Origin: Oscillospiraceae bacterium
Lineage (GTDB): Bacteria; Bacillota; Clostridia; Oscillospirales; Acutalibacteraceae
Assembly (NCBI GenBank): GCA_029218825.1
Contig: JAQXSC010000114.1
Location: 1-37,958, forward strand
DNA: 37,958 bases
Reading direction: 5' to 3'
This document shows positions 1 through 37,958 of this stretch, piece after piece. Below the pieces are notes generated by a model. That model saw nothing but the letters and a program-made list of their open reading frames with translations, was not told where the DNA came from and did no database searches. The position numbers and the translations under genes were made by a program. Position 1 is the stretch's first letter. Each line of letters opens with the position of its first letter.

Positions 1-74
1 AAATGCTCCAGCACAGTTTTTCTGTCCTTTTTCAGTCCGATAATATTAACTGATTTCATTTTTACTTTTGCCAA
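1..74 (-). CDS. V-type ATP synthase subunit I, N-terminus (partial, runs off window)
   Basis: Minus-strand reading (TTG start) MAKVKMKSVNIIGLKKDRKTVLEH..., like the N-terminus of V-ATPase subunit I; directly downstream of the subunit H-like gene. Confidence 0.6.
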   Translation of the reverse strand, partial: MAKVKMKSVNIIGLKKDRKTVLEH

Positions 75-113
75 ATTTGTATCACCACACTTTAAATGAA
101 AATTGTGTACCTC

Positions 114-425
114 TTATGAAGTCAGTTTTTCTACTACCGCCTCAATTACCTTGCTGCGGTTTTTTTCTGCCGTTTTTGAAATTACGGCGCAACGATCCTT
201 AGCAGTCTTCATTGACTGTTCAAGTTCCTTTGCACCTTCCTTTTTAAGTTCCTCAAAGAGTTGCAAAGCCTCTGTCTGAGCCTGAGCTTTAGCGTTGTCA
301 ACAAGCTTTTTCGCCTCAGCATTTGCGTTTTCAACGTCCTGAGTAGCCTGAGCCTTAGCCTGAGCTTCTCGTGCTTTACATTCCTCTTCTGCTTCAAAAA
401 TGGCTTTCATCATATCCTTTGCCAT
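114..425 (-). CDS. V-type ATP synthase subunit H/G-like (Ala/Lys/Glu-rich coiled coil)
   Basis: 103 aa, MAKDMMKAIFEAEEECKAREAQAKAQA..., charged helix typical of the peripheral stalk subunit; adjacent to subunit I start. Confidence 0.55.
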   Translation of the reverse strand: MAKDMMKAIFEAEEECKAREAQAKAQATQDVENANAEAKKLVDNAKAQAQTEALQLFEELKKEGAKELEQSMKTAKDRCAVISKTAEKNRSKVIEAVVEKLTS

Positions 426-481
426 ATTTCAGCTCCTTTATTTACTTTTCATGTATCCTGCGTTTAATGATATACAATACT

Positions 482-510
482 CTTATACCATATTTTTCCC
501 GATAAATCAA
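482..510 (-). promoter_or_regulatory. Candidate sigma-A promoter for V-ATPase genes
   Basis: Minus strand TTGATT-N17-TATAAG about 57 nt upstream of the ATG at 425. Confidence 0.45.
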
Positions 511-630
511 CAGACAAAACATGTATTTTGTTGTATAAGGGAAAAAATATTACAGCTCACAGCCTTTGTTGAAAGAAAATATAAAAAATGCCTTTCACAT
601 AATTGTGGGGTGTTGTATTATAACAATTAT

Positions 631-657
631 AGCCTTTGACTTTTACGGTCAAAGGCT
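631..657 (-). terminator. Hairpin, possible terminator of the CRISPR array transcript
   Basis: AGCCTTTGAC-ttttacg-GTCAAAGGCT, 10-bp perfect stem between array and V-ATPase genes; no strong U-tract. Confidence 0.4.
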
Positions 658-727
658 GGTTATATATTATTGAGCTTTTTCAAAAAGCTTTTATGTACAA
701 TGCAACTTTATGTTTGTAAGGCATAAA

Positions 728-1422
728 GTATAAGTTTATCAATATTCATCAGAGAGCCAAAACTGTACCAGATGCGGATGTCGTAATTGTATCGTATAAG
801 TTTATCAATATTCATCAGAGAGCCAAAACACGGCGGCAGCAAGAATGACACACTATGTGTATAAGTTTATCAATATTCATCAGAGAGCCAAAACGGTAAC
901 ATACCGGCATATTTCTGCGCTTGTGTATAAGTTTATCAATATTCATCAGAGAGCCAAAACCACAGGGATTTCAGATACACATTGTCAATAGTATAAGTTT
1001 ATCAATATTCATCAGAGAGCCAAAACAGTTTGGGCTTTTGCCATTTGTGAAGTTGGGTATAAGTTTATCAATATTCATCAGAGAGCCAAAACACGTAACA
1101 CCGTTAGCCTTTTTCATCTCAAGTATAAGTTTATCAATATTCATCAGAGAGCCAAAACTCCTTTGGTGTGTTGTCCTCTGCGTTCATAGTATAAGTTTAT
1201 CAATATTCATCAGAGAGCCAAAACCTACTCCAAGTAACATATTTACAATTAACTGTATAAGTTTATCAATATTCATCAGAGAGCCAAAACGCAATAATAT
1301 TCGGAGCATTCTAGTATATTGTATAAGTTTATCAATATTCATCAGAGAGCCAAAACCTTGCAGGATGTTGCTGAACGATCCAGACCGTATAAGTTTATCA
1401 ATATTCATCAGAGAGCCAAAAC
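728..1422 (-). CRISPR. Type II CRISPR array: 11 identical 36-nt repeats, 10 spacers (29-30 nt)
   Basis: Plus-strand repeat GTATAAGTTTATCAATATTCATCAGAGAGCCAAAAC at 728, 794, 859, 925, 991, 1057, 1123, 1189, 1255, 1321, 1387. The minus-strand form GTTTTGGCTCTCTGATGAATATTGATAAACTTATAC is the crRNA sense, shown by pairing with the tracrRNA. Confidence 0.98.
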
Positions 1423-1473
1423 CGCTACATATTGTTATATTGCAGTGATTTTGGCATTTTCAACACAAATTTA

Positions 1474-1758
1474 TTATAATTCGATAATATCTCTTTTGTC
1501 AAGATAGTTTTCTTCTGCATATTTATCTCCCAATAGAATTTCCATAGAATCGTATTGCCTGTCTGTAATTGTCAGCATCCTGATTGAGCCTTTCGGTGGA
1601 AGTATCCCTTTTATGTATTTGGCATACTTTTTTGCATCATCATTGTTTCTTGTTGTTCTTGCATACACAGAGAATTGAACCATAGAAAATCCCAAATTAA
1701 TCAGATTTTTCCGGAATTTCGAGTACTGCTTTCTCTCGTCCTTGGTTGATGTTGGCAC
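1474..1758 (-). pseudogene. cas2: Cas2, 5'-truncated (lacks N-terminal beta1 strand/catalytic Asp region)
   Basis: Begins GTG CCA ACA TCA..., (V)PTSTKDERKQYSKFRKNLINLGFSMVQFSVYARTT...; matches Cas2 after the usual M..L(V/M).FDLP.. N-terminus, which is absent. Confidence 0.85.
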
Positions 1759-1936
1759 CGGCTTGCGTAAGTGTAGTAATTACACTTACGCTAAGCATTG
1801 CAGATCGGTTCTCTATTACAAGAGAGTATATATCATCAACAGGGACTCGGTTTTCACCTTTACTCGATGTTACTACTAACCAATTATTTTTGATATTTAG
1901 CTTTTCTCTGGCAGTAACGATAACGGTTCTCCATGT
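1697..1936 (-). pseudogene. cas1: Cas1 N-terminal remnant
   Basis: Minus strand frame reads TWRTVIVTAREKLNIKNNWLVVTSSKGENRVPVDDIYSLVIENRSAMLSVSVITTLTQAGAN then enters out-of-frame cas2 sequence and stops at TAA 1697-1699. Typical Cas1 N-terminal domain; no start codon in frame; not in the supplied ORF track. Confidence 0.85.
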
Positions 1937-4900
1937 TTCGTAATTTCCCCACCTTTTTTACCAAGAATATCTACACTAATCTTCTTGATTGAAGCCTTTT
2001 GGCCAATTTTGATTGTTTCGTCTTTTCCTTTCGCATTCTTTCTATTATTATATCTTGTGAAATATAATGAATTTTGATTGATATTATTAGCAGAAAGATA
2101 ATAGCCTCTGCGCACATCATTGGTTCTTGTTATCTCTAAATAATCTCCATAAAACAAATACATAATATGTTTACCATAATCCTCAGGATATTGATATGTA
2201 GGCTTCAAGTACAATTTCTTATCTTTGTGAACAATATGATTTCGCTTTATACCCTGTAGGTTAATTAAGGTTTTTGTGGATTTACCTGATGATTTATTCT
2301 CTATGCTTTTTAGTGTTTCATACACCTCTACACAGTAGTACTTGTTATCAACCAGAGCAGAATGGTTATTTTCTCCAATGGCCTTTATTGACAGTGGATC
2401 TGTTACAGATTTTGCTTTTGCAACATTATCATCTGTTATTGCTCCGCTATACTTTCTTTTTGGCTTAATGGACACAATCGGCATCTCAATGGAATTTGCA
2501 AATGCTAAATCATCGTAGTAAAACTTGCGCAAGTCTGCTCTAAACATTTCTTCTATCTCTTCCTCTGATTTATCCTGACATTCGTTGATAAAATGTTTCA
2601 TCAGTTCTTGGTCACGCACTCTACATTCAACCTCAAGCCTTAAATTTTTAATTAGCGATGGAGTTTCCTTTAGATATTCTAACATTGGGCGGGATACTTT
2701 TGGAGATATGCCATAAAACTTCATAAGTGTATCTACGCACCGATTTAGACTTCTTTCGTATTCCTCTGTCCTGACCTTTCCGGCACCATAATAAATATCC
2801 CTAAGCTTTCGATTTTCAGCAGTAATTACAACCATTGCCGGAGTGCAATTTGCTATTACTATTGCATCTACTGCATGGTCAAAGTATGTTATATCCTTTA
2901 ACTTTGATTTGTCCGGCTCACCCCATGTTTCTTTATTCAACCATTGGCGTCTAAGCATAGATGTAATAGCACCCTTTACGGCATACACTTCAGGTCGTCT
3001 TTCGTCCGACTTTTCTCTGCTGAATTTTAGATTATCCGTGAAATACTTAACTAAGAATTTAGATATGTAGCGTGTATCGTTCAAATTACGAGTTTTCCAA
3101 TTGGTTAACAGTTTTTCAGCCTCTTCACTCTTTAATGTTTCAAGCATCAAATAGGCATACTTTGTTTTGTTTATGACCTTATCTTTCATCAGTTTGTTAA
3201 CATTTTTTATGTAATTAGTTCTTTTCTCTCCTTCTAAGTACATTAACGGAACCCGATTACCCTTATTTTGATTTTCTTCTGCAATAACCAATGCCTTATT
3301 ATTTAGCGTATCATCCAAAATAAGTGAAAACGGAACAATGTGGTCAATTTCATAGGTCTTATTCTCGTTTTTGATTGCCTCTTCCTTTTTAGAAATATCC
3401 TTTCCGGAGTACAGGCACTTCCAGCCCTGCGTTTCTCCCAATATATACCTGTCTATATAACCCGGCTTAACTTCACTTTCCTCAATCTTAAGCAATTCAG
3501 AAATTGCCTTTATGGCATTTTCTCTTTTTTTCCTGTTATCCTGTTGACCTTTTTTGATTTTATTTCGTTTTTTGGAACTTGTGTTCAAATCCTTGCTTAC
3601 CTCAATATTCAAGGCATTAGGTACTCCATACCTATCAACAATAGCATTTACTACTTTTCTGGCTTCGTTTATGGCACGGAACACTACGGGATTTTTAGCA
3701 TATTCGCTATTTGCATCAAAAGGAGGAAGTTTTTCGTACTTTATACCGTTTGTAGCAGAAAACTTGTCTTTTAATACTTCCGCTTCAAACTCTCCGGATA
3801 ACTTACCGTTTATAAAAGCATTAATGGTATCAATCATAAACTCATTGCTGGCTTTTGCAGTTCCTGAAAACTGTTGTCTTGCAAGTTTATTAATTAAACT
3901 ATCATTATCTGAAATTTCGGGTATTTTCTTTAGTGAATTAATCCTTCTGCTTGGAGTGATATCCTTTGATAACGTCTCTCCAATTCTATTTAGAAGGCTG
4001 TTAATATCAAGATAGTTTTCGCTGATTAATTTCTTCCAATCAAAGCCATTGTCTTCAAATATTGGCTTAACAACCTTTATATACTTAAAGCAATCCGCTA
4101 CATTTTTTCCGTCATCATTGCTTGAAGTAATGATTTCAAAATCTAAGTCCTTGGCTATTGAATTGATTTCTTTTTTTGATATTGAACCGTTTATCAGTGC
4201 AGTATCTATTATTTTATCCATTAACACATTCGGAACCTTAATAACCTCACCTGTTTGTGAGTTTACATATCTGAATTGTGATAACTTATTGACTAAAGCA
4301 AATAAATCTCCTATAACGGAAAATCTAAATCCTCTCGGCTTGTCCGGATAGAACTGACAGTTACCTATTGAATCATAAAATCCTTTATATGGTCTGAAAT
4401 TATCATTTACATCTCCGGGGCCGTCCTCAAAATCTCTTCTGCTGAAAATAATATTCCAAATATCTTCAATGGCTTTTTGAGTTAAGCAAGGATAGTATTC
4501 AGCTTGCTTATTAAGAATATCATATACTTCTTTCTCATACATTTTTGTAGGAAAGAGAATACTAATATTATCCTTACTATTTCTGTACTTTTTTCTATTT
4601 GTAGTTTCATCTCTAAAATAAGGGTCTTTAATTATCGCCTCTGCAATAGAACGATAATTTCCTTTTTCTATTATGTCGGCGGTGGATTTCATTGCAAGCT
4701 GATTTTTACCTTCATCGCTCTTTTTATCATCCTTAGGCACCTCATAGAACGGTTTATATCCCCTGTGTTTTGCGATATGCATTAAACAAGCAGATAATTC
4801 CTCAGGGGTAATCTTCTCATCAAGAGCCTTTGCTCTTAACTCAATAACATCATGAGAATTATCCTTAAAGAACTCAGCAATTTGAGCCTTTGTGGTTAGT

Positions 4901-5145
4901 CCTATTTCCTGAATATAATTTTTCAGTCGTTCTCTTCTATGGACTCTTCGTCTTTGATTACGGCGTGTTCCACGATATTCTCTTCTCTGTTGTGCATAGC
5001 TTTTTCTGCTTTTTTCATCTCCACTTTCACTGGAATCAAATATTCGTACGCCAAAATCCTCAATGCGTTTGCAGTTTTCTTCGTTTCGGATAACCGCCCA
5101 GCCTACTGACCCGATTCCAACATCCAATCCAATAATATATTTCAA
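1897..5145 (-). CDS. cas9: CRISPR-associated endonuclease Cas9 (type II-C-like, 1082 aa)
   Basis: RuvC-I YIIGLDVGIGSVGWAV, Arg-rich bridge helix, RuvC-II ALNIEVSKDLN, HNH YEIDHIVPFSLILDDTLNNKALV, RuvC-III YFDHAVDAIVIA; TTG start. Confidence 0.97.
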   Translation of the reverse strand: MKYIIGLDVGIGSVGWAVIRNEENCKRIEDFGVRIFDSSESGDEKSRKSYAQQRREYRGTRRNQRRRVHRRERLKNYIQEIGLTTKAQIAEFFKDNSHDVIELRAKALDEKITPEELSACLMHIAKHRGYKPFYEVPKDDKKSDEGKNQLAMKSTADIIEKGNYRSIAEAIIKDPYFRDETTNRKKYRNSKDNISILFPTKMYEKEVYDILNKQAEYYPCLTQKAIEDIWNIIFSRRDFEDGPGDVNDNFRPYKGFYDSIGNCQFYPDKPRGFRFSVIGDLFALVNKLSQFRYVNSQTGEVIKVPNVLMDKIIDTALINGSISKKEINSIAKDLDFEIITSSNDDGKNVADCFKYIKVVKPIFEDNGFDWKKLISENYLDINSLLNRIGETLSKDITPSRRINSLKKIPEISDNDSLINKLARQQFSGTAKASNEFMIDTINAFINGKLSGEFEAEVLKDKFSATNGIKYEKLPPFDANSEYAKNPVVFRAINEARKVVNAIVDRYGVPNALNIEVSKDLNTSSKKRNKIKKGQQDNRKKRENAIKAISELLKIEESEVKPGYIDRYILGETQGWKCLYSGKDISKKEEAIKNENKTYEIDHIVPFSLILDDTLNNKALVIAEENQNKGNRVPLMYLEGEKRTNYIKNVNKLMKDKVINKTKYAYLMLETLKSEEAEKLLTNWKTRNLNDTRYISKFLVKYFTDNLKFSREKSDERRPEVYAVKGAITSMLRRQWLNKETWGEPDKSKLKDITYFDHAVDAIVIANCTPAMVVITAENRKLRDIYYGAGKVRTEEYERSLNRCVDTLMKFYGISPKVSRPMLEYLKETPSLIKNLRLEVECRVRDQELMKHFINECQDKSEEEIEEMFRADLRKFYYDDLAFANSIEMPIVSIKPKRKYSGAITDDNVAKAKSVTDPLSIKAIGENNHSALVDNKYYCVEVYETLKSIENKSSGKSTKTLINLQGIKRNHIVHKDKKLYLKPTYQYPEDYGKHIMYLFYGDYLEITRTNDVRRGYYLSANNINQNSLYFTRYNNRKNAKGKDETIKIGQKASIKKISVDILGKKGGEITKHGEPLSLLPEKS

Positions 5146-5164
5146 AAAACATCATTCCTTTCTA

Positions 5165-5193
5165 TTGACAAAGTAATTAATATGTAATATAAT
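5165..5193 (+). promoter_or_regulatory. Consensus sigma-A promoter for tracrRNA
   Basis: TTGACA (5165-5170), 17-bp spacer, TATAAT (5188-5193); expected start near 5200. Confidence 0.85.
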
Positions 5194-5227
5194 CCAAGTA
5201 AAGAACTTAGGAATTTGGTGCGTATGC

Positions 5228-5284
5228 GTATAAGTTTATCAATATTCATCAACACAATTATAAGTTTATCAATATTCATCAGAG
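5228..5284 (+). repeat. Tandem partial CRISPR repeats / doubled anti-repeat (30-nt period)
   Basis: 5228-5251 GTATAAGTTTATCAATATTCATCA (repeat nt 1-24) and 5259-5284 TATAAGTTTATCAATATTCATCAGAG (repeat nt 2-27), same orientation. Confidence 0.95.
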
Positions 5285-5340
5285 TTCTAAGATAAGGCAA
5301 TATGCCGTAGGGTAGTGGAAACCCAATTACACCACACTTT

Positions 5341-5373
5341 AAGAGATATCCTTGTGATGTCTCTTATTTTTTT
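5341..5373 (+). terminator. Rho-independent terminator of tracrRNA
   Basis: AAGAGATATC-cttgt-GATGTCTCTT followed by ATTTTTTT. Confidence 0.85.
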
Positions 5374-5546
5374 GATTATATTGATAACATTACAATCAGA
5401 TAAATACTTATATCACTCACTAAACAAAATTACTGCTTTTGCAGTCTTCTGCATATTTTTAAGTATTATAGCATTTTAAACTAAATTTAGCAATAATTTA
5501 TTATAATTTTATATATGTTAACAGTTTTGTGAACAAGCTTTACTTT

Positions 5547-6359
5547 TTATTCTATATAAAACTTGCCTCTTTTGCGAAAGGCCATTGCGGTATTTAGAAG
5601 CTCGTTACGGCAAATAGCGGCAAAGTAACCTGACTGATTATACATTTCCCGGTAATCCTTAATAACTGTATCAAGTATATCTCTTAATTGGAGCATAACG
5701 GCTACCTGGTGCTTGCAGAAATAATTGCAAAAGCAGTCACAGGTCAGGCTGCTGATTTCGCCGTCACTGTAAACAAAATCCACCTGATACGCTTCTGTGC
5801 CAAGGACAACAGCGTTGCCCTTCTCCCCGTCAAGAGAAAGATACGCCACCCTGTTTTGCATATAATAATCATATCCCCGTTCCTTGATTTCACCGCTTGC
5901 AGGAAGAGCGTCAATATCAAAAAGGGAATATTTGCAGTTATCATCTGAGCTGATTATTTCCTCCTCCGGATTAGCGGGTGCTTTATACCAACCTAAAATT
6001 TTGCTAAAGGGGATAACACTTCTGTCAAAAGTCACAAAATGATAGTCGGCTAAGTACAAATTGCCCTTTACATTTGTATCGGCAACAGCAACAACCTTTT
6101 TATAATCGGAGAGTTTAATTTTAAAACTGTAGTTTACTTCCACAACTACTCCTCGAACTCCCTCAAATTTTCCCTCTACAAAAACAATGTCCCCATTATT
6201 CAAGTCAAACTTGTCGTTATAATATGATAGTGTGCGGTTTTTGGAGTAAAACCTAACGCTGACAATAGATTTTCTTGGAGTTATATCAGGTGTGTTTACC
6301 TTTTTTGTAACTGTTTCATTTTTATAATCGTTATCTTTAAATCCTATTTTGCAACTCAT
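5547..6359 (-). CDS. SWIM zinc finger-containing protein
   Basis: CDCFCNYFCKHQVAVMLQL matches CxCx(n)CxH SWIM motif; start MSCKIGFKD at 6359 preceded by AAAGGAGCG. Confidence 0.75.
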   Translation of the reverse strand: MSCKIGFKDNDYKNETVTKKVNTPDITPRKSIVSVRFYSKNRTLSYYNDKFDLNNGDIVFVEGKFEGVRGVVVEVNYSFKIKLSDYKKVVAVADTNVKGNLYLADYHFVTFDRSVIPFSKILGWYKAPANPEEEIISSDDNCKYSLFDIDALPASGEIKERGYDYYMQNRVAYLSLDGEKGNAVVLGTEAYQVDFVYSDGEISSLTCDCFCNYFCKHQVAVMLQLRDILDTVIKDYREMYNQSGYFAAICRNELLNTAMAFRKRGKFYIE

Positions 6360-6519
6360 AATGACGCTCCTTTTCAAATTTTGGTAGTATTTTATATCCT
6401 GTGATACAATTATACCAAAACAACTGTACCATAAGCAGTACTGTGATGTTTGCATTTCTAAAACAAATTTAGCATTTTGACAATTTGATTTTATATTCTA
6501 TAAATATTTTACAGTTAAA

Positions 6520-6555
6520 ATGGGCTGTGGCAGATTTTCATCTGCCACAGCCCAT
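6520..6555. terminator. Strong bidirectional hairpin
   Basis: ATGGGCTGTGGCAGA-ttttca-TCTGCCACAGCCCAT. Confidence 0.75.
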
Positions 6556-6585
6556 CTATTGTTTATTTTTGCCTGTTATTCAGTT

Positions 6586-7470
6586 TTACAAATACTCTGC
6601 ATTACCACGTTCCTGATACTTTTCCGAGTTTATCTCATTGGATATGCTTTGTTCAGTTTCTGTATCAGTTCCTGCTCCGTCTTGGAATTGTTTAGTATAT
6701 CCGTAATATTTATTAGGATACAATAATATCTCTCTTTCCCCTGAGTCTTTGCGTCCCTTATAATATTTAAAATCTGTTGACTTGTAGTTTCTAACATTTT
6801 TATTTCCGAGTACGCTTTCAAAAAGTTCGCAGCAGTTAATAAATTGATATTTTCCTTGTTTGTATTCGTCATACTCATTTAAAATTATCTCCTTATAAAC
6901 ATTAGCTTCAGTTTCGTTGTATGCATTGATTACAAATACACTATGTACTATCGGCTCATCAAACGTGCCGCCAATTAGGATTATCTTATTATTTACCTCT
7001 ACAATTCTTGAACCGTCACCTAAAACATTGTCTGTTTTTTTGACGTACTTTTGGGTTTAACTCATTAATTTTTTCGTTGAGCAACACCCTATCTTCTTTG
7101 GTAAATAGCTCATTAGCCCATCCACGTTTATTATACACTCTCAGTTCATTTTCATCAATAGTTGAAAGGTCAATATTTTTTATAGGGATTATTTTCGGCG
7201 TTATTTTCACTTTTCTCCATAGAGTTATTATTGACAGATATACCGTTTTGTGGTATGTTTGTAGCAGAGGGCGAAACTCCCTGGTGAGCTAAATTATTAT
7301 ATTTAGCAGGGGATTGTATTTTGCCCTTTTACTTTTTGTTGACATTATCGTCAATCTTGCGTATAATAGTGTTGGAACTCAAGTTGTTAAGTTGGCTGGG
7401 TAATTGGTACCCTGACTTCTTAAATATACTTTGGGTTCTTTTTTCTATATACTGATATACTTGTAAATAA
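6586..7470 (-). pseudogene. Degraded C-terminal part of a large (possibly phage/integrative-element) protein with multiple frame disruptions
   Basis: Collinear fragments in different frames: ...YIEKRTQSIFKKSGYQLPSQLNNLSSN..., ...LAHQGVSPSATNIPQNGISVNNNSMEKSENNAENNPYK, ...NIDLSTIDENELRVYNKRGWANELFTKEDRVLLNEKINELNPK, then KKTDNVLGDGSRIVEVNNKIILIGGTFDEPIVHSVFVINAYNETEANVYKEIIL...NAEYL*. Confidence 0.65.
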
Positions 7471-7488
7471 AACATATTACAGCAAAAT

Positions 7489-7519
7489 GGGCTGTGGCAA
7501 ACTATAATTGCCACAGCCC
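7489..7519. terminator. Hairpin terminator downstream of rpe
   Basis: GGGCTGTGGCA-aactataat-TGCCACAGCCC; same stem as 6520-6555. Confidence 0.75.
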
Positions 7520-7532
7520 TAACTTATTTAAA

Positions 7533-8183
7533 TTATTCACAAGCCTTTTTCATTTCCTCTATGGCTTTCTTGGGGTCGGGTGCTTTGAAAACGGAAGTTC
7601 CTGCTACTGCAACGTCAACTCCTGCGTCTGCACAATCCTTGATGTTGTTTAGTCCGATTCCGCCGTCAGCCTCGATGATAACATTCAAACCACATTTGGT
7701 AATTTCCTCTTTAATAGTTCTTACCTTTGGAAGCATATCCGCCATAAAACTTTGTCCCCCAAAACCCGGCTCAACAGTCATAACAAGCACCATTGAAATT
7801 TTGTCAAGGTATGGGAACACAGCCTCAGCCGGAGTATTCGGCTTGATAACCAAACCTGCCTTTACCCCACGGCTTGTAATTTTATCGATAGTCTTATTAA
7901 TATCGCTGTCACATTCAACGTGAAATGTGATTATATCCGCACCGGCGTCACAAAAATCATCGGCATATTTCAGTGGGTCACTAATCATCAGATGAACGTC
8001 AAAGACCTTTTCCGAAAAGCCTCTTACATACTTCATAATCGGTGCGCCAAAGGTTATATTAGGGACAAAATGACCGTCCATAACGTCCAGGTGCATATAG
8101 TCTGCACCGGCTAAATCCATTCTCTGAATTTCTTTTCCGAATTGTGAAAAATCACAGGATAATAATGATGGAGCAATTAACAT
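7533..8183 (-). CDS. rpe: Ribulose-phosphate 3-epimerase
   Basis: MLIAPSLLSCDFSQFGKEI...ADYMHLDVMDGHFVPNITFG...VMTVEPGFGGQSFM...EADGGI. Confidence 0.97.
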   Translation of the reverse strand: MLIAPSLLSCDFSQFGKEIQRMDLAGADYMHLDVMDGHFVPNITFGAPIMKYVRGFSEKVFDVHLMISDPLKYADDFCDAGADIITFHVECDSDINKTIDKITSRGVKAGLVIKPNTPAEAVFPYLDKISMVLVMTVEPGFGGQSFMADMLPKVRTIKEEITKCGLNVIIEADGGIGLNNIKDCADAGVDVAVAGTSVFKAPDPKKAIEEMKKACE

Positions 8184-8194
8184 ATTTTAACCTC

Positions 8195-10774
8195 CTATGG
8201 TTTTTGAATTATCGGCGCTACAACTGAGGCTATAGCCCAGAACAGCATATAAACCAATATTTCTATTGTTCCGACTACTGCATTTGTTGCGTACAGGCAC
8301 AATGCGGCAACTAACAGCACTCCTAAAATAATTGCGATAAGTTGAATAACTATTGTCAATGAAATATTGCTCTTTATTCTCAAACAGCCTGACACAGCAC
8401 GAATTAATGAGGATAATTTTCCTCGTGTACCTAAATATGCTCGTGAAGTGTCCTCCTGTTGTAGTTGTGCCTCTTTGCACACGTTTCCAAGTCCTGTAGG
8501 CAAAACCTTGATACTGCGGTGGAATATGCCGAAATCATCTGCAATTCTTTCCGCTGTAATATTGCAGTCCGTTGTTCTGATTAGGTAACTCAAGCCGTTT
8601 TGCTCACCACGTCGGAGTTCTGTAACAATATCCCTGCTTGGAGAATATGTAGTAACAAACATTGTGATAAGTTCTCCTGCCTGTGCAAGATAGGAAATAT
8701 ATCTGCCCTCGATAATGTACTTTTCCTCGTAGTCCTCAGAGGGAGTTTCCACGTTGTACTTGTGCATTAATGTGCGGTTGCCCACAAGAATACGCTGACC
8801 GTTTACCCAGCCTACAAGTCCCATTCCGTCCTCGTAGAGTACGGACTCAACCTCAGGCAGTTCGTTTTGCTTTTGCTGTAACATAGTTTTGTTAAACACA
8901 GCCGCCATTGGGCTTTGAGCCTCTTTTAATATAGCCGCTGCCGCAAGTACACTTTCGTCTATTCTGTGGTTTGCAAAGGTTTTAATGCCGTCTAATTTTA
9001 CGCAACCCTCAGGGTACAACTCTGTAGCGTCTATCATAATTGCGTTACTGTCGCAAAACTGCTTTACAGATGGGTAGCCTGAAATCATAGCACCGCTCTG
9101 GTTCAGTTTCTTACACAAATAGCGCATCGGCAGATTTACCGCAAGTAGGGTACAAACCGGAATACTAACGGCAGACATAACCGCAAAGGTGTCAACAGCC
9201 CCTGTGAAAGTTTCGTAAAGGACGCCGTACAAAATTGCAACAATAAGGGAGCAGATTACAGTAGCCGGTGCAATTTTACCCGCCAAGTCCTCGCTTGGGT
9301 CAGGGGAATATGACATTTTCAGGAAATTTGACATAAACTTGGTTTTGTGCTGATAGACAATGATAGGTCTGTCAAATACTGTACCGCTCATCATCTTTTG
9401 GGCGATTTCCTCGTTTGTGTAAATCTTTGCTGCGTGGGTAGGAGTTTCGCTGCTTAAAAATTTGAAGTTATCCTTAACCCTCAGCACCATAAACAGTTTG
9501 CCGATACAGTTGCACAAGAAACCTATTGTTATAATTATTGTGAAATATCTTATGCCGAAATTTTCCATTCCGGCCAGGCAGAATAATGACACAATAGCCT
9601 GAATACCTGAGCCTACAGCACCTACCGCCAAGGCGGTATCGGAATTGCCTTTGAACTTTACAAGGGGCGTTAAGCCGGAATAGATGGTAATTCTGTTTAT
9701 AAAAATTATACCTGCGTTCAGCAACAAATTGATTATTGCGTAAACTATGGGGGCGTTTGCAATTCCGCCAAGCAACGCATCCGGAATAATGGCAACAAGC
9801 AAAACGATAATAAGGTTAATTAAGGTAACAATGCTCATTACAAAACTTCGTACAAAGAGTTTGCGGATATTCAGGTTAAGTTCATAAAGGATACTTTTAA
9901 CGTCCTCTTTGCCCCTGTAATCGTCAACAGGCACAACCTGATCTGCCGGAATATCCGTATCGTCGGAGTTATCGTTTGAGAAAAATCCTACTACTGCGGA
10001 GAACATTCTCTCTCGCTTACTGCGAGGGTCCTTTTCCTTTTTGTCGCTATCCTCAACTTTGTTAATTTCGTTTTTGATTACGTGAGAAATTGATGGGTTT
10101 TTAGAGCGAAGATACTGCTCGTACTCTCGCCTTACCACAGCGGAAAATCGCCCTGCCTTTACGTGAATCTGCTGTACTTCCTCCTCACGCTTATATACAG
10201 GCACTTTTGATTCAACGGTTTTCGCCTGTGGGGAAGGCTTTTTTATGCCGAATATTTTTTCGTAATTTCCCTCTTTGTGTTTTTTCGGCTCTTGCGCCTT
10301 TTCCAAAAGTTCATCTTGGAAAATTACGGAATCCGACTCAGGGTTTACCTCTGAAAATTCCTCGCTGTCCTCGATAACGTCTTCTGCAACTTGTGCACCC
10401 TCGGGGATTTCCGGAGTGAGCCTTACGACCTGTTGAGGTTCTTCGTTTGGGGCGTTAAACAAAATTTCCGCCTGCATTGTTGTGGCGGTTTTGTCCCCTA
10501 CAATGGTCTTGCTTTCAGCCTCATCATTCTCTTTTTTCAAATCAATCTCAAGGGGATTGTTGTTTGTCAGGCGCACCTGCTTGTCGGCATTACTGAAAAT
10601 CTCGTCCATATCAGGCCTTGCGCCGTACTTTTCAGCCGCCTTTTTCATAGCGTCCTGCTCGGTGATATATCGAGCCTCTGCAAGAATACGCTCTATTCTG
10701 AAATCCGTGCTGCTTTCAATAGGCTCTTGAGAAATATTAATTTTTGAGGAGTTTTCCATATCTCTTTCTTTCAT
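8195..10774 (-). CDS. P-type ATPase-like membrane protein with degenerate catalytic motifs
   Basis: GMGLVGWVNGQRILVGNRTLM resembles the P-ATPase nucleotide-binding domain; TM layout fits; DKTGT position reads IDATELYPEG; no TGES or GDGxND seen. Confidence 0.65.
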   Translation of the reverse strand: MKERDMENSSKINISQEPIESSTDFRIERILAEARYITEQDAMKKAAEKYGARPDMDEIFSNADKQVRLTNNNPLEIDLKKENDEAESKTIVGDKTATTMQAEILFNAPNEEPQQVVRLTPEIPEGAQVAEDVIEDSEEFSEVNPESDSVIFQDELLEKAQEPKKHKEGNYEKIFGIKKPSPQAKTVESKVPVYKREEEVQQIHVKAGRFSAVVRREYEQYLRSKNPSISHVIKNEINKVEDSDKKEKDPRSKRERMFSAVVGFFSNDNSDDTDIPADQVVPVDDYRGKEDVKSILYELNLNIRKLFVRSFVMSIVTLINLIIVLLVAIIPDALLGGIANAPIVYAIINLLLNAGIIFINRITIYSGLTPLVKFKGNSDTALAVGAVGSGIQAIVSLFCLAGMENFGIRYFTIIITIGFLCNCIGKLFMVLRVKDNFKFLSSETPTHAAKIYTNEEIAQKMMSGTVFDRPIIVYQHKTKFMSNFLKMSYSPDPSEDLAGKIAPATVICSLIVAILYGVLYETFTGAVDTFAVMSAVSIPVCTLLAVNLPMRYLCKKLNQSGAMISGYPSVKQFCDSNAIMIDATELYPEGCVKLDGIKTFANHRIDESVLAAAAILKEAQSPMAAVFNKTMLQQKQNELPEVESVLYEDGMGLVGWVNGQRILVGNRTLMHKYNVETPSEDYEEKYIIEGRYISYLAQAGELITMFVTTYSPSRDIVTELRRGEQNGLSYLIRTTDCNITAERIADDFGIFHRSIKVLPTGLGNVCKEAQLQQEDTSRAYLGTRGKLSSLIRAVSGCLRIKSNISLTIVIQLIAIILGVLLVAALCLYATNAVVGTIEILVYMLFWAIASVVAPIIQKP

Positions 10775-10781
10775 ATTTTCC

Positions 10782-11534
10782 CTACTTCCTTTTTGACGAT
10801 ACTGCGTACATCAACACTCCTGCCGCTACAGATGCGTTTAGGGAGTTGATTTTTCCTTTCATTGGCAGCGATACAATTTGGTCGCACTTTTCTCTTACAA
10901 GTCTGCCTATGCCCTTGCCCTCGTTTCCGATTACAAGAGCTACCGCACCGTCAAAGTCACACTCTGTATATTCGGTGCCGTTCATATCTGCGCCGAATAC
11001 CCAAAGTCCTCTTTCTTTTAATTCATCAATGGTATTTGCTATGTTTGTTACTCTTGCCACAGGCACGTACTCCACCGCACCTGCGGAAGCCTTGCCTACA
11101 GCAAAACTTAAAGTCGCACTTCTGCGTTTCGGAATAATAATTCCGTGTACTCCGGTACATTCAGCGGTACGGATTATCGCCCCTAAATTATGAGGGTCCT
11201 CAATTTCGTCAAGGACTACTATAAAGGGCTTTTCCTGTCTTTTTTCTGCAAGTGCAAAAATATCCTCAACAGAGGAATATTCCTTTACAGCCGCCATTGC
11301 GATAATTCCCTGATGATTCTCGTTTCCTGCCAAATAATCAAGTTTTTTGGAGTCAACCTCTTTTATGGGAATTTGCTTTTCCTTTGCCTTTGCAAGTATC
11401 CCTACAATGGCTCCTGTTTTTCCGCCCTTTGTTACTAAAATTCTATCTATTGTTCTTGATGAGCGTATTGCCTCGCTGACAGGATTTCTGCCCACAATTA
11501 CGTCATCTTTTTGATTTTGCTTAAGGTCTTTCAT
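10782..11534 (-). CDS. rlmB: 23S rRNA (guanosine-2'-O-)-methyltransferase RlmB-like (SpoU/TrmH family)
   Basis: VIVGRNPVSEAIRSSRTIDRILV...LDEIEDPHNLGAIIRTAECTGVHGIIIP...LVIGNEGKGIGRLVREKCD...SLNASVAAGVLMYA. Confidence 0.9.
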   Translation of the reverse strand: MKDLKQNQKDDVIVGRNPVSEAIRSSRTIDRILVTKGGKTGAIVGILAKAKEKQIPIKEVDSKKLDYLAGNENHQGIIAMAAVKEYSSVEDIFALAEKRQEKPFIVVLDEIEDPHNLGAIIRTAECTGVHGIIIPKRRSATLSFAVGKASAGAVEYVPVARVTNIANTIDELKERGLWVFGADMNGTEYTECDFDGAVALVIGNEGKGIGRLVREKCDQIVSLPMKGKINSLNASVAAGVLMYAVSSKRK

Positions 11535-11649
11535 TGTTTACGTCCTTATCATCATAAAATAACATTATACTGATATAGTATATCAAATATATGCACTTCA
11601 ATAATTTAATAAAAGAAAATAACCGCAAAAAATTACAAATTTTTAATAT

Positions 11650-12231
11650 TTATCCTGCCAATATGTCCATCACCATTGCGCCGGTATCTATATAGTCCGG
11701 AATTATTCCGTACAGGGAGGTGTCAGGGTCTTGGAATAATGCCAAATGCGGTGGGAAAATCGTAAATGAAAAGTACATTACAAAAACTAAAATCAGCATA
11801 AAACAACTGACGGTAAATAAATCTCTGACCCTTTCACCAAACCCCATCACTATGACGGATACAACATAACCGCCGATTAATGCGGCTGCGGTAATTGCCA
11901 GATTCACATAAGTGTTGTAAATCCCCCACAAAAAGTACCGCAGAATTATGTATAGAATTATGGCAGAATATAACCCCACAGCCTTGCTGACCGTAAACTG
12001 TCTGAAATAGGGCTTTGATGTAACAAGTTCTGTCAAGCCGAAAATCACGTAGCCTAATATTACACACTTCAGTTGTTCCCAAATGCTTTGGTTTACTGCA
12101 CCGAATAAAATGCCTATGGGATTGCCCGAGGTAAGATTATATATCTGCCACAAAAACACTGCTAAAAGCAGGGAAAAAACCGCCCCTATACGTTCCTGAT
12201 TTACATAAAGCCTTCTGTTCATATATGTCAC
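11650..12231 (-). CDS. Multi-TM membrane protein, function unknown (DUF6512-like)
   Basis: 193 aa hydrophobic protein, ...SIWEQLKCVILGYVIFGLTE... Confidence 0.5.
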   Translation of the reverse strand: MTYMNRRLYVNQERIGAVFSLLLAVFLWQIYNLTSGNPIGILFGAVNQSIWEQLKCVILGYVIFGLTELVTSKPYFRQFTVSKAVGLYSAIILYIILRYFLWGIYNTYVNLAITAAALIGGYVVSVIVMGFGERVRDLFTVSCFMLILVFVMYFSFTIFPPHLALFQDPDTSLYGIIPDYIDTGAMVMDILAG

Positions 12232-12367
12232 CCCTAAAGTAATTTACTAAAATATATGAACATAAAGGCTTGTAAATGTTTTTTATTTTTTCTCAGGGAA
12301 TTAAAATCAATTTTTATTATTTTTTGCAGGAATTATACTATTTGTATTATTCCCAATTCCAATCATT

Positions 12368-12480
12368 ATTGTGGAAAACCCTGTGGAAAATGTTAAAAAC
12401 TACCCTGTTTTTAAGTGTTTTATCCCTTTATATACGTTATTTTTTAAAGTTTCCACAGTCTTAACAGAGTTTTCCACAAT
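12368..12480. promoter_or_regulatory. DnaA-box-like cluster (4 TTTTCCACA/TGTGGAAAA-like sites in inverted layout)
   Basis: TTGTGGAAAA 12369-12378, TGTGGAAAA 12382-12390, TTTCCACA 12450-12457, TTTTCCACA 12470-12478, flanking an AT-rich stretch. Confidence 0.5.
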
Positions 12481-12587
12481 ATTCTTTTAAGAAAAATAAT
12501 ATCAAAAGTCGATTACAATTTGTAATATATATCCTGTCAACGACAATGCCGAAAATAACAAAAATGTAATTTATTAATATGGAAATA

Positions 12588-12620
12588 AAAAAACAAGCCT
12601 TCAAAAGAAAACTTGTTTTT
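12588..12620 (-). terminator. Terminator hairpin downstream of PAP2 gene
   Basis: AAAAACAAG...CTTGTTTTT. Confidence 0.55.
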
Positions 12621-13170
12621 ATAAAATCGCCTTTAGAAAACCGGCAATAAAATTATTAAAAAGTACAACCGAGGTGCTGCCGCAGATAAACCCTAAAAAC
12701 ATACCCACAACAACGTCGGACAGATAATGCACTCGCAGATAAATTCTTGAAAAAGAAATCAAAACCGCACAAACAGAAATCAGAAGTATTGTAGGCAGAC
12801 TGCATCGAAACACCGCTACCGCTACAACACAAAATGACGCTGTTGTGTGACCTGAGGGGAAAGAATAATATTTCGGTCTATGTATAAGTTGCTCCTCATC
12901 CGAAAGGTGCCACACAGGACGCTCTCGCTTTACGATGCGCTTTAAAATTACTTCGCATATTGTTTGTGTAAAGGCAAGTCCGAAGATAATATTCGCCCCT
13001 GTTAATCTCCAAGGCGGATAGATTAAAAAAGGCATACAAATAGCAAACCATATCAATCCCAAGTTGCCGGCTGAGGAAGCAGCAATCATTATTCTGTTTT
13101 TCCAAGGGGAGCGATACTTGATGATATTGTCGATAACTTTATCATCAAGGCGCTGAATCCTATGAAACAT
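12619..13170 (-). CDS. PAP2 family phosphatase
   Basis: KRIVKRERP, YYSFPSGHTTASF, SRIYLRVHYLSDVVVG: the three PAP2 motifs. Confidence 0.92.
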   Translation of the reverse strand: MFHRIQRLDDKVIDNIIKYRSPWKNRIMIAASSAGNLGLIWFAICMPFLIYPPWRLTGANIIFGLAFTQTICEVILKRIVKRERPVWHLSDEEQLIHRPKYYSFPSGHTTASFCVVAVAVFRCSLPTILLISVCAVLISFSRIYLRVHYLSDVVVGMFLGFICGSTSVVLFNNFIAGFLKAIL

Positions 13171-13272
13171 AATAACACCTCAAAGAGCATATCGGTGCTA
13201 CGACAAATTTAACACCGTATTATAATTATATCATAAAGTGTTAAATTTGAAAAGTGTTTTATTTTGACGTAT

Positions 13273-14286
13273 TTACACTTGGGATTTCAGGTTCACAAGG
13301 TGGGCAACAGAGGGCATTGTCTGACCCTGCATACTTGAGGTTGGGCTCATAAGCGCACCGGTAGCCATAAACAAAATATTTTCATATTTACCGCTTAACA
13401 TATCCGGAATAAACTTGGAGCAAAGCACCGAACCGGCACAGCCACAGCCTGAACCGCCTGCGTGAACGTCCTGTTTTTCCAAATCAAAAATCATCAGTCC
13501 GCAGTCCTTGTGATTGGATTTAATGTCAATGCCCTCTTTTTCAAGCAAATCGTAAAGGCACTTTGACCCTACCTTGCCTAAATCTCCTGTGACAATCACG
13601 TCATAGTCGGAGGGGGAAGTTTTGGTGTCCTCAAAATATTCCGTAAGAGTTTTCGCGGCGGCAGGCGCCATCGCTCCCCCCATATTGTTAAGGTCGCTTA
13701 TTCCAAGGTCAACAATTTTGCCTACTGTTGCCCTATGAACTTTTACCCCTTTACCCTGCTTTTCAACAACACAACTTCCTGCACCTGTTACTGTCCACTG
13801 TGCTGTAGGGGTTCGCTGTCCGCCGTATTCCAAAGGGAAGCGGTACTGACGTTCAGCGGAACAGAAGTGAGATGAAGTGACGCAGGCTGAACAATTTGCC
13901 CCACCGCTTTCCACCATTACCGACGCCATAATAAGACCCTGCGCCATAGTTGAACAGGCTCCGTACTGTCCGAGATAAGGAATATTAAATCCCATCAATC
14001 CGAAACTTGAACTGATGCACTGATTCAGCAAATCCCCTGCAAATATGAAGTCAACATCATCAGAGGTTTTTCCTGCTCTCTTTAACGCACAGGAAAGAGC
14101 CTCTTGCTGCAGCAAACTTTCCGCCTGTTCAAAGGTTTTTTGCCCTGCACGAGAGTCAAAATAAAGTTTGTCAAATTTATCCTTTAGTGGCCCCTGACTT
14201 TCTTTTTTTCCTGCAACAGAGCCATAGCCTGTTATGACAGGAGTGTTTTCAAATTCCAATGTAAATTTTCCAATTCTACGCAACAT
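13273..14286 (-). CDS. spoVAD: Stage V sporulation protein AD
   Basis: 337 aa thiolase-fold-like, FAGDLLNQCISSSFGLM...YGACSTMAQGL...HAGGSGCGCAGSVL. Confidence 0.92.
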   Translation of the reverse strand: MLRRIGKFTLEFENTPVITGYGSVAGKKESQGPLKDKFDKLYFDSRAGQKTFEQAESLLQQEALSCALKRAGKTSDDVDFIFAGDLLNQCISSSFGLMGFNIPYLGQYGACSTMAQGLIMASVMVESGGANCSACVTSSHFCSAERQYRFPLEYGGQRTPTAQWTVTGAGSCVVEKQGKGVKVHRATVGKIVDLGISDLNNMGGAMAPAAAKTLTEYFEDTKTSPSDYDVIVTGDLGKVGSKCLYDLLEKEGIDIKSNHKDCGLMIFDLEKQDVHAGGSGCGCAGSVLCSKFIPDMLSGKYENILFMATGALMSPTSSMQGQTMPSVAHLVNLKSQV

Positions 14287-14288
14287 AA

Positions 14289-14329
14289 AATCGCCCCTTT
14301 TGCATTATCTTTTGCAAAAAAGGGCGATT
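14289..14329 (-). promoter_or_regulatory. Hairpin containing the spoVAD Shine-Dalgarno
   Basis: Minus strand AATCGCCCTTTTTTGCA-aaagataa-TGCAAAAGGGGCGATT, then TTATG start; AAAGGGG SD in right arm. Confidence 0.55.
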
Positions 14330-14351
14330 AATTCATTTTATATTGATTCAA

Positions 14352-14613
14352 TAATTGAAACCTTTTTAAATTGAAAATGGAAAATGGAAAATTATGGTCG
14401 AGTAGATAGGTTATGCTGATAGAAAACTTCTTTGCCCGACAGTAATTATAACAATCCCTCCGTCACTTCGTGACACCTCCCTTTACACAAGGGAGGCGAC
14501 GTTCTCCGCCACAGGCAGAATATTAATTCGGTCGGGAACAGAAGTTGATTTATATATGACTTTTTATACACGTCATTAATTATCAATTATCCATTATCAA
14601 TTATCAATTATCA
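14352..14613 (-). repeat. Dispersed intergenic repeat, copy A (with alternative central module)
   Basis: AATTGAAAATGGAAAAT...GGTCGAG...CCCGAC...GGTCGGGAACAGAAGTT...ACACGTCATTAATTATCAATTATCCATTATCAATTATC; centre has CCTCCCTT-tacac-AAGGGAGG and GTCAC-ttc-GTGAC. Confidence 0.8.
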
Positions 14614-16311
14614 GACCTCGCTGTCTGTTATCGGTTCGGTTTCGGCATTTTCCTGACGGGTAGGTTTTTCTGTAGAAGGAGCGGTTGTTTCAGGTTTTGT
14701 TGTAGGCTGGGTAGTTTGGGGTTGGGTTTCGGCAGTAGTTGGCTCCGTAGGTTTTGCCTCATACTTAATTTTGCCGTCAACAGTCGTTCTGAAAGAGCCT
14801 TCGTCATCCATTCTCACGGAGTGGCTGTCCTTTAGGCTGTATGTAGAATTACATATTGTTTCTTCCTTTACAGCTTCACCATTTAAGTACAGGTAGCGTC
14901 TTGTGACTGTTCTGTAACTTTCGCCGTCTTTGATATCGTAGTTTTCACTTTCAAGTTTTATGTTATCATAACTTGGGTCCTGATAACCATAGATGTTTAC
15001 AATCAGAGTGTTGCCCTCTAATTTACATTCCATAAACATCTGGTAATCGGTAATGTTCTTTAATCTTAAATCAAGGTTCGGATAGTCGATAGTTGCGTCC
15101 TCACCTGCATAGGCGTAGGTTGACGCCCAATAATGGTTATGCCTTTCCACTACCGCCATATTTGCAAACAAAGCGCATTTGAAAATGGTAGTACTTGCCT
15201 GACAGATACCACCGCCGACGCCTTGCTCGATTTTCTTGTTATTGATAACCGCTGCGTTTCTGTAGCCGTTTGACTCAAGGTTTGAATCCCCTGTGCAGTC
15301 GTTAAAGGACCATACTTCTCCGGGGTTGATAACCGAGCCGTTGCAGGCTTTCAGCGCAGTCGCCATATTGTGAGTGCCGTCTGCCGTATTTGATGAAACA
15401 GAAGTAGCTGTTGACAGTCCTACAATATTCTTCTTAACATCCTCAAGGGTGATTTCCGGAGTAATGTTTTCCACCCTTGCGTCAATGGTTGTTCGTACTG
15501 CGCCTTTGTCAAAAAATTCAACAAGTTCGTATTGCAAATCACTTCTGTCAAGTCTGTATCCGTACTTGCCGTCTTTGTATTCAAAACGATTTTTCGCAAA
15601 AGGTCTGAACTGGGATACCTTTGCATTTTGCGGTTCCCTGTCAGTACCGTTTGCCACCTGATTTACAACCTTGTTAATTGACTGGGTGGTAACCTGATAT
15701 CCGAGGTTAAAAGCGGAGTTGTCGGAAATACTGTCCGCCATATCCTCATACTTTGTATTTTTGAGCCTACCCTGTTCCTTTAGGCTGTAGAGTTTTGCTT
15801 TTTTCAGCGCTTTCTTATACTGGAAGTCATATTTAAAATCTTCCTTGTCATAGTTGAATAACCTGCCGTTTGACTTGATGACAATATCATACTCTTTAAT
15901 TAAGGAATCGCTGTTTTCCTTTAGCCTTTCAAGTGCCTGCTCATAGGTTAAACCGCTGATGTCAATACCGGACACGGTTACATCCTTTGAAAAAGTAAAG
16001 GGACGGTTGCTGTTGTCTATATTAAATTTTACAATCCCCACAGTAACCGCAACTGCCAAAACAAGAATTACAACTAAAACTATAACAAATTTTCTCTTGC
16101 TGTTTTTTCTTTTATTTGTTTTTCTCTGCCTTGAATTAACAGTACGTGGATTTTGTCTGTTGCCGTTAGGGGTGGGTGTGTTTCTGTTGCTATTGTTAGT
16201 ATTTCTGCTGTCAGTTCTTCTTTGGGGCTGTCTGCCGTAACGTCCTGAACCTGCACGTCTTGGCTGACTTTTTTTAGAACTGCTGAAATTACTTAAATCA
16301 TAATCGTCCAA
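14611..16311 (-). CDS. VanW family protein (single TM, peptidoglycan-binding-like)
   Basis: GVGGGICQASTTIFKCALFANMAVVERHNHYW...YAGEDATIDYPNLDLRLKN; basic disordered N-terminus, Thr/Pro-rich tail. Confidence 0.9.
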   Translation of the reverse strand: MDDYDLSNFSSSKKSQPRRAGSGRYGRQPQRRTDSRNTNNSNRNTPTPNGNRQNPRTVNSRQRKTNKRKNSKRKFVIVLVVILVLAVAVTVGIVKFNIDNSNRPFTFSKDVTVSGIDISGLTYEQALERLKENSDSLIKEYDIVIKSNGRLFNYDKEDFKYDFQYKKALKKAKLYSLKEQGRLKNTKYEDMADSISDNSAFNLGYQVTTQSINKVVNQVANGTDREPQNAKVSQFRPFAKNRFEYKDGKYGYRLDRSDLQYELVEFFDKGAVRTTIDARVENITPEITLEDVKKNIVGLSTATSVSSNTADGTHNMATALKACNGSVINPGEVWSFNDCTGDSNLESNGYRNAAVINNKKIEQGVGGGICQASTTIFKCALFANMAVVERHNHYWASTYAYAGEDATIDYPNLDLRLKNITDYQMFMECKLEGNTLIVNIYGYQDPSYDNIKLESENYDIKDGESYRTVTRRYLYLNGEAVKEETICNSTYSLKDSHSVRMDDEGSFRTTVDGKIKYEAKPTEPTTAETQPQTTQPTTKPETTAPSTEKPTRQENAETEPITDSEV

Positions 16312-16543
16312 ATGGATTTCCTCCGTAAAATTCCGTAATCAAAATATAAAACAATTATACACTTTTATTCGTAAAAATAAATAGTTTTTTAAAAAAATAA
16401 TTGGAAAATGTTGTTTTTAGCAATAATATATATTTTCTTGCAGAATAAATCCTATTTTTGGTGATAACAACTTATATATACTTATTGAATTTTTAGGAAA
16501 AATTGTATATAATTATTTAAGTAATTTATAATTGGAGCAGAGT

Positions 16544-17659
16544 ATGAAAATTTTGATTTTCACCGCTTCTACAGGAGGCGGTCACAAGGTAGCCGCCGCT
16601 GCCCTTGAAAATGCATTCCACAGAATATCCCCTGAGGATCAGGTAATGCTCCGCGACGGTTTGGCATTAACAGGAAAATTATACAATCATCTGATATGTG
16701 ACGGATATACTTTTCTTGCTAAAAACGCACCTGATTTTTACGGTACTATTTATAAAATTTCCGACAAGGAATCCCCTTTGAATAAATTTTGCAATATTCA
16801 AAACAAAGCAAAGGGCAACAAACTTTTGCCGGTTATTCACGAATTTAATCCTGACGTTATTATATCCTGCCACGCATTTGTTACCATTATGCTGGATAAA
16901 CTGAAAGAGGACGGAGAGATTACCACTCCTGTTATTTCTCAGATAACAGACTTCTCCCCCCACTACACCTATGTCGTAAACAACATAGACCATTTTATCG
17001 TCAGCAGTGACGAAATGGTGGATATGATGACAAATAAATATAAACTACCTGCAAAAAAAGTCCACCCCTATGGAATACCTGTTGCGGAAAAGTTCTTGGA
17101 GCCTTGTGACAGGAACGCTGTGGCGAGAGATTTAGGGTTGAAAGAAAACACCCCTACAATTCTGTTTATGGCAGGAAGTTTCGGCGTCAGCAAAATTTTG
17201 AAACTCTATGAAGAGATTTCCCAAATGGAGCCTGAGGCACAGTACATAGTTATCACAGGCAACAACAAAAAGTTGTACCACAAGTTTGAAGGCATTGTAG
17301 GTGATAACACAAAACTGCTTATGTACGTTGACAATGTAAATGATTATATGCACTGTGCAGACTTAATTATTACAAAGCCCGGCGGATTAACCGTCAGCGA
17401 AAGTATCCACTGTGCGTTACCTATGGCTATTTACAACGCTTTTCCCGGACAGGAGGAGGAAAACGCAAAATTCCTTTTGAAAAGCGGTGTGGCTGTAATT
17501 CTTCAGGAAAACCCTGCAAAAACTATCAGCGCTTTGTTGTCAAAACCTGAAATTTTACAGGAAATGAGTAATAATTGCAAGGGGCTTTGCCAAGGCAACT
17601 CCTGTGAGCAGATTATTAATTTGGCTCATTCTATCGGAAAAAAAGAAAGTGAGAAATAA
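16544..17659 (+). CDS. Processive diacylglycerol glycosyltransferase / MGDG synthase-like glycosyltransferase
   Basis: MKILIFTASTGGGHKVAAAALENAF...ISCHAFV...KPGGLTVSESIHCALPM; start after TTGGAGCAGAGT. Confidence 0.87.
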   Translation: MKILIFTASTGGGHKVAAAALENAFHRISPEDQVMLRDGLALTGKLYNHLICDGYTFLAKNAPDFYGTIYKISDKESPLNKFCNIQNKAKGNKLLPVIHEFNPDVIISCHAFVTIMLDKLKEDGEITTPVISQITDFSPHYTYVVNNIDHFIVSSDEMVDMMTNKYKLPAKKVHPYGIPVAEKFLEPCDRNAVARDLGLKENTPTILFMAGSFGVSKILKLYEEISQMEPEAQYIVITGNNKKLYHKFEGIVGDNTKLLMYVDNVNDYMHCADLIITKPGGLTVSESIHCALPMAIYNAFPGQEEENAKFLLKSGVAVILQENPAKTISALLSKPEILQEMSNNCKGLCQGNSCEQIINLAHSIGKKESEK

Positions 17660-17660
17660 T

Positions 17661-18920
17661 ATGAAAAAAATCTTATCCGCAGTGTGCTTATTATTGTGTA
17701 TGCTGATGCTGTTCACCTCCTGCCAAAGCACCACAACCCTAACGGACAGCGACAACCTTATGATTGACGTTAAGGCTGACGATAATTCTGCATACAATTT
17801 TGTTAGCGGTGAAACATCTCCGCCAAATTCCTACAACAGTTACATAAACGCCGCAGGTGATTTTTCTTTTAAGATGCTGTCGTCACTTTACCAAAGCGGA
17901 AAAAACACCGCTTTTTCTCCAAGCGGTTTGTATTCGCAACTTGCTCTGCTGTTAAACGCATCAGGCGGTGACAACCAAAATGAAATTAAAAACCTTGTAG
18001 GTAAAAATATTTCAATAGACGCTTTAAATCAATGTTCAGGCTACTTTTTAAGCCGTATTAAAAGCCTTAATGATGAGGACAACAAATATTACGTTGACAT
18101 AAACAACAACCTGATTTTTAATGACACAAAGGCTGTAAGCACAAACTTCCTGTTGAAAAACGCAGACTTTTACAATCAGGGTGTTTTCAAAATTGACTAC
18201 GAAAACGAACATTCCGTAAACAAAGTCAACGGATATTTAAAGGAGAGAACTTCACAAAAATCTCCTGATATGGTATCCTCACTGACAGGTGATATTAACG
18301 CATATTCTACCGTATATATGAAGGACAAATGGCTCCAAGGTTACACAAACGAAAACATCACCGCCAAGACTTTCAAGGGCATTGACGGTAATGTTACGGC
18401 AAACTTTATGGAAAGCACCGAGTACTACATCAGCGGAAAAAACTGCACAGGCTTTATCAAAAGTTTTAAGAACACTCCATGCAAATTTATTGCGCTTTTA
18501 CCCAACGAAAACACAAGCGCTTATCAGTTGGCAAAAAGCCTTGATTCGGAAGAATACAACAAAATTTTAAACACTATGAACGTGTTTAAAACCTGTAAAG
18601 CATCAATCCCACAGTTCTCCGTAAACGAAACTGTTGACTTCAAAGAGGCTTTGGCTAAAAACAACGTGGATATAATGTTCACACCGGAAGCGGATTTTTC
18701 AAATCTTTCCTACAATGCTGTGGCTCAAACTTCAAACATTGTGCAGAATATTGATATAGATATTACCCAAGGCGGCGTATGCACCACAAAGGTAAACAAG
18801 TCAGGAAGCAAAGAGATAACCCCTGAATATACGGTTACACTTTCAAGACCTTTTATCTTTATAATCGCAGATAACGAAAGCAATCTGCCGATTAATATGG
18901 GAATACTTTCAAAAATTTAG
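17661..18920 (+). CDS. Serpin family lipoprotein
   Basis: Lipobox LLFTSC; FSFKMLSSLYQSGKNTAFSPSGLYSQLALLLNASGG...RPFIFIIADNESNLPINMGILSKI. Confidence 0.85.
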   Translation: MKKILSAVCLLLCMLMLFTSCQSTTTLTDSDNLMIDVKADDNSAYNFVSGETSPPNSYNSYINAAGDFSFKMLSSLYQSGKNTAFSPSGLYSQLALLLNASGGDNQNEIKNLVGKNISIDALNQCSGYFLSRIKSLNDEDNKYYVDINNNLIFNDTKAVSTNFLLKNADFYNQGVFKIDYENEHSVNKVNGYLKERTSQKSPDMVSSLTGDINAYSTVYMKDKWLQGYTNENITAKTFKGIDGNVTANFMESTEYYISGKNCTGFIKSFKNTPCKFIALLPNENTSAYQLAKSLDSEEYNKILNTMNVFKTCKASIPQFSVNETVDFKEALAKNNVDIMFTPEADFSNLSYNAVAQTSNIVQNIDIDITQGGVCTTKVNKSGSKEITPEYTVTLSRPFIFIIADNESNLPINMGILSKI

Positions 18921-18930
18921 TGAGGATAGT

Positions 18931-19983
18931 ATGAAGAAAAAATCGTTTCCTACAAAACTTGTCTTTAATATTTTCGTGATTTGTCTTTGCGTCGGAATTG
19001 TGTGTTTCTTTTTCTTCAGCGAGGACGGACTGAGAGATTTACTTCAGTCAGGTCAGGGTATTATATGGCAATGGATAGTTGTAGCAGTTATCTCCCAACT
19101 TGTATATATGTTTACGGAAACTACTGTAATCTATCTTTTCATACGTGAGAGATACAAGAATTTCAGTTATCTTAACGCATTAAAGGTCTCTTTCACAGGT
19201 CTGTTCTGGAGTGCGGTTACTCCTTCATCAACAGGCGGACAGCCTATGCAGATTTACCTTTTACATTCAATGAATGTGGAAATCGGATACGCAACCTCAA
19301 GGTTAATGCAGAAATTTTTGGTATATCAGGTTGTGCTGACCTTTATAAGCATCATTTCCGTGATACTGAACTTCGGCTACATTCTCACAAACGATAACAT
19401 ATTATTCATCACTGTTTTGCTTGTCTTTGGATTTGTGTCACAACTTGCTGTAACTTTGGTTATTGTTATGTTCAGTTTTTCTCCCAACATTTCCAGAAAA
19501 TTCATAATGTTCTTTGCCAAGGTTTTAGGCAAGATTAAAATTGTTAAGAATTTAGACAGCAAAATTTCCGATATTGACAAGCAACTTGATACGTTCCATT
19601 CAAGCAACAAGAATATTTACAAAAAGCCGAAACTTCTTATCCCTGCGGTAATTCTTACTTTCGTGCAGTTTATCGCAATGTTTTTAGTGCCGTACTTTAT
19701 ATATCTGTCCTTCGGTATGACAGATATCGGCCCTGTTCAGATTGCAACAAGCCAAGCCTTTGTAAATCTTATGAGTGGTATGATTCCTATTCCCGGTGCG
19801 TCAGGTGCTGCGGAGTTAGGCTACACCGCTTTCTTCGGCGCAATCTTTGTAGGTGGTACGCTGAAGAGCAGTGCGTTGATTTGGAGAGTTATCAACTACT
19901 ACGGCGTAATATTTGCCACCGCCCCCTTTGCATATCTTACAAAGGATAAAACCGACCAAGCAAAGAAAGAATCCAATAAATAA
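18931..19983 (+). CDS. Lysylphosphatidylglycerol synthase TM region / UPF0104 flippase-like protein
   Basis: TPSSTGGQPMQIYLLHSMN...MIPIPGASGAAELGYTAFFG. Confidence 0.87.
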   Translation: MKKKSFPTKLVFNIFVICLCVGIVCFFFFSEDGLRDLLQSGQGIIWQWIVVAVISQLVYMFTETTVIYLFIRERYKNFSYLNALKVSFTGLFWSAVTPSSTGGQPMQIYLLHSMNVEIGYATSRLMQKFLVYQVVLTFISIISVILNFGYILTNDNILFITVLLVFGFVSQLAVTLVIVMFSFSPNISRKFIMFFAKVLGKIKIVKNLDSKISDIDKQLDTFHSSNKNIYKKPKLLIPAVILTFVQFIAMFLVPYFIYLSFGMTDIGPVQIATSQAFVNLMSGMIPIPGASGAAELGYTAFFGAIFVGGTLKSSALIWRVINYYGVIFATAPFAYLTKDKTDQAKKESNK

Positions 19984-20053
19984 TCGGTTGGTAACAGAAG
20001 TTCATTTTTATATGAATTTTTCTGCACGTCAATCATTATCCATTATCAATTAA
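19984..20053 (-). repeat. Dispersed intergenic repeat, truncated copy D
   Basis: TCGGTTGGTAACAGAAGTTCATTTTTATATGAATTTTTCTGCACGTCAATCATTATCCATTATCAATTAA; matches one end of copies A-C. Confidence 0.8.
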
Positions 20054-22351
20054 CCTTACAGCCACCGCCGTAATGTCGTCATCGTGACCGTCATTACGGC
20101 GTTTTATTGCCTCGTTTACCACAGTTTTTGCAAGGTCGGCGCAACTTTTTTCGCTCCACCCTCTGATAATCTGTTCAAGCCATTTTTCACTACCGCTTAC
20201 TGCTCCGTCCGACAGCATAATCAACATATCATCTCCGTTAAGCCTTACGTTTTCTTTGGCAAATTTTATATTCCCCAGTATTCCGATAGGCAGGGAACTT
20301 GCTGTTTTCTTTAGCAAGTGTCCGCCTTTTTTTACATAAGTCAAGGGGGCGCCGGCTTTATTAATTTCAACTTTGCCTGTAAATAAATCCACCGCTGCAA
20401 GGTCAACGGTAGCCAGACTTTCGTCCTCGCTTTTCACCATTAACGCAGAATTTACCACCTGCAAAGCACAGTCCTCGCTTAAACCTGCTTTCAAAAGTTT
20501 AGTCAGAATGGAAATGGTCATATTGCTGTCAACTGCGGCACGTCCCCCTGTACCCATACCGTCGCTGATTATTGCAACAAACTCACCGAATCCGTTATGA
20601 AAACAATTTACACAATCTCCGCAAAGTTTACCATTGTTGCAAACGTGCTGATACACTCCCACCTCAATGTCGAATATGGGAATTTCATTGAATACAATTC
20701 GCTTTTGATTTCCCACATCGGTAATCATAGGCGTGTCAAAACACCTTGCGCAAAGGTCGGAAATATCCTTTGCAAGAGCGTTTCTTTTTACCGGAATTTT
20801 TCCGTTGGCAAGTTGGATTTCCACTGTCATTCTTCCGTTTGTATCAAGCATACAACTGCAATCTATAGGTGCAAAGCCCTGTGTGTGGAGATATTCCAAA
20901 ACCCTTAAACTTGAGTCAGGGTCATAACTCTTGTAGTTTTCAACGCTTTGCGCCATATCTCCCAAAATTTCCGACAAGCCCACAAACTGTCCTGCAACGA
21001 GATTTCTGATTTGCGTAATCCTCTGCCCTGCCTCAATTCCGTTAAGATAATCCTTATAATTTCTGTTTAAACTGTCGGCAATCTCAATTTGTCGGCAACA
21101 TTTTTTTGCAAATAAATTATCAACATCGCTGTCTGTTACAAAGCCCTGAGTTTTCAAAGGCCCTGCAAGTTTTGCAAAATCGCTCTTTGTTGCGGATTTC
21201 TGCCTTTCCCAGCAGAACACACGAAGTCCGCAACTTTCGCAAACATCTGCACAGGTGTTTTCGTAAATGCTATCCACATTTGGTGCGTATAGTTTTTCAA
21301 GTTGTCGGCTGACGGAATTTACACAGTCGCTGACGTTTTGCAAAGCATTTGAGGCGAAGTCAAGCCTCATCACAATGGAATTTTTCAGGCTTTGGTTACT
21401 TCTGCTGTTTTCTTTTGGCATAAAAATCGGAGAAATATATCGCTCAATTTCCTTTGGAAGTATCATAAACACAGATGCGCCGATTATGGTTTCCACAAAT
21501 ATCGGCAACATAACCGAGCCGTCTCCGGAAGAAAAGGACATTACCGTGTTGCAGATTACGAAACTTATGGCAACTCCCGCCTTGCCGATTGGGGAGAAAA
21601 GTCCGCCGATAAGTCCGCCGAATCCGTAGCCGCCGCACAGAAATCCGTAGGCTTGTCCGCTCATTGAAAACACCGAGCCTGTAGCCACACCTGAAATTGT
21701 ACCTCCGGTTATTGAGCCGTACCGAGCGCAAAGCATTATAATAATCACCGCAATAATTCTGCCCAAGGAAACCTTTTCAAATTCTATACTTCCTACCGAC
21801 AGCAACAGTACGCAGACGGTCATCACTATACTTGCCATTTCCGATTGAGAAAAGGTGGTCAGCCGTCTGTTGGAATCTATCAAAAACAGACTTCGCTCCA
21901 TAAAGTATGCAACAGCACCTGCCATAATTGCCTCGATAGTCACAGTTGAAAAATCAGTAAGGGTGCTTGTACTTACAAAGAGCATCACCACGCCTGATGC
22001 AAAAATCGGCGCAAAGGCTACTATGGGGGTGAACAGCACAGATTTATTCAGTAACTTTAAATCCGCAGTTACCCAGCGGATTAATGCGATTGAAATTGTA
22101 ACCGCCACATACCTGAAGGCGTCGTTTGGTTTTAGCATTATGTAACCTATGGATGTTCCCAAAGTTGCCCAAAATAAATTTTTACGTGATACAGCCGCAA
22201 CAAAACTTCCGCCGAATGGGGCAAGTTCCGTAAAAATTACTCCTCTGCACACAAGAATACCCAAGAGGAAATTTACCGCCTTTTCAATAATCACCTTTAC
22301 AAGTGCGTCGTTGCTGTGGTCGTAGTTTTTAATTGCTTTTTCTGTTCTCAT
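20036..22351 (-). CDS. spoIIE: Stage II sporulation protein E (PP2C phosphatase)
   Basis: 10-TM-like N-terminus, GDCVNCFHNGFGEFVAIISDGMGTGGRAAVDS...MLIMLSDGAV...HDDDITAVAVRLIDNG. Confidence 0.93.
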   Translation of the reverse strand: MRTEKAIKNYDHSNDALVKVIIEKAVNFLLGILVCRGVIFTELAPFGGSFVAAVSRKNLFWATLGTSIGYIMLKPNDAFRYVAVTISIALIRWVTADLKLLNKSVLFTPIVAFAPIFASGVVMLFVSTSTLTDFSTVTIEAIMAGAVAYFMERSLFLIDSNRRLTTFSQSEMASIVMTVCVLLLSVGSIEFEKVSLGRIIAVIIIMLCARYGSITGGTISGVATGSVFSMSGQAYGFLCGGYGFGGLIGGLFSPIGKAGVAISFVICNTVMSFSSGDGSVMLPIFVETIIGASVFMILPKEIERYISPIFMPKENSRSNQSLKNSIVMRLDFASNALQNVSDCVNSVSRQLEKLYAPNVDSIYENTCADVCESCGLRVFCWERQKSATKSDFAKLAGPLKTQGFVTDSDVDNLFAKKCCRQIEIADSLNRNYKDYLNGIEAGQRITQIRNLVAGQFVGLSEILGDMAQSVENYKSYDPDSSLRVLEYLHTQGFAPIDCSCMLDTNGRMTVEIQLANGKIPVKRNALAKDISDLCARCFDTPMITDVGNQKRIVFNEIPIFDIEVGVYQHVCNNGKLCGDCVNCFHNGFGEFVAIISDGMGTGGRAAVDSNMTISILTKLLKAGLSEDCALQVVNSALMVKSEDESLATVDLAAVDLFTGKVEINKAGAPLTYVKKGGHLLKKTASSLPIGILGNIKFAKENVRLNGDDMLIMLSDGAVSGSEKWLEQIIRGWSEKSCADLAKTVVNEAIKRRNDGHDDDITAVAVRLIDNG

Positions 22352-22611
22352 TTTTATACTTCCTTAAATTTTGTAAATACATTATATTTAAGGGCAGAAA
22401 AAACTTTTGTCACAAGTTGTTTGAGAAAATATAAATTGTTTTGAATTATTTATAGGGTAAAAATATTATTTTAAAATAATGCTTTTTATTATGTTATTTT
22501 TAGTCGCAGACCTTTTAAACACAGGAAATATATTACAACATTTTAACTTGACCCAAATTTGCATAAATAGTAATATTGTGATATAAAGTAACATTCTAAG
22601 GAGGAGTGTTT

Positions 22612-23268
22612 ATGGTAGAAAACAAGAAGTTTTCCATATTTGATATTCTGATAATTCTATGCTCAATGGTTGCGCTTTTTGTGTCAATTATCTTTTGCGG
22701 TATATCCTATGGAGTACCCTCATTTAATTTTATCTTTCCTATTTCCTTTGACATTGGGTTCAGCGACTTTGGGGGATTTGTTCACAGCGTACTTGGGACT
22801 GTAATCTCAATTATCACCCTGTTAATTCCCATATCCTTTATTGTCAGCGTATTGTTCAGAAACAGAAACGAAAAGTTTTTGCTGATTCCTGTAGGTGTGT
22901 ATGTTCTCCACGCATTATTATCACTAATCTTTAACACAACCTCATCTGCACCGAATGCTGTTGTGGAAACTGTTTCAAGCGTTATCTCCCTGATTTTGGG
23001 AGTAGTTTTGGGATTGCTGATGCTGATTGGGTATAAAAACAACAAGTTTATGATACCCATTCCTTTTTTCATTTTGGTGTATCTTGGAGCAGGGATAATT
23101 ATTTACCTTATTAATATGATCTTCTATTTTAATTTTATTTCAAATAATTTTGCTACGGTAATTTACTTTGCTCTGTTTTACATTTCATACGCAGTTATCA
23201 CAGTTCCGTATATAAGGGATGAAATTGCAGAGATAAAGGCAAAAAAGTCAGCAAAAAAACTAAACTAA
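22612..23268 (+). CDS. Hypothetical multi-TM membrane protein
   Basis: ORF with GGAGGAG SD; very hydrophobic. Confidence 0.6.
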   Translation: MVENKKFSIFDILIILCSMVALFVSIIFCGISYGVPSFNFIFPISFDIGFSDFGGFVHSVLGTVISIITLLIPISFIVSVLFRNRNEKFLLIPVGVYVLHALLSLIFNTTSSAPNAVVETVSSVISLILGVVLGLLMLIGYKNNKFMIPIPFFILVYLGAGIIIYLINMIFYFNFISNNFATVIYFALFYISYAVITVPYIRDEIAEIKAKKSAKKLN

Positions 23269-23280
23269 AGGAGAAAATTT

Positions 23281-24024
23281 ATGGCTAAAAAATTTGATTT
23301 AAAACAGGCGATTCCATACGGTATTGGTGTAATACTTGCATTCTTTTCTTTCATTTTTCAGTTCTTAAACTTTGCAATTATATATTTTGACGGAAAGTTT
23401 ATGCCTCACTTTGGCATAGGATTCCCTATTAATTATTACTACCTGACATATATATTTGAATCAGGGTTTCATCCGGAGTATCTGTGCTTTTTTATTTCAA
23501 GTGTTCTGTATTTCTTTGTTCCTCTGACATTAATGCTTGTAATAGCAGGTAAGTACTTAATTGATAATTTTAAGCCGGAGTACAGCGAAAAATTCAACTA
23601 TCTGTTGGCTTTGCCTTTCGCTTTGTTTTTTGCGGACACATTAATTTCATTCTTTGGAAATGTTATTACTGTGTTACCGCTTTTTGTTACAACATTTATT
23701 CCGTCAATAATTACAAATGCGATTTTGATTTTATTTTTTGACCTTCTGTGTGTAGTAACTCCGGCACTTGTGTTGTTTGCAATTTTAGTTGGATTTAAAA
23801 AGCCAAAGTTCAATTTTATTGTTTTTATATCACCGATTATTGCACTTGTAGTTTTTATTTTATCAAATGTGCTGTCAATCATAGGTAGTGTCCTCGTGGG
23901 AAATAGTATTTCTATTGGCAATACGAAATTATTGGCTCAATTCTTACTCTTTTTATCTATTGCCTGTGTGTATGCAATTCCTGTTCTCAAGGCAATCAAG
24001 GAAAGAAAATCAGTTACCGAATAA
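23281..24024 (+). CDS. Hypothetical multi-TM membrane protein
   Basis: Starts 12 nt after preceding ORF with AAAGGAGAAAATTT SD. Confidence 0.6.
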   Translation: MAKKFDLKQAIPYGIGVILAFFSFIFQFLNFAIIYFDGKFMPHFGIGFPINYYYLTYIFESGFHPEYLCFFISSVLYFFVPLTLMLVIAGKYLIDNFKPEYSEKFNYLLALPFALFFADTLISFFGNVITVLPLFVTTFIPSIITNAILILFFDLLCVVTPALVLFAILVGFKKPKFNFIVFISPIIALVVFILSNVLSIIGSVLVGNSISIGNTKLLAQFLLFLSIACVYAIPVLKAIKERKSVTE

Positions 24025-24043
24025 CAAATATTTACATAAAAGA

Positions 24044-24078
24044 ACACGACTTGCACATCTTTGCAAGTCGTGTTTTTA
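24044..24078 (+). terminator. Rho-independent terminator
   Basis: ACACGACTTGCA-catctt-TGCAAGTCGTGT-TTTT. Confidence 0.85.
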
Positions 24079-24093
24079 TGTGATATATAATTT

Positions 24094-24402
24094 TTATTTA
24101 ACCAGCCAACTATAGTCCTGTCTGCAATCAAGAACATAATCAACATACACGTTATTATCCTTTATTTGATACAGCACAAGATACCACTTCTCAACGTACA
24201 TTTTGTGGTACTTATTAGGTACAATATAAGCCTCGTTAAAAAAGGGAAAACGTTGGGGCATCACCTCAAGAGAACGGAAAGCTTCAACAAGCCTGTCTTT
24301 TACTTTTCTTGCAGAGTTCTTATCAATATTGCTCATAAAGGCAATATGTTCCCTTAGCATATCAAACGCCCTTTGAGATACAATAACATTATATTTTCCC
24401 AT
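24094..24402 (-). CDS. RelE/ParE family toxin
   Basis: MGKYNVIVSQRAFDMLREHIAFMSNIDKNSARKVKDRLVEAFRSLEVMPQRFPFF...YLVLYQIKDNNVYVDYVLDCRQDY. Confidence 0.88.
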   Translation of the reverse strand: MGKYNVIVSQRAFDMLREHIAFMSNIDKNSARKVKDRLVEAFRSLEVMPQRFPFFNEAYIVPNKYHKMYVEKWYLVLYQIKDNNVYVDYVLDCRQDYSWLVK

Positions 24403-24404
24403 TA

Positions 24405-24671
24405 CTATACCTCGTCTATAATACGATTGAGTTCATTGTCAAGTTCATCTACAGTTACTCCTGTAACCCCAGCCAGTCTATCCTCCTCAACGGCTAAAAG
24501 TTGCTCTCTCAACTGTAGCATTTTTTCTTTTCTTGTAAAAGCCTCAATATCCATTATTACAAGGTCGCCCTCGCCGTTCTTTGTCAGGTAAACAGGCTCA
24601 CCTGTCTGTTTACAAAGTTTTGATATTTCGTTGTAGTTCTGCCTTATACTTGCGCTTGGTCTTATGTTCAT
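24405..24671 (-). CDS. Phd/YefM family antitoxin
   Basis: MNIRPSASIRQNYNEISKLCKQTGEPVYLTKNGEGDLVIMDIEAF; directly upstream of toxin. Confidence 0.88.
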   Translation of the reverse strand: MNIRPSASIRQNYNEISKLCKQTGEPVYLTKNGEGDLVIMDIEAFTRKEKMLQLREQLLAVEEDRLAGVTGVTVDELDNELNRIIDEV

Positions 24672-24785
24672 AAAATCACCCTTGTAGTAATATTATACCT
24701 ATATTATAGTTTTATTATGCTATATTGTCAAGGATAGATACTGAAAAACTAACCGGACAACCCTTTCGAGTTATCCGGCTCTATA

Positions 24786-24983
24786 TTAATTGATAATGGA
24801 TAATTGATAATTGATAATGAATGACGTGTAGAAAAATTCATATATAAATGAACTTCTGTTCCCGACCGAATCTATAGTCCGCCTTTGGCGGATTTTGAAT
24901 ACTGTCGGGCAAAAAAGTATTCTAATTTAGTAAACTTTTCTGCTCGACCACAATTTTCCATTTTCCATTTTCAATTTTCCATT
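24786..24983 (+). repeat. Dispersed intergenic repeat, copy B
   Basis: TAATTGATAATGGATAATTGATAATTGATAATGAATGACGTGTAGAAAAATTCATATATAAATGAACTTCTGTTCCCGACCG...TCCGCCtttGGCGGA...CTGTCGGGC...AATTTTCCATTTTCCATTTTCAATTTTCC. Confidence 0.85.
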
Positions 24984-25027
24984 AAGTAACAACCCTCTTT
25001 ACGCTGGTGAGACAAAACTTATTGGAT

Positions 25028-26395
25028 TTATCTGTCGCTTAATTTTTTGTATTCCTTATGCTCTGCGATTGACATATATGCAGGACGAATAATCTTGTTG
25101 CCGTTGATTAATTCTTCCATTCTGTGTGCGCTCCAGCCGGCAATACGGGCAATAGCAAACAGCGGAGTATAAAGTTCTGTAGGCAGATTAAGCATATGAT
25201 AAATAAATCCGCTGTAGAAATCCACGTTTACGGAAACGCCCTTATACATTTTCTTCTTTTCACCAATCACCTTTGGGGCAAGTTTTTCAACATTCTGATA
25301 TAGTTTATATTCGTCCTCAAGACCCTTTGCCTTGGCAAGTTTGCCCACAGCACCCTTCAAAATCATAGCACGAGGGTCGGAGATTGAATAAACTGCGTGG
25401 CCTACACCGTAGATTAAACCACTGCGGTCAAATGCCTTTTTATCAAGAATGTTTGCAAGGTAGTTAGAAATTTCCTCCTCGTCATTCCAATTCTTAACGT
25501 TGATTTTCAAATCCTCAAACATTCTGCTGACCTGAACATTGGCACCGCCGTGTTTCGGTCCTTTCAGCGAACACAAAGCCGCAGAAATTGCGGAATATGT
25601 GTCTGTGCCTGAGGATGTAACAACGTGGGTTGTAAAGGTGGAGTTATTACCGCCGCCGTGCTCTGCGTGAAGCACCAAAGCCATATCCAGCACCTTTGCC
25701 TCCAAGTCGGTATATTTCTGGTCAGGGCGGAGAAGTTTCAATATAACCTCTGCTGTGGATAGTGTCGGCTCCGGAACGTGAATATACAGGCTCTGATTTC
25801 TAAGGTAATGATTATAAGCCTGATAGCCGTAAACCGCTAATTGAGGGAAAACGGCAATAAGTTGTAAACATTGTCTTAACACGTTTTCAATAGAAATATC
25901 GTTTGGATTTGAATCGTAGCAATACAAAGTCAATACGGAACGTGCAAGAGTGTTCATCATATCGTCTGAGGGAGCTTTCATAACAACGTCACGGACAAAG
26001 TTTGTAGGCAACGCTCTGTATGAGCCTATAATTCCCTTAAAGTCCTCAAGTTCCTGTGCAGTAGGCATTTTGCCAAAGAGCAAAAGATAGGTTGTTTCCT
26101 CAAAACCGAAGCGATTATCTTCAACAAAGCCTGCCACTATATCCTCAACATTGTAGCCACGGTAATACAACTGCCCGTCTATGGGGACAGTCTTTCCGTC
26201 AACTACTTTGTTCTGCAAAATTTCAGAAATATCGGTAAGTCCTGTCAGAACGCCCTTGCCGTCAACGTCACGCAAGCCACGTTTTACGTCGTATTTTGTG
26301 TAAAGGTTTTTGTCAATAACTGCATTCTCTAACAGTTTTTGCGACAGTTTATCAACTTTTTTATTTGTTTCATAATAGGCTAAGTCTCTTGGCAT
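25028..26395 (-). CDS. Citrate synthase
   Basis: YRGYNVEDIV...LHAEHGGGNNSTFTTHVVTSSGTDTYSAISAALCSLKGPKHGGAN...GVGHAVYSISDPRA. Confidence 0.93.
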   Translation of the reverse strand: MPRDLAYYETNKKVDKLSQKLLENAVIDKNLYTKYDVKRGLRDVDGKGVLTGLTDISEILQNKVVDGKTVPIDGQLYYRGYNVEDIVAGFVEDNRFGFEETTYLLLFGKMPTAQELEDFKGIIGSYRALPTNFVRDVVMKAPSDDMMNTLARSVLTLYCYDSNPNDISIENVLRQCLQLIAVFPQLAVYGYQAYNHYLRNQSLYIHVPEPTLSTAEVILKLLRPDQKYTDLEAKVLDMALVLHAEHGGGNNSTFTTHVVTSSGTDTYSAISAALCSLKGPKHGGANVQVSRMFEDLKINVKNWNDEEEISNYLANILDKKAFDRSGLIYGVGHAVYSISDPRAMILKGAVGKLAKAKGLEDEYKLYQNVEKLAPKVIGEKKKMYKGVSVNVDFYSGFIYHMLNLPTELYTPLFAIARIAGWSAHRMEELINGNKIIRPAYMSIAEHKEYKKLSDR

Positions 26396-26493
26396 AGTCT
26401 ATTCTCCCATCTATATATTCTTGCAAACAGGTTTTATATAACACATTTCCTATTGCTATAGTTATTTCTAAAGGTTCTATGATAAATGTTTAT

Positions 26494-26702
26494 TTAATTG
26501 ATAATTGATAATGGATAATTGATAATGATGGACGTGTAGAAAAAATCATATATAAATAAACTTATGTTCCCGACCGACTTTATAGTCCGCCAAAGGCGGA
26601 TTTTGGATACAGACGGGAATAAAAGTATTCTAATTTAGTAAACTTTTCTTCTCTACCACAATTTTCCATTTTCAATTTGAAAAGGTTTTCAATTTTCAAT
26701 TA
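26494..26702 (+). repeat. Dispersed intergenic repeat, copy C
   Basis: Same termini and body as copy B; central hairpin TCCGCC-aaa-GGCGGA. Confidence 0.85.
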
Positions 26703-26743
26703 AAAAGCAACCACTATTGACATATAATCAATATTTATCAACA

Positions 26744-26772
26744 AAGGGGATGGCAGCACACCATCCCCTCTT
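26744..26772 (-). terminator. Hairpin downstream of amylase gene
   Basis: AGGGGATGG-cagcaca-CCATCCCCT. Confidence 0.5.
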
Positions 26773-26849
26773 TAATATTTTTTTAAATAATGTGCCATAA
26801 ATCAGTATGTTTCATTCATTATAACACATTTTCAGATTTTTTGCAAATC

Positions 26850-29087
26850 TTACTTTAAGTAAGCACCTGTCTGGCCAATCTGACCGCTGATTCCTGTGAA
26901 TCCTGTGCCACAAGCAACATAGCAACGCATATTACCTGCTGAAAGGTTACCTACGGAAAGTGTACCGTTAGTAACGTTCTGAACGTCACCTGTTACAGCG
27001 TCGATGTATTTACCGTTTGGAATATTCTTGAATGTAGCAGCACCGCTTAATGCTACGCAAGCAAGAGAATCTATACCTTCTTCTGCGTTTGTGTATCTTC
27101 TTACATAAGCCATATTACCGCTTACGTAGTTGCTGTCGCATGTGTACTGGCCTTTCTGCAGAGCAGGAACAGCCTGACGGATAAGGTTCAGCTGTCTTAG
27201 GTGAACTGACAGAGGTGCGTTCAGAGTTTCTGCAACCGTACCGCTTGCGGTATATTTACCGAAGTCTGTAGCATTAACACTACCCTCCATATAGTCACCG
27301 AAGTATGCACGGCCTGTTTTTGATAGAGGAGCGTTAGGACCTACGTCAATAACATTACCCTTTGCGAACTCAACCTCTGTACCATAGTAGATACAAGGAA
27401 CGCCACGGAATGTAAACAGCAGGTTCATATTTTCTGCCCAAGCCTGTGGTCCGCAACTGTAACGTGTTTTCTCCATATTATCAGGGCCGTAGTCGTGAGA
27501 GTCAACGTATGTTACAACGTATGTTGCGTCATTGTATAGGTCATCCTCACCCTTTGCTGCATTAAATGCGCTGCTGGCATCCTTAAACGCCCAGTGCATT
27601 GGGAAGTCGATTACGGAAGTGCCGTTTGCCTTGCTGTGGTCAGGAGTGTGGTATGTAATACCGTCTAAGTAAGCATTGGTACTCTTCTGGTTAAAGTTTC
27701 TGTTGCTATATGCATCGTAGTGACCTGTAGAAGTTGACAGGTTAGTGCTCCAACTGTCAGTCCAACTGCTTGCAGAAGCATATGGGCTGTCTAACTCTTT
27801 CCAAGTGTAGAAGAAGCAGGAGTCGGAAGAACCGCCCTCGTTGTAAGCGCCGTGGTATCTTGCACAAACCTCACCGAAAATCCAGAAGTTTTCAATATCT
27901 GTAAATTTTGGGAAGTATGCCTGGTTCAGTGTCCAACGGTTAATATGCTTTTCTGTATCAAGACGGAAGTAGTCAACACCCATATCTGCATATTCTCTGA
28001 ATGTGTCTGTCAAATACTTAGCGACAACTGGATTTTCTGTGTTAATATCAACGCAGTCACCTGCCATCTGGGCTGTCTGCTCTGTTGACTGACCCCAACC
28101 AAGACTCTTTTCGTGGTGGTAGAAGTGCTCTGTATCCATATTGTCTTCTTTCATACAGTTAAGACGTGCAGGATATTGCTCTCTGCTTGGATCCATACTT
28201 TCATAGTTAGGATAGTTTTTCTTTAGTACGCCGTCCTCAAGAAGTTTTAGGCTTTCAGCAGTTTCAAGATTGTTGTAATCCTTTTCAAACATTGGTGCTA
28301 AATATTTTTCACCGAAGTTACTTGTATGGTTCCAAACAACGTCCTGAACAATTTTCAGACCCTTTTCGTGAGCAGCATCAATTACTTCCTGGAAGGTAAC
28401 TCCGTCACTTTCATAACGTGGGTCAACCTTTGCAAAGTCGAAAGCGTGGTAGCCGTGATAGTCATAACCTGACGCATTCTCAACAACAGGGGTAATCCAA
28501 ACTGCTGTAAAGCCAAGAGCCTTGATATAGTCAAGTTTTTCTATAAGTCCCTTAAAGTCGCCTCGCCATGCAGGGTCGGAGTCAGGGTTGTTTGCCTGTC
28601 CATCATCCCAACAGTGTACGTTGTTGCCTGTGTCGCCGTCATAGAAACGTGTAGTAATAATAAAGTAGATACTGTTTTCACGGAAATCTACACGATCGGC
28701 AGAATCAAGTTCACCGGGGTTTGATTTATACCATCTCTTACCCTTGTACCAGTATTCGCCGGTAGCGTTACGTGTAAGTTCCGGTGTCTGTTCGCCGTTG
28801 ACTACGAAAAGCATATTGATTTTAGTAACATTATTAAATGTGTACTTATACCAATTATTGCCCTCGGAAGTCATAGCAGGACCGGGGTAACTTGTTTCGA
28901 TATTCTGCGGCAGACTGTTCCAATAGTAAACTGTCGGAACACCCTTGTCACTGTAGAAATGAACAGTAATTCCTGACGCTCCTGTCTTTTCCTGTGCAGT
29001 AACAGCCGCATTTGTTGTTACAACTGCAACGCTTGCGAGCATCAAAACAGCAAGAACAACTGCTACCAACATCTTTATTTTCTTCAT
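26850..29087 (-). CDS. Secreted alpha-amylase (GH13) with N-terminal starch-binding-like module
   Basis: Signal peptide; ITVHFYSDKGVPTVYYWN...; GFTAVWITPVVEN, DYFRLDTEKH, FWIFGEVCARY, TYVDSHDYGPDN. Confidence 0.9.
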   Translation of the reverse strand: MKKIKMLVAVVLAVLMLASVAVVTTNAAVTAQEKTGASGITVHFYSDKGVPTVYYWNSLPQNIETSYPGPAMTSEGNNWYKYTFNNVTKINMLFVVNGEQTPELTRNATGEYWYKGKRWYKSNPGELDSADRVDFRENSIYFIITTRFYDGDTGNNVHCWDDGQANNPDSDPAWRGDFKGLIEKLDYIKALGFTAVWITPVVENASGYDYHGYHAFDFAKVDPRYESDGVTFQEVIDAAHEKGLKIVQDVVWNHTSNFGEKYLAPMFEKDYNNLETAESLKLLEDGVLKKNYPNYESMDPSREQYPARLNCMKEDNMDTEHFYHHEKSLGWGQSTEQTAQMAGDCVDINTENPVVAKYLTDTFREYADMGVDYFRLDTEKHINRWTLNQAYFPKFTDIENFWIFGEVCARYHGAYNEGGSSDSCFFYTWKELDSPYASASSWTDSWSTNLSTSTGHYDAYSNRNFNQKSTNAYLDGITYHTPDHSKANGTSVIDFPMHWAFKDASSAFNAAKGEDDLYNDATYVVTYVDSHDYGPDNMEKTRYSCGPQAWAENMNLLFTFRGVPCIYYGTEVEFAKGNVIDVGPNAPLSKTGRAYFGDYMEGSVNATDFGKYTASGTVAETLNAPLSVHLRQLNLIRQAVPALQKGQYTCDSNYVSGNMAYVRRYTNAEEGIDSLACVALSGAATFKNIPNGKYIDAVTGDVQNVTNGTLSVGNLSAGNMRCYVACGTGFTGISGQIGQTGAYLK

Positions 29088-29218
29088 TTCAAAACCTCCT
29101 GTATATAGTTATACATATTCATATGTATTATAAAATAAAATGCCTGTTTTATTTTTCTAATACAGAATTATTCTTTTGGTTAATAATACAATTTATTGCC
29201 AAGATTTTTGTATAAAAA

Positions 29219-29245
29219 TACGGAACAGAGTAAATCTGTTCCGTA
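29219..29245 (-). terminator. Terminator hairpin of HAD gene
   Basis: TACGGAACAGA-gtaaa-TCTGTTCCGTA, T-tract on minus strand. Confidence 0.75.
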
Positions 29246-29267
29246 AAAAAGCAAAAATTAACAATTA

Positions 29268-30083
29268 TTAAATTTCCGACAATATGAATTTTTCAATAAC
29301 CTCCGCAAGTCCGTCATTATCGCAGTCGTTCTCTGTTACGTAGTCTGCAACTGCTTTCAGCTCAGCCTCTGCGTTATTCATCGCAACACCTAAACCTGCC
29401 ATCTGCACCATTGAAATATCGTTGAAACTGTCACCGCAGGCGATAGTATCGCTTATATCAATTCCCATATAATCGCAGATAGATTTCAGCCCCAAGCCCT
29501 TGCTTGTGCCTTTTGGCATAACCTCGAGAAACCAAGGAGCAGAAAGATAAATATCAACATCGGCGGAAAACTTTTTAAGCAACACCTGTTCAAGTTCTTT
29601 TAACTCCTTAGGCTCACCGGCAATAAGGAACTTATGAATCGGAAAATCCACAAATTCTGCAATATCGTCAACAAGATTAAGGGGCAAACCGATTACCTTT
29701 GACTCAATTTCGGTATAATCATTTACCTTTCTGTCTGCGTAAATGATACTTCCCTTATGCACCATTGTAGTTACGTTATAGGGTTTAAGTTCATCATAAA
29801 CAGGCTTGATGTGCTTGCTGTCAAGATAGGTTTTGCCGATAATCTCCTCTTTTGAATTGAGAATTGCGCCGCCGTTAAATCCCATATAAAAGCCGTCGTT
29901 TTCAAGGACGTTTAACTCCAAAGCATAGGGTCTTACCCCGTAGGGCAATCTGCCTGATGCAACTGCGAATTTTACTCCCTTTTCCTGTGCTTTCAAAATA
30001 GCCTGTCGTGTTTTCGGCGTAATCTCCTTATTGCGGTTAAGAAGTGTATCGTCAATATCTACTGCCATTAATTTATACTTCAT
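29268..30083 (-). CDS. Cof-type HAD-IIB family hydrolase
   Basis: MKYKLMAVDIDDTLLNRNKEITPKTRQAI...GDSFNDISMVQMAGLGVAMNNA. Confidence 0.93.
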   Translation of the reverse strand: MKYKLMAVDIDDTLLNRNKEITPKTRQAILKAQEKGVKFAVASGRLPYGVRPYALELNVLENDGFYMGFNGGAILNSKEEIIGKTYLDSKHIKPVYDELKPYNVTTMVHKGSIIYADRKVNDYTEIESKVIGLPLNLVDDIAEFVDFPIHKFLIAGEPKELKELEQVLLKKFSADVDIYLSAPWFLEVMPKGTSKGLGLKSICDYMGIDISDTIACGDSFNDISMVQMAGLGVAMNNAEAELKAVADYVTENDCDNDGLAEVIEKFILSEI

Positions 30084-30100
30084 ACTACCATCCAAAATTA

Positions 30101-31030
30101 TTAATCTTTTTGATTTTCGTCAGCCATACATTTTACAAGGACAGCCTTTTGTGCGTGAAGTCTGTTTTCTGCTTCCTCGAAAATCTCATCTGCGTGAGCC
30201 TCTAAAACTTCTGCTGTGATTTCCTCGCCTCTGTGAGCAGGCAGACAATGAAGTACCATACAGCCCTCGTTGGTTTTTGACATAAGTTCTGCGTTTACCT
30301 GGAAATCCTTAAACACTTTCTCACGGATTTTCTTTTCTTCCTCCTGACCCATAGACGCCCAAACGTCAGTATAAACAACGTCTGCGTTCTTTGCTGCGTC
30401 AAGTGGGTTTCTGCAAAGTTCAAACTTGCCGTCAGCGCCGTATTTTTCGGCAAATTCAAGAATGTGCTGCGGTGGTTCGTAACCCTCAGGACAGGCAACG
30501 GAAATGCTCATACCTGTAGATAATGCGCCTACGATTAAGGAGTTCATCATATTGTTACCGTCACCGATAAAGCACATTTTCAGACCCTCTAATTTACCCT
30601 TGAACTCACGGATTGTCATTAAATCAGCAAGTACCTGACAGGGGTGGCAATAATCAGTTAAGCCGTTGATAATCGGAATTGAGCCGTACTCTGCAAGAGC
30701 CTCAACCTCGCTCTGTTCAAAAGTACGAATCATAATGCCGTCCAAAAATCTTGAAAGCACACGTGCAGTATCCTCAACAGGCTCACCTCTGCCGATTTGT
30801 AAATCGTTTGATGACAAGAACAGCGGATAGCCGCCAAGTTGTGTCATACCAACCTCAAAGGATACACGAGTACGAGTTGAACTTTTTTCAAAAATCATAC
30901 CTAATGTTTTGCCCTTTAGGATTTTATGCTCAATGCCGTGCTTTTGCTCATACTTTAACTGGTCAGCCAAGTTAAGTGTGTTAATAATTTCTTCTGTTGT
31001 CCAGTCCTCAAGTTTTAATAAATGTTTCAT
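30101..31030 (-). CDS. argF: Ornithine carbamoyltransferase
   Basis: FEKSSTRTRVSFEVGMTQLGG...HPCQVLADLMTI...HCLPAHRGEEI. Confidence 0.96.
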   Translation of the reverse strand: MKHLLKLEDWTTEEIINTLNLADQLKYEQKHGIEHKILKGKTLGMIFEKSSTRTRVSFEVGMTQLGGYPLFLSSNDLQIGRGEPVEDTARVLSRFLDGIMIRTFEQSEVEALAEYGSIPIINGLTDYCHPCQVLADLMTIREFKGKLEGLKMCFIGDGNNMMNSLIVGALSTGMSISVACPEGYEPPQHILEFAEKYGADGKFELCRNPLDAAKNADVVYTDVWASMGQEEEKKIREKVFKDFQVNAELMSKTNEGCMVLHCLPAHRGEEITAEVLEAHADEIFEEAENRLHAQKAVLVKCMADENQKD

Positions 31031-31031
31031 T

Positions 31032-32201
31032 CTATATCTCCTCCAATGTTTTTTCAAGAATTTCTACCGCTTTATCAATTTCCTCGTAACTGATGTTAAG
31101 AGGCGGTAACATACGCAACAATGATTTTGCAGTAATCATAAGCAGTCCGTTTTCAACGCACTTTGAGGCTATGTGGTGAGCATCTCCCTTTTCAAGTTCA
31201 ATGCCTACCATTAAGCCTAAGTTTCTTACGGATTTTACACCCTCAAGTTTTAGTAATTTTTCTTTTAGATATTCGCCTTTTTTTACTACTTCACTTAAAA
31301 AATCATCATTTGCTACAACGGATAATATATAATTTGCACCTGCACACACTACAGGATTTCCTCCAAAGGTTGTACCGTGAGTTGAAGGCTGCATAACATT
31401 TTCAAGTTTTTCTGTACAAAGGCAGGCGCCGATTGGAAGTCCGCCCCCAAGACCTTTGGCAACTGTGATAACGTCAGGAACAATGTCAAAGTTTTCATAA
31501 CAGAAAAGTTTACCTGTTCTGCCGATACCTGTCTGCACCTCGTCAACAATAAGTACAATATCATTTTCGTCACAAAGGGTGCGTATTTCCTTAACAAAGT
31601 CTTTGTCAAGAATATTTACTCCGCCCTCTCCCTGAACGCACTCCATTAAAACTGCGCAGGTTTTATCACTTATCTTGCTTTTTATATCTTCAATATTTTC
31701 AGCATCTGCATAGACAAAACCCTCTGTAAAAGGGAAAAAGTAATTGTGGAAAACATCCTGTCCTGTTGCTGATAAAGTTGTTACAGTTCTGCCGTGGAAA
31801 GAGTTGTTGAGAGTTATAATCTCGTTTCTGCCCTCACCGTATTTGTCAAAACTGTATTTACGTGCAAGTTTAATTGCACATTCGTTAGCCTCTGCACCGC
31901 TGTTGCCGAAACAAACCTTTGAAAAAGGTGTAAGACTGCAAAGAGTTTGGGCGAGTTTTGAAGTTTGAGGGCTGTAAAAATAGTTGCTCATATGCTGGAT
32001 TGTGTTCAACTGTTCAGAAACTGCCTTTACCCAGCCATCATCACAATAGCCTAAAGCATTAACTCCGATACCGGAACTGACGTCAAGGTATTTTTTGCCC
32101 TGTTCATCATAGGCGTAACAGCCTTTGCCCTCTTTCAATGCAACATCATACCTGCCGTATGTGTGCATTATATAATTACTGTCAAGATTTTTTGTATCCA
32201 T
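31032..32201 (-). CDS. argD: Acetylornithine aminotransferase
   Basis: YLDVSSGIGVNALGYCDDGW...NSFHGRTVTTLSATGQ...VDEVQTGIGRTGKLFCYE...HGTTFGGNPVVCAGA. Confidence 0.95.
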   Translation of the reverse strand: MDTKNLDSNYIMHTYGRYDVALKEGKGCYAYDEQGKKYLDVSSGIGVNALGYCDDGWVKAVSEQLNTIQHMSNYFYSPQTSKLAQTLCSLTPFSKVCFGNSGAEANECAIKLARKYSFDKYGEGRNEIITLNNSFHGRTVTTLSATGQDVFHNYFFPFTEGFVYADAENIEDIKSKISDKTCAVLMECVQGEGGVNILDKDFVKEIRTLCDENDIVLIVDEVQTGIGRTGKLFCYENFDIVPDVITVAKGLGGGLPIGACLCTEKLENVMQPSTHGTTFGGNPVVCAGANYILSVVANDDFLSEVVKKGEYLKEKLLKLEGVKSVRNLGLMVGIELEKGDAHHIASKCVENGLLMITAKSLLRMLPPLNISYEEIDKAVEILEKTLEEI

Positions 32202-32210
32202 AAAATTTCC

Positions 32211-32627
32211 TCATTTATTTTCATATGAAAAATCGCAAATATCCTCACGTCTTTTGAAACCGAAATCAGTCCAAAAGCCCTGACCTGTCTTGTTGTCGCA
32301 GTAACAGAAAATGTGAGTTTTTTCAATCCCATCTGTTTTGAGCCTGTCGATGGCTGTTTGTGCCAAGGCTTTGCCGATATGGTGACGTCTGTATTCAGGC
32401 ATTACCGCCATATGGTGAATAAAGCCGAATCTTCCGTCGTGACCTGCCAAAACAGTTCCCACAATCTTTCCGTTACAAATTGCAACCTGACTGAGGTCTT
32501 TGTTACGATTAAGGTATTTTTCTATGTTATCCCTACTGTCCGCAGAACTCAAGGCTCTTTTGGTAGTAATCTGCCACATAGCAAATACTTCCTCGTAATC
32601 ATTAATTGTCATAGCACGAATTTCCAT
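32211..32627 (-). CDS. GNAT family N-acetyltransferase embedded in arg operon
   Basis: MEIRAMTINDYEEVFAMW...IHHMAVMPEYRRHHIGKALAQTAIDRLK. Confidence 0.9.
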   Translation of the reverse strand: MEIRAMTINDYEEVFAMWQITTKRALSSADSRDNIEKYLNRNKDLSQVAICNGKIVGTVLAGHDGRFGFIHHMAVMPEYRRHHIGKALAQTAIDRLKTDGIEKTHIFCYCDNKTGQGFWTDFGFKRREDICDFSYENK

Positions 32628-32641
32628 TTACTTCCCCTAAA

Positions 32642-33493
32642 TTAATAGAACATTGTTCCGATACCCTCGTCAGAAAACAGTTCAAGTAAAATTGAGTGTT
32701 CAAGTCTGCCGTCAATAATGTGAGCGCGGTTTACACCGCTTCTGACAGCCTCTACGCAACAGTCGATTTTCGGTATCATACCGCCGCTTATTACGCCCTC
32801 TTTTTTAAGTTGAGGTACTTCGCTGACGTTTACAACGGAAATCAGGCTGTCCTCATCATTAACGTCTTTTAAAAGCCCGCGGATATCCGTCATAAGAATA
32901 AGTTTTTTAGCATTCAGTTTTGCGGCAATCTGCGCTGCTGCAAGGTCGGCGTTGATGTTGTAAACCTCTCCCTCGTAACCTCCTGCAATAGTGGAAATTA
33001 CAGGGATATATCCGTTTTTAATGGAGTCCATAATAATAAGAGGATTTACGTGGTCAATCTCACCTACAAAGCCTAAATCATCGGCTGACGCTAATTTTTT
33101 AGCCATAAGCATTTTACCGTCAAGACCGCAAAGTCCGATTGCACGTCCGCCGCTTTGTGACAATAGCTGAACAAGGCTTTTATTCACCTTGCCTGCAAGA
33201 ACCTGCTGGACAATGTCGATAGTTTCCTTGTCGGTAACTCTCAATCCGTTTTTAAATTCACTTTTCTTGCCTGTTTTTTTCAGCATATCGTTAATCTCAG
33301 GACCGCCACCGTGAACAAGCACAACGTTAATTCCCACAAGTTGCATAAGCACAATATCGCTCATAACCGCAGACTTTAACTCCTCGTTAAGCATTGCGTT
33401 TCCGCCGTACTTAACAACGATTGTCTGGCCTGTGTATTTTCTGATATATGGCATAGCCTGAATAAGAACCTTTGCTCTTTTGCTGTTATCCAT
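32642..33493 (-). CDS. argB: Acetylglutamate kinase
   Basis: IVVKYGGNAMLNEELK...VLVHGGGPEINDMLKKTGKKSEFKNGLRVTD. Confidence 0.96.
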   Translation of the reverse strand: MDNSKRAKVLIQAMPYIRKYTGQTIVVKYGGNAMLNEELKSAVMSDIVLMQLVGINVVLVHGGGPEINDMLKKTGKKSEFKNGLRVTDKETIDIVQQVLAGKVNKSLVQLLSQSGGRAIGLCGLDGKMLMAKKLASADDLGFVGEIDHVNPLIIMDSIKNGYIPVISTIAGGYEGEVYNINADLAAAQIAAKLNAKKLILMTDIRGLLKDVNDEDSLISVVNVSEVPQLKKEGVISGGMIPKIDCCVEAVRSGVNRAHIIDGRLEHSILLELFSDEGIGTMFY

Positions 33494-33509
33494 TTACTTC
33501 ACCTTTTTA

Positions 33510-34733
33510 TCAAGTTCTATAGTCACCGTTTATTTTAACATAATCATAGGTCAAATCGCAACCGTATGCCTCTGCCTCTGCGTTGCCGTCCTCTAAACCT
33601 ACAATAATATTTATCTCTTTTTCAAGCAAAATTTCCTTTGCGATATCCTCGTCAAAGTCGATTCCTGCACCATTTTTGCAAACTTCTATTACACCCTTTG
33701 GGGACTTAAACGCAACGTAAACCTTATTTATGTCAACCTGGGCACCGCTGTAGCCGATTGCACACAGCACCCTGCCCCAGTTTGCGTCTGCTCCGAACAT
33801 AGCCGCTTTAAGCAGACTTGAACATATAACGCTCTTTGCAACAAGGACTGCGTCTTTTTTAGTTTTTGCGCCATTTACGGAACATACCAAAAGTTTTGTA
33901 GCGCCCTCGCCGTCTGCGGCAAGTTGTTTTGCAAGGGATTTAAAAGCCTCTGTCAGACCCTTTACAAACTCTCTGTAATCCTGATTTTTTTCTGTGATTT
34001 CAGGGTTACCTGCTTTACCTGACGCCATAATTGCAAGGGTATCGTTGGTGGAAGTATCTCCGTCAACGCTTACCATATTGTAACTGTCCTCAACAGCCTC
34101 CAGCAAAGCCTCTTTCAGCATTTCGGAAGATACAGCCGCGTCTGTAGTTACAAAGGAAAGCATTGTACCCATATTAATATGAATCATACCGCTGCCCTTT
34201 GCGATACCGCCTATGGTAACGGTTTTACCGCCTAAAACCATTTCCATAGCCATTTCTTTTTTTACTGTATCGGTAGTCATAATTGCCTCAGCGGCATTTG
34301 TTCCGCCCTCTTTAGAGAGGTTGCCCTTTAGCATTTCTATGCCCTTTTCAACAGGCTCTATGGGAAGAACCTGTCCTATAACACCTGTGGAGGCTACAAT
34401 AATATCATCTTGATTTACGCCAAATGCCTTTGATGCAAGTTGACACATTTCTTCTGCCTTTTCGTAGCCGTCTGCGTTACAGGTATTTGCGTTGCCTGAA
34501 TTTACGATAACGCCCTGCGCCTTGCCGTTTTCAAGGTGCTTTTGGGTAACTAAAATTGCGTCTGACTTTACAAGATTTTTTGTAAACACAGCCGCCGCAT
34601 TACACAATGTGTCGCACTTTATAAAGGCTAAATCCCTTTTAGTTGTGTTTGATGACTTTATACCTGCGCAAACTCCGTTTGCCGTAAAGCCTTGGGGTGA
34701 AGTTACACCGCCGTTAATAAATTTATATCCCAT
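33510..34733 (-). CDS. argJ: Glutamate N-acetyltransferase / amino-acid acetyltransferase
   Basis: KGSGMIHINMGTMLSFVTTDAAVS...SVDGDTSTNDTLAIMASG. Confidence 0.96.
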   Translation of the reverse strand: MGYKFINGGVTSPQGFTANGVCAGIKSSNTTKRDLAFIKCDTLCNAAAVFTKNLVKSDAILVTQKHLENGKAQGVIVNSGNANTCNADGYEKAEEMCQLASKAFGVNQDDIIVASTGVIGQVLPIEPVEKGIEMLKGNLSKEGGTNAAEAIMTTDTVKKEMAMEMVLGGKTVTIGGIAKGSGMIHINMGTMLSFVTTDAAVSSEMLKEALLEAVEDSYNMVSVDGDTSTNDTLAIMASGKAGNPEITEKNQDYREFVKGLTEAFKSLAKQLAADGEGATKLLVCSVNGAKTKKDAVLVAKSVICSSLLKAAMFGADANWGRVLCAIGYSGAQVDINKVYVAFKSPKGVIEVCKNGAGIDFDEDIAKEILLEKEINIIVGLEDGNAEAEAYGCDLTYDYVKINGDYRT

Positions 34734-34735
34734 AA

Positions 34736-35773
34736 TTAAAATGCAGGGGGAATAATATCAAGACCTGTTTTTTCATCAAGTCCGAAGATTATATTCATAT
34801 TCTGAATAGCCTGTCCTGCCGCTCCTTTTACCATATTATCTATCGCCCCACAAGCAACTAACTTGTTGGCACGTTTATCAAAATGAATTGAAATGTCGCA
34901 GAAATTTGAATATCTCACGTTGTGAATATCTGCGCACTGTCCATCATCGAGAAGTCTTACAAAGTATTCATCCTTGTAGAAATCCTCGTAGGCTTTTCTG
35001 ATTTGCTCAAAGGTTACGCCTTCTTTTATATCAGCATACACTGTTGCTAAAATACCACGATTTACCGGGAGTAAATGTGGTACAAATGTGATAGTTACGT
35101 CCTGTCCGCTTAACTTTGAGAGGGTCTGCTCAATCTCCGGAGTATGTCTGTGAGATGCCACCTTGTATGCGTGAAATCCCTCGTTCAGTTCAGGGAAGTG
35201 ACTGCCCTGTGTAGGCTTTCTGCCTGCGCCGGTAACACCGCTTTTACAGTCGCAGATAATACCTTTCATCTCAATAAGACCATTTACAACTGCCGGAGCA
35301 ATAGCAAGGGGTGAACAGGTTGTATAGCAACCGGGATTTGCCACAATCCTCTTGCCTTTAATTTTATCTCTGAAAAATTCAGGCAATCCGTAAACTGCCT
35401 CTTTATGTAAATCTTTGTCAAGGAACTTGCCTTGATACCACTCTTTGTACTCCTCTTCGCTTTCTAAACGGAAGTCTGCGCCTAAGTCGATAAAGGCTTT
35501 GCCTTTATTAATACATTCTGCTCCTAATTCCTGTGAAAGTCCGTGAGGTAATGCCGCAAAAATTATGTCGCTTTTCTCAACAACTGCCTCCTGATTTTCG
35601 CAAACCATATCGTTTAAAAACTTATATGACGGATAAACGTCGCTTAATTTCTGACCCTCAAAGGAAACGGAACTTATAGCCGTAACCTCTGCCTGTGGGT
35701 GAGAAGTAATCAACCTTACAAGCTCTGCACCGGCATAGCCTGTTGCTCCCACTATTCCTACTTTGATTTTCAT
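34736..35773 (-). CDS. argC: N-acetyl-gamma-glutamyl-phosphate reductase
   Basis: MKIKVGIVGATGYAGAELVRLI...NPGCYTTCSPLAIAP. Confidence 0.96.
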   Translation of the reverse strand: MKIKVGIVGATGYAGAELVRLITSHPQAEVTAISSVSFEGQKLSDVYPSYKFLNDMVCENQEAVVEKSDIIFAALPHGLSQELGAECINKGKAFIDLGADFRLESEEEYKEWYQGKFLDKDLHKEAVYGLPEFFRDKIKGKRIVANPGCYTTCSPLAIAPAVVNGLIEMKGIICDCKSGVTGAGRKPTQGSHFPELNEGFHAYKVASHRHTPEIEQTLSKLSGQDVTITFVPHLLPVNRGILATVYADIKEGVTFEQIRKAYEDFYKDEYFVRLLDDGQCADIHNVRYSNFCDISIHFDKRANKLVACGAIDNMVKGAAGQAIQNMNIIFGLDEKTGLDIIPPAF

Positions 35774-35799
35774 ATTCTTCACCTGTTTAATTTGTAATA

Positions 35800-35828
35800 T
35801 TGACAAATGGATTTTAATATCATATAAT
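35800..35828 (+). promoter_or_regulatory. Consensus sigma-A promoter for small antisense RNA
   Basis: TTGACA (35800-35805)-N17-TATAAT (35823-35828). Confidence 0.85.
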
Positions 35829-35834
35829 TAGGTT

Positions 35835-35927
35835 ACAGGGAAAACCGTCAAAGCGGTTAGCCTGATTTATGGTTATTATTTAAAATAATCGCCCACGTTC
35901 AGAGCTGTTGGGCGATTATTTTTTTAT
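35835..35927 (+). ncRNA. Predicted small RNA, candidate antitoxin RNA (RNA II-like)
   Basis: Starts just after consensus promoter; 5' hairpin AACCG-tcaaag-CGGTT; ends in terminator AATAATCGCCCA...TGGGCGATTATTTTTTT that overlaps the toxin ORF 3' end. Confidence 0.65.
35882..35927. terminator. Bidirectional terminator shared by convergent small transcripts
   Basis: AAAATAATCGCCCA-cgttcagagctgt-TGGGCGATTATTTT, A/T tracts on both sides. Confidence 0.85.
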
Positions 35928-35987
35928 GTACACTATTAGTTGAGTAAGTGATACTATCAAAATGATAAGTAAAACATATTCAGTCAT
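35916..35987 (-). CDS. 23-aa hydrophobic peptide, candidate type I (Fst/holin-like) toxin
   Basis: MTEYVLLIILIVSLTQLIVYIKK*, preceded by SD GGGGGTG within hairpin CACTCCC-acaggatt-GGGGGTG; not in supplied ORF list because of size. Confidence 0.65.
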   Translation of the reverse strand: MTEYVLLIILIVSLTQLIVYIKK

Positions 35988-36071
35988 ACATATCACCCCC
36001 AATCCTGTGGGAGTGCTAACCGCCTTAACTTCCCTGTAACCCCGTAAAGCCTGAAAGGCTGTTACGGCTAT

Positions 36072-36097
36072 AAAAAGTTATCAAAATAACTTTGATT
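36072..36097 (-). terminator. Terminator downstream of argH
   Basis: Minus strand AAAGTTAT-tttg-ATAACTTTTT. Confidence 0.65.
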
Positions 36098-36112
36098 TTT
36101 CTGTATTAATTT

Positions 36113-37489
36113 TTAATCCTTATTTAATAAATCCTTAACCCTTTTTGCCTGAGCCTTTACGTTTTCAGGAGCAGGACCGCCGAAGGCTTTACGCTCCATT
36201 GTGCATTGTTCAAGAGAAATTGCATTATACACGTCCTCTGTGAACACGTCGCAAATTTTCTTGTACTCGTCAATAGGCAGGTTTTCCAAATCTGTGTTCA
36301 ACTCGATACATCTTGCAACAAGTTCACCGGTTGCCTTGTAAGCATCTCTGAAAGGAACGCCGTTCTTCGTGAGCCAATCGGCACAGTCCGTTGCGTTGAT
36401 AAATCCGCCTGCGGCGGCTTTACGCATATTTTCGCCGATAACTTTCATAGTATCAAGCATCGGAGTAAAGGCAGTCAGGCACATTTTAACGGTATCGACT
36501 GCGTCAAAAATCGCCTCTTTATCCTCTTGCATATCCTTGTTGTAAGCAAGGGCTATACCCTTCATAATGGTCAGCAACGTCATAGTGTCGCCAAAGACAC
36601 GTCCGCTTTTTCCACGTACCAACTCTGCAATATCAGGGTTCTTTTTCTGCGGCATAATTGATGAACCTGTGGAGAATGCGTCGTCAAGTTCAATAAACTT
36701 AAATTCCCAACTGCACCACATAATAATTTCTTCTGAAAAACGGCTTAAATGCACCATAATTATTGAAAGACAACTTGCAAATTCTATGCAGTAATCCCTG
36801 TCGGAAACACCGTCAAGAGAGTTGTTTGTAACTCTGTCAAAGCCCAAAAGTTCCTTTGTAATATTCCTGTCGATTGGATAGGTTGTACCTGCCAAAGCAC
36901 AGGAGCCAAGAGGCATTTCGTCCATACGTTTCAGGCAGTCATTAAGTCTGCTTATATCCCTTAAAAACATTTCTCCGTATGCAAGTAAATGATGTCCGAA
37001 AGTGATAGGCTGGGCTCTCTGCAAGTGGGTATAGCCGGGCATTACGGTTTCGCTGTACTGTTCAGCCTTGTCCGCGATTACCTTTACCAAATCTTTGAGC
37101 ATATTGCTGACGTTTACAACCTCTTTTTTTAGGTAAAGTTTAATGTCAAGGGCAACCTGATCGTTACGACTGCGAGATGTATGAAGTCTTTTTCCGTCAT
37201 CACCTAAACGAGCAGTAAGTTCACCCTCGATAAAGGTGTGAATATCCTCTGCCTCCATATCAATCATAAGTTTGCCGCTTTCGATATCTGCAAGGATTTC
37301 CTTTAAGCCTTTGCAGATGTTTTCCGCCTGACTTTCCTCTATAATTCCGCATTTACCAAGCATAGTTGCGTGGGCAATACTGCCCTCAATATCCTCTTTA
37401 TACATACGGCTGTCAAAGGAAATTGAACTGTTAAAATCGTTGGTTGTTTTAGAAAGTTCTTTTTTAAATCTGCCTTTCCAAAGTTGCAT
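36113..37489 (-). CDS. argH: Argininosuccinate lyase
   Basis: LWKGRFKKELSKTTNDFNSSISFD...GSSIMPQKKNPDIAELVRGKSGRVFG. Confidence 0.97.
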   Translation of the reverse strand: MQLWKGRFKKELSKTTNDFNSSISFDSRMYKEDIEGSIAHATMLGKCGIIEESQAENICKGLKEILADIESGKLMIDMEAEDIHTFIEGELTARLGDDGKRLHTSRSRNDQVALDIKLYLKKEVVNVSNMLKDLVKVIADKAEQYSETVMPGYTHLQRAQPITFGHHLLAYGEMFLRDISRLNDCLKRMDEMPLGSCALAGTTYPIDRNITKELLGFDRVTNNSLDGVSDRDYCIEFASCLSIIMVHLSRFSEEIIMWCSWEFKFIELDDAFSTGSSIMPQKKNPDIAELVRGKSGRVFGDTMTLLTIMKGIALAYNKDMQEDKEAIFDAVDTVKMCLTAFTPMLDTMKVIGENMRKAAAGGFINATDCADWLTKNGVPFRDAYKATGELVARCIELNTDLENLPIDEYKKICDVFTEDVYNAISLEQCTMERKAFGGPAPENVKAQAKRVKDLLNKD

Positions 37490-37586
37490 TTATATCACTC
37501 CGAAATTTTCAAAATTTTGTACCCTTAAAAAAGCACTTAATGGGACAGAGAAAATCCCTGTCCCCTAAGATAATGATAATGTTTAA

Positions 37587-37958
37587 TTATTTAATAAGAC
37601 CTTTTTTAGCACGAACCTTGATTGGAAGTCCGAACAGGTTGATAAATCCTGCGCTGTCGTTCTGGTTGTAAACCTCGTCCTCGTCAAATGTAGCGATTTC
37701 CTCATCGTAAAGTGAGTATGGACTTGTAACACCTGCGTCAATAATATTGCCCTTGTAGAGTTTCAACTTAACGTCGCCTGTTACGTACTCCTGTGTGCTG
37801 TCAACAAAAGCGGAGAGAGCCTCTCTTAAAGGTGTGTACCACTTACCGTCATATACCAACTCTGCAAATTTGATTGCAAGAACTGACTTGTAGTGCTGTG
37901 TGTCCTTGTCAAGACAGATTTCCTCAAGTTTGTTGTGTGCTGCATAAAGAATTGTACC
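37587..37958 (-). CDS. argG: Argininosuccinate synthase, C-terminus (partial, continues beyond window)
   Basis: Frame open to window end; ...[36 protein letters not shown]...[31 protein letters not shown]. Confidence 0.95.

Follow-up and report, generated by a model that had tools for sequence, protein, structure and literature searches.

A type II-C CRISPR-Cas locus with remnants of cas1 and cas2 and a probably frozen spacer memory

Organization of the locus

The window, i.e. the whole stretch of DNA analysed here (37 958 nt), is one entire contig from a MAG (119 contigs, 92.7% complete). On its minus strand cas9, a cas1 remnant, a cas2 remnant and a CRISPR array follow each other in this order, with no other gene in between. 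The cas9 gene (1897..5145) encodes a type II-C protein of 1082 aa that matches TIGR01865 with an E-value of 5.7e-172, has no internal stop and carries RuvC and HNH motifs at 6, 513, 600, 627 and 756; its closest counterparts among solved structures are Cas9 chains of 1055-1154 aa. The array (728..1422, minus strand) consists of 11 identical 36-nt repeats, which read GTTTTGGCTCTCTGATGAATATTGATAAACTTATAC on the crRNA strand, and ten spacers of 29-30 nt. A tracrRNA is predicted on the plus strand (5194..5324), with a promoter (TTGACA-17-TATAAT) just upstream, a 5′ arm, anti-repeats and a nexus hairpin. The crRNA repeat and the anti-repeat are predicted to form a duplex (z=-11) in which an internal loop separates a lower stem of 7 bp from an upper stem of 27 bp.

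The operon layout cas9-cas1-cas2, with neither csn2 nor cas4, is that of type II-C, and related loci show the same order. Two further hallmarks of this subtype are present, namely a Cas9 with both RuvC and HNH and a tracrRNA with an anti-repeat complementary to the array repeat; a third, a functional Cas1-Cas2 adaptation module, is missing, since 769 nt and a start codon are gone. The CRISPR subtype is set by the effector, and loss of the adaptation module leaves a locus in its subtype. With Cas9, tracrRNA and array intact and cas1-cas2 lacking, the locus also has the composition of interference-only systems of the CampyICE1 kind.

The plasmid collection gave no DNA match to the locus, and the phage collection gave distant Cas9 only. 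Rfam matches to mir-302 and cobalamin fell below threshold and were dismissed. Elsewhere in the window we observed two strong hairpins, at 6521-6554 and 7489-7519, ∼1 kb apart, with the common stem GGGCTGTGGCA / TGCCACAGCCC; possibly they are a small dispersed repeat or terminators.

Intact relatives

Searches with the exact repeat sequence in genome_contigs yielded the loci L049 and L050; L041 was found via Cas9 in the family, and L075, L076 and L077 by Cas9 alignment in the class. Searches with exact peptides in genome_contigs and viral_contigs gave no confirmed relative. A complete cas9-cas1-cas2 set is carried by L050, L041, L075 and L076, while L077 has cas9-cas1 up to the contig end; arrays with closely related repeats are found in L050, L041 and L075. 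The four complete members of the clade have the gene order of the window and Cas9 proteins ∼37-43% identical to that of the window, and the repeats of L050, L041 and L075 agree with the window repeat at 31-34 of the 36 positions. Unlike in the window, cas1 and cas2 are complete in these four loci, the start codon is ATG and there are 769 nt more between matching points.

At 3537-3572 of L049, the end of a contig from a Ruminococcus MAG, there is a single copy of the identical 36-nt repeat; a biotin-synthase-like gene lies nearby. No Cas9 was seen in this MAG, its cas genes being either unassembled or absent.

Remnants of cas1 and cas2

The frame TWRTV...QAGAN (1751..1936, minus strand) corresponds to the first 62 codons of cas1. 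It matches TIGR03639, the type II Cas1 model, at residues 2-60 with an E-value of 9.1e-10; the Pfam Cas_Cas1 match (E=0.0047) stays under the family cut-off. The fragment shares 52% identity with the N-terminal part of the intact L050 Cas1, whose gene lies directly 3′ of a related cas9, and the alignment gives 39-52% identity to Cas1 of its own clade versus 16-21% to genus-typical Cas1. The frame overlaps the end of cas9. There is an in-frame stop upstream, and no ATG, GTG or TTG occurs from that stop to TWRTV; where 5/5 relatives have an ATG start, the same codon (codon 1) in the window is ACA. Judged by this comparison, the loss of the start codon is a second lesion within cas1. Both the Cas1 N-terminal frame overlapping the end of cas9 and its want of a start before TWRTV had been described in an earlier sequence-only reading of this DNA, which had proposed to check the ∼60-aa fragment for Cas1 similarity; the profile match and the relatives bear all of this out.

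The cas2 remnant (1474..1758, minus strand; 94 codons from GTG) was recognized by TIGR01573 (E=7.3e-21) and by alignment with nine intact Cas2 proteins. Its match begins at profile position 12. The first nine residues, i.e. the MRIIVFFDL-type first beta strand including the conserved Asp, are absent, as one would expect from the earlier description of a 5′-truncated Cas2 behind the cas1 piece, and of the 34 invariant Cas2 positions that the remnant still covers, 27 are kept.

The deletion and its junction

From the cas1 codons that match the end of the fragment to the proline codon of cas2 we measured 769 nt in all four relatives with both genes (L050, L041, L075 and L076; the contig of L077 ends 124 nt beyond cas9-cas1), and thus ∼769 nt are absent from the window. 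The earlier estimate was ∼0.7 kb lost from cas1-cas2, and the related loci, five in number, support such a deletion beside an intact Cas9, tracrRNA and array. As 769 equals 1 modulo 3, the reading frame is broken and no Cas1-Cas2 fusion frame is left; a fusion protein was considered and rejected, as the two frames do not join.

The junction lies at 1748..1758 (minus strand), with a candidate shared TGCC at 1757-1754. It had been proposed that the join sequence GTGCCAACATC fits both genes, suggestive of microhomology. This sequence has no clear fit to Cas1, because GAN of the window stands against GAH or GVH in the relatives; their cas2 genes have TTG or TTA followed by CC. at the proline. The asparagine codon of the window most simply derives from cas2, and the microhomology is probably ∼4 nt long (TGCC), so a shorter version of the proposal is plausible; the shared stretch could reach 11 nt. 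Exact matches over 14 nt to the junction region do not occur elsewhere in the genome, its own hairpin excepted, and therefore the join was not formed via a long repeat.

A perfect 11-bp hairpin with a 5-nt loop (1765..1791) is situated inside the cas1 remnant, ∼6 nt from the junction region. Relatives do not have it at the corresponding position, and shuffled windows contained 0-2 perfect 11-bp hairpins of such kind each. Slippage at this hairpin is a possible cause of the deletion.

The identity of all 11 repeats had been taken as a sign of recent loss. A young lesion would fit both the identical repeats and the stop-free remnants, which together point weakly in this direction; repeats, though, are no clock.

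Interference and the fate of the memory

The nuclease motifs of Cas9 and the repeat/anti-repeat duplex make interference by the stored spacers likely. Protospacers lend no support to activity of the locus, as none was found. The phage collection held no target for any of the ten spacers, and the viral contigs held none for the two spacer patterns searched there, of which one extended into the repeat and was ill suited as a probe; in the own genome there was no spacer self-target besides the tracrRNA and one weak 28-nt match.

We read the locus as a type II-C system with decayed adaptation genes (the ∼769-nt deletion plus the loss of the start codon) that would still interfere with a frozen memory, and we give this reading, drawn from the sequence, a probability of roughly 0.8. 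In the proposed course of events the deletion fused cas1 at codon 61-62 with cas2 at codon 10, and cas1 lost its start codon too. The locus would then yield no working Cas1-Cas2 integrase, and its memory would be frozen unless another Cas1-Cas2 acts on it, while the array would supply crRNAs that base-pair with the tracrRNA and direct Cas9 to cleave DNA with a match to one of the ten spacers. The sequence-only reading had called the locus competent for interference and incapable of acquisition unless in trans. Its first half appears likely; the loss of acquisition has to be limited to the locus itself, given that the MAG contains a second II-C system.

This second system appears to be split over two contigs. 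One (C30; G000, L023; 4034 bp) carries a second Cas9, 968 aa up to the contig end, which is 87-88% identical to Cas9 from two members of the genus; the other (C22; G000, L064; 4593 bp) starts within an array whose repeats are of the type belonging to that second Cas9. We infer that C30 and C22 adjoin, in which case the cas1-cas2 genes of the second system would sit in the gap between them. In the assembled genome the Cas1 profile had no match and the Cas2 profile matched only the cas2 remnant, so the search for another cas1-cas2 that had been suggested found none; the contig ends fall where genus loci carry cas1-cas2, however, and therefore the genome-wide absence of Cas1 may be a limit of the assembly.

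Alternative explanations

Could the locus still gain spacers in trans, by way of the Cas1-Cas2 of the second system in the same cell? The genome does have the second Cas9 and an array of the matching kind, and in 7/7 genus loci examined cas1 and cas2 stand beside the genus-typical cas9. A precedent is also available: a VI-B array of Flavobacterium columnare that has no cas1-cas2 was shown experimentally to acquire spacers through the Cas1 of a II-C system despite differing repeats (PMC8092290). Yet the repeats of the window and of the second system match at just 20 of 36 positions, the cas1 remnant is far closer to Cas1 of its own clade than to the genus-typical one, the two arrays are oppositely oriented relative to their cas genes and the cas1-cas2 of the second system is itself absent from the assembly. 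We consider acquisition by this route possible in principle but unlikely. It is less probable still that the deletion is an artefact of assembly or strain mixture, or is confined to a sub-population, with cas1-cas2 of the cell intact. A MAG in 119 contigs, and not quite complete, does invite such a suspicion; against it, no more than ∼4 to 11 nt are shared at the join, the rest of the genome contains no long repeat of the junction region, the interior of cas1 was not found in the bin and the start codon of cas1 was lost independently of the deletion. With one gene hit twice, an error of assembly is improbable.

Least credible of all is that the shortened Cas2, started from the GTG at 1758, is still produced and has taken another role, e.g. 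as a nuclease or regulator. Its frame is open over 94 codons and most of the covered invariant positions are retained, but the open frame may merely reflect young decay, the protein has lost the first beta strand of Cas2 and with it the conserved Asp, and no ribosome-binding site was seen by eye ahead of the GTG. Decay of the adaptation genes beside a Cas9 that would still interfere is thus the reading we prefer.

The tracrRNA of the Cas9 clade

Upstream of the functional anti-repeat (5259-5291, plus strand) the tracrRNA of the window carries the upper anti-repeat a second time (5228-5251). The same arrangement was observed in 6/6 tracrRNA genes of the clade (the window, L041, L065, L075, L076 and L077), and in these relatives the tracrRNA is located upstream of cas9. 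Eight genus-typical II-C loci have one anti-repeat copy and none of them (0/8; four scanned, all eight read by eye) shows the clade arrangement.

In each of the six clade loci the 5′ arm is predicted to pair with the lower anti-repeat (p ≤0.017 each, mononucleotide shuffle). Among 720 arm/anti-repeat pairings the summed energy is attained by the true one and its equivalent alone (the anti-repeat is identical in two loci); since the related sequences are non-independent, this should not be read as a strict probability. Per-pair covariation is modest: 87% of the cells are paired, two pairs show changes in both partners and the shuffle control gave 26/500. The alignment behind these values, arranged by hand with N at gaps, leans towards the structure. 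Ahead of each arm of the clade lies a promoter-like pair spaced by 17 nt, which puts the predicted start ∼0-6 nt from the helix and leaves too little room for a guide such as tracr-L has (PMC11417352); the start sites are to be taken as predictions, since promoter-like sites at a looser cut-off are common here (1.65 per kb). Near cas9 the 5′ end of the tracrRNA has no guide match of at least 9 nt; one of 8 nt at 5538 was not counted. Patterns of the tracrRNA had no match in viral contigs. Of the features that define tracr-L, pairing of the 5′ region in cis with the anti-repeat is thus predicted throughout the clade, whereas the ∼11-nt guide to the cas promoter is missing.

A tentative model, which we regard as possible rather than probable, is that this Cas9 clade uses a self-inhibited tracrRNA, with an extra copy of the upper anti-repeat, a 5′ arm that takes the place of the crRNA and no room for a guide. 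The arm could keep both the tracrRNA and Cas9 inactive as long as no crRNA precursor has bound to the free first copy and pushed the arm aside. Such self-inhibition could, e.g. prevent the capture of cellular RNAs; here it would operate within a frozen-memory locus. In the literature, as far as our partial coverage goes, we found no description of the arrangement, and it may be a more novel feature of the locus than the loss of the adaptation genes. It would also matter more than the decay, as a possible built-in control on the loading of a II-C Cas9.

Comparison with known systems

The locus gives a snapshot of a Cas9 system in which learning was lost and defence apparently kept, seemingly with a second II-C lineage in the same genome. 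It thereby offers a natural test of whether the Cas1-Cas2 of one II-C system can serve an array with a very different repeat. The VI-B / II-C pair of F. columnare resembles it in having an array without cas1-cas2 of its own and a II-C system in the cell; there acquisition in trans was established by experiment, whereas here it would be a possibility in principle, and the second cas1-cas2 of the genome is not assembled.

The tracr-L of the Streptococcus pyogenes II-A system (PMC11417352) is, like the tracrRNA of the clade, long and has a 5′ region in the place of the crRNA. It differs in that it is a natural guide with an 11-nt match to the cas promoter, while the II-C tracrRNA described here is predicted to have no guide.

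Type II-C Cas9 without cas1-cas2 was already described in Campylobacter (PMC8743540). The Cas9 of CampyICE1 and the orphan cas9 of Campylobacter coli share with the window the II-C type, the lack of adjacent cas1-cas2 and short arrays; they too are probably cases of interference with frozen memory, and another II-C system may share the cell. Loss of adaptation genes beside Cas9 is therefore known and unsurprising. In the Campylobacter case the genes are absent, and CampyICE1 resides on an integrative element; in the window the remnants of both genes and the scar of the deletion are visible, which makes this locus a well-preserved new case.

What the first reader, a model, noticed from the sequence alone, without database searches (positions are those of the whole stretch)
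5200..5373. tracrRNA with two tandem anti-repeats and a perfect promoter, divergent from cas9
The predicted primary transcript has two same-sense anti-repeats 30 nt apart (5228-5251 and 5259-5284). Only the second continues into GAG-TT-CTAAGAT, which rebuilds the lower stem with GTTTTGG, and then the nexus-like hairpin and terminator. The first is truncated at repeat nt 24 and followed by ACACAAT. Canonical tracrRNAs have one anti-repeat. The extra copy could sequester a second (pre-)crRNA, create a second RNase III site, tether two crRNAs, or act as a sponge setting crRNA dose. It is conceptually related to long-form tracrRNA regulation but has a different architecture.
Basis: partly seen in the sequence, partly recalled or inferred. 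Interest (0 to 1): 0.75.

Follow-up and report, generated by a model that had tools for sequence, protein, structure and literature searches.

The report
Self-closing tracrRNA with two anti-repeats
A branch of CRISPR-Cas9 systems encodes a helper RNA that carries the crRNA-binding site twice, plus a short built-in imitation of the crRNA that is predicted to fold over the working site, so assembly of the DNA-cutting complex may be gated by an RNA switch for which no earlier description was found.

Summary
The window's tracrRNA has two same-sense anti-repeats (AR1 5228-5251, AR2 5259-5284), both inside the transcript of a 12/12 TTGACA-17-TATAAT promoter. All 37 tracrRNAs found beside related cas9 genes (31 after removing near-duplicates; Clostridia, Negativicutes and others) also carry two, 30-64 nt apart. 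Their Cas9s form one fully supported clade; 22 neighbouring Cas9 loci have one anti-repeat. AR1 is not decaying: it tracks each locus's own repeat (8 mismatches in 22 loci against 36 when swapped), and its transitions keep pairing 37 to 4.

The leader before AR1 (mostly 16-20 nt, 28 here) imitates the 5' half of the CRISPR repeat. It is predicted to pair in cis with the 3' end of AR2 and the lower-stem strand, with compensatory changes, while AR1 stays exposed. The free tracrRNA therefore looks like a closed, spacer-less pseudo-guide with an open landing site.

Best explanation: a real crRNA repeat docks on AR1, then displaces the built-in dummy from AR2. Conservation is shown; the fold is predicted and supported by covariation; the function is inferred. 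New variant of a known kind.

The parts
5165..5193 (+). Promoter TTGACA-17-TATAAT of the tracrRNA; predicted start about 5200
   Evidence: 12/12 consensus match. Similar promoter upstream of AR1 across the clade: PWM median 15.1, against 4.6 for any promoter between AR1 and AR2
5200..5227 (+). Leader; CTTAGGA (5206-5212) and the following nucleotides imitate the 5' half of the CRISPR repeat and pair in cis with TTCTAAG (5285-5291) and the 3' end of AR2
   Evidence: Fold of window RNA, duplex -16.5 kcal/mol, clade-wide swap test and covariation
5228..5251 (+). Anti-repeat copy 1 (AR1), perfect complement of repeat nt 13-36
5252..5258 (+). Linker between copies, 7 nt here (12-38 nt in relatives, where parts of it pair with AR1 and AR2)
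5259..5284 (+). Anti-repeat copy 2 (AR2), the guide-forming copy
   Evidence: cofold with repeat places the repeat on AR2 plus lower stem
5285..5293 (+). Lower-stem strand TTCTAAGAT (pairs with repeat 5' end in the guide, with the leader in the free RNA)
5294..5373 (+). Nexus-like hairpin (GGCAATATGCC, 5296-5306), distal hairpins and terminator (5341-5373)
   Evidence: fold and sequence
1897..5145 (-). cas9, 1082 aa, RuvC and HNH motifs present
   Evidence: TIGR01865 E=5.7e-172, HNH_4, RuvC_III
728..1422 (-). CRISPR array, 11 identical 36-nt repeats, 29-30-nt spacers
1748..1933 (-). Remnant of cas1 (residues 2-63 only)
   Evidence: tblastn with cas1 of L056
1474..1758 (-). cas2 lacking its first 22 residues
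   Evidence: TIGR01573 E=7.2e-21

Best explanation
The tracrRNA is a self-closing RNA with two anti-repeats that have different jobs. Step 1 (predicted fold, supported by covariation): the leader, a built-in imitation of the crRNA repeat's 5' half, pairs with the 3' end of AR2 and the lower-stem strand, giving a spacer-less pseudo-guide. Step 2 (predicted fold): AR1 is left as the open binding site. Step 3 (inferred): a pre-crRNA repeat nucleates on AR1. Step 4 (inferred): the repeat, or a second repeat after RNase III has cut the AR1 duplex and so detached the leader, displaces the leader from AR2 and forms the normal guide with Cas9; the freed leader can re-pair within the AR1 region. The dummy would keep the tracrRNA, and perhaps Cas9 bound to it, inactive and shielded from wrong partner RNAs until real crRNA is available.
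For: (1) Two anti-repeats in 37 of 37 clade members that could be read; one clade, SH-aLRT 100, one change of the label against 17.6 in shuffles. (2) AR1 kept for pairing with its own repeat: 8 mismatches in 22 subgroup-A loci against 36.4 when swapped (minimum 23 of 5000); transitions 37 pairing-keeping to 4 pairing-breaking. (3) Leader pairs with its own AR2 end and lower stem: mean -13.5 kcal/mol own, -10.7 +/- 0.38 swapped, -6.2 shuffled, 0 of 20000 permutations; holds with one member per lineage, -14.2 against -11.4 +/- 0.52, 0 of 50000. Compensatory changes: CUCAGA:UCUGAG (L098/L102), CUCAGG:CCUGAG (L090), pair 7 A-U/U-A/C-G; covariation score 0.286 against 0.184 +/- 0.033, 0 of 500. UGAUG:CAUCA becomes GUUG:CAAC in L091/L093 and L097; in L106 the leader fits AR2 (CCAUC), not AR1 (CCAAC). 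(4) Asymmetry: lower stem 0.13 unpaired against 0.58 with shuffled leader+linker (p=2e-9); last 10 nt of AR1 0.68 unpaired, of AR2 0.31 (p=1e-8); opening the 10-nt docking site costs 1.4 (AR1) against 4.9 kcal/mol (AR2), lower for AR1 in 28 of 31; the leader adds 3.5 kcal/mol to opening AR2+lower stem. (5) Once a repeat is added, the fold places it on AR2+lower stem in the window and four of five relatives tested.
Against: No RNA or functional data; start sites and folds are predictions. The repeat:AR2 duplex (about -41 kcal/mol) is far stronger than the mask, so gating can only be kinetic. AR1 binds the repeat almost as strongly as AR2 (-39.1 against -41.2; AR1 stronger in 9 of 28), so a downhill hand-over is not guaranteed, and in L107 the fold places the repeat on AR1. 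In L056, L088 and L095 the leader lacks CTTAGA and pairs in another register. In subgroup B, 7 loci, leader pairing is weaker in some (L113, L115, L117).
Confidence: 0.45

Rival explanations
1. Bridging: AR2 and AR1 of one tracrRNA bind two neighbouring repeats of the pre-crRNA at once with the spacer looped out, so one tracrRNA triggers RNase III cuts on both sides of a spacer.
For: Antiparallel order fits; cofold of the window tracrRNA with repeat-spacer-repeat forms both duplexes, -105.4 against -74.5 kcal/mol with one repeat. AR1 is kept for pairing.
Against: Does not explain the repeat-mimic leader. Copy spacing varies 30-64 nt. The AR1-bound repeat lacks the lower stem and nexus and cannot make a guide there.
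Confidence: 0.2
2. Sponge or dose control: AR1 soaks up repeats into dead duplexes, limiting crRNA supply.
For: AR1 cannot form lower stem, bulge and nexus; it binds the repeat nearly as strongly as AR2.
Against: AR1 and AR2 are made 1:1, so a sponge could at best halve supply; does not explain the leader.
Confidence: 0.13
3. tracr-L-like self-guide: the self-folded RNA directs Cas9 to repress its own cas promoter.
For: Leader plus AR2 plus nexus imitates a single-guide scaffold, as tracr-L does (PMC11417352).
Against: The predicted start lies only about 2-6 nt upstream of the mimic in most members, so there is no spacer; the promoter occupies the sequence where a spacer would be.
Confidence: 0.07
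4. DNA-level element: AR1 supplies a -35 box (TTGATA on the cas9 strand) for cas9.
For: TTGATA occurs in most AR1 copies, and all seven subgroup-B AR1 copies keep it where AR2 has TTGGTA or a variant.
Against: Lost in L094, L098, L104, L106 and L107; no -10 at a constant distance; pairing-keeping substitution pattern along AR1.
Confidence: 0.06
5. Neutral relic of recombination between a repeat and the tracrRNA gene.
For: The two copies in the window are identical over the 22-nt core and closer together than elsewhere, as after a recent reset.
Against: Kept in every clade member over deep divergence; other loci differ by 1-4 nt between copies yet keep pairing; leader covariation.
Confidence: 0.04

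Closest known systems
Canonical single-anti-repeat tracrRNA of type II-C
   Same: Promoter, anti-repeat with lower stem and bulge, nexus, terminator; encoded beside cas9
   Different: A second same-sense anti-repeat and a repeat-mimic leader precede the working anti-repeat. In 14 neighbouring single-anti-repeat loci examined, the anti-repeat follows the promoter directly, with no such leader
Long-form tracrRNA (tracr-L) of type II-A streptococci (PMC11417352, PMC8730458)
   Same: 5' extension folds on the anti-repeat to make a self-contained guide-like RNA
   Different: No spacer upstream of the mimic, one promoter only, and an extra anti-repeat inside; not shown to target Pcas
Leader hairpin that masks the extra repeat in type II-A arrays, and ecrRNA suppression in II-C (PMC12080349)
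   Same: An RNA segment imitating one partner of the repeat:anti-repeat duplex masks the other in cis
   Different: There the crRNA side is masked; here it would be the tracrRNA
Cas12g tracrRNA with two anti-repeat regions (PMC10511118)
   Same: Two anti-repeat segments in one tracrRNA
   Different: There the two regions form two duplexes with one crRNA repeat; here both are full copies competing for the same part of a repeat

Membership tests
tracrRNA (type II) | Anti-repeat complementary to the CRISPR repeat, outside the array, near cas9 | tested here: met
   Two copies, 5228-5251 and 5259-5284
tracrRNA (type II) | Lower stem, bulge, nexus hairpin and terminator after the anti-repeat | tested here: met
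   Met for copy 2 only
tracrRNA (type II) | Single anti-repeat (usual form, not a strict requirement) | tested here: not met
   Two in all 37 clade members; a variant form, not a different RNA
tracrRNA (type II) | RNase III co-processing with crRNA and Cas9 loading | not testable with these tools
   Needs RNA sequencing and biochemistry
tracr-L | Self-folded guide scaffold formed by a 5' extension | tested here: met
   Predicted: leader pairs with AR2 end and lower stem
tracr-L | Spacer-like segment upstream of the repeat mimic, matching the cas promoter | tested here: not met
   Predicted start 2-6 nt from the mimic in most members
Type II-C CRISPR-Cas | cas9, cas1, cas2 and array without csn2 or cas4 | tested here: met
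   Intact cas9-cas1-cas2-array without a fourth gene between them in L056; in the window cas1 is truncated

The most novel reading that the evidence does not exclude
A deep clade of Cas9 systems uses a tracrRNA that is an RNA switch: a built-in dummy crRNA occupies the guide-forming anti-repeat and a second anti-repeat serves as landing site, so that crRNA supply itself licenses Cas9 guide assembly.
Probability: 0.4. Interest if true: 0.85.

Novelty: new variant of a known kind. Interest (0 to 1): 0.72.

Why it matters
tracrRNAs are treated as passive partners with one anti-repeat. A conserved two-anti-repeat, self-masking form would be a new layer of control over Cas9 loading. It is directly testable, and it matters in practice: a guide design that fuses the repeat to the first anti-repeat found (AR1) in these Cas9s would lack the lower stem and nexus. 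It also suggests a ready natural template for conditional guide RNAs.

Tried and rejected
Cas9 as a single query in the first genome-contig scan found nothing; an alignment of five clade Cas9s (A1) found 35 loci. Viral-contig scans did not complete. No plasmid Cas9 was close: best about 31% identity. The 17/19 match of 5199-5217 to the interior of cas9 (4866-4884) was considered as a target or antisense site and dropped: it is one of many weak two-copy matches in that list, and the leader is explained by pairing with AR2 and the lower stem. The downstream inverted match at 5378-5396 lies beyond the terminator and was not pursued. A consistently weaker AR1:repeat duplex, which would drive hand-over, was tested and is only slight. 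MAFFT misaligned the leader, so anchored tests were used. Rfam gave no match in the window. Nine paper searches found no description of doubled anti-repeats in a Cas9 tracrRNA; two obvious papers, Faure et al. and Chylinski et al. (RNA Biology), are not in the library, so absence from the literature is not proven.

Full report
What is there. The window holds a compact type II locus on the minus strand: an array of 11 identical 36-nt repeats (728-1422), a damaged cas2/cas1, and a 1082-aa Cas9 (1897-5145) with the expected HNH and RuvC matches. Divergent from cas9, on the plus strand, is a tracrRNA with a 12/12 sigma-70-type promoter, two anti-repeats and a terminator.

Is it more than chance or a local accident? 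Among Cas9 loci in genomes of the same genus, order and class (about 33% identical Cas9), each tracrRNA has one anti-repeat. The four closest Cas9s found in a class-wide search (37-41% identity) all had two. An alignment of these (A1) brought in 35 named loci, and a phylum-wide search two more. All clade members whose cas9 5' flank was readable have exactly two same-sense anti-repeats beside cas9, with core ends 30-64 nt apart, median 44. They include Acetobacterium, Gemmiger, Faecalibacterium, Ruthenibacterium, Anaerovibrio, Thermincola, Saccharofermentans and MAGs labelled Veillonellales and Acholeplasmataceae. In a Cas9 tree of 56 proteins the 34 two-anti-repeat rows are one side of a branch with support 100, against 21 single-anti-repeat rows. 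The clade was found through seeds that all had two copies, so its outer border is not mapped. In the window's own genus (161 genomes) no other genome showed a closely similar Cas9, which suggests horizontal acquisition.

Is copy 1 functional? Over a 22-nt core and 29 loci, AR1 forms 579 Watson-Crick, 37 G-U and 22 mismatched pairs with its own repeat; AR2 forms 603, 15 and 20. Within subgroup A (22 loci) AR1 has 8 mismatches with its own repeat, against a mean of 36.4 and a minimum of 23 when AR1s are swapped among loci. Transitions away from perfect complementarity keep pairing 37 times and break it 4 times (AR2: 15 and 0). This is purifying selection for pairing with the crRNA repeat. Copies in one locus usually differ by 1-4 nt; in the window they are identical over this core, and the window also has the shortest linker (7 nt) and a long leader (28 nt), so it looks like a recently reset, derived member.

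The leader. In most of the clade the RNA is predicted to start 16-20 nt before AR1 with a motif GAACTTAGA...TGATG. This matches the 5' half of the CRISPR repeat in the crRNA sense (TTAG, about 5 nt, TGATG). Folding individual RNAs pairs it with the 3' end of AR2 and the lower-stem strand in most members. Leaders bind their own partner better than other loci's partners: -13.5 against -10.7 +/- 0.38 kcal/mol, none of 20000 permutations as low; thinned to one member per lineage, -14.2 against -11.4 +/- 0.52, none of 50000. On 13 distinct lower-stem combinations, 94.5% of cells pair, three of seven pairs show changes on both sides, and the covariation score exceeds all 500 shuffles and all slid registers. 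Three related sequences without the CTTAGA motif (L056, L088, L095) were left out of that count. L106 is informative: AR1 ends CCAAC, AR2 ends CCATC, and the leader has GATGG, which fits AR2. The leader therefore masks AR2, not AR1.

The asymmetry. In the predicted ensemble the lower stem is 0.13 unpaired (0.58 when leader and linker are shuffled, p=2e-9); the last 10 nt of AR1 are 0.68 unpaired against 0.31 for AR2 (p=1e-8). Opening the 10-nt docking stretch costs 1.4 kcal/mol in AR1 and 4.9 in AR2, and the leader adds on average 3.5 kcal/mol to opening AR2 with the lower stem. With a repeat present, the repeat goes to AR2 plus lower stem in the window and in four of five relatives tested; in L107 it goes to AR1. 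No convincing promoter lies between AR1 and AR2, so AR1 should always be in the primary transcript.

How it probably works. Shown by comparison: two anti-repeats, AR1 under selection for repeat pairing. Predicted and supported by covariation: leader:AR2/lower-stem pairing. Inferred: the free tracrRNA is a closed, spacer-less pseudo-guide; a real repeat lands on exposed AR1, then it or a second repeat takes AR2 from the dummy leader, by strand exchange or after RNase III cuts the AR1 duplex. The thermodynamic preference for repeat:AR2 means any gate is kinetic. Bridging of two neighbouring repeats is the main rival and could coexist. A tracr-L role is disfavoured because no spacer precedes the mimic.

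Known or new. It is a tracrRNA by every tested feature except the number of anti-repeats. It resembles tracr-L in self-folding (PMC11417352) and the masking of extra repeats by leader hairpins (PMC12080349) in principle, but differs in parts. Library searches found no account of doubled anti-repeats in Cas9 tracrRNAs; two key comparative papers were not available.

Noticed in passing
window 1474-1933, minus strand: The adaptation genes are broken: cas1 is reduced to residues 2-63 and runs into a cas2 lacking its first 22 residues. No Cas1 match exists elsewhere in the 92.7%-complete assembly. Interference parts are intact and all 11 repeats identical, so the loss is probably recent.
   Followed up: yes
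G000:C30:653-2905 (L021): The same genome has a second, distantly related type II Cas9 (34% identity) with a single anti-repeat (L021 3040-3071), so two Cas9 systems with different repeats coexist.
   Followed up: partly
L111, L113-L117, L121: A subgroup with a different repeat (GTTTTAGTTCTCGGACATTCATTGG...) keeps both anti-repeats; all seven AR1 copies carry the same G-U wobble (TATCAATG or TGTCAATG against TACC/TGCC in AR2), so copy identity is maintained rather than homogenised.
   Followed up: partly
AR1 of L091, L096, L098, L104, L107, L109, L117 and subgroup B: Imperfect pairs between AR1 and the repeat often fall in the middle of the duplex (core positions 8-15), where AR2 is nearly always perfect; this could make AR1 a poorer RNase III substrate than AR2.
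   Followed up: partly
L119 linker: The longest linker (38 nt) contains its own hairpin CTTGCAAATATGCAAG between the two anti-repeats.
   Followed up: no
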